Shown: positions 1 through 38,914 of the stretch, one piece after another
Layout of the letters: the number at the start of each line of letters is the position of its first letter
How positions within the stretch are numbered: position 1 is the first letter of the stretch
Assembly: GCA_030748775.1 (NCBI GenBank)
Contig: JASMLH010000001.1
Coordinates: 67,744-106,657, forward strand
Reading direction: 5' to 3'
DNA: 38,914 nt
Source of the DNA: Candidatus Thalassarchaeaceae archaeon
Lineage (GTDB): Archaea > Thermoplasmatota > Poseidoniia > Poseidoniales > Thalassarchaeaceae
Program-made: the position numbers and the translations under genes
Notes under the pieces: generated by a model
Database searches by the model: none
Told to the model about the DNA's origin: nothing
The model's input: the letters and a program-made list of their open reading frames with translations, nothing else

Positions 1-459
1 TCCTTCTAATTGCGACTTTCCCTTGAGTTTCTCAGGAGTGAAAACAACGCGTCGAATTAGGGCAGCGGAACACCCAATCATGGCCATCGTGTAGCCTAGC
101 TCGACCATTCCGTTCCATGGCCCAAACAGGACAGATGGCAAAATCTTGGAGGAGAATGCGTTTGCGGTCGCCAAGTCGAACATGTCTGAGGCTAGCATTA
201 GGAAACCCCAGAACATCAGGACGTGCATCGTCCCCGCAACTCGATCCCTCAGTACTTTCTTCTGCCCCAGCCATCCGACGGTGAACTCTCGAACCCTAGT
301 CCCCCAGGAGTCGAAACGGGAATCCGGAGAACCAATCAAAACCAGACGAGTTGCCTTCTGAACCTGGTACGTGAAGAATCCTATGGATATTGAACCGAGA
401 ACTAGGAGGATGTGCCACCCTTCTAGCGGCCCATAGGTTTCCAGAAGGGGGTGTTCCAT
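1..459 (-). CDS. Fe-S oxidoreductase N-terminal membrane domain (HdrD/GlpC-like, nitrate-reductase-gamma-like), truncated by window edge
   Basis: My translation from 459 leftward is open to base 1: MEHPLLETYGPLEGWHILLVLGSISIGFFTYQVQKATRLV...VGWLGQKKVLRDRVAGTMHVLMFWGFLMLASDMFDLATANAF...; GQkkvlr..vaGtmHvlmFwGF pattern typical of membrane-anchored Fe-S oxidoreductases. Absent from ORF track because it is edge-truncated. Confidence 0.65.
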   Translation of the reverse strand, partial: MEHPLLETYGPLEGWHILLVLGSISIGFFTYQVQKATRLVLIGSPDSRFDSWGTRVREFTVGWLGQKKVLRDRVAGTMHVLMFWGFLMLASDMFDLATANAFSSKILPSVLFGPWNGMVELGYTMAMIGCSAALIRRVVFTPEKLKGKSQLEG

Positions 460-548
460 GGGATTGCTCCTCCGACATTGGCCGGCACCTTCTCCGAGCA
501 CCCTCGCGCCCTTGAAACAACCGCCACTATGCCAACACTCATGGCCTA

Positions 549-1544
549 ATGGCCCAGCCTGTGGTTATGGCGAGCGCATTCGCCCCCGGGAAGTGCATAC
601 TTTTCGGGGAGCATGCAGTGGTTTTCGGGCATCCTGCTGTTGCCGTTGCAATAGACCAAGGAGTCAGAGTTAGAATCAACGACTCCCCCTCATGGTTATT
701 GGAAGGTTCACCGTTCGAACCATCACGTCATCCTCACATTTCACACATAATCGACACAGTCTTCGAATACGAGGGGCAACCTCTGAAGATTGACGTTGAG
801 AGCAACCTCTTTTCTGCTGCAGGAATGGGCTCTTCTGCCGCACTCTCCAACGCCTTTGGCGCTGCTCTCCATTCCTACCTCAGGCCCGATGAACTCCTGA
901 ACCCTATTAAGTTAGCAAAAATGGCTCATTCCGCGGAGGCCACCGCTCAGAAGGGGAGGGCAAGCCCGACAGATACTGCAACCAGTGCCTTGGGGGGCTT
1001 CGTCGTGGTTTCAGGGGGGAAGGTGGAAGGGACCAGGCATGTTTTCGATACCAGCTTAGTCACTCCAGAAGGAAAGAGGGACTGGGCAGTCAATGTAGTC
1101 GACGTCCCCGAGGGAATCGACGATGCTTGGTTGGTAATGGGATTCACTGGCGAAGGTTCTCCCACTGGAAGGATGGTTGCCAAGGTAGCAAAGCTGGTAT
1201 CTTCAGATTCCGATCGAATGGGGGACTTGGAAGCGATTGCAAACATCACAAACGCCGGACTCACTGCCCTGTCCGCTGGAAATATCGAGGCCCTTGGGAT
1301 GGCAATGGATGCCTGTCATGACCGTCTACGAAATCTCGAGGTTAGCAGTCCAAAACTCGAAAGATTGGTGGAAGCATCTAGGCCCCACTCCCTAGGGTCT
1401 AAGCTCACTGGAGCCGGAGGTGGCGGATGCATGGTCGCTCTAACTGACAACCCAGGCCGAGTTTCGGAGGCCATAGAGGTTGCAGGGGGTAAGCCATTGA
1501 CGAGCCGCCTCGGGGCAAGTGGAGTAAGAATCACCGCTGACTAA
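549..1544 (+). CDS. mvk: Mevalonate kinase (GHMP family); start may be 567
   Basis: APGKCILFGEHAVVFGHPAVAVAID, GMGSSAALSNAF, KGRASPTDTATSALGG and SKLTGAGGGGCMVAL motifs. Confidence 0.93.
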   Translation: MAQPVVMASAFAPGKCILFGEHAVVFGHPAVAVAIDQGVRVRINDSPSWLLEGSPFEPSRHPHISHIIDTVFEYEGQPLKIDVESNLFSAAGMGSSAALSNAFGAALHSYLRPDELLNPIKLAKMAHSAEATAQKGRASPTDTATSALGGFVVVSGGKVEGTRHVFDTSLVTPEGKRDWAVNVVDVPEGIDDAWLVMGFTGEGSPTGRMVAKVAKLVSSDSDRMGDLEAIANITNAGLTALSAGNIEALGMAMDACHDRLRNLEVSSPKLERLVEASRPHSLGSKLTGAGGGGCMVALTDNPGRVSEAIEVAGGKPLTSRLGASGVRITAD

Positions 1545-1570
1545 TATCGGAGTGCTAATTCGCACTGTCC

Positions 1571-1590
1571 TTTATATTATCATTTATAAG
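1571..1590 (+). promoter_or_regulatory. Probable TATA box region of the TBP gene promoter
   Basis: AT-rich TTTATATTATCATTTATAAG 20-40 nt upstream of the likely ATG at 1612. Confidence 0.5.
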
Positions 1591-1611
1591 GGGGACTTTT
1601 GTCGAACACCT

Positions 1612-2325
1612 ATGCTAAGTGATGAAGAAAGGCTCACAGTAGTCAACGTAGTTGCCTCAACAAGAGTAGCCGAAGAATTGGACTTGCCAGACATAGCAAT
1701 CCAACTCAATTGCGAATACGAACCAGAGCAATTCCCAGGAGTGGTTTACAGGGTTGTAGACCCCAAGCTGGCAATACTGATGTTCAGATCTGGAAGGGCT
1801 GTCTGCACAGGTGGAAAGAACGAGGACAACATCCACACAGGAATAGAGCGGATGATCGGAGATCTCCGAGCTGCGGGGATAGAGACATGGGAGCTAAAGG
1901 ACGTTGAGATAGAGGTTCAGAACATGGTCGCTACATATTCCCTCTACTACCCTGAGGACTATGGCGAAGTCGCTAGAATGGATGACATCAACACCAAGGT
2001 CATAGACGACGAAGGTGGAATCAGGGCAGCGACTGACGAGGAAGTTGAGGCAGAGGACTCTAGGATTCGCGGAATTCTCAAGGGAGAACCATTGGCTGCC
2101 CTTCCAAGGAAGCTGAATCTGAACAACTTGACTTTCCACCTTCCCTTCGACAAGGTAGAGTACGAACCAGAGCAGTTCCCCGGACTGATATACAGGCTTG
2201 ACTATCCAAGGGTCGTTTGCCTGATCTTCGGAAGCGGTAAGATGGTGATTACTGGTGCTAGGCATAAGGACGAGATCCTCGAGGCAGTCGAGCAGATCAA
2301 GGACGAGCTGGCAGATCTCCTGTAG
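1612..2325 (+). CDS. tbp: TATA-box-binding protein with extended repeat 2
   Basis: Two TBP repeats: TVVNVVASTRVAEELDLPDIAIQLNCEYEPEQFPGVVYRVVDPKLAILMFRSGRAVCTGGKNE and EIEVQNMVA...FDKVEYEPEQFPGLIYRLDYPRVVCLIFGSGKMVITGARHKDEI. Internal ATG at 1612 preferred over the ORF-track start at 1552. Confidence 0.95.
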   Translation: MLSDEERLTVVNVVASTRVAEELDLPDIAIQLNCEYEPEQFPGVVYRVVDPKLAILMFRSGRAVCTGGKNEDNIHTGIERMIGDLRAAGIETWELKDVEIEVQNMVATYSLYYPEDYGEVARMDDINTKVIDDEGGIRAATDEEVEAEDSRIRGILKGEPLAALPRKLNLNNLTFHLPFDKVEYEPEQFPGLIYRLDYPRVVCLIFGSGKMVITGARHKDEILEAVEQIKDELADLL

Positions 2326-2368
2326 GCAGTGCGAACCACTATTATTGGGCGGGCCCCCATGATGGCCA

Positions 2369-5300
2369 ATGAGAATCAGGTGCATGACCCATCTGCTCGT
2401 GGCATTGATCGCTCTGGCACCTGCTTCATCGGCCTTGATTGGACTCAACAATCACCCAACTGCGCTTGATAGCGAAGAAGTAACATGGGTGTCAGGACGG
2501 ACTGTCAACACCGTTGATGTAGCAGATTGGAGGATCAATGACAATTGGATGTATGATGGGTATCTGGATGTCGCCGATTTCGTCGCCGATTCAGGTGTCC
2601 AGTCCAATGTTGAGTTCCTGGAGGGCACACTCGATCGCACGGTGGAGGACATTTACGTCACTGATATCGATGGCAACTCGACTCTGGTATACGAGGTGGT
2701 ATCGGTTGGGTCTTACGAAACAGATGGGGTCATCAGCATTGACGGCACCAATGGTTGCCTCTATGTCGACATGGAAACTACGGAGATCATCCGAGCATCC
2801 GACATGGCCACGCACTCGCAGGACGTCGCAATCGATGTATACTTCGATCCAGCAATATTCGGTGGCTGCTGGTCATCACTACGACAGACAATCGGGCTGC
2901 TAAACGTTGACAACTCGTTCGATCCACCTCTGGAGAATTACGATTTCCCTCTGGGAGTTGGGGAATCATGGGGGATGGACTTCCAACAGGAAACCGATTA
3001 CAGCGGGTCAAGCAATTATGTTGACATCCCAGATGACTCTAGCGACTCTAACTCTACAAGCTGGGCAGTCGTTAGCCAAGGCAACTCCGGAGTATCATAC
3101 CCCGGATGTTACCAGTCTTACAATGTCACCAACTATGACGCCGATGGAGATGAGACTGGATACAACTGGTACTGCCCCGCAATCAGAGGTGAAGTCAAGA
3201 GCTCAGTGGTGCAGAGTTTCGGCTTCCTCGCAGTCCATGAGCTCACATCCTACCAGCCCGTTCAGAGGGGTAAGTCGGTTTCCATAGACGTAGAGTACCC
3301 ACTTTCCCCCATTGGCATAGACATCTCTGCGTGGATCAACGTATCTAACCAGGGCCAGCCCGTCAGCTCGCAGGACATCCAGTTCAGGTACGAGTCTGAG
3401 CAGTTATTCCAGAACGTTACTACTGATTCCAACGGCTCCTATCACCTGGTTTTCAATTCCGGAGATAAACCCGACAGCACTTCGGGTGCAGGCGAGCTAG
3501 GCAGTCACGGCCTCGTGGCTTGGATCGCTGACGAGAGCATCCTTGGGACGAAATCACTCCTGATTGACTCAGACATCCACGAGATAGATCTTGTGACAAG
3601 CTCTGCAGGAGTAACTGTCCAAAGACTCAGAAATGAGAATGGAAACTCGGTCACATTGGACTCGAGCGTAGGATTCAATGCAATCGAGGGTGATACTCTG
3701 ACGTTCTCTGTGCCAATCGTGAACCGGGGGCTAATCCCCTCTCCCCAGTCCACCTTGGTGATACATGCTCCGGATGGGACTTCTGTGAATGGGATTGTGC
3801 CACCACTTTCGAGCCTACAGGAATCAAGGGTTGAGTTGAACTGGACCGTCCCCCAATCTCAGAGCTTCGGAAATGTATACTTCGACTTCACTGTCGATCC
3901 AGAAGAGGAAATCAGCGAGGACGGCAATAGGTCAAACAACGACGGCTCGTTCGCACTCTTCATCGGGGCCCTTCCGGTCTCCTCCCTACTAGTCTCAAAC
4001 GAATCATTGACACTCGACTCGGTTTTCATCGATGGAAGCGCATCTATGGATCCAGACGGGGGCTCAATTGTATGCGAATTCAGGGTTGTGGACGTGGAAG
4101 GGAACTTGCAAGAGTCGATAGGAGAGGGCTGCGTTTTCGAATGGACTTGGGATGATGAGGGGGAGTATGACGTATTCTTGGTCGTCACGGACGAGGAGAA
4201 CGATGTTGATCAGAAGCAAGCAACTGTTGTCGTCTTCAATCGCCCTCCAGAGGTAATTCTGGGGGCTGACTCGGGAGATGTCGTGGTAACAAACCCAATC
4301 ACATTCCGAATCTTGGAGAGCAGTGATCTGGACACCCAGAACCCATCTGCCCCCATAGAGTTCCTTTGGGCTCCAGATTGCGAAGAGGGACGAGTGGGGA
4401 ATGTCTGCACAATAACCCCTATGCTGGAGGGCAACTACACAATCGAGTTGCTTGCCACAGATGACGACGGGGCAACCACACTGGGAACCCACACGGTCAA
4501 CGTGAGCAATATAGCACCCAGCAATCCCGTGGCCGAATTGTACGTTGGCAGCGAACGTCTATTCCCCGATAGCAGAGGGGTCTTCATAGTACAGGAGGAC
4601 GAACAGATCACATTCTGGGGACAGGCAGACGACTCTAGCAACGATCTGGATTCACTAGTACACATCTGGCGTCCTGACGCCGAGGATTATCCCGAACTGA
4701 ACTTCACCAGCGTGGGAAGGCTAAGCACGTTAGCCAACCAGTCATACAACAGTTCGGGGATGCACCTGGCGACACTCTTGGTAATCGACGATAACGGTGC
4801 TGAGGCCGAGTCCCTGGTGGTGCCCGTCCAGGTCGAGAATGTGCCTCCTTCCATTTCCCCCGTACCTAGCCTGCAGCCTTTGGAAGAGGATGAGGAATTC
4901 TCCATTCACGTTTCGGTTTCCGATACGAGCAATGACATCGGTTCTCTGGAGTATTGCTTCGACTTATACCCCGATGAGGACTCGGACTCGGACGGTTCGT
5001 CTGACAACGACTGTGACTTTCCTTCGAACACCCTGCTGCACTCTTGGCCAGACTCACTTACGGCCCCTAGCCACATTGTCTTCCATGTGACTGATGACGA
5101 TGGGGAAATGGATTCAGTTGAGATCCCGATAGAAGTCAATAATGCCCCCCCCACAGCCATGGCATCTGCTAGCGTCGTCAATCCGACCGAGGGCGACAGC
5201 ATTGTGCTGTCCGCCAATGGCACAGTTGATTCTGCGGTCGACATGGACTCCCTCCAGTTCCACTGGGACATAGATGTAACACATGACTCAGATGGTGACG

Positions 5301-5842
5301 GAAACCCATCAAACGACATCGACTTCACCGGGAGGTGGATAGAGTTCTCATACGACTCCGGCGGTCCCAAGCAGGCAAAGCTGACCGTACTGGACGACAG
5401 CTCCAGCCATTCGGTCACAATGGACATCCAAGTTGCGGAGGCGCCATTCAGCCTGTCTGAGACAGTCAAGTCCTACCTATTGCCCTCTATTTTGGTCATA
5501 ATCGCAATCGCCGGTGCCGTTTTCGCAGGTCTGAGACTGTCCCCGAAGAGAAGTGAGGACTCACCCAAGTCCGAGGAACCAATGGATTTCGACGCAGCCT
5601 TCGACGACTCCGTTGAGGAGCCAATCGACTCGGGGCAAGGATTCCGACCACCTCAGGGGACTATCCCCCAAGATTTCCAAGACCCCATCATCGAAGGCCT
5701 GGATGAACTATTGGGGGGCATCCCCGAGAGTGCCCATGGGGGGATCCCACCTGCCCCAGATCTTGGTGCCCCGGCTCCGGAGGAGGAGATAGCAAAGCCA
5801 CTCCTGGACAAGGAAGACATCGAAGCACTCTTTGAGGAGTAG
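2369..5842 (+). CDS. Large secreted/cell-surface protein with PKD/CARDB-like repeats, C-terminal TM helix and acidic cytoplasmic tail
   Basis: N-terminal hydrophobic signal; repeats like DSVFIDGSASMDPDGGSIVCEFRV, FEWTWDDEGEYDVFLVVTDEENDVDQKQATVVVFNRPPEV; C-terminal SYLLPSILVIIAIAGAVFAGL then KRSEDSPKSEEP... acidic tail. Confidence 0.85.
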   Translation: MRIRCMTHLLVALIALAPASSALIGLNNHPTALDSEEVTWVSGRTVNTVDVADWRINDNWMYDGYLDVADFVADSGVQSNVEFLEGTLDRTVEDIYVTDIDGNSTLVYEVVSVGSYETDGVISIDGTNGCLYVDMETTEIIRASDMATHSQDVAIDVYFDPAIFGGCWSSLRQTIGLLNVDNSFDPPLENYDFPLGVGESWGMDFQQETDYSGSSNYVDIPDDSSDSNSTSWAVVSQGNSGVSYPGCYQSYNVTNYDADGDETGYNWYCPAIRGEVKSSVVQSFGFLAVHELTSYQPVQRGKSVSIDVEYPLSPIGIDISAWINVSNQGQPVSSQDIQFRYESEQLFQNVTTDSNGSYHLVFNSGDKPDSTSGAGELGSHGLVAWIADESILGTKSLLIDSDIHEIDLVTSSAGVTVQRLRNENGNSVTLDSSVGFNAIEGDTLTFSVPIVNRGLIPSPQSTLVIHAPDGTSVNGIVPPLSSLQESRVELNWTVPQSQSFGNVYFDFTVDPEEEISEDGNRSNNDGSFALFIGALPVSSLLVSNESLTLDSVFIDGSASMDPDGGSIVCEFRVVDVEGNLQESIGEGCVFEWTWDDEGEYDVFLVVTDEENDVDQKQATVVVFNRPPEVILGADSGDVVVTNPITFRILESSDLDTQNPSAPIEFLWAPDCEEGRVGNVCTITPMLEGNYTIELLATDDDGATTLGTHTVNVSNIAPSNPVAELYVGSERLFPDSRGVFIVQEDEQITFWGQADDSSNDLDSLVHIWRPDAEDYPELNFTSVGRLSTLANQSYNSSGMHLATLLVIDDNGAEAESLVVPVQVENVPPSISPVPSLQPLEEDEEFSIHVSVSDTSNDIGSLEYCFDLYPDEDSDSDGSSDNDCDFPSNTLLHSWPDSLTAPSHIVFHVTDDDGEMDSVEIPIEVNNAPPTAMASASVVNPTEGDSIVLSANGTVDSAVDMDSLQFHWDIDVTHDSDGDGNPSNDIDFTGRWIEFSYDSGGPKQAKLTVLDDSSSHSVTMDIQVAEAPFSLSETVKSYLLPSILVIIAIAGAVFAGLRLSPKRSEDSPKSEEPMDFDAAFDDSVEEPIDSGQGFRPPQGTIPQDFQDPIIEGLDELLGGIPESAHGGIPPAPDLGAPAPEEEIAKPLLDKEDIEALFEE

Positions 5843-6336
5843 TGCGCGGGACTTGCGTGGTCAATCTCTTCCGGCTTCTTGGCCTGCCTAATCCAAGTGC
5901 TGCTCCAAGAACCAAGATGGGACTTAGCAGGACCCAGGTAGAACCCGGCCCCAGTGCGGGGAACAGGTTCCACGACCTGGGGGAGGTAAGGTGGTCTGAG
6001 CGAACCTCTAGGATGTCTGAGAGGCCCAACAGGAGAGTGATTTACCTAGAGCCAGATGACCTGCACCGGCTTCCTCTCGACGGTGCAGAGCAGAATCTCT
6101 CGATGGGTGACATGGTCATAGTCGATTTGAACTCGCTGAATCATATGCCAAGCCAGCAGTCCGTTTGTTCACGGAGAGTCGAGGGGTTAGGAGAGAGGAT
6201 GGGACTTCCCGTTTTCGCACTAAACGAAGACGACACTCTCCTCATGGTAGCAGGGGCAATGATGCGAGTGGATACCCACAAACACAAACTTGGCTCATCG
6301 GGGCTTAGCATTCCTTCGGAGAACCCAGAGTCCTAG
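5842..6336 (+). CDS. sepF: SepF-like cell division protein (start 5842 GTG or 5857 GTG)
   Basis: RRVIYLEPDDLHRLPLDGAEQNLSMGDMVIVDLNSLNHMPSQQSVCSRRVEGLGERMGLPVFALNEDDTLLMVAG resembles the archaeal SepF core; N-terminal MVNLFRLLGLP could be an amphipathic membrane-targeting helix. Confidence 0.55.
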   Translation: MRGTCVVNLFRLLGLPNPSAAPRTKMGLSRTQVEPGPSAGNRFHDLGEVRWSERTSRMSERPNRRVIYLEPDDLHRLPLDGAEQNLSMGDMVIVDLNSLNHMPSQQSVCSRRVEGLGERMGLPVFALNEDDTLLMVAGAMMRVDTHKHKLGSSGLSIPSENPES

Positions 6337-6539
6337 GGCCCTTCTTCGAGCCATTCGTCAAGGTCTCCTGACTCGACCTCCTTCACAGCATGCTCGGTGA
6401 AGTCCCTGTAGGCTACCCACTTGGCTATCTCCTCCTCGTCTCCACCCCTTTCCTTCTTTCTCTGGATCGACTCGTTTGCGTAGACCACGCAACGCTTGAG
6501 GAAGTCGCCAATCAGTTTTCGCCTCTCCGGCATCTCCAT
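6333..6539 (-). CDS. Small conserved-looking hypothetical protein (68 aa)
   Basis: MEMPERRKLIGDFLKRCVVYANESIQRKKERGGDEEEIAKWVAYRDFTEHAVKEVESGDLDEWLEEGP; charged helical, sits directly upstream of/downstream in tandem with bcp on the same strand. Confidence 0.6.
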   Translation of the reverse strand: MEMPERRKLIGDFLKRCVVYANESIQRKKERGGDEEEIAKWVAYRDFTEHAVKEVESGDLDEWLEEGP

Positions 6540-6540
6540 C

Positions 6541-7020
6541 CTAACTCACCTGCAGTTCCTCGATCAGGGTTTCCACGTGACCCTTGGCCCTTACTCCATA
6601 GCCCACCCATTCCAGGGTGCCGTTTTGTCCAATGGCAAATGTCGATCTTAGAGTCCCCATGTACGTCTTCCCATACATGTTCTTTTCTCGCCATGTCCCG
6701 TAAGCCTCGTGTAGAGAGGCATCCTCGTCAACTACCAGCTCAAATGGCAAATCGTTCTTTTCTGAGAATTTCTGATGAGATTTGGCACTATCGGTTGAAA
6801 CTCCGATTACCCTCCACCCGCCTTCCTTCAGAACATCGAAATTGTCTCTGAAATCACAAGCCTGAGTCGTGCATCCCGGCGTGCTGTCTCGAGGGTAAAA
6901 ATACAGAATCACTCCTTCACCCGAAGAAAGGATGTCTGAAAGCTTGATTTCCCCCCCATCCGTTATTTCCGCTTCGAAGTCTGGGGCATCCTCCCCAACC
7001 ACTAGCTCAACTGCTGCCAT
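6541..7020 (-). CDS. bcp: Thiol peroxidase, BCP/PrxQ-type peroxiredoxin
   Basis: LYFYPRDSTPGCTTQACDFRDNFDVLKEGGWRVIGVSTDSAKSHQKFSEKNDLPFELVVDED; peroxidatic and resolving Cys in CxxxxC spacing. Confidence 0.95.
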   Translation of the reverse strand: MAAVELVVGEDAPDFEAEITDGGEIKLSDILSSGEGVILYFYPRDSTPGCTTQACDFRDNFDVLKEGGWRVIGVSTDSAKSHQKFSEKNDLPFELVVDEDASLHEAYGTWREKNMYGKTYMGTLRSTFAIGQNGTLEWVGYGVRAKGHVETLIEELQVS

Positions 7021-7057
7021 GTGCTAGCGTGGACCCTTTTCCACATCAAGGCTACCA

Positions 7058-7621
7058 TCATTCGATGATTGCCTTCAGTAACACAGAAGACGGACTCTTG
7101 GGGGGTTCGCTGAATCCGAAGCAAGCATCGGTAAGGAATGCCCCCTTGCTTCCCATGGGGCTGCCGTTCACCCAGGCATTCGCCTCAATCACCCTCGAGA
7201 TGCCCCTTACCGAATACCACTCCCTTCTTCCATTCTTAGTCTCCCCCGCTGTCTTCGTTCCAAATAGTAGCTTACCAAAGAAGGACTCTATCGTGGCCGT
7301 GAACCATAGCGGCCTCCAGAATGGGAGCGGGAATGAAGCACCCCAGCTAATCTGAACTGACAGCTCTCCAGCCTCAACTGAGACTCCTCTATTTCCCCTG
7401 ATGACCTCAATTTCGACAACCTCAACCTCTTCGAAATTGTAGAGTTCGGATACGTAATGCGCATGCTCCTCTGAGGGCGAAAGAAGTATCCTGGTGCCGT
7501 CCGGCTTAGCCCACATTACGTTGGTGAAGCTCCCCAATCGAGATTTCCTCCAGTCTCCGATGACTATCCTGTCACCACTGGAGAATCCAGTCGATGAAAT
7601 CCTACCTTCGAACACATCCAT
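7058..7621 (-). CDS. Hypothetical protein
   Basis: ORF retained with internal start MDVFEGRISSTGFSSGDRIVIGDW at 7621 immediately after the nth stop. Confidence 0.6.
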   Translation of the reverse strand: MDVFEGRISSTGFSSGDRIVIGDWRKSRLGSFTNVMWAKPDGTRILLSPSEEHAHYVSELYNFEEVEVVEIEVIRGNRGVSVEAGELSVQISWGASFPLPFWRPLWFTATIESFFGKLLFGTKTAGETKNGRREWYSVRGISRVIEANAWVNGSPMGSKGAFLTDACFGFSEPPKSPSSVLLKAIIE

Positions 7622-7623
7622 TC

Positions 7624-8277
7624 TCAGGCACCCATTTCCTCGCGAATCCTTGTCCTTGTCGCCGCCCAAGAGCAAATCTCGCAAGATAGCAGATCGTGCC
7701 TAAGGGCCGGGCAGTGCTCCCTCCCGAAGAAAATTATCTGCAGGTGCCTCCTGTTCCAGGATTCCTCCGGGAACACCTCCTTCAGGTCCTTCTCGGTCTT
7801 TCCAACGTTCCTGCCATTGGAGAGCCCCCATCTCGCCGCTAGCCTGTGAATGTGGGTGTCTACTGGGAATGCGGGGAGCCCAAATGCTTGCGACATGACA
7901 ACACTGGCGGTCTTGTGGCCCACTCCTGCCAACGACTCAAGGAATTCCCAGTCCGGCCGGACTCCCTGCCCGTCCTCGAGGATCTGCTCTGCCATTCGCT
8001 TGAGGTTCCTTGCCTTGGTCGGTGCCAGACCGATCTCTCTGATTATCTCATGAATTTCGTCCACGGGAAGCGATGCCATTTCTTCGGGAGTACCTGCAAT
8101 TTCGAACAGCCTTGGGGTTACTTCGTTCACCTTCTTATCGGTTGTCTGTGCCGATAGCATCACCGCTACGAGTAGGGTGTATGGATCAGAGTGTTCCAGG
8201 GGGATTGGCGTCTCCGGGTAGAGCTCGTCCAATTTCCTACCAATCCTTTCCGCCTTTTCCCTCCGGCGCAATCTCAT
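7624..8277 (-). CDS. nth: Endonuclease III-family DNA glycosylase/AP lyase
   Basis: PIPLEHSDPYTLLVAVMLSAQTTDKKVNEVTPRLF, LAGVGHKTASVVMSQAFGLPAFPVDTHIHRLAARWGLS (HhH-GPD with catalytic K and D). Confidence 0.93.
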   Translation of the reverse strand: MRLRRREKAERIGRKLDELYPETPIPLEHSDPYTLLVAVMLSAQTTDKKVNEVTPRLFEIAGTPEEMASLPVDEIHEIIREIGLAPTKARNLKRMAEQILEDGQGVRPDWEFLESLAGVGHKTASVVMSQAFGLPAFPVDTHIHRLAARWGLSNGRNVGKTEKDLKEVFPEESWNRRHLQIIFFGREHCPALRHDLLSCEICSWAATRTRIREEMGA

Positions 8278-8495
8278 GCCCCCGTACTGCCCAATCCCCC
8301 ATCACGCCATCCGATGACGAATCCCGCAGCGATGCAACCGAAGAATGGCAAGTAGCAAGGCAGTGCCATCCAGTTGCTCCACTCGTCCGGACTGCCGCTG
8401 ATGGACCATCCAATCACTGAGAGGAAGACCCCGGGAATTGCTCCCAGAGCCGCAAACAACACGGCCCGCCCCGCTCCCATGGGCCCAACAGTCAA
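8274..8495 (-). CDS. Small membrane protein, unknown
   Basis: 73 aa with two hydrophobic segments (AVLFAALGAIPGVFLSVIGW; ALPCYLPFFGCIAAGFVIGW); 4-nt overlap with nth start. Confidence 0.55.
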   Translation of the reverse strand: MTVGPMGAGRAVLFAALGAIPGVFLSVIGWSISGSPDEWSNWMALPCYLPFFGCIAAGFVIGWRDGGLGSTGA

Positions 8496-8510
8496 TCATC
8501 GGCCTTGACT

Positions 8511-10145
8511 CTAACGGGAATCTTCCTTCATCGTCCACTTTGCCATAATCGCCGTCTGAACGACGGAGAGCATTACGGCCCACCATATCCAGATTGGCAA
8601 GCCAAGTGCCAAACTTTTCTCCTCCCACCACCAGAAGTCCTGTGCAAGAACGAACACGGCCACTAGTCCTAGCATGTGCGGGCCAATGGGGAAATCTATC
8701 CCCAATCCACCGATTCTTCGGTTTTCCGGTGCGAATGAGTATTGTCCCAAAGCAAGGGCGAGGAGTGCTGCCGCCAAAGATGGCAATACCACAGTAGCCA
8801 TCGCAGGGCCAACAGGCCTAACCCACCAGCCTTCGAAGGAGCCCGGACTGAAAATTGCCAGCAATACAACCAGCTCACCCGCTGCAATAGAAGCAATCAC
8901 TGCCCTCCCGTCAAGCGAATCCGAGTATGCTGCAAGGAATACTGAAGGGAAAATAACGGCGTACATCGCGAAGGCAAGCATACCCAACTCCAGAATTGTC
9001 ACATTCGACCAAAGCGATAGCATCAGGCCAAGTAGGGATAGGCCGATGATGACTCCCTGGCGACTACCAATGCCATCCTTCGGCTCAGCTTGGAGTATAT
9101 CTCTAGTAAAGAGTGATCCCGTAGCTAAGAGCTGGGAATCCATCGTAGACATCAATGCCGCTAGTCCAGCTACGAGAACCAGGCCGCCTAGCCATTCGCC
9201 TCCAGCATCGACGATCAGCATTGGCAATATGTCCTCTGATTCTGCTTTACTCAGATCTGGATAGTCCAAATGACCCAATGTCCCTATCAGAATTGGAGGA
9301 ATAAATGCTAGCCAGGCAACAGCAGGGTATAGTGTGGCCATTCTGCCTATAGCCTCCTCGCTATCAGCTGCACATAATCTCTGGAACAATTGGGGGAACA
9401 TCGGGTCAGCTAATAGCCACAGAAGCATCATGCTGGTCCAGACCAATAGTGTATATTTCCCCCCCTCTCTGCTCAGAAGCCAAGACTTCTCTTCCGAGTC
9501 AGCCAAGCTATTCATCGCGGACTCCAGACCTCCTGCATCACTGACAACCATCGCAAGTCCTAGCCATAGGAGCCCCAATGCAATCGCACCCTGAGCCGCA
9601 TCTGTTCTCACAACCGCCTTCAGGCCACCAGTAAGCGTGTAAGCTACCACAAGGATCGTAACCAGTACTGCACCCACCCAATCCTCCACTCCGAACAGCG
9701 CGGAGACCACAATTCCAGCTGCTCTGGGTTGCAGTGCCAGATAGGGAATTGTGGCAATGATGAGAACCGTGGCCATGGTTAACTGGGCCTCTTTCGATCC
9801 GGTCTGCCCTAGGATCAATTCTGGGGCCGTCATAGCGTCATGCTCCGCAGAGCGAATGCGGACCTTCTTGCCCAGAAGGTACAACGAGACCGCCATGAAT
9901 CCCGTTCCAAAGGCCATAATCGGGAGGAAGGAAAGACCACCTCGGTATGACACCCCACTAGACCCGTAAACAGTGAATGCGCTGAAGTTGGTAGCGGCCA
10001 TTGTCACAAGCAATATCGGCCCCGACAAACTCCTCCCGGCAAGGAAGTACGACTCATCGTCATCACCCACATCTCTCCTTGCCCATACAGCGAAAAGCAC
10101 CATGGCTACGGCATAAGCCCCAACTATGACCGATGCCGATAACAC
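8511..10145 (-). CDS. Sodium:solute symporter (SSS) family transporter
   Basis: DDESYFLAGRSLSGPILLVTMAATNFSAFTVYGSSGVSYRGGLSFL...; multi-TM; AGLAALMSTMDSQLLATGSLFTRDI typical of SSS. Confidence 0.93.
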   Translation of the reverse strand: MLSASVIVGAYAVAMVLFAVWARRDVGDDDESYFLAGRSLSGPILLVTMAATNFSAFTVYGSSGVSYRGGLSFLPIMAFGTGFMAVSLYLLGKKVRIRSAEHDAMTAPELILGQTGSKEAQLTMATVLIIATIPYLALQPRAAGIVVSALFGVEDWVGAVLVTILVVAYTLTGGLKAVVRTDAAQGAIALGLLWLGLAMVVSDAGGLESAMNSLADSEEKSWLLSREGGKYTLLVWTSMMLLWLLADPMFPQLFQRLCAADSEEAIGRMATLYPAVAWLAFIPPILIGTLGHLDYPDLSKAESEDILPMLIVDAGGEWLGGLVLVAGLAALMSTMDSQLLATGSLFTRDILQAEPKDGIGSRQGVIIGLSLLGLMLSLWSNVTILELGMLAFAMYAVIFPSVFLAAYSDSLDGRAVIASIAAGELVVLLAIFSPGSFEGWWVRPVGPAMATVVLPSLAAALLALALGQYSFAPENRRIGGLGIDFPIGPHMLGLVAVFVLAQDFWWWEEKSLALGLPIWIWWAVMLSVVQTAIMAKWTMKEDSR

Positions 10146-10196
10146 GAGTATGCCATGGGGGAGGGTGACATTATGTTGCCTGTGGAAAGTGGAAAA

Positions 10197-10748
10197 TCAC
10201 CATGGGAACTTGTAGACCCAGATTATGAAGTCGTTGAGTATACACTGAATGCCTAGCATCACGGCACCCACTATCATCAGTCCTGAACCGCTTACGCCGT
10301 CCTGGTAGGATCCGTATGCAAGGAGGCCAAGCATCAGATTTCCGACTGAAGTCAGGAAAAGGGTTCCAATCACAAGCACTGGAGTCCAAGAGTAGTCGTT
10401 TTCAATATGGAGAATCGTGCTTTCAATCCAGAGTGCGGATGGAATTAGGATCAAGAAGTAGGCAATCAGAAGCCTAGTTGCCCCATCTCCGTCAGACTCC
10501 CCCCATGGCCACCTCAGGCTCTGAATCGCAGACACATCAAACTTGAAGAAAACGATGTACCAGTACATCAGGAATCCAAATGCTGCGACGAACATGAATG
10601 GGACGATGTAGCCCCGCCATGTTTCCGGGACCCCTCCCCAGAGCTCCATGGGTTTCTCTGCATGGGACAGGCCGTACGCGTAGGAGGCCAGAACCAATGG
10701 CCCGAATAGGAATGTGAACCCCAGTACTAGCTGCCGAGTGACTTCCAT
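10197..10748 (-). CDS. Multi-pass membrane protein, unknown
   Basis: 183 aa with about five hydrophobic segments, upstream of the SSS transporter on the same strand. Confidence 0.65.
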   Translation of the reverse strand: MEVTRQLVLGFTFLFGPLVLASYAYGLSHAEKPMELWGGVPETWRGYIVPFMFVAAFGFLMYWYIVFFKFDVSAIQSLRWPWGESDGDGATRLLIAYFLILIPSALWIESTILHIENDYSWTPVLVIGTLFLTSVGNLMLGLLAYGSYQDGVSGSGLMIVGAVMLGIQCILNDFIIWVYKFPW

Positions 10749-10807
10749 GCTCGTCCCAAGTGGTAACCCGTCATAAAATCAAAGTCGAACACCTTCTCCT
10801 AAGGGGG

Positions 10808-11329
10808 ATGGCCGAGAACTACGAGCAGCCAGAGTACGAGATTCTGGCACAGCACTCAGGATTCGAAGTCAGGAGGTACTCAGACACCATCCAGGCCAGG
10901 GTGAGGACAGAAGGCAGGAACTGGCGTGGCTCCAGCGGAGGTTTTCGGAGGATAGCCGGGTACATTTTCGGCAGGAACGAAAGGAAGCTGTCAATCGCGA
11001 TGACTGCCCCAGTGCACATCTGGCACGAGGAAGGAGGAACCATGATGGCATTCACCATGCCTTCCGAGTACTCGATGGAAGAACTACCAAGGCCCGATGA
11101 CGATGGCGTCCACCTCGTCGTCTCGGAAGGACAGACCCTTGCTGCCCTGCCATTCACGGGACTATCAGGCCCCAGGAAGTCCCAGAGGCTTAAGCACCGT
11201 CTGAGCTCCATGGTGAGGGACAAGGGACTCAATCCTTCGGGCCCAGCGATGCTAGCGGTGTACGACGACCCGACCTCCACCCTTCCGTTCATGAGAAGGA
11301 ACGAGATTCTTCTACCGTTGGAGGGATAG
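10808..11329 (+). CDS. SOUL-family heme-binding protein
   Basis: YEQPEYEILAQHSGFEVRRYSDTIQARV...GFRRIAGYIFGRNERKLSIAMTAPV...MAFTMPSEYSMEELPRPDDDGVHL is the SOUL/HBP signature; preceded by AAGGGGG. Confidence 0.93.
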   Translation: MAENYEQPEYEILAQHSGFEVRRYSDTIQARVRTEGRNWRGSSGGFRRIAGYIFGRNERKLSIAMTAPVHIWHEEGGTMMAFTMPSEYSMEELPRPDDDGVHLVVSEGQTLAALPFTGLSGPRKSQRLKHRLSSMVRDKGLNPSGPAMLAVYDDPTSTLPFMRRNEILLPLEG

Positions 11330-11330
11330 A

Positions 11331-12050
11331 TTGCAGCGCTGCGGTGTGGAGGAAGTTTCCAATGCCCTGGACTCAGAAGAGGTCTCCCTTGTCCTCTTCT
11401 TGAAGGGCTCTCAGGATCCCGAGGCACAACGCCTCCGTGAGTCAGCAGAGAGCATGGGAATCCCGGTTCTGGAGGCATCCAACAATGACATGTGGCGGAT
11501 GTCCCGTGTAAACGAGGACAAGACCCCACCCCCAATCCTGGCTTTGGTAGGCCGCGACCAAACTGCAAGCGTGGAAGGCGTGCTGTCCTCTGGAGGTCTG
11601 GCGTGGCTCATTGCCGGGGCTCGCTATCCAGTAAACATAGGTTTCACCATCCGCACTGCTGAGGTCAGCGGGGCAAGTGCCGTTTTCGTCGACGGTGAAC
11701 TCAGTCACGCCGAGAAGAAGGCAGCAAAGCGGGCTTCGATGAAGGCCCACCGATTCATGCCAGTACATTGGGTCGATGGAAGCGACATCGTCAATCAGGC
11801 GAAAGATGCTGGCTTCAGGATAGTCTCCCTGGAGGATCACGGAGAAGTCGAGCCATGGGAGGAAGATCTGACGGGGGACGTACTCCTGGTAGTCGGAGGC
11901 GAGAGGGACGGCATTCCCAGTTCAATTCTGGAGAAATCAGACTCTGTCGTCCGAGTTCCCATGTCGGGCTTCGTACCCTCTTACAACCTCCAGGCTCCCA
12001 TGGCAGTGGTGGCCGCAGAGGCCCTACGACAGCGAAGGCCTTCCGACTAG
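11331..12050 (+). CDS. TrmH/SpoU-family RNA methyltransferase
   Basis: ARYPVNIGFTIRTAEVSGASAVFVDGE, LLVVGGERDGIPSSILEKSDSVVRVPMSGFVPSYNLQAPMAVVAAEALRQR = SPOUT motifs 1-3. Confidence 0.9.
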   Translation: MQRCGVEEVSNALDSEEVSLVLFLKGSQDPEAQRLRESAESMGIPVLEASNNDMWRMSRVNEDKTPPPILALVGRDQTASVEGVLSSGGLAWLIAGARYPVNIGFTIRTAEVSGASAVFVDGELSHAEKKAAKRASMKAHRFMPVHWVDGSDIVNQAKDAGFRIVSLEDHGEVEPWEEDLTGDVLLVVGGERDGIPSSILEKSDSVVRVPMSGFVPSYNLQAPMAVVAAEALRQRRPSD

Positions 12051-13213
12051 AAGGAATCTTCTAGTTCTCTGCTGATTATCATCCTCTGGATCTGGCTCGT
12101 ACCTTCGAAAATCTGGTATATCTTTGCTCCCCTCATCCTTCTAGCTAGTGGGTACTCCTCCGAGTAACCATATCCCCCTAGGACTTGAACTGCGTCAGTG
12201 GTTACTTCCATGCAAGTGTCAGCAGCGAACCTCTTTGCATGAGCTGCCCTCAGTGTGACCCTCTCTCCCTTGTCCAGCCCGTTGGCAGCGCTATGGGTCA
12301 GAAGCCTAGCAGCCTCAATCTTAGTCGCCATATCCGCAAGCATGAATGCTATCGACTGGTGCTGGGAGATTGGCTTGCCAAAAGTCACCCTTTCCTTGGC
12401 GTAGGCCCATGCCTCCTCCATGGCGCCCTGTGCATTTCCGACCGCGTGCGATGACACGCTTGGCCTAGAGTGATCGAAAGCCTTCATCGCATTCATCCAT
12501 CCTCCGCCTTCGACTCCCCCGACTAGATTTCCCTCCGGAATCCTGACGTCGTTGAAGGTAACACCCCGGGTGTCGGAGCATCTCTGTCCCATGTTCTCCT
12601 CTTTCTTACCGAGCTCCACCCCAGGTGTGTCTGCATCGACGATGAATCCGCTAAGCCCCCTATATCCCGCTGAGCGATCAGTATATCCAAGGACGAAGAA
12701 CCAATCTGCATAACCCGCTCCAGTTATCCACATCTTGCTTCCGTTGATAACGTACTCGTCCCCGTCTTTCGTCGCCTCTGTCTTCAGGGATTGGACGTCT
12801 GAACCAGCATCTGGCTCAGTTACGCAGTAAGCTGCAATTTTTCCTTCACACGCTCTGCCTAGGTACTCCTGCTTCTGCTCCTCCGTACCTCCAGTCATCA
12901 GCGGGTAGGATGCAAGCATAGTGCTGCCATTTGCCGTAGCGAAACCAGGGTCGCCCCTGCCAAACTCCTCGTTGATTATCACTTCCTCGACGGCCCCCAT
13001 GCCCGCTCCTCCGTACTCCTCGGGGATGGTGGTATTGAGCAGACCCAGGTCATGTGCCTTTCGAATTGCATCCAGGGGATATTCTCCTTTCTTGTCCCAC
13101 TCGGCAGCATATGGCATGACTTCTTCGTTGGCGAAATCCCTGGCCAACTCGCGAATCATCTGTTGTTCCTCGGAAAGGGAGAAGTCAACCATGACCCGTC
13201 CGATGAATAGCAC
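12047..13213 (-). CDS. Acyl-CoA dehydrogenase (likely start 13192)
   Basis: FSLSEEQQMIRELARDFANEEV, AYCVTEPDAGSDVQSLKTEA, GTSQIQRMIISREL. Confidence 0.96.
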   Translation of the reverse strand: MLFIGRVMVDFSLSEEQQMIRELARDFANEEVMPYAAEWDKKGEYPLDAIRKAHDLGLLNTTIPEEYGGAGMGAVEEVIINEEFGRGDPGFATANGSTMLASYPLMTGGTEEQKQEYLGRACEGKIAAYCVTEPDAGSDVQSLKTEATKDGDEYVINGSKMWITGAGYADWFFVLGYTDRSAGYRGLSGFIVDADTPGVELGKKEENMGQRCSDTRGVTFNDVRIPEGNLVGGVEGGGWMNAMKAFDHSRPSVSSHAVGNAQGAMEEAWAYAKERVTFGKPISQHQSIAFMLADMATKIEAARLLTHSAANGLDKGERVTLRAAHAKRFAADTCMEVTTDAVQVLGGYGYSEEYPLARRMRGAKIYQIFEGTSQIQRMIISRELEDSF

Positions 13214-13323
13214 TATTTGAGCAATTTCTGCCCACGCTCAATTCGCATCTAGTGTATTTCCCCCGTCATCGTTCTCGGATTGGGTTTTCAAGTGGGACAT
13301 CCTCGTGCTGAGGGGATTGCAGC

Positions 13324-14304
13324 ATGGTTCACACCAAGTTGACTGAGCATGCCGGCGTCGAGTATCCGATAATCTGCGGCGCGATGTATCCGTGCTCGAA
13401 TCCCGAGCTTGTCGCAGCAGCCGCAGAAGGAGGGGGGATGCCTATCATCCAACCCGTTTCACTCACGGTTGTTCACGGATATGACGAGCCAGACCTCAAC
13501 CAGGGCCTGATTGAGGGAATTCGGTACATCAGATCAAAGACTGACAAGCCTATAGGATTCAACGCCCTGATAGAGAAGGGCAACGACAAGTACCTCCAAA
13601 GAATGTCGCAGTGGATCGACATAGCACTTGATGAGGGCATCAGGTTCTTCGTGACGTCTCTCGGTAAGCCCGACTGGGTTTGTGAGAGGGTGCACTCAAG
13701 GGGAGGTTTCGTCTACCATGACGTAACCACCAGATTGCATGCAGAGAAGGGTGTGGATTGCGGCGTCGATGGTCTGATTTGCGTGAACGACAGGGCCGGG
13801 GGACACCTAGGAACTGACAGCATGGAGGAAATGTACGAGTCACTGGCCGACCTGGGCCTTCCTCTGATTTGCGCTGGTGGCATAGGAAGCGAGAAGGAGT
13901 TGAGAGAGGCGTTGAGCATCGGCTATGATGGCGTCCAGATGGGAACTCGTTTCATCGCCACCACCGAGTGCACCATGCCCGAGGGCTACAAGGACGCAAT
14001 CGTGGAGTCCGGGGAGGAAGACATAGACTGGACCGTGAAGCTGACCGGGATCCCAGTTTCCGTTATCAAGACTCCAGGCTACAAGAGGGAGAACCCCTGG
14101 GTAGTCAGGAAGCTGCTCTCAGGAAGGATGAAGCACAGGACCAGGTGGATAATGAACACCATATCTTTCAGGAGATGGAGAAGGATGTCCAAGGGGTCCA
14201 AGTCATCGAATGAGATATGGTCAGCCGGGAAGAGCGTAGGAACGATCCACAGCGTTGAGTCCGCGACCACGATAATGAGGAGATTAGGCCAGTCTCTTGA
14301 TTGA
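13324..14304 (+). CDS. Nitronate monooxygenase/2-nitropropane dioxygenase-like FMN protein
   Basis: VEYPIICGAMYPCSNPELVAAAAEGGGMPIIQ..., CVNDRAGGHLG, PLICAGGIGSEKELREALSIGYDGVQMGTRFIATTEC. Confidence 0.9.
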   Translation: MVHTKLTEHAGVEYPIICGAMYPCSNPELVAAAAEGGGMPIIQPVSLTVVHGYDEPDLNQGLIEGIRYIRSKTDKPIGFNALIEKGNDKYLQRMSQWIDIALDEGIRFFVTSLGKPDWVCERVHSRGGFVYHDVTTRLHAEKGVDCGVDGLICVNDRAGGHLGTDSMEEMYESLADLGLPLICAGGIGSEKELREALSIGYDGVQMGTRFIATTECTMPEGYKDAIVESGEEDIDWTVKLTGIPVSVIKTPGYKRENPWVVRKLLSGRMKHRTRWIMNTISFRRWRRMSKGSKSSNEIWSAGKSVGTIHSVESATTIMRRLGQSLD

Positions 14305-14331
14305 CTGCTCACATGCGAGTCAAAGGGTACC

Positions 14332-14607
14332 CTATGCCAGTTGAGGCCACCTTCTCTTGATTTGTCTGAAAATGACTCTGGAAATTACCATTGATGCCAG
14401 AAGGAAAAGCCATGGTACCCACTCGGGGGCCTCTTCGCTAGTTGCTAGGAAGTAGGTCACGACTAGTATGCCCGCTCCATAAACCGCCCTGAAAGCCGAG
14501 AAGATGATGAAGGACCTGAAGACCTTACTCCCCATCAGCCTGTGCTTCAGAGACTCTCCCGGTATCCCTTCCATGCTATCCCATTGCCAAGGAGCAAATG
14601 GATGCAC
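14332..14607 (-). CDS. Small membrane protein, unknown
   Basis: 91 aa with two hydrophobic segments (FSAFRAVYGAGILVVTYFLA; WVPWLFLLASMVISRVIF). Confidence 0.55.
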   Translation of the reverse strand: MHPFAPWQWDSMEGIPGESLKHRLMGSKVFRSFIIFSAFRAVYGAGILVVTYFLATSEEAPEWVPWLFLLASMVISRVIFRQIKRRWPQLA

Positions 14608-14625
14608 TTAGTCGTGACCTTGCCA

Positions 14626-15501
14626 TCAGTGCCCATGCTCGATAAGTCCTGCAGCATCCGCCCCGAATAGGATGACTATCATGAGGATGACACCGAATAG
14701 GACGTTCAACATGGCCTCCCTCCCAGTCTCTGGGTTGTGAATGTCTGGAAGGGTGTCCACTGCTGCCACGTACAGGAAAGTGCCTCCCGAGAACAGCATC
14801 GCGAGGGCGATTATGTGCTCGTCGAGCCCCTCGAGAACGTAGAAAGAGACTATGATCATCAACGGGGTGGCTATAGAGAAAAGTACAACGTCCCTAATCG
14901 AGTCGTTCCTCTCCTCCCTCTCGTGCATCGAGAACACCCCTAGGCTGAAGGCCGCAGGTACCTTGTGGATGAGAACCGCCAGTGCCACCGCCGCAGTCAC
15001 CGCTTCGGAAGCTCCCGCTGCTGCAGATCCTATTGCAAGCCCGTCAGAGGCCGAGTGCAGTGAAAGTCCCAGAACCAGGAGAAACGGGGATACCCCGTGA
15101 TGGATATGGCTGTGACCGTGCTCCTTCTCGTGTTCGTGATGCTCCTCGTGGACCGCGTGACCAATTCCTGAACCCTCCAGGACAAGCATCAGGACGAACC
15201 CTGCAAGCACTGCTGCACCTATAACCAGATTCTCAAGCGCAGCCTCCTCCTCTTCGGAATCCCCCTCACCGACATGTTCGTCATCTCCATGTTCGTCATG
15301 GTCTCCCGTGGCCAATTCGAAACCCTCTGGGATGACGACAAGCATAGCTGATGCCAATAGAATCCCCGAAGCAATTCCAGTCACTCTACGCAGAGTGTCC
15401 GCATTTCCCTTAATATTGCTAAGAATCGGGGCAAGGCCTCCAATCAGTGCTAGTATCAGTGTTAGGGCAATTAGTTCGACGGGCAGGCTAGCCTCGGACA
15501 T
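14626..15501 (-). CDS. ZIP-family metal transporter
   Basis: Multi-TM with His-rich loop EEHHEHEKEHGHSHIHHG and conserved GLSLHSASDGLAIGSAA...VLIHKVPAAFSLGVF ZIP helices. Confidence 0.93.
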   Translation of the reverse strand: MSEASLPVELIALTLILALIGGLAPILSNIKGNADTLRRVTGIASGILLASAMLVVIPEGFELATGDHDEHGDDEHVGEGDSEEEEAALENLVIGAAVLAGFVLMLVLEGSGIGHAVHEEHHEHEKEHGHSHIHHGVSPFLLVLGLSLHSASDGLAIGSAAAGASEAVTAAVALAVLIHKVPAAFSLGVFSMHEREERNDSIRDVVLFSIATPLMIIVSFYVLEGLDEHIIALAMLFSGGTFLYVAAVDTLPDIHNPETGREAMLNVLFGVILMIVILFGADAAGLIEHGH

Positions 15502-15514
15502 GAGGTTCGCGGGA

Positions 15515-15546
15515 AATTAATACATATTTAAGAAATGTTATTAATT
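15515..15546. promoter_or_regulatory. AT-rich inverted repeat in the divergent ZIP/regulator promoter; candidate operator
   Basis: AATTAATACAT (15515-15525) - ATTTAAGAA - ATGTTATTAATT (15535-15546); arms complementary except one inserted base. Confidence 0.6.
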
Positions 15547-15560
15547 GTAGCCTTTTGGCA

Positions 15561-15989
15561 ATGGCCATGAACAGGGTAATTTCTTTCAGTGGTGACGAAG
15601 AATTCCTCGAGAGTTTGGATTCTATGATTGAGAGCACGGGGTACAAGAACAGGAGCATGTTTCTCAGGGATGCCAGCCTACACTTCGCAGATTCAAGTAG
15701 GAGCGATCTAAATTTAATGGACGACAACGCAAAAACCGAGGGAATTTTGGTGATATTCTACCAGCACGGGGTGGAAACCAAGATACTGGACATCAGACAC
15801 TCTCACTCGATCGAAGTCTCGTCATTCCATCACAACTGCCTCAAAGAGAGTCACACCTGCGTCGACACGATGCAAATCAGTGGGACTGCAAGCTCGGTTA
15901 GGGATGCCATTTCTAGGCTAAGGAGCACACAGGACGTTGACAGAGTCTCTTTCGTCTCCGCGCCACTGCGCGAGTCCGGTTGCTGCTGA
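15561..15989 (+). CDS. NikR/CopG-like metal-responsive regulator (start 15561 or 15567)
   Basis: RHH-like N-terminus MNRVISFSGDEEFLESLDSMIESTGYKNRSMFLRDA; C-terminal His/Cys pattern YQHG...RHSHSIEVSSFHHNCLKESHTCVDTMQISG resembles the NikR metal-binding domain; divergent from ZIP gene. Confidence 0.75.
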   Translation: MAMNRVISFSGDEEFLESLDSMIESTGYKNRSMFLRDASLHFADSSRSDLNLMDDNAKTEGILVIFYQHGVETKILDIRHSHSIEVSSFHHNCLKESHTCVDTMQISGTASSVRDAISRLRSTQDVDRVSFVSAPLRESGCC

Positions 15990-16050
15990 ACTGATTTCCG
16001 CTCAGTAATTTCGGCGTCGCATTCAAGGTGCGGCGCTTTGACCGAGAGGT

Positions 16051-17793
16051 GTGGAAATACCCACTCAACTCGAATCGATGCTTGATGGATCCATGGGTCC
16101 GACCAAGCAGAAGGCAGCCCGATTGGTCGTCGATCTTGCTTCTACCGCAGGCGCCTCGGAGTTCGTCCAAGTGGAAAATGCGCACGTTTCCGGCGTCAGT
16201 GTGATAACAGGGGGGCATGGTCTTCGGAGGTTCCTATCGGACCTCTCTGGCGATCCTCAGGGGACGGTTTCAATCCCCACTACGCTCAACTCGGCCGGAT
16301 GCGATCACGAGAAGATGGATGAGATGGGGATTGACTACCCTGACTTTCTCGAGCAACAGTTCGAGATAGTCCACTCTTACTCCGAGCTCGGAATCGAGGC
16401 TACCCTCTCCTGCACGCCTTACGACCGAGGAGTCGCTCCGGTGGATGGTATCGGATCATGGGCCGAGTCGAACGCAGTCTGCTTCTCTAACTCCTATACC
16501 TCCCTGATTACCAATCGTGAGTCAGGCCTCTCGGCGCTGGCCACGGCGCTTACCGGTTGGGCTCCCAAGTGGGGGCTCCACATAGAGGGAAACAGGAGTC
16601 CAAACATCTTGGTGACGATAGAGTGCGAAATGTCGGACACAGCAGACTGGAGCGTCCTTGGTGACTGGATCGGAAAACAGATTATGCCAACTTGGGATCT
16701 TCCATGGGGGCCCATGCCCAGAATAGTGGGCCTGCCAAGCGCCAGTTTCGAGATGAGGAAGGCTCTGACCGCATCGGCTGCGAACTATGGCTGTCCCATG
16801 CTATGGGCGGATGGGATTACGGCGGATGCCCCAGAAGTTTACTCGTACGAGGGGGAGATCACATTCACCAAAGCAGACTTGCGGGAGAGATACCGGGAGT
16901 TGGCCCCGAGGGGCAAAGTGGATCTGGTTGTGATCGGCTGCCCCCAGGCAAGTGTAGGAGAGGCGAGGGAGACCGCAGCAGCAGTGAGGGCGAGGATGGA
17001 GCTCGGAGAGGCAATCAGCGACAATAGGCTATGGCTATTCATGAGTGCTCACAATTACGAATTGATATCGGGGGACGGGACATTAGATATTCTGGAGGAG
17101 GCCGGTGCACTTGTCCTGAAGGACACCTGCCCTGAAGTGACCCCTTACAACCGTTCCAAGTACAATCACTTGCTGACCAACTCCCTGAAGGCAGAGCACT
17201 ATCTAACCAGCGGATTGAACCGCATTCCGACCAGCGTTGCCCCGATAATCGAGTGCGTAGCGCACGCATTCGACGACACCCTAGTGGATGGTCCCGCACC
17301 AGACCTTGCAGGTGCGACCGCGAAACCGTTCGCCACTGCCAAGACACACCAAGATTCTCCATTCGAAGCGACCGGCAGAGGGATTCCCAGCCAGGACCAG
17401 TGGGAGGTTTCTGGAAGGGCTCTGGTCACTGACGTCCCAATCACGTACTTGGGATATGTGAACAGGGACACGGGCGTAATCGAGGAGCCAGGCCATCCGC
17501 TTGACGGGGCTTCCATCAAGGACACGATACTCATCTACCCGAAGGGCTCTGGCTCCACAGTCGCACCCTTCGTGCTGATGGGCCTGGTGTATACTGGATT
17601 CGGCCCAATGGCAATCGTGAACCGAGACGTATGCCCACTTACTCTGCCGGCAGCCTCGCTATTGGGTGTCCCATACGCCCATGGATTCGATGAAGACCCA
17701 ACATTTGAGGTAAACACCGGTGACTCTGTATCACTTTCTTTGTCGGACGGAAAAGTCAGCCTGTTGGTGGACTCTCGCACTACCGAGGTTTGA
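16051..17793 (+). CDS. Aconitase-X (AcnX) catalytic domain fused to swivel domain (DUF521-DUF126); candidate phosphomevalonate dehydratase or related hydro-lyase
   Basis: STAGASEFVQVENAHVSGVSVITGGHGLRRFL, TLNSAGCDHEKM, ATLSCTPYDRG, AESNAVCFSNS; C-terminal WEVSGRALVTDVPITYLGYVNRDTGVIEEPGHPLDGASIKDTILIYPKGSGSTVAPFVLMGL swivel-domain signature. Confidence 0.88.
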   Translation: MEIPTQLESMLDGSMGPTKQKAARLVVDLASTAGASEFVQVENAHVSGVSVITGGHGLRRFLSDLSGDPQGTVSIPTTLNSAGCDHEKMDEMGIDYPDFLEQQFEIVHSYSELGIEATLSCTPYDRGVAPVDGIGSWAESNAVCFSNSYTSLITNRESGLSALATALTGWAPKWGLHIEGNRSPNILVTIECEMSDTADWSVLGDWIGKQIMPTWDLPWGPMPRIVGLPSASFEMRKALTASAANYGCPMLWADGITADAPEVYSYEGEITFTKADLRERYRELAPRGKVDLVVIGCPQASVGEARETAAAVRARMELGEAISDNRLWLFMSAHNYELISGDGTLDILEEAGALVLKDTCPEVTPYNRSKYNHLLTNSLKAEHYLTSGLNRIPTSVAPIIECVAHAFDDTLVDGPAPDLAGATAKPFATAKTHQDSPFEATGRGIPSQDQWEVSGRALVTDVPITYLGYVNRDTGVIEEPGHPLDGASIKDTILIYPKGSGSTVAPFVLMGLVYTGFGPMAIVNRDVCPLTLPAASLLGVPYAHGFDEDPTFEVNTGDSVSLSLSDGKVSLLVDSRTTEV

Positions 17794-17817
17794 TGACGGC
17801 CACTCCTTGCAAAGTCC

Positions 17818-19947
17818 ATGGACGCACGCCCGGCCCCTGAATCCTGCCGCGATCAGGACCTCGGTCTTTTCGAAGTCACGAAAAGGGACGGAGCAGCCAG
17901 AATAGGCCGGTTCTACACTAGACATGGCTCATTCACAACTCCGGCACTGCTTCCAGTGGTGAACCCGAACATCCTGACGATCGAGCCTATGGAAATGTGG
18001 GAGGATTTCGGAATAGAGGCCCTGATAACCAACTCCTACGTAATCTGGAAGAACGAGGGGCTCAGGGACAGTGCCTTGGAAGGGGGAATCCACTCGCTTC
18101 TCAACTTCCCCGGAGCCATAGTTACAGACTCAGGAACATTCCAGTCGTACGTCTATGGAGATGTAGAGGTAAGCCCTGAGGAAATAGTCCAATTCCAGAG
18201 GGAAATGGGAGTTGACATTGGGACCATGCTCGATGTTTTTGGCCGTCCAGACATGACTCGCGAGCAACTCGAGAAGGCAGTCGATGAGACTGCAGAGAGG
18301 GCAAACCCCTCTCTCGAGACCGCTGGTGGCACCTTGCTACTGAATGGCCCCATTCAAGGGGGCCTCCACGATGATCTAAGGGCCCAGTCAGCTCATATTA
18401 TGGGACTTGCAGAGGGACAGGATAGGGGATTCGCGATACACCCAATTGGGGGGATAGTCCCATTGATGGAGCAGCAGCGCTATCGCGAACTATTCAGGAT
18501 CCTTCTGGCTTCTAGGGCAGCTTTACCGCCTGATCGCCCAGTACACCTATTCGGGTGTGGCCACCCGATGCTCTTTCCGATGGCCATAGCACTTGGAGCA
18601 GACCTATTCGATAGTGCAGCATATGCAATTTTCGCTAGGGACGACCGAATCCTGACTCCTGAGGGGACCGTGAAACTGGAATCGATAAAGGAGTGGCCAT
18701 TCCTCTCAAAATCACTCTCCGGCCACGCTCCTGAGCAAGTCAGATCCATGGACGACAAGGTACGCTGCAAGATTCTCGCGCAGCACAATCTAGAGGTAAC
18801 TCAAGCTGAGCTATCGCGATGCAGGGAGGCGATTCGGAGCGGTACAATTTGGGAATTGGCCGAACAAAGAAGCCATTGTTCGCCGCAGCTCCGTGACGCC
18901 TTCATCTGGCTGCAGGATCAACTATCTGAGCCAGACGAAGGCCCAGTTGGAGAGTCAGTTCTGAGACTAATCTCCTCATGCGACCCACTCAGGGATGGGG
19001 GGGAGCCAATTGGTGACGACATCGAGTACCGCCCCCATATCCTGCACATGCATGCACTACTTGCTACTAGGTGGAGGGTCCCAGGATCATGGTGGGACTC
19101 CTCTACTGGGGATCCCAAGCGAGTAGCACTGGTTGAAGGGGCAACCCCACCATGGCGCAACTCGATATTGGGGGAAGTCTTGGCCAGTCTTGTCGAGGAG
19201 CCTCGGACAGTCGTAATGATTGCAACTCCCCTTGGGGTGATCCCATTCTCCTTAGAGGACGTGTCACCATGGTGTCACTTGGTCGGTCCCGATGACATGT
19301 GGATGGGGGAATACGATGATGAGGAGATTCAGGCCTATCTCTCAGAATTCGGACTCTCCGGAATCCCAGTTACTAGGATTTCCCCGGGGGATTCGGACGA
19401 GTCCGAGGCAGACAATTTCGCATCAGTTCAGGATTGGCTAGACCGTTGTTCCATCGTCGACAAACTAGCCGTACTATGCTCGGTACATCCCTCGGACTCC
19501 TGCAATATCACCAAGGGAATCAGCGTTCGCCGATCAAGGACAAATCGTGTGATAAACGTACTTTCTGAAGGCGAACACCTATTGTCCCCCAGGCTCACCG
19601 ACGGAGGTATTTCGCTGACTCTTGCAGGAGCTCGAAGACTGAACGAACTTCACACCTCTCCACCCCCGAAGTTCGGAGCAGACTTCCCAGACGAGGTTTT
19701 CAGCGGAATCCCCAGGATTTGCCTGATCGACGACGCAATCCCATTTGTTGGTTCAGGCAGGAACGTAATCCACGGATACGCATCAGGAGCAGACCCTCAT
19801 CTGACACCTGGTCAGCCATGCCTGGTGGTAGACTCGAATGGGTCACTGGTAGCACACGGGACATCCGTATCTACAGCATTAGATGTTGCATTTATGCGAA
19901 AGGGAATCGCAGTAAAGGTCAGAGAAGGAGCGATGAAGGGCGACTAG
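17818..19947 (+). CDS. tgtA: Archaeosine tRNA-guanine transglycosylase (TgtA) with C-terminal PUA-like domain
   Basis: IVTDSGTFQSYVYGDVEVSPEEIVQFQREMGVDIGTMLDVF, HLFGCGHPMLFPMAIALGADLFDSAAYAIFARDDR, LAQHNLEVTQAE; C-terminal SVRRSRTNRVINVLSEGEHLLSPRLTDGGISLTLAGARRL... PUA-like. Confidence 0.9.
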   Translation: MDARPAPESCRDQDLGLFEVTKRDGAARIGRFYTRHGSFTTPALLPVVNPNILTIEPMEMWEDFGIEALITNSYVIWKNEGLRDSALEGGIHSLLNFPGAIVTDSGTFQSYVYGDVEVSPEEIVQFQREMGVDIGTMLDVFGRPDMTREQLEKAVDETAERANPSLETAGGTLLLNGPIQGGLHDDLRAQSAHIMGLAEGQDRGFAIHPIGGIVPLMEQQRYRELFRILLASRAALPPDRPVHLFGCGHPMLFPMAIALGADLFDSAAYAIFARDDRILTPEGTVKLESIKEWPFLSKSLSGHAPEQVRSMDDKVRCKILAQHNLEVTQAELSRCREAIRSGTIWELAEQRSHCSPQLRDAFIWLQDQLSEPDEGPVGESVLRLISSCDPLRDGGEPIGDDIEYRPHILHMHALLATRWRVPGSWWDSSTGDPKRVALVEGATPPWRNSILGEVLASLVEEPRTVVMIATPLGVIPFSLEDVSPWCHLVGPDDMWMGEYDDEEIQAYLSEFGLSGIPVTRISPGDSDESEADNFASVQDWLDRCSIVDKLAVLCSVHPSDSCNITKGISVRRSRTNRVINVLSEGEHLLSPRLTDGGISLTLAGARRLNELHTSPPPKFGADFPDEVFSGIPRICLIDDAIPFVGSGRNVIHGYASGADPHLTPGQPCLVVDSNGSLVAHGTSVSTALDVAFMRKGIAVKVREGAMKGD

Positions 19948-19999
19948 AACTAGGAACTTTCCGGGGATTCATTCAAGTGATTGACGCCCAACCGTTGTT

Positions 20000-20018
20000 C
20001 GACTCCCGAAGGGAGTCG
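20000..20018 (+). other. Perfect 8-bp-stem hairpin just upstream of ABC ATPase start
   Basis: CGACTCCC-GAA-GGGAGTCG, followed directly by GGAGG and ATG at 20029. Confidence 0.7.
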
Positions 20019-20028
20019 GAGGCCCCCG

Positions 20029-21015
20029 ATGTCCGAAGATTCCGAAGTTGCGATAATCACAACCAAGGCACTTCGCAAGATGTACGGCCCCCATCTAGCA
20101 CTAGATGACGTCAACCTGAACATCAATGCCGGCTCGATTGGAATATTAGGTCCGAACGGCGCTGGCAAATCCACCTTCTTCAAGTGCCTACTTGGTTTGA
20201 TCGGGACTACCTCCGGAGAAGGCAGCGTTCTCGGATACGACATCAAGACCGAAGCCGACATTATCCGTTCCAGAATAGGATACATGCCAGAGTACAACTC
20301 GCTGGACCCGGCGCTTTTCGCAGTAGACCAGGTTAGGTATGCAGGAGAGCTTCTCGGGATGAACTCCAACACTGCCATGCAGAGGGCCCACGAAGTCCTC
20401 GAATACGTTGGACTAAAGGATCAGAGGTATCGAAAGATCGAGACATTCAGCACCGGCATGCTCCAAGCCACAAAGCTGGCATGCGCCCTAGTTCATGATC
20501 CTGACATCCTGATTTGTGACGAACCCACCAACGGCCTAGATCAGAGGGCACGGTCATTCATGCTACAGACTCTCCAACGCACCGTCAAGGAGGGCAATCG
20601 CTCGGTCCTGATGAGCAGCCATGTGATGGACGACGTCCAAGCAGTGTGCGACAGCATCGTGATGATTCACAAGGGCCAGATAGTTGTCCACCGAAGCATC
20701 GACGAACTGGTAAACCAAGTTGACAGGGAGATCGAGATAATGGTGTGGGGAGGTGCCAGCAGAATGGAATCCGAACTATCCTCCAGGGGTTTGGAGGCCC
20801 GAAGGCTGGGAAGGGTGATCAGGGTCAAGGTCACGGGCGACTCAACTTCCCAGCAAATTCTGTCTGCAGCAGTGGAGGCAGGGGTCCAGGTTCGTCAGAT
20901 GAAGGAATATGAGCCGGACCTCGAAGATATATTCATCCTTATCATGGAGAGGCTTGGAACCCAAATCAAAGGCAGCTCCGACTTGATGACTCCGGAGCAT
21001 ATGGGGGGTGAATGA
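20029..21015 (+). CDS. ABC transporter ATP-binding protein
   Basis: GILGPNGAGKSTFFKCLLGL (Walker A), FSTGMLQATKLACALVHDPDILICDEPTNGLD (signature/Walker B). Confidence 0.96.
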   Translation: MSEDSEVAIITTKALRKMYGPHLALDDVNLNINAGSIGILGPNGAGKSTFFKCLLGLIGTTSGEGSVLGYDIKTEADIIRSRIGYMPEYNSLDPALFAVDQVRYAGELLGMNSNTAMQRAHEVLEYVGLKDQRYRKIETFSTGMLQATKLACALVHDPDILICDEPTNGLDQRARSFMLQTLQRTVKEGNRSVLMSSHVMDDVQAVCDSIVMIHKGQIVVHRSIDELVNQVDREIEIMVWGGASRMESELSSRGLEARRLGRVIRVKVTGDSTSQQILSAAVEAGVQVRQMKEYEPDLEDIFILIMERLGTQIKGSSDLMTPEHMGGE

Positions 21016-22029
21016 TTGGGCGACGACCAACTAGATATCGGCAGCGGCAAGACTCGAATGGAAGTCGCATTCGGAGCAGGAGATGGGGATGGTGAGGCCA
21101 CTGCGGTCGTGGCCAAAGCGGAAGCATCTCTTGGTACGATTTTCAACCAGAGCTACCGACCATGGGAAGGTAAGCTAGGCCCCAGATGGATGAGAAACTA
21201 TGCAATCTACAGGCATCATGTTTACGGCCTATTCACTAGCAAGGGACACCGACAGTACCATCCCATGGTCAGACTAACGATTCTGGTAATTTTCCTTGCA
21301 TCGTTGGCTCCAGTGCCCCTTCTGTTCCTAGCATCTCTGATGGGGGCAGAGGATGGCGACCCGCTGACCAAGCTCTGGGGAGTGAATCGGTACAACCTCT
21401 GGGGGCAAGTGCTGGGATACTTCCCCCGGAATATCTGCATGTGGCCACTTCTCACTGCCCTCGTCGTTGGGGGAATGATATCAGATGACAGGAAGAACGG
21501 GACAAGCGCGATATATTTCTCTAGGCCAGTAACGAGACTGGATTACATTGCGATGAAGTTCCTGAGTGTAGCCGTGATTCTCGGTTTCGTAATCGTTTTC
21601 TCATATTTCGTATACTACACCAGCGCAATAGTGTTCAGGGGAGAGGGATGGGCATACCTGATTGACACAATCCCCATGTTCCTTGGTGGGATGCTGGCGG
21701 GGATCGCCCTCGTAATCACCTATTCATCAATTGGGCTGGCCCTTTCAAGCATCAGCCAAAGTCGCTTCTTTGCCGCCATAGGGTTTCTGAGCCTGATTTA
21801 CGGTACAAAGCTAGTCTCCCTCCTAATAGAACTCCAGTTCGAGAATACTTTCCTGTATGTCATGAGTCCATACGACTGCTTGGCACATCTGGGGCAATTC
21901 CTGCTGGGAATCCCTTCGAACTACGACCATCCGGTTTCATTTTCTGTTGTTTCCCTTGTTCTGATGAATGCCGCCTCGATCGGAATCTTGGTCACAAGAG
22001 TCTCTTCATTGGAGGTGACCAGGGAATGA
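21016..22029 (+). CDS. ABC-2 type transporter permease
   Basis: Multi-TM (ILVIFLASLAPVPLLFLASL; LLTALVVGGMISDDRKNGTSAIYFSRPVTRLDYIAMKF) with TTG start immediately after the upstream stop. Confidence 0.88.
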   Translation: MGDDQLDIGSGKTRMEVAFGAGDGDGEATAVVAKAEASLGTIFNQSYRPWEGKLGPRWMRNYAIYRHHVYGLFTSKGHRQYHPMVRLTILVIFLASLAPVPLLFLASLMGAEDGDPLTKLWGVNRYNLWGQVLGYFPRNICMWPLLTALVVGGMISDDRKNGTSAIYFSRPVTRLDYIAMKFLSVAVILGFVIVFSYFVYYTSAIVFRGEGWAYLIDTIPMFLGGMLAGIALVITYSSIGLALSSISQSRFFAAIGFLSLIYGTKLVSLLIELQFENTFLYVMSPYDCLAHLGQFLLGIPSNYDHPVSFSVVSLVLMNAASIGILVTRVSSLEVTRE

Positions 22030-22973
22030 CCGAATCAAACCAGCAACCGCCAGCAGTTTTGATTGACCAGGTATCGAAGTTCTACGGCCAGGTAGTTGGA
22101 CTGAACGACGTATCCCTTGCCATAGATGGCGGCGTCACGGGCGTCCTGGGCCCCAATGGAGCTGGGAAGTCCACCTTGTTCAAGATGATGATGGGCAGGC
22201 TGAAGCCGACACAGGGTTCTGTTAGGCTGTTCGGAGTAGACCCATGGACTAGTACTGCCCCCTACAGGAGGGTTGGGTATGTCAGCGAGTCCGAGAAACT
22301 GTACGAATGGATGACATCACTCGACTTCCTGACTACACTAGCCCGATTGCACGGCATGACTAGGGAGGAGGCGAAAGAGCGTTCGGCGCACGTCCTGGAT
22401 TTCGTCGGTCTCGCTGATGTGATGCACAAAGAGCTGGGCAAGTACAGCAAGGGGATGAGGCAGCGGGTGAAGATTGCCCATGCCCTAGTTCACGACCCCG
22501 ATCTGATTATCCTTGACGAACCCCTTCACGGTTGCGATCCAATTGCCAGAACCAGTATCATGAGCGTGATTCGAGATCTTGGGAATCAGGGGAAAACTGT
22601 ACTTGTTTCGAGCCACATTCTCGAGGAGATAGAGAGGATTACCGAGCAGATTGTTATCCTACACAACGGCAGGCTTCTGGCACTGGGGAATCTCCATGCA
22701 ATCAGGGACCTGCTGGACAAGCATCCTCACAGGATTATTATCAACTGCGAGGAACCTAGGAGCCTAGCCGGACTATTCATCGAGGAGGATCCCATTTACG
22801 GCGTCCGCTTCCCCCGAGAAGGCCAGCTTGAGATTCAGACCAACAACCTGTCCGAGGCCCACTCCATCCTTCCTTCAATCGTAGTAAAATCAAAACAGGA
22901 GATTTCGAGCATCGAAAACCCGGACGACAACCTCGAGTCCCTACTGGGATATCTTATCCAGGGGGCCGGCTAA
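22026..22973 (+). CDS. ABC transporter ATP-binding protein
   Basis: GVLGPNGAGKSTLFKMMMGRL, YSKGMRQRVKIAHALVHDPDLIILDEPLHGCD; ATGA overlap with upstream permease. Confidence 0.96.
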   Translation: MTESNQQPPAVLIDQVSKFYGQVVGLNDVSLAIDGGVTGVLGPNGAGKSTLFKMMMGRLKPTQGSVRLFGVDPWTSTAPYRRVGYVSESEKLYEWMTSLDFLTTLARLHGMTREEAKERSAHVLDFVGLADVMHKELGKYSKGMRQRVKIAHALVHDPDLIILDEPLHGCDPIARTSIMSVIRDLGNQGKTVLVSSHILEEIERITEQIVILHNGRLLALGNLHAIRDLLDKHPHRIIINCEEPRSLAGLFIEEDPIYGVRFPREGQLEIQTNNLSEAHSILPSIVVKSKQEISSIENPDDNLESLLGYLIQGAG

Positions 22974-24688
22974 TGGACAGAAAGGGACTCGACCTAGCGG
23001 AAACGGTCTGGACTAGGCTAGATAGGAAGGCAGGGGCAATAGTAGAGCTAACAGTCAGGCAGCTAAGGCATAGGGTTTCGACCTGGGTCGTCCTGGGCTC
23101 TGGAATCCTAATGATGGCCCTCCTTCTGGCATTCTACGTCGACTCGGTAAGGGAGACCTTCGAACCAATTGACAATGATGGGGACAGCGTCGATAGGGAT
23201 GGGGACGGATACCCATTGGGCCAGGAGAGGAAGTACGGGACTAGCGACTCGACGAAGTCAGAGTTCCCGGGTTCGGGGATCTTCGTCCTTGAGAGCGATA
23301 TCGACTGGAACGATCTTACTAGGGCCTACCTCGGAAACAAGTCGTGGGAAGGAACGGCATACTTCGAGGCCTCTTGGATTGACGGCAATTACTCTGGAGA
23401 TTGGTGGGATTCCCACATTGACTGGAACATGGACCCAAACGGGGTTCCGGATCTTCAGGAATGCCCCGAAGAAATATGGCTTCTCCAATTTGGGTCAGCT
23501 TGCGTGGTCGGGGACGACGATGGGGATGGGCTGGTCACATACCTAGCAGCAGGGAAATGGAGAGGTGAGGGGAGGGTGAATGTCCCCGATGAATACTACC
23601 TCGAATGGGGTCACTGGACCGAGAGCTTCTTCGTCGAGCCCGATCCTCCTGAGAAGTACATAGACGAGGACGGAATAGACTGCTTCGACTCGAGTGGGAC
23701 AAGAGTTGACTGCCCAGCAGGGGACAGGCTCTCTGGCAGTCACGGATTCGACGACGACGGCGACTGTTTGCGAACAGATTGGGTCACCCCAGAGGGTGAG
23801 CCAATAGAGGATGAATACATCTTGCAATGGTGGTATAATGGTAACGAAAACGGAATCCCCTGCGACATAGTATGGTCATCTAGCAATGGGATCGTTACCG
23901 ATATCGATGCCGATTACAATGTAGACGAGGACCCGGATGATGAGGCATATGCCGGCGAGTTGAGCCATAGGACTTTCATCATAGGAGTCGGAAAGATGGC
24001 CTTCGTGATACTACTCGGCTTGTTCATTCCACTTTTCCTAGCACTGGGTCTGGTAAAGGACGAATCCGAGAACGGGACTCTGCACCTTCTTCTCTCGAAG
24101 CCAATTCACAGGTCAGAATTCATTCTGTACCGACTTCTTGGATACCTCGCAGTCTCATCCTCATACGTTATCGCCCTCTCCCTTCTTGTAGGGGCAATTG
24201 CCGCTACCCTTGGGCCAGGCGATGGAATCTTCCGGGTCGCCGACCTGCCTGTCTGGCTTGGAATAGGAATCGCAACCACTCTTGTTCTAGCTGCATATGG
24301 GTCACTGTTCAACACGATGGGCCTGATTTCTCCCAAGTATGGGGTATACATCTGCATACTATTCGGGATATGGGAGTTCGTCATGGGTTTCTTCTCGATA
24401 ATCAACCCCAATTGGACAATAACAAGCATCTCGATCACCCACTGGGCACTTCAGATGATTGACTCAATCGTAATCATGGCATGGCCCGATACCCTCCAGT
24501 GGGCGCAGATCGGGGAGGCATTCGGAATCAACACGGGCCTGTCGGTGTTCTGGCAGCCACCAGTTCACACCCTTGGAACCAACGAGCCAGCAGTCTCCCT
24601 CCTAGTCAGCGTGACGGTCCTACTGACTGTTACTTCACTCATGGTGTTCATCGGCAAGTCCGTGTTCAACAGAAGGGAGATTATGTGA
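22973..24688 (+). CDS. ABC-2 type permease with large extracytoplasmic Asp-rich insertion
   Basis: TM1 STWVVLGSGILMMALLLAFYV, then about 270 aa with repeated DxDxDG motifs, then permease TMs with LGLVKDESENGTLHLLLSKPIHRSEFILYR; TAATG overlap with upstream ATPase. Confidence 0.85.
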   Translation: MDRKGLDLAETVWTRLDRKAGAIVELTVRQLRHRVSTWVVLGSGILMMALLLAFYVDSVRETFEPIDNDGDSVDRDGDGYPLGQERKYGTSDSTKSEFPGSGIFVLESDIDWNDLTRAYLGNKSWEGTAYFEASWIDGNYSGDWWDSHIDWNMDPNGVPDLQECPEEIWLLQFGSACVVGDDDGDGLVTYLAAGKWRGEGRVNVPDEYYLEWGHWTESFFVEPDPPEKYIDEDGIDCFDSSGTRVDCPAGDRLSGSHGFDDDGDCLRTDWVTPEGEPIEDEYILQWWYNGNENGIPCDIVWSSSNGIVTDIDADYNVDEDPDDEAYAGELSHRTFIIGVGKMAFVILLGLFIPLFLALGLVKDESENGTLHLLLSKPIHRSEFILYRLLGYLAVSSSYVIALSLLVGAIAATLGPGDGIFRVADLPVWLGIGIATTLVLAAYGSLFNTMGLISPKYGVYICILFGIWEFVMGFFSIINPNWTITSISITHWALQMIDSIVIMAWPDTLQWAQIGEAFGINTGLSVFWQPPVHTLGTNEPAVSLLVSVTVLLTVTSLMVFIGKSVFNRREIM

Positions 24689-24695
24689 TACCCTC

Positions 24696-25886
24696 ATGCA
24701 GGACGCTCCCCAGAAGTTCGAGGGCGACCTTTCCTCTCTTTGGCGGCTGGATGTCATGCCTCCCCTCCACCGTCTCTCCTGGTGGTGGTACTGGGTCCTA
24801 GTTCTGGTTCCCGACCCAGACAACCCTCGCCGCTCCCGCCAGCTCATGACTTTGTGGTCAACAAAGGAGACTGAGGCGATTCGAGTCAGCGGTCACTGGT
24901 GGAAGCCAGGCTCTAGGATGCACAAGGACGAGCATGGCGGCTTCGTGATCCCGGGAATGGTTTGTGCATGGTGGTACGACGGCAAGACGATGCATGAGCC
25001 ACTAACCATGAGGGAATGCAGGATGGCCGTAGTTAGCGACGAGCACCCGCTCTGGCCCGGGGGAGGGGAAGGCAAGGGAGCCGGAGCCATCGTTCCAATA
25101 GACTCCGAGGACTTGTCGATGGGGATGAACCCTGGAAACAAGTCGATGTGGCTAGGCCTCAGCAGCGACAGGAAGGCAAGAAGCGGAGGCGCACCCTCTA
25201 GATTCGAGGCGAAACTTACCCCTTGGTGGGGACCTCCAAGCGAACTCACCTACAAGAACAACGAGATAGCACTTGGAATGGGTTACGACATACTTAGGCT
25301 GCAGGGTATGAAAGCGGAGTTGACTATCGATGGGGAGCAGTTAGAGGGTACTGCATACTTCCAGAAGGTAACCGTTCAGGCCCCCTCGGTTCCTTGGTTT
25401 TGGGGGATGCTTCATTTCAGCGATGGATCCTTCTTGGACTGGTTCGTCCCTCACATTACGCCGCTATCAACCGCCAAGGACGACAAGCCCTGGAGAAAAC
25501 GTGATACGACCAGGATCCCCCTGCGCACAGCAGGAGTATTCCATGACCGAATCAGAGGACGAACTGAGGAATTCGACAACTGCGAGGTAATTCTCAGCAA
25601 GTCCGAAACAGGACTATTGGATAGCGAAGGAAATCTGCTTCCCGACTTCCAAATTCGGGTCTGGAACGACAGCACCTCTGCCTCATTTCAGATCAATGCA
25701 GTAAGCAGGGCAAGATGGAGGTTCGACCAGCCAACCAGGGGTGGGATGGTCAGCCACCTAACTTACAATGAGTACCCATTCGAGGTCAATCGGATTTCAA
25801 TTATTGATAGCGAAGGGACAAGGACGACTGATGACTACGATTGGATACACGGAAACGCCGAGCACTCATGGGGTTTCCTCCACTAG
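24696..25886 (+). CDS. Possible lipocalin-like protein resembling CrtC/AttH carotenoid hydratase family
   Basis: Trp/Tyr-rich beta-type sequence: LSWWWYWVLVLVPDP..., GTAYFQKVTVQAPSVPWFWGMLHFSDGSFLDWFVPH. Family assignment from memory of the AttH/CrtC pattern only. Confidence 0.45.
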   Translation: MQDAPQKFEGDLSSLWRLDVMPPLHRLSWWWYWVLVLVPDPDNPRRSRQLMTLWSTKETEAIRVSGHWWKPGSRMHKDEHGGFVIPGMVCAWWYDGKTMHEPLTMRECRMAVVSDEHPLWPGGGEGKGAGAIVPIDSEDLSMGMNPGNKSMWLGLSSDRKARSGGAPSRFEAKLTPWWGPPSELTYKNNEIALGMGYDILRLQGMKAELTIDGEQLEGTAYFQKVTVQAPSVPWFWGMLHFSDGSFLDWFVPHITPLSTAKDDKPWRKRDTTRIPLRTAGVFHDRIRGRTEEFDNCEVILSKSETGLLDSEGNLLPDFQIRVWNDSTSASFQINAVSRARWRFDQPTRGGMVSHLTYNEYPFEVNRISIIDSEGTRTTDDYDWIHGNAEHSWGFLH

Positions 25887-25946
25887 ATGCAGAAGCCTCC
25901 AATCCGCCAACATCTTGAGTAGACATCGATTCGGGAGTAGTTACAC

Positions 25947-26915
25947 ATGAGCAGCTACATTGACGAATTCAAGTCCAGGGTTGATGGAGATGCAGTGCTG
26001 TCAGATTTCCCAGAGATAACCGAGGCAGAGGTCCCTATCTGGAGAGGGAGGCCAACATTCCTGTCGATGTTAGACAAGTACATATTGGGCGTATTGGTAT
26101 TGGCGGTCCACCTCCTGTTCTTTGCAGGAGATTGGCTTGAACCCGAAGGGGAAGGTAGGGCTAACTTCGTAATCAAGGTGATTGTCAATCTAGTTGACTT
26201 CAGTGGCGTCCTTGGTTTCGTGATTTCAATGCTAGTACTTACGAAGATAAACCACTATGCGAACTTCTCTACTTCTGGGAAGTGGACAACTTCGTGGCTG
26301 TTGCTCAGCTCAACAATTCCAGTATTTTGGAAGATCATGGACATTCTCGAGTGGTTAGCCGGGTTTGCAGGTTCAGAGTTCTCGAATCCATTGCCCGCGT
26401 GGAATCATCTCTGGTTCCTCCCATTGGGGGCAGCTTCATTCATCGTAATGTTGGCAATCACCATTCTTTATCAGAGGTCTTTCGATTACGCCATTACAGA
26501 CAAGAGGGTCCACATTCGCAAGAGTTTCCTTTTCGTGGACTCAAGCGTTGAGGGAATCTCATTCCAGAAGATCGAGAACCTAAAGGCAGACCCCTCAATT
26601 CTCGGGAGAATCCTGGGCTTCGGTAATGTCCATGTCGTAACTGGTTCAGGTGTGGGTTTGCAGGTTGAGTCACTTGGAGTAGCAGTTGGAGTGGCAGATG
26701 ATGTCCGAGAGCCCCTCACGGGCTTCAGGAGAGTAGTTTCGATAATGTTTGGATGGATCACCATGCAGAGGCAGAGGACGGAGATGTCCGCTGATCCCGC
26801 TAACTGCCTATATGGTGTGAAGAGGCCAATGGATGTGTATCGCCTAATCAACGAGTTGATGGACATCAATGTAGGTCCACCGGGTTCTGATTCTGACCTG
26901 CCCGCCATCGAGTAG
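25947..26915 (+). CDS. Membrane protein with bacterial-type PH (DUF304/bPH2-like) domain
   Basis: YAITDKRVHIRKSFLFVDSSVEGISFQKIENLKADPSILGRILGFGNVHVVTGSGVGLQVESLGVAVGVADDVREPL plus several TM segments. Confidence 0.85.
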   Translation: MSSYIDEFKSRVDGDAVLSDFPEITEAEVPIWRGRPTFLSMLDKYILGVLVLAVHLLFFAGDWLEPEGEGRANFVIKVIVNLVDFSGVLGFVISMLVLTKINHYANFSTSGKWTTSWLLLSSTIPVFWKIMDILEWLAGFAGSEFSNPLPAWNHLWFLPLGAASFIVMLAITILYQRSFDYAITDKRVHIRKSFLFVDSSVEGISFQKIENLKADPSILGRILGFGNVHVVTGSGVGLQVESLGVAVGVADDVREPLTGFRRVVSIMFGWITMQRQRTEMSADPANCLYGVKRPMDVYRLINELMDINVGPPGSDSDLPAIE

Positions 26916-26977
26916 CAAGATGATGCTCCGCACCGTTCATAACGGTGGGTCCACCCAACACGACTGAAGGGGATGAG

Positions 26978-27523
26978 ATGACAGACGTTGACCTAATGAC
27001 ACAGGCTGCCCAGAATATCACGCAGGGCGACTTCATGGGGGCAATGGCAATCTTCGAAGGACACATAGATGCAAATCGCGATGATCCAGCTGGTTACCAT
27101 GGCTGGGCCGAGTCCGCACTTTTCGAGATTCAGGAGAATGGAAACTTTGACGAGAAGGGGAACGACAGAATCAACGAGGGGCAAGTTGCTGCGTACTTCA
27201 AGAAAGCAGCAGCATTAGACCCCCAGAGCACGGAGTATCAGGCTGCATATGCCAACGCACTGATTGAGTTCGATAGGATTCCAATGGCTATCAGGGAATT
27301 GAAGAAGTTGAAGGAACTAGGGGACTCTTCTGATGACTTCGACGTAACTCAGGATTTGTACCAGGCCGCGAAGATGCTCATCGACAACATTGACTTCAAG
27401 ACCAACTTTGACAGAAGCGAGCAGTTCGCCAAACAATTCCTGCCAGTGGCAGTAGAGTTTGCCTTGCTTGGCATGGGATTCGCCTCAGCGGAGGAGGCTC
27501 TTGAGTACCTCCAGACAGAGTAG
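26978..27523 (+). CDS. TPR-like repeat protein
   Basis: QAAQNITQGDFMGAMAIFEGHIDANRDDPAGYHGWAESALFE..., YFKKAAALDPQSTEYQAAYANALIEFDRIPMAIRELKKL. Confidence 0.75.
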   Translation: MTDVDLMTQAAQNITQGDFMGAMAIFEGHIDANRDDPAGYHGWAESALFEIQENGNFDEKGNDRINEGQVAAYFKKAAALDPQSTEYQAAYANALIEFDRIPMAIRELKKLKELGDSSDDFDVTQDLYQAAKMLIDNIDFKTNFDRSEQFAKQFLPVAVEFALLGMGFASAEEALEYLQTE

Positions 27524-27534
27524 GGGGGGCATAA

Positions 27535-28410
27535 TTGCAACGCGACCGGTTCATGGTCGCTGTTGGGTATCATGGTCATGCCTTCCACGGTTCTCAGATT
27601 CAACCCGATGTTAGAACGGTCGAGGGCTCCATTTCCAATGCTCTTCAGAGGCTCACTTGGTGGACGGAGGGGTGCTTGGAAATGTCCAGTAGGACGGACG
27701 CAGGCGTCAGCGTCCGATTCAACCTGGCCAGGATAGATCTACCCAGAACAGTATCCAAACAGGCTAACGAGTCTTCGATAATTCGTGCACTGAATGACCA
27801 TCTCCCGGTTGGGGCCGTCGTTCTTTCTGCCTCCAAGGTACCAGATGAATCCAAGGTAAGGTACGCGGATTCTAGGAAGTACCTATACAGGCTGGAGTGC
27901 ATAGAGGAATGGCCCTCTCTACCTGATCCAGACCTACTCAGTTCAGCATGTCAAATGATTGAGGGCAAACACGACTTTTCCAACCTCTCAAAGATTGAAG
28001 ACGATAGGGATCCAATTCGGACTGTTGACGAGTGCCGCCCTTGGGTATCTGGCGATGGACGGCCCGTTGGATTCGTAATTTGCGCCAAGTCGTTCCTATG
28101 GAACCAGGTCCGCAGGATTGCCTCTGCCTTCTCGGGCATTTCTTCCGGACGACTAGAACTGATGGACCTGGACTTGGCCATGAGGAAACCGGAAATCCCG
28201 GTGGACATGGGAAGGGCCCCTTCCGAGGGCCTTGTTCTCTGGGAGATTTCACACCTTGATATCGCCAATCCGCTCCCCAATGGAATCCCCGAGCCCAGTA
28301 ACCTGTCCACCCGTCCAGAGGATCCTAGAGAGTACAGGAGATGGCTCTCCATGTCTGGATACGAGATTAGTACTCTACTGGAGAATGAGTGGAGGTCCAG
28401 GCTCAATTGA
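27535..28410 (+). CDS. truA: tRNA pseudouridine synthase A family (TTG start, or ATG at 27553)
   Basis: VAVGYHGHAFHGSQIQPDVRTVEGSISNALQRL, MSSRTDAGVSVRFNLARID (catalytic Asp), FLWNQVRRIASA. Confidence 0.93.
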   Translation: MQRDRFMVAVGYHGHAFHGSQIQPDVRTVEGSISNALQRLTWWTEGCLEMSSRTDAGVSVRFNLARIDLPRTVSKQANESSIIRALNDHLPVGAVVLSASKVPDESKVRYADSRKYLYRLECIEEWPSLPDPDLLSSACQMIEGKHDFSNLSKIEDDRDPIRTVDECRPWVSGDGRPVGFVICAKSFLWNQVRRIASAFSGISSGRLELMDLDLAMRKPEIPVDMGRAPSEGLVLWEISHLDIANPLPNGIPEPSNLSTRPEDPREYRRWLSMSGYEISTLLENEWRSRLN

Positions 28411-28843
28411 GCTCTATGTGCACCAGGTCCCCATCAGAACAAGGCAGAACTTCCCTAAGGAAAGCCCCTGAAATCACTTCAGCAGTACTGGTGTGCCTAG
28501 TCAAATCTGGAATCAGAACAGCACATTCCTCCCAGGAACCACCATTCCGTGAAATTCTTGCAACAAATGCTGTAGCTCCACCGAAGGACTTCCCATCTCT
28601 TTCGAATCCATCAATTCTGTGTGGCTCCGGCGACTCGCTCGAATCCCCTTCCTCCAACCCTGCAATGACTCTCAACTTTCTGAAAAGGTCAGCGGAACCC
28701 CCGTCGACATCGACGTTTAGTGTGCCAGGCCATGCACCTACTCCGAGAACCCGCTTGAATTGCGACTGGTAGTGGCTTTGCGACATGAAGACATGTGCCC
28801 TTCCTAGCCCGCTGCTAACAGTCCCACTGATTCTCATGACCAT
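28403..28843 (-). CDS. ribK: CTP-dependent riboflavin kinase, archaeal type
   Basis: GTVSSGLGRAHVFMSQSHYQSQFKRVLGVGAWPGTLNVDVDG, IDGFERDGKSFGGATAFVA, DLTRHTSTAEVISGAFLREVLPCSDGDLVHIEL. Confidence 0.88.
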   Translation of the reverse strand: MVMRISGTVSSGLGRAHVFMSQSHYQSQFKRVLGVGAWPGTLNVDVDGGSADLFRKLRVIAGLEEGDSSESPEPHRIDGFERDGKSFGGATAFVARISRNGGSWEECAVLIPDLTRHTSTAEVISGAFLREVLPCSDGDLVHIELN

Positions 28844-28880
28844 GGCGGGACCTCATGGCTCATAATTTTCGGCATAGGCA

Positions 28881-29780
28881 CTATAGTTCCAATACCGTTG
28901 ACTGCCGGGCCACTCCCCATCCCAGCTCCCTCACTCTACTTGCCTGGTCGGAACTTTCGTCAACTAGTGGATTGGTGTGATTTAGGTGAATGAAAATTAC
29001 GTCTGGATCTCCAGGCCCCTTGCTCCCAATGATTTCTAGGGTTTTCGAGACCGTTGGGTGGGGAATTTGAGTCATGTCCCTTCCCGGTAGTTCGCCTTCG
29101 TCCCAGAAAGTGCCATCCACCAGGGCAATGTTCACTCCTAGATCCAAAAGCCAGCTCTTCACATCCTTGGCTTCGTATAGCCCCAGGGTACCTCCCCAGT
29201 GATCATGATCTGGAAGGAAAAGTAGAGACTTGTTGGGCCCGCTGATCAGTATTGCATGGGTGTCGGATTCCTCGTCCCTGTGGGGGACGGGAAGTAAGGT
29301 ATACCTGAAACCACATCCTTCGGATGGCGTGAATGGGCGATTCGATTCGACAATAGTGGCTTCAAACGGAGCCTCCAGGCCCCTCGCACGGACCACATCC
29401 AGAACCCTCGAGCTTGCGAGAAGGGGGACGGAATCTAGCCCCATCGACTCTTTGCCGAACTGTCCAAGTCCGTCAATATGGCCTAGGTGGGTATGTGTCA
29501 GGCACACGGTCTTTGGAGATGCCACTCCATCCATCCCGAGGCTCGTTGCCGCTATCCAGAGTTGCTGGGAAACGTCCCTTGTAGCTTCTACTAGATGCAG
29601 GCCTCCATCTTCCCCCAATATTGCGATTGATGAGGGATGGAGCCTCAATGATGGGTCCATTTGAGCTGCAGAGCACCTTTCACAGTCGCATCCTGCTTGG
29701 GGGACTCCTCCATCCTGGGCGACTCCCAGAATTGCAACTCTCACTCCACCCGAGTCCATGCCCTGGGATTGCCCACCCAC
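28881..29780 (-). CDS. PqqB-like metallo-beta-lactamase-fold hydrolase
   Basis: VAILGVAQDGGVPQAGCDCERC, VCLTHTHLGHIDGLGQFGKE, PHRDEESDTHAILISGPNKSLLFLPDHDHW. Confidence 0.85.
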   Translation of the reverse strand: MGGQSQGMDSGGVRVAILGVAQDGGVPQAGCDCERCSAAQMDPSLRLHPSSIAILGEDGGLHLVEATRDVSQQLWIAATSLGMDGVASPKTVCLTHTHLGHIDGLGQFGKESMGLDSVPLLASSRVLDVVRARGLEAPFEATIVESNRPFTPSEGCGFRYTLLPVPHRDEESDTHAILISGPNKSLLFLPDHDHWGGTLGLYEAKDVKSWLLDLGVNIALVDGTFWDEGELPGRDMTQIPHPTVSKTLEIIGSKGPGDPDVIFIHLNHTNPLVDESSDQASRVRELGWGVARQSTVLEL

Positions 29781-29850
29781 CCATCAAGCCCTCGATTGGA
29801 AAATTCCAGGTTTCCGATTAAACCTTGAACCGATACTCCTTCTGGATGCC

Positions 29851-31029
29851 ATGCCAGTCGACCTTTCCTGGATGCGCGAGAGGTACGAGGAGCTTCGAGC
29901 CCAAGGTCTCGATTGGAACCCCCCCACCCTGGAGGCAGCCAACGAACCAAGGTGCGTTATTGATGGAAAAGAAATGATAATGCTATCTGCCAACAACTAC
30001 CTCAATCTGACAACCCACCCCAAGGTCGTCGAAGCAGCAATAGATGCTACTAGGAAGTATGGTGCCGGCTCAGGCTCTGTCCGAGCCATTGCAGGCACTA
30101 TGGACATACACCTTGAGGCCGAGAGAATCTGTGCCGAATTCAAAGAAGTAGAATCTTCGCTGATATACTCGGCTGGCTATACTGCCAACGTCGGACTAAT
30201 CCCCTCATTGGTTAGGGGACCAGAGGACGTGATAATCTCAGACGAGCTCAACCACGGTTCAATCATCGACGGAGTTAGGCTGACCAAGGCATCGAGGGCA
30301 GTCTATCCGCACAATGACATGGGTGCTCTGGAGAGGGTTCTGCAGGAGAACCAGAATTCAGAGAGGAAGCTAATAATCACAGACGGAGTTTTCAGTATGG
30401 ATGGTGACATCGCTCCTCTGGACGAAATCGCAAAGCTAGCAGAGGAGTTCGGAGCCATGACATTCGTTGATGACTGCCACGGAGAAGGAGTACTTGGCAA
30501 TGGAAGAGGGATCGTCTCACACTTCGGGCTCCAGGGCAAGGTGACATTCGAAATCGGCTCTTTCTCGAAGGCTTTGGGTGTACAAGGGGGGATAGTTGCT
30601 GGTAGTGATGAGGTAAGGACTCACGCTCTCAACCACAGTAGATCGTGGCTCCTCTCAGGAAGTCAGCCACCAGGAGTCGCTGCAGCACAGAAGGCCGCCA
30701 TAGAGGTCTTGGTTGAAGAGCCTGAGCACGTCTCCAGACTTTGGGAGAATACGTCGTTCTTCCGGCAGGAGCTGGACTCAATGGGCTTTGATACTGGGGT
30801 GAGCGAGACCCCGATAATCCCAGTGATGTGCGGAGAAAGCAGCAAGGCCAAGGAGCTATCGGAAGAGCTCAGAAAAGAGGGAGTAATGGTAGGCGCCATA
30901 GTATTCCCAATGGTATCTAGGGACAAAGCGAGGGTAAGGACTCAGATGTCCGCCGGGCTCTCGCGCGAAGATATCGACTCCGTTCTCTCCGCCTTCGACA
31001 GGTGCGGGAGAAGGATGGGACTCATCTGA
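29851..31029 (+). CDS. kbl: Alpha-oxoamine synthase: glycine C-acetyltransferase (2-amino-3-ketobutyrate CoA ligase)/AONS family
   Basis: MLSANNYLNLTTHPKVVEAAIDATRKYGAGSGSVRAIAGTMDIH, DDCHGEGVLG, GSFSKALGVQGG (PLP Lys). Internal ATG at 29851 preferred. Confidence 0.85.
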   Translation: MPVDLSWMRERYEELRAQGLDWNPPTLEAANEPRCVIDGKEMIMLSANNYLNLTTHPKVVEAAIDATRKYGAGSGSVRAIAGTMDIHLEAERICAEFKEVESSLIYSAGYTANVGLIPSLVRGPEDVIISDELNHGSIIDGVRLTKASRAVYPHNDMGALERVLQENQNSERKLIITDGVFSMDGDIAPLDEIAKLAEEFGAMTFVDDCHGEGVLGNGRGIVSHFGLQGKVTFEIGSFSKALGVQGGIVAGSDEVRTHALNHSRSWLLSGSQPPGVAAAQKAAIEVLVEEPEHVSRLWENTSFFRQELDSMGFDTGVSETPIIPVMCGESSKAKELSEELRKEGVMVGAIVFPMVSRDKARVRTQMSAGLSREDIDSVLSAFDRCGRRMGLI

Positions 31030-31048
31030 CAGCACTTCTGGCGGATAA

Positions 31049-31633
31049 TCAGGCATCCCCTACAGCCTCATCCATCTCACTGTCAGTTTGTTCTGGAGGG
31101 AGGGTGTCTTCTGGGTATGTTGTATTCCTCATGCCCTTGAATGGGTCCAAATCCTTCTCAATGAGCCTTAGGATCCTCCATCTCGGGGCATATGAGAGGT
31201 GAACATAAATTGGCCCAGGAAGTATCATTATCGCTAATCCCACTAACTCTACCATTCCTCCGTATTCGTAGAATTCTGAGAACACCATCACTAGGAGTCC
31301 GATGAAGGGGAACGGGAATAGGTACCTCCTCCTGAGTTCAAGCCTCACTGGAGGCCTCTTTATTGCCATTGAAGTAATCAGTGAAATTGCACCCAATGAT
31401 GCCGTGACCACCACCAGCCTTGCAGCCAGAGATGGCCATTCTTCCAGCTCACCGATAAATGCCGAGAGCAGAAGCAGCGGAATTGCAATTAGAACTCCAT
31501 AGAAACCGCCAACAAATGCCGGGTTCGCCCAAGTCAACGGATATCTCAGGAATAGCCCACTAAGGCCACCTGGCTCGAGCATTTGGCGATGCTCCTGATC
31601 AAGCCCTCCGACCGCGCCCCTCCAGTTAACCAC
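31049..31633 (-). CDS. Membrane protein, unknown
   Basis: 194 aa, four hydrophobic segments. Confidence 0.6.
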   Translation of the reverse strand: MVNWRGAVGGLDQEHRQMLEPGGLSGLFLRYPLTWANPAFVGGFYGVLIAIPLLLLSAFIGELEEWPSLAARLVVVTASLGAISLITSMAIKRPPVRLELRRRYLFPFPFIGLLVMVFSEFYEYGGMVELVGLAIMILPGPIYVHLSYAPRWRILRLIEKDLDPFKGMRNTTYPEDTLPPEQTDSEMDEAVGDA

Positions 31634-31747
31634 GAGAGTCGCGCCCCATGAGGTTCTTTTTTGTCATTTTCCCAATTATTGGCCATTTTTCTCGTCCTAG
31701 GGCCGTTTTTGGCAGAAACACCCCCAGAATTCTAATTCGGAGGGATT

Positions 31748-32956
31748 ATGACAGAGTGGCAGTTACCGACTGCTCTGGGGTTTGTAATGTCCGAGGAAGA
31801 CTCACTTTTCACAATCTCTGAGAAGCACTTGGATAGTGGTCTCCGTGGAATTCCTGTTGGCACCTGTCTCACCTCTTACGTAGACCCAGTTGAGGGAGTT
31901 CACTACGTGGGCTATCCAGTAGGGGACCTATCAAACCTGGAGGAGGAGGACGTAATCTACCTGCTTTTTCACAAGAAGCTTCCGAACGACGAAGAGTCGG
32001 CAGCCTTCAGGAAGGAACTGGCCCATCGCGGTGAAGAGATCCCTACTGGTGCACTCAGAGTTCTAGAGACTCTAACTCCCGGTAGCGGACATCCCATGGA
32101 CTGGCTGTCAATTGGCATTATGGCAATGGGGGCCGCCGAAACGACTGGCGATGCAAGGTCAGATTCGATGAACCTGATTGCCAGAATGCCGGAACTAATG
32201 GCTCGGATTTTCCTGCTCAGAGGAGGGGAGAAGGAGAAATTGCGCCCTAGGAAGACCGAACTCGGCCTAGTCGAGAATTTTGTCCATATGCTAGGTATTG
32301 ACGGGGGGGAAGCCGAGAGGATGAAACGGGTCTTGCGATTCTTCTTCATATTGCACATGGATCATGGAGGGGGGAACCTGTCTACATTCTCGGGCAAGGC
32401 GGTTGCCTCTGGTCGGGCCTCGGTTTATGCTTCATTGGCCAGTGCAATGAATGCCCTCTCAGGGCCACTACACGGACGTGCAAACCAGGCCTGTCTAGAG
32501 TTCGTTCAGCGGATAGGAACATCAGATCACTCCGAAATCGAGGATTTCGTAAGATCAGAACTAGCCGCCAAGCGTCCGATTTATGGCTTCGGACACGGCG
32601 TACTAAGGGCCGAGGATCCCAGAGCACGACTCCTGATTGAATTGGGCTCGGAGATCTGCCCCGACGACGAGCACTTCCAGGTCGTTAAGGCGTTGAGGGA
32701 GGTCGTACCCCCGATTCTGAAAGAGCATCCGAAGATCAAGAATCCATATCCGAACGTCGATCTCGCTAGCGGAAGCCTACTCCATGCGATTGGCTTCCGA
32801 AAGCCTCACTACTATACGACATTCTTCGGATGGGCCAGAGTAGCAGGAATTTGCGCGCAGATCCTGGATGAGAGGAACTCAAGGGATGGACGGGGCGTGC
32901 CTATCTACCGACCCAAGTACATAGCAAAGGACCAGCCTTCTAGGCGCCTGGACTAG
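31748..32956 (+). CDS. gltA: Citrate synthase
   Basis: GNLSTFSGKAVASGRASVYASLASAMNALSGPLHGRANQACLEFVQRIG, YGFGHGVLRAEDPRA, RPKYIAKDQPSRRLD C-terminus; GGAGG upstream. Confidence 0.93.
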   Translation: MTEWQLPTALGFVMSEEDSLFTISEKHLDSGLRGIPVGTCLTSYVDPVEGVHYVGYPVGDLSNLEEEDVIYLLFHKKLPNDEESAAFRKELAHRGEEIPTGALRVLETLTPGSGHPMDWLSIGIMAMGAAETTGDARSDSMNLIARMPELMARIFLLRGGEKEKLRPRKTELGLVENFVHMLGIDGGEAERMKRVLRFFFILHMDHGGGNLSTFSGKAVASGRASVYASLASAMNALSGPLHGRANQACLEFVQRIGTSDHSEIEDFVRSELAAKRPIYGFGHGVLRAEDPRARLLIELGSEICPDDEHFQVVKALREVVPPILKEHPKIKNPYPNVDLASGSLLHAIGFRKPHYYTTFFGWARVAGICAQILDERNSRDGRGVPIYRPKYIAKDQPSRRLD

Positions 32957-34065
32957 CTGCTATGGGTCTTCCCTGCGCCTCTATGGCCCAGGATCCTGGG
33001 ACTTCCCCATGGCAAGCCCTCTTCGGCATCTCTGGCCCATCTTTCCTCAGTCCCCTTCCATCGCATCCTAAGCCCCTGTTCTTTGACGATTGACGCTCTA
33101 TTGCCCGGCTCCAATTCAGACCAACTCGGGAGTGACTCCGAAGCCTCAATCATCAGTTCCGCCAACTCATTACTCGAAGCCTGCCCCAACCTGGCCGACC
33201 ATTCTTCATCCAATGGCTGGCTTGCAGGACGGGGCCAGCGAGGACTCCCGTCCGGCCTTTCCACAACTTGTGGATCCATGTGGTCTGTCACTATCGAAAC
33301 TCCCGCCCTCAATAGGGCGGCTTCTCTTTCCAATGGAGCAGGCCAGACAAAAAGACCCATCCCCCGGCGAATTTCCTGTAGCCTTTCCAATCCTTTTCCA
33401 TTCAGGCCCACTGGAGGTCCGGGATTGATCCATCTGGTCCATCCGGATAGGTACTCCATTGCCATCCCCATGGATTCCATGCCATCCCTCCTGACGGTTC
33501 TGGCTATTGATCGAACAGAGGTCCTTGCAAAGTGGGGCATTGCAACCGTACGCTTCACCCTCCAATACCTCCCCCATGACCTAATCCTAGGCATCAGGCG
33601 CGTCACTGGAATGCCAAAGCCCACGGAATTGGCAACTGGACCAATCCTAGGTGAGAAGCTGGAAACGAGAATAGATCTGGCTGGAAGGTCAAGTGAGTCC
33701 AGCTTTTGGCCTAGAAGTTCCATGGCTGAACCTAGGTATTTGTCGGTGTCTATCCTGTTCACCGGGTGAGGAATCTTGAATTCTATGTCCACGGTCTTCC
33801 CCCCGTCCTGCCAATGATCAGTGAATGACCGATTCTTCAGCAAATCGTCCATCGTCGCAATCCCGAATCCTCTAAGTTCGTTGGTGGACAATTGCTCGAC
33901 GCACCTTCCACGAATTGCCCCCTTTCCCGGAACGAACTCATCGTGGTAGATGACCAGTTCACCTTCTCCGTCGATCCTCAGATCAAACTCAACCCCATCA
34001 GCGAACTCCATCCCGTGCTGTAACGCTGCGACGGAGTTCTCATCGGGTTGTTCCCATGTACTCAT
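32953..34065 (-). CDS. Glycerophosphodiester phosphodiesterase-like protein with C-terminal HRG motif (apparent circular permutation)
   Basis: N-term DENSVAALQHGMEFADGVEFDLRIDGEGELVIYHDE; VDIEFKIPHP; GVSIVTDHMDPQVVE; C-term SPRILGHRGAGKTHSS. In-frame TAG immediately precedes the ATG. Confidence 0.85.
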   Translation of the reverse strand: MSTWEQPDENSVAALQHGMEFADGVEFDLRIDGEGELVIYHDEFVPGKGAIRGRCVEQLSTNELRGFGIATMDDLLKNRSFTDHWQDGGKTVDIEFKIPHPVNRIDTDKYLGSAMELLGQKLDSLDLPARSILVSSFSPRIGPVANSVGFGIPVTRLMPRIRSWGRYWRVKRTVAMPHFARTSVRSIARTVRRDGMESMGMAMEYLSGWTRWINPGPPVGLNGKGLERLQEIRRGMGLFVWPAPLEREAALLRAGVSIVTDHMDPQVVERPDGSPRWPRPASQPLDEEWSARLGQASSNELAELMIEASESLPSWSELEPGNRASIVKEQGLRMRWKGTEERWARDAEEGLPWGSPRILGHRGAGKTHSS

Positions 34066-34170
34066 CTAGATAGTGCGAATGGTAATCAGCCCAAGAATGC
34101 AGGGGGTTCGTGAATTTCCCGCCGCCCCAACGCTCTTACTCTTCCTCTCTTACCGAGGAGGCTGAGTGAC

Positions 34171-35988
34171 ATGTCAGAGACAGTAGAATTAGACCGCGCA
34201 TCAGACCCAAAAGCCGTCAGAGGATACGCATTTTACGATTGGGGCAAATCAGCATTCGAAACCAGCGTTACAACAGCAATCCTTCCGTTCTGGTTTGCTC
34301 TTCTCTTCTTGGAAGCAAACGGTCTGACCACAACAGTTCTATCTAAATCAATGTCAAGTGATGCAATTTGGTCATTCTCAGTTTCTGGGGCCGCATTGCT
34401 CGTCGCTCTCATCAGCCCCTCTCTGGGCGTAATCGCAGATCGCAGGGCAATCAAGATGTGGTGGTTGAAGATTCTAACATACGTCGGAGCAGGATCAACA
34501 TTCCTTCTTTTCGCTGCCCCTCTTCTGCCAGTCAGTACCCAATGGGTCTGGCTAATGGTGATGTTCATACTGGCAAATATCGGATTGAACGGAGCTGGGG
34601 TGTTCTACAACGCGCTCCTGCCTCATATGGGTAAAGATGACGAAATGGACCGCATATCCAATCTGGCTTTTGCTTATGGCTATCTGGGTGGGGGGTTGCT
34701 ACTAGTCATCCACATCGTGATTCTCATGATCACAGATTATGCAGAATGGGCCACCCAACTGGCGATGGCTACTTCCGGAATTTGGTGGTACGGCTTCGCC
34801 CTATTGACATTCAATTGGGTCCCTGAACCTCCAATAGAGAACGAAATGGAGTCATTGGGGATAAAGGAGTCCGCCTCCCTGGCAATAAGGGAGATCAAGA
34901 AGACCATAGGAGAGGTAGACAAATTCAGGACACTCTTCATCTACATGCTCGCTTATTTCTTCTTCATTGATGGCATCAATACCGTAACCGCATTAGGTGG
35001 AATCTTCGGAACGACCGTATTGGGAATTACAGGGCTTGACCTAATGGTGACAATTCTAGCTATCCAGTTCGTCGCAGCCCCTTCTGCAATCGGTTTCACC
35101 AAACTATCTGAGAGAATCGGGACAAAACAAGCGTTGACAGCCTCTCTTATCGGTTGGGTTGTGCTATGTTTTGCGGCCCTTGCCTTCGCACCCCTTCAGT
35201 TCGAGTCCCATGAAGAGTATCAGATTCGATATGACTGGGACGATGCATCTAGTTCATACAATGTTCAGGTGGATGAGAATATTCCCGAACTGGCTCAGAA
35301 GTTAGAATACCAGAATGATGAGTTTGATGAACAGGGTTGGGCCACTACTTGGAGTCATGTACTGCCCATCGAGATTGACGATCGGAGTGACACAAAGAGA
35401 TGGATGCTTGTGGAAAGAGACGCAGAAGGCGAGAAGACCGAAGAAACTCACATTCTTTCCCTCTCTGGCATTGATTCTGGGGAGATCGAGTCATTCATCG
35501 CCACTCTAGACAATTCGAGATTCAGTGTGAGCATTTCAGGGGGATCATTGGATGCCGCCTCCAATATAGGAGTTGACCACCCAACCAACCTGGGTGACGG
35601 AAAACTGGATTGGATCCCTCAGACTGCCAGAGACAAAGTCTGGGAACCCCTAGGCCTATCAGTAGGGTTCCAATTCTTACTCTTGGGATGCGCTATGGGT
35701 ACCCTATTGGGTGGATCCCAAGGTCTCGCTAGGAGCCTTTTCGGACAGATGGTCCCAGAAACCAGAAGTGCTGAGTTCTTCGGCTTCTTCGGCTTCTTCG
35801 GCAAAGTTGCTGCTCTAATAGGGCCCTTGTTGTATGGATTCATGACGGTGGTATTCGATAGCAGAGTAGGGATTCTCAGCATCTCAGTACTAATCCTGAT
35901 AGGTACCTTGTTGATGAGAAAGGTGGATGTAGAGCAAGGAAGGAAAGACGCTGCCGCAGAAGACGCTAGGAACCGAGGATTGGCCTGA
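34171..35988 (+). CDS. UMF1/Atg22-like MFS transporter with soluble insertion
   Basis: GYAFYDWGKSAFETSVTTAILPFWFALLFLEANG; AEFFGFFGFFGKVAALIGPLLYG; multiple TM. Confidence 0.88.
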   Translation: MSETVELDRASDPKAVRGYAFYDWGKSAFETSVTTAILPFWFALLFLEANGLTTTVLSKSMSSDAIWSFSVSGAALLVALISPSLGVIADRRAIKMWWLKILTYVGAGSTFLLFAAPLLPVSTQWVWLMVMFILANIGLNGAGVFYNALLPHMGKDDEMDRISNLAFAYGYLGGGLLLVIHIVILMITDYAEWATQLAMATSGIWWYGFALLTFNWVPEPPIENEMESLGIKESASLAIREIKKTIGEVDKFRTLFIYMLAYFFFIDGINTVTALGGIFGTTVLGITGLDLMVTILAIQFVAAPSAIGFTKLSERIGTKQALTASLIGWVVLCFAALAFAPLQFESHEEYQIRYDWDDASSSYNVQVDENIPELAQKLEYQNDEFDEQGWATTWSHVLPIEIDDRSDTKRWMLVERDAEGEKTEETHILSLSGIDSGEIESFIATLDNSRFSVSISGGSLDAASNIGVDHPTNLGDGKLDWIPQTARDKVWEPLGLSVGFQFLLLGCAMGTLLGGSQGLARSLFGQMVPETRSAEFFGFFGFFGKVAALIGPLLYGFMTVVFDSRVGILSISVLILIGTLLMRKVDVEQGRKDAAAEDARNRGLA

Positions 35989-35990
35989 GA

Positions 35991-37298
35991 TCATTCAGAA
36001 CGGATCTCTTCCAGTGCCTCAATCACCGAGGCTTGGGTGATCCGGCCACCCCGTTCCCTGAGCATGGATGCCACCTTGTCTACCTCTTCGCCCTCGGCTC
36101 CAGCGGTAACTGCCATGTTCCTGACATGCAGCTTCATGTGGCCTGCTTGGATTCCCACAGTGGCCAGGGCACGTAGCGCACCGAGGTTCTGAGCCAATCC
36201 CGAAGCCGCCATCACCTTAGCTAGCTCGTCTGCGCTCTCAACGCCCAGAAGTGCCACATTCGCCTGTGCGGCAGGATGGACCCTTACCGCGCCACCAACC
36301 AGTCCCACTGCCATGGGCAGTTCGATAGATCCTACCAGATTGCCAGCATCGTCCTTCGACCACTTGGTCAGTGAACCGTACGTCCTCTCGTGAGAGGCAT
36401 AGCTGTGAGCCCCGGACTCGATTGCCCTCCAATCCTGGCCGCAGGCTATTGCTACGGCGGAAATGGCATTCATAATGCCCTTGTTATGAGTAGTCGCTCT
36501 GAAAGGGTCCGCCTCAGCGAAGTGGTATGCCTGGATCACTCCCTCGATCACTTCGCTACCCTGCTGGGCATCATCGCCCTTGTCCGACATCTCCTCGGGG
36601 GTGAAAACCGCACTAACCCTAGCAAGCCTGTGGACTGCTAGGTTGCTGATTATCCTCAGGATTACCGTTCCACCGGTTATCGCCTCTACCTTCGGTGCAA
36701 TTGTCTCAGCCATGGTATTGACCGCATTCGCCCCCATAGCATCCCTGCAGTCGACCAGAATGTGGACAATGAGCATTGGTCCAGAACCAGTCTCGATCAC
36801 CCTAGCTGTGATGTCTCTGCACCCTCCTCCGAACTTAACCAGGATGGGGTCTACCTCATTGCAGCTCGAAACAAGGTCATCCTTTGACGCAATAATCGAC
36901 TCCATGGCCCCATTGGGGTCCTCACAACCCACGACTTGGATCTGGCCAATCATCACAGGGTCATCATTATTCGAAGTGAATCCCCCATTTTCCAGGCACC
37001 TCTTGGCCATGTTGCTCGCAGCAGCTACCACACTGGGCTCCTCAAGGACGAAAGGAATCGCATAATGAGAGCCATCGATTACGAAGTTCGTAGCCACTCC
37101 TATGGGGAGCGAGTACGTCCCCACCACGTTCTCGATCATCCTGTCTGCGGACTCTTCGTCCAACTCCCCAGAGTTGGCCCATGCCTCCAACTGTTCTTCA
37201 GAGAGGCCCGCAATGCCTGCAAGGAGCTCCCTTCTCTCGGCTACTGACAGTTTGTAGAATCCCTTGATGCGACTGTTCTCTATTGGCATGGCACTCAA
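35991..37298 (-). CDS. mvaA: Hydroxymethylglutaryl-CoA reductase, class II-like (start 37298 or 37289)
   Basis: RIKGFYKLSVAERRELLAGIAGLSEEQL, ENVVGTYSLPIGVATNFVIDGSHYAIPFVLEEPSVVAAASNMAK, MGANAVNTMAETIAP, GIMNAISAVAIACGQDWRAIESGAHSYA. Confidence 0.93.
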   Translation of the reverse strand: MSAMPIENSRIKGFYKLSVAERRELLAGIAGLSEEQLEAWANSGELDEESADRMIENVVGTYSLPIGVATNFVIDGSHYAIPFVLEEPSVVAAASNMAKRCLENGGFTSNNDDPVMIGQIQVVGCEDPNGAMESIIASKDDLVSSCNEVDPILVKFGGGCRDITARVIETGSGPMLIVHILVDCRDAMGANAVNTMAETIAPKVEAITGGTVILRIISNLAVHRLARVSAVFTPEEMSDKGDDAQQGSEVIEGVIQAYHFAEADPFRATTHNKGIMNAISAVAIACGQDWRAIESGAHSYASHERTYGSLTKWSKDDAGNLVGSIELPMAVGLVGGAVRVHPAAQANVALLGVESADELAKVMAASGLAQNLGALRALATVGIQAGHMKLHVRNMAVTAGAEGEEVDKVASMLRERGGRITQASVIEALEEIRSE

Positions 37299-37359
37299 CC
37301 ATAGACCCGTGGAAAGTGGCTTCTAACCTTTTTCAAACCACTCCCAAAGCAAGAAAAAT

Positions 37360-37421
37360 GCGTTAATATTGCCGTTAACGCTTCATTAACGCATTATTGA
37401 AGCGTTAATTATGCGTTAACG
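37360..37421. repeat. Array of five GCGTTAA/TTAACGC motifs forming a 20-9-20 bp near-perfect dyad
   Basis: GCGTTAA at 37360(+), 37375(-), 37386(-), 37402(+), 37413(+). Left arm 37373-37392 CGTTAACGCTTCATTAACGC versus reverse complement of 37402-37421 CGTTAACGCATAATTAACGC: 18/20 identical. Confidence 0.9.
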
Positions 37422-37461
37422 TCCCCTAATCCAAACCGAATTACTAGTCAGAACATCCCGC

Positions 37462-37496
37462 TTTACGGGGCCCGGAGATTTCCCCGGACCCGTAAA
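37462..37496. other. Strong imperfect hairpin in the intergenic region
   Basis: TTTACGGG (37462-37469) pairs with CCCGTAAA (37489-37496); inner CCGG/CCGG (37472-37475/37484-37487). Confidence 0.75.
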
Positions 37497-37510
37497 TCGC
37501 CCTTTCCAGA

Positions 37511-37530
37511 AGCGTAATTATGCGTGAATA
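37511..37530 (+). repeat. Diverged copy of the GCGTTAATTATGCGTTAA element
   Basis: GAAGCGTAATTATGCGTGAAT versus GAAGCGTTAATTATGCGTTAA at 37399-37419. Confidence 0.6.
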
Positions 37531-37559
37531 TTAAGAATCCCAGATGTCGCTGGCGCCCC

Positions 37560-38914
37560 ATGGTAGTTAGCGGGGTTTCTATCCTTGATGTACCTCCACT
37601 TCCTGGAAACCCATTCGATATCCGCCCTGTTGAGAGGAGCCGAGCCCACGAGATGGTCGGGTGCGAGGGGATCCTCTCAAGATGGAGGGAGCATATGCAC
37701 TCTCAATCACCAAGGATGATGCTACTTGTAGGGGAGAGGGGTTCCGGGCGGACGTCTTTGGTAAACTCCCTTTCCTCCCAGACAGGAAAGCACTTTGTAG
37801 GGTATTATTGGAATGATGAAGATCCAGTAAATCGATTCCTTAGTGAACTTTCAGTCACTTTCTGTGGACACAACGTCCCCAATACTATGCATCAAACGGT
37901 GGAGAATTTGGTTGAGACGTTAGACTCGTCTACCGGCTCACTGCCACTAATCGCCATAGATTACCCCCCAGATGCCGAAATGTCCGATTTCTTGGTTGCC
38001 ATATCCCCTATTCTTCAGAGGCTTAGGGCGTTCGTAGTTGCAATCCTGACCAATTCCCAATTTGCCTCGCTGGATGAGGGGGTAAAGGCCCTTTTCCAGC
38101 CACCTGAATACGTCCCTGCACTCTCAGAGCATCAGATTCAGCAACTTTGTGACTCCAGACTTAGGAGAATCTCCAGGGAGAGGTGGAATATCCAACCTAG
38201 CCTCCTAAGTGCCATACATTCCAGGTCGGGAGGCAATCCCAGGGAGGTCCTGTCCCTAATGCGAGACCTTCTCGACGAGAAGAGAGACCTTGGCTCAGAA
38301 GGGACGCTCGAACGGCTCGTTAAGTGGGACGTGCCTAGTAAGGAAGTACAACCAGAAAGCCCCGAGGTAGCCGAAGAACCTGAATTGAGTGACTGGGCGG
38401 ATGATCCCTATCCCGGTGAAGAAATCAAAGAATCCGAGCAAGAACTAGGAGATGACGAGGATGACTGGGATGTAGAGCCAGATGACCTTTGGGACGACGA
38501 TCCGGATTCTTTGGAGGAAGAGGTCGAAGAAACCGAGGAACCCGAGGAGATATTGCCCAAGGAGGAAAAAACCCCTGATTCCTCTCTCGATACGTCCAGA
38601 ATCACTGACTGGAACCCAGAAAGCGAAACGATATTGACGATGGAAGAAGGGACGGAGCCACCTAGGGTCTCCATGCCTTCCGGCGGATTCTCTGGACTAC
38701 TCGGCAGAACAAGGAGTGCCTCGGACAACATGGATACAGGGCCCGATAATACACCCGTCGTAGACTCTTCAACGCTCCAAGAAAGCGAAGGTCCCCAAGA
38801 AGCCCCCACTCCGGCACCAATTCCAGAACCTCAACCTCCAGCAAGGATAGTCAGCACTGAACCGAAGCCTCCAGACTACTTGGGTGTAATATCCACTGAT
38901 GGGGAGCAATGGAC
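37560..38914 (+). CDS. AAA/ORC-like P-loop protein with degenerate Walker A and long acidic C-terminal tail; truncated by window edge
   Basis: My translation open to window end: MVVSGVSILDVPPLPGNPFDIRPVERSRAHEMVGCEGILSRWREHMHSQSPRMMLLVGERGSGRTSLVNSL...LPLIAIDYPP...PALSEHQIQQLCDSRLRRISRERWNIQPSLLSAIHSRSGGNPREVLSLMRDLL...; then Asp/Glu/Pro-rich tail. Not in ORF track because it lacks a stop in the window. Confidence 0.8.
   Translation, partial: MVVSGVSILDVPPLPGNPFDIRPVERSRAHEMVGCEGILSRWREHMHSQSPRMMLLVGERGSGRTSLVNSLSSQTGKHFVGYYWNDEDPVNRFLSELSVTFCGHNVPNTMHQTVENLVETLDSSTGSLPLIAIDYPPDAEMSDFLVAISPILQRLRAFVVAILTNSQFASLDEGVKALFQPPEYVPALSEHQIQQLCDSRLRRISRERWNIQPSLLSAIHSRSGGNPREVLSLMRDLLDEKRDLGSEGTLERLVKWDVPSKEVQPESPEVAEEPELSDWADDPYPGEEIKESEQELGDDEDDWDVEPDDLWDDDPDSLEEEVEETEEPEEILPKEEKTPDSSLDTSRITDWNPESETILTMEEGTEPPRVSMPSGGFSGLLGRTRSASDNMDTGPDNTPVVDSSTLQESEGPQEAPTPAPIPEPQPPARIVSTEPKPPDYLGVISTDGEQW

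Follow-up and report, generated by a model that had tools for sequence, protein, structure and literature searches.

Glycerophosphodiester phosphodiesterases (GDPDs) carry an N-terminal HRG motif, with the PEN motif straight after it. A gene on the minus strand of the window (the whole 38,914-nucleotide stretch of Candidatus Thalassarchaeaceae DNA analysed here; ORF 34065..32953) encodes a 370-amino-acid protein in which PEN stands near the start and HRG at the extreme C-terminus, as a sequence-only reading of this DNA had pointed out. This locus thus raises the question of whether the unusual order is a natural circular permutation of a GDPD, as that reading proposed in preference to a truncation, and of what such a protein would do. 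The evidence below makes it very probable that the protein is a cytosolic GDPD whose TIM barrel was circularly permuted once in the ancestor of the Poseidoniales and is closed by a C-terminal beta-1; we infer its activity and substrate.

Motif order and its conservation in Poseidoniales

The circularly permuted GDPD gene (32953..34065, minus strand, as are all features of the protein given here) starts with an ATG directly preceded by an in-frame TAG, and its product ends in SPRILGHRGAGKTHSS before the stop codon. The chain starts just after the usual position of beta-1, as first described: P-D-E-N-S (residues 7-11, with PDEN at 7-10; 34033..34047) marks the start of alpha-1, N10 being 97.9% and E9 95% identical in an alignment of 141 rows. 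The other motifs follow in the usual order: ExD at the end of beta-2 (E26 and D28, predicted metal ligands; 33982..33990), HD with the predicted catalytic histidine (H41-D42; 33940..33945), ExK at beta-3 (E95 and K97; 33775..33783), and beta-8 (257-260) with D261, which belongs to a TDxMDP motif (33283..33297). A linker of roughly 60-80 residues had been described next; the linker exists, as a helical connector from beta-8 to the relocated beta-1, but measures about 87 residues (266-352; 33010..33270). The C-terminal tail R357-ILGHRGAGK-T367 (32965..32997) represents the relocated beta-1 and HRG loop, with HRG itself (H361-R362-G363; 32977..32985) about 10 residues from the stop.

The native protein matches the Pfam GDPD profile (PF03009) with 31.9 bits against a cut-off of 23.6, residues 7-141 aligning to profile positions 9-150, and all 75 members of homologue set A2 match the same profile at E <= 0.01. 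The catalytic and metal-binding residues of the family (HRG, ExD, HD and ExK) are all present, whereas the canonical order, HRG before PEN, is not: profile positions 1-8, the site of HRG, have no N-terminal counterpart in the protein. No Pfam domain above cut-off was found in the connector (residues 266-352).

The window contig comes from a genome that is 58% complete. A search of relatives showed that most genomes in the two Poseidoniales families have a full-length homologue that aligns over its whole length, and a class-wide search of 341 genomes gave a strong match in approximately 295 of approximately 320 Poseidoniales genomes (hand count); those without a strong match are mostly incomplete assemblies. 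The orthologue survey, which might have returned a canonical N-terminus, instead found the permuted order in 140 of 143 distinct copies, with HRG located 6-19 residues from the stop and invariant even though total identity drops to about 30%. Two of the three remaining copies (L037 and L021) are cut by contig ends. The third (L018, genome G023) is missing its last ~35 residues, including HRG, while the downstream citrate synthase gene is still close by, reflecting either a genuine loss or an assembly deletion. Connector length varies among the homologues, genus g14 having a clearly shorter one, but the tail is retained. One permuted copy (L142) comes from a contig assigned to a Rhodobiaceae metagenome-assembled genome; this contig is probably mis-binned because its close relatives are Poseidoniaceae sequences.

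Conservation was scored in an alignment of 141 non-redundant rows that does not include the three copies with incomplete tails. H361, R362, G363 and G365 show no variation in these rows, an invariance to be read beside the count of 140 in 143 because incomplete tails were excluded; R357 and G360 each differ in a single row. Six of the nine columns 357-365 reach 97% identity or more, compared with 27 of 370 overall (hypergeometric p ~6e-6), and the C-terminal HRG is therefore not a chance occurrence. E26, D28 and H41 are each 97.9% identical, E95 99.3% and K97 98.6%, while D261 is identical in all rows; the claim that every catalytic residue is present thus holds, with D42 the least conserved at 93%. 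Residues R276, P284 and W315, outside the GDPD motifs, are also conserved.

Predicted fold and alternative readings

An AlphaFold2 model built with 75 homologues (pLDDT 92.8, pTM 0.92) contains eight barrel strands (24-31, 91-96, 132-136, 154-158, 198-202, 237-241, 257-260 and 358-361), the eighth being the C-terminal ILGH segment, and four helices in the connector (287-295, 298-311, 320-333 and 340-349). A second run (pTM 0.88) used 36 Poseidoniaceae sequences, the window protein not among them, and produced the same C-terminal strand at 368-371, so that two different alignments yield the strand on which the permutation depends. In Foldseek searches, the best PDB matches of both models are nearly all GDPDs, with lysophospholipase D structures also among the matches, although these matches preserve chain order and do not by themselves demonstrate permutation. 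The predicted fold is thus a TIM barrel whose nearest solved structures are GDPDs.

Lysophospholipase D is another GDPD-fold enzyme, and its appearance among the fold matches bears on the alternative that the protein is permuted and folded as proposed but that its active site acts on some other phosphodiester or phospholipid rather than on glycerophosphodiesters. This alternative is also favored by the extra conserved residues R276, P284 and W315 and by the long stem branch of the permuted sequences in the tree described below (1.9 changes per column). However, every GDPD catalytic position is kept, and GDPDs in the strict sense head the fold matches; a different substrate is therefore possible but rather unlikely.

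In a mean-field coupling analysis of 140 sequences (effective depth 89, hence noisy), the pair I258-I358, which joins beta-8 to the C-terminal strand, took rank 4 of ~66,000 pairs and first place among strand-strand pairs. This coupling supports the neighbor relation expected of beta-8 and beta-1; no clear beta-1/beta-2 coupling emerged from the analysis, which is too shallow at that depth. Together, the strand assignment, the high pTM and this one covarying pair suggest that the C-terminal strand is placed between beta-8 and beta-2. It might instead complete the barrel of a neighboring subunit, yielding a strand-swapped oligomer with active sites shared between chains. Such an arrangement is compatible with a monomer prediction, and the conserved connector is long enough to reach elsewhere, but the confident monomer models form the C-terminal strand within their own chain and genus g14 retains the tail despite its much shorter connector, making strand exchange improbable.

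When the 16 C-terminal residues were placed ahead of the rest of the chain, the Pfam GDPD score rose by 9.0 bits, from 31.9 to 40.9, and the match now started at profile position 1, whereas a shuffled version of the moved tail gave 32.4 bits, that is, no gain. A doubled sequence of the window protein, a check suggested with the original observation, matched across the joint (361-511 to profile positions 1-150), and the distant homologue L111 gained 5 bits on the same rotation. The protein thus behaves as a circular permutant: it aligns over the start of the family after rotation, and the gain is specific to the moved segment. The bits are gained at exactly profile positions 1-8, which argues against a third reading, in which the protein derives from a GDPD that lost beta-1 from its N-terminus, and HRG at the C-terminus is an unrelated segment, for example a nucleotide-binding loop. 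GHRGAGKT in the window protein does match the Walker A pattern GxxxxGKT, and K366 occurs in 83% of rows; but the invariant residues are G-H-R-G-x-G, the lysine is missing in ~17% of rows, and the predicted fold is that of a TIM barrel instead of a P-loop protein. The P-loop NTPase reading was rejected on these grounds and is very improbable. Finally, an assembly error, frameshift or wrong start hiding a canonical HRG-PEN N-terminus has a negligible chance of being correct and was rejected: in-frame codons shortly upstream of the start happen to read ILG, but a stop lies directly before the ATG, relatives with an open upstream frame carry no HRG there, and the permuted order is found in 140 distinct copies from both families, in which such an error cannot recur.

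Origin, role and gene neighborhood

The permuted order appears confined to Poseidoniales within Thermoplasmatota, the scope of the survey of GDPD chain order. Among the matches listed by a PF03009 search across 296 Thermoplasmatota genomes, all those from outside Poseidoniales begin at profile position 1, where HRG lies, whereas matches of the permuted Poseidoniales proteins start at 6-10, except for one protein cut by a contig end (G055). Marine Group III, a sister lineage in the same class, contains one canonical GDPD per genome (L148-L154); it differs from the permuted protein in its N-terminal HRG, its length of 230-247 amino acids and its gene neighborhood. Positional orthology between the two is unsupported, their neighbors being different. 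Many Thalassarchaeaceae also encode a second, short GDPD-like protein (L155-L158 and L160; 193-236 amino acids) with the canonical N-terminal order SGHRLGASGT..ENT, which looks too short for a full barrel.

In a tree of sequences rotated to canonical order, the permuted proteins group together in a single clade (support 100/99) on the long stem noted above. A single event before the split of the two families is therefore the simplest account. The tree does not resolve the canonical donor lineage, and the long-stem clade may be attracting the short GDPD-like paralogue. The likely route to the permutation is that a canonical gene was duplicated in tandem, the two copies fused, and the outer parts of the fusion were then lost; no intermediate of this route was seen.

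In GDPDs, the metal is bound by ExD together with the glutamate of ExK, a pair of histidines serves as general acid and base, and phosphate is bound by the arginine of HRG. If the barrel is permuted as proposed, the chain would run from alpha-1 (PxEN) through beta-2 to beta-8 and the conserved helical connector to beta-1 and the HRG loop. The model and the covariation indicate that the C-terminal strand would close the barrel beside beta-8, and H361 and R362 would thereby be brought back to the active site opposite H41, E26, D28, E95 and K97. Judging from residue conservation, the enzyme probably splits glycerophosphodiesters into glycerol phosphate and an alcohol, using the usual GDPD mechanism that depends on a metal and two histidines. 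Cytosolic breakdown of glycerophosphodiesters is its likely role because the protein starts at alpha-1 and no signal peptide is seen by eye. Given the long stem and the extra conserved residues, the specificity of the enzyme could have changed.

In 70 of 80 named loci, the GDPD gene and a citrate synthase gene lie tail to tail, usually with 6-33 bp between them; this pairing, retained across Poseidoniales, suggests a stable position rather than a shared function. In the window, the stop codons of the two convergent genes overlap in the palindrome CTAG (32953-32956). An Atg22-like MFS transporter gene (34171-35985, plus strand) is divergent from the GDPD gene, a layout found in 39/80 loci, and is a possible transporter partner. 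Also present in the window are genes encoding an HMG-CoA reductase (35991-37298, minus strand) that matches the NCBIfam "degradative" class TIGR00532 with 439 bits, in an archaeon, and a 194-amino-acid protein (31049-31633, minus strand) located between citrate synthase and aminotransferase genes in 12/80 loci, for which no Pfam or NCBIfam match was found.

Comparison with known systems

Poseidoniales (Marine Group II) are abundant ocean archaea, and nearly all sampled members carry the permuted GDPD. Profile annotation labels these proteins N-terminally incomplete and leaves a true catalytic histidine unassigned. A permutation fixed across a large clade supplies numerous natural homologues with which to study, by experiment, how barrels close and how permutants originate. 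A literature search for a permuted GDPD, or for a GDPD in Poseidoniales, returned nothing relevant in literature that took in a minority of subscription journals. The protein probably represents a previously unreported natural permutation of the GDPD barrel that arose once and became fixed in a whole abundant marine archaeal order, and its new helical connector may have altered substrate or regulation.

The permuted protein shares with the GDPD family (PF03009; solved structures 1o1z, 2pz0, 4oec and 7e0v) the TIM barrel, the HRG, PEN, ExD, HD and ExK motifs and a profile score above cut-off. It differs in having beta-1 and HRG at the C-terminus instead of the N-terminus, a helical connector of ~90 residues after beta-8, and a length of ~370 rather than ~240 amino acids. 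To our knowledge, few natural circular permutations of TIM-barrel enzymes pass through the active-site strand. Known natural permutations of TIM barrels include glycoside hydrolase family GH70 relative to GH13 and transaldolase relative to other aldolases; in these, as proposed for the Poseidoniales protein, the strands that close the barrel come in a shifted order along the chain, but these cases belong to enzyme superfamilies other than GDPD.
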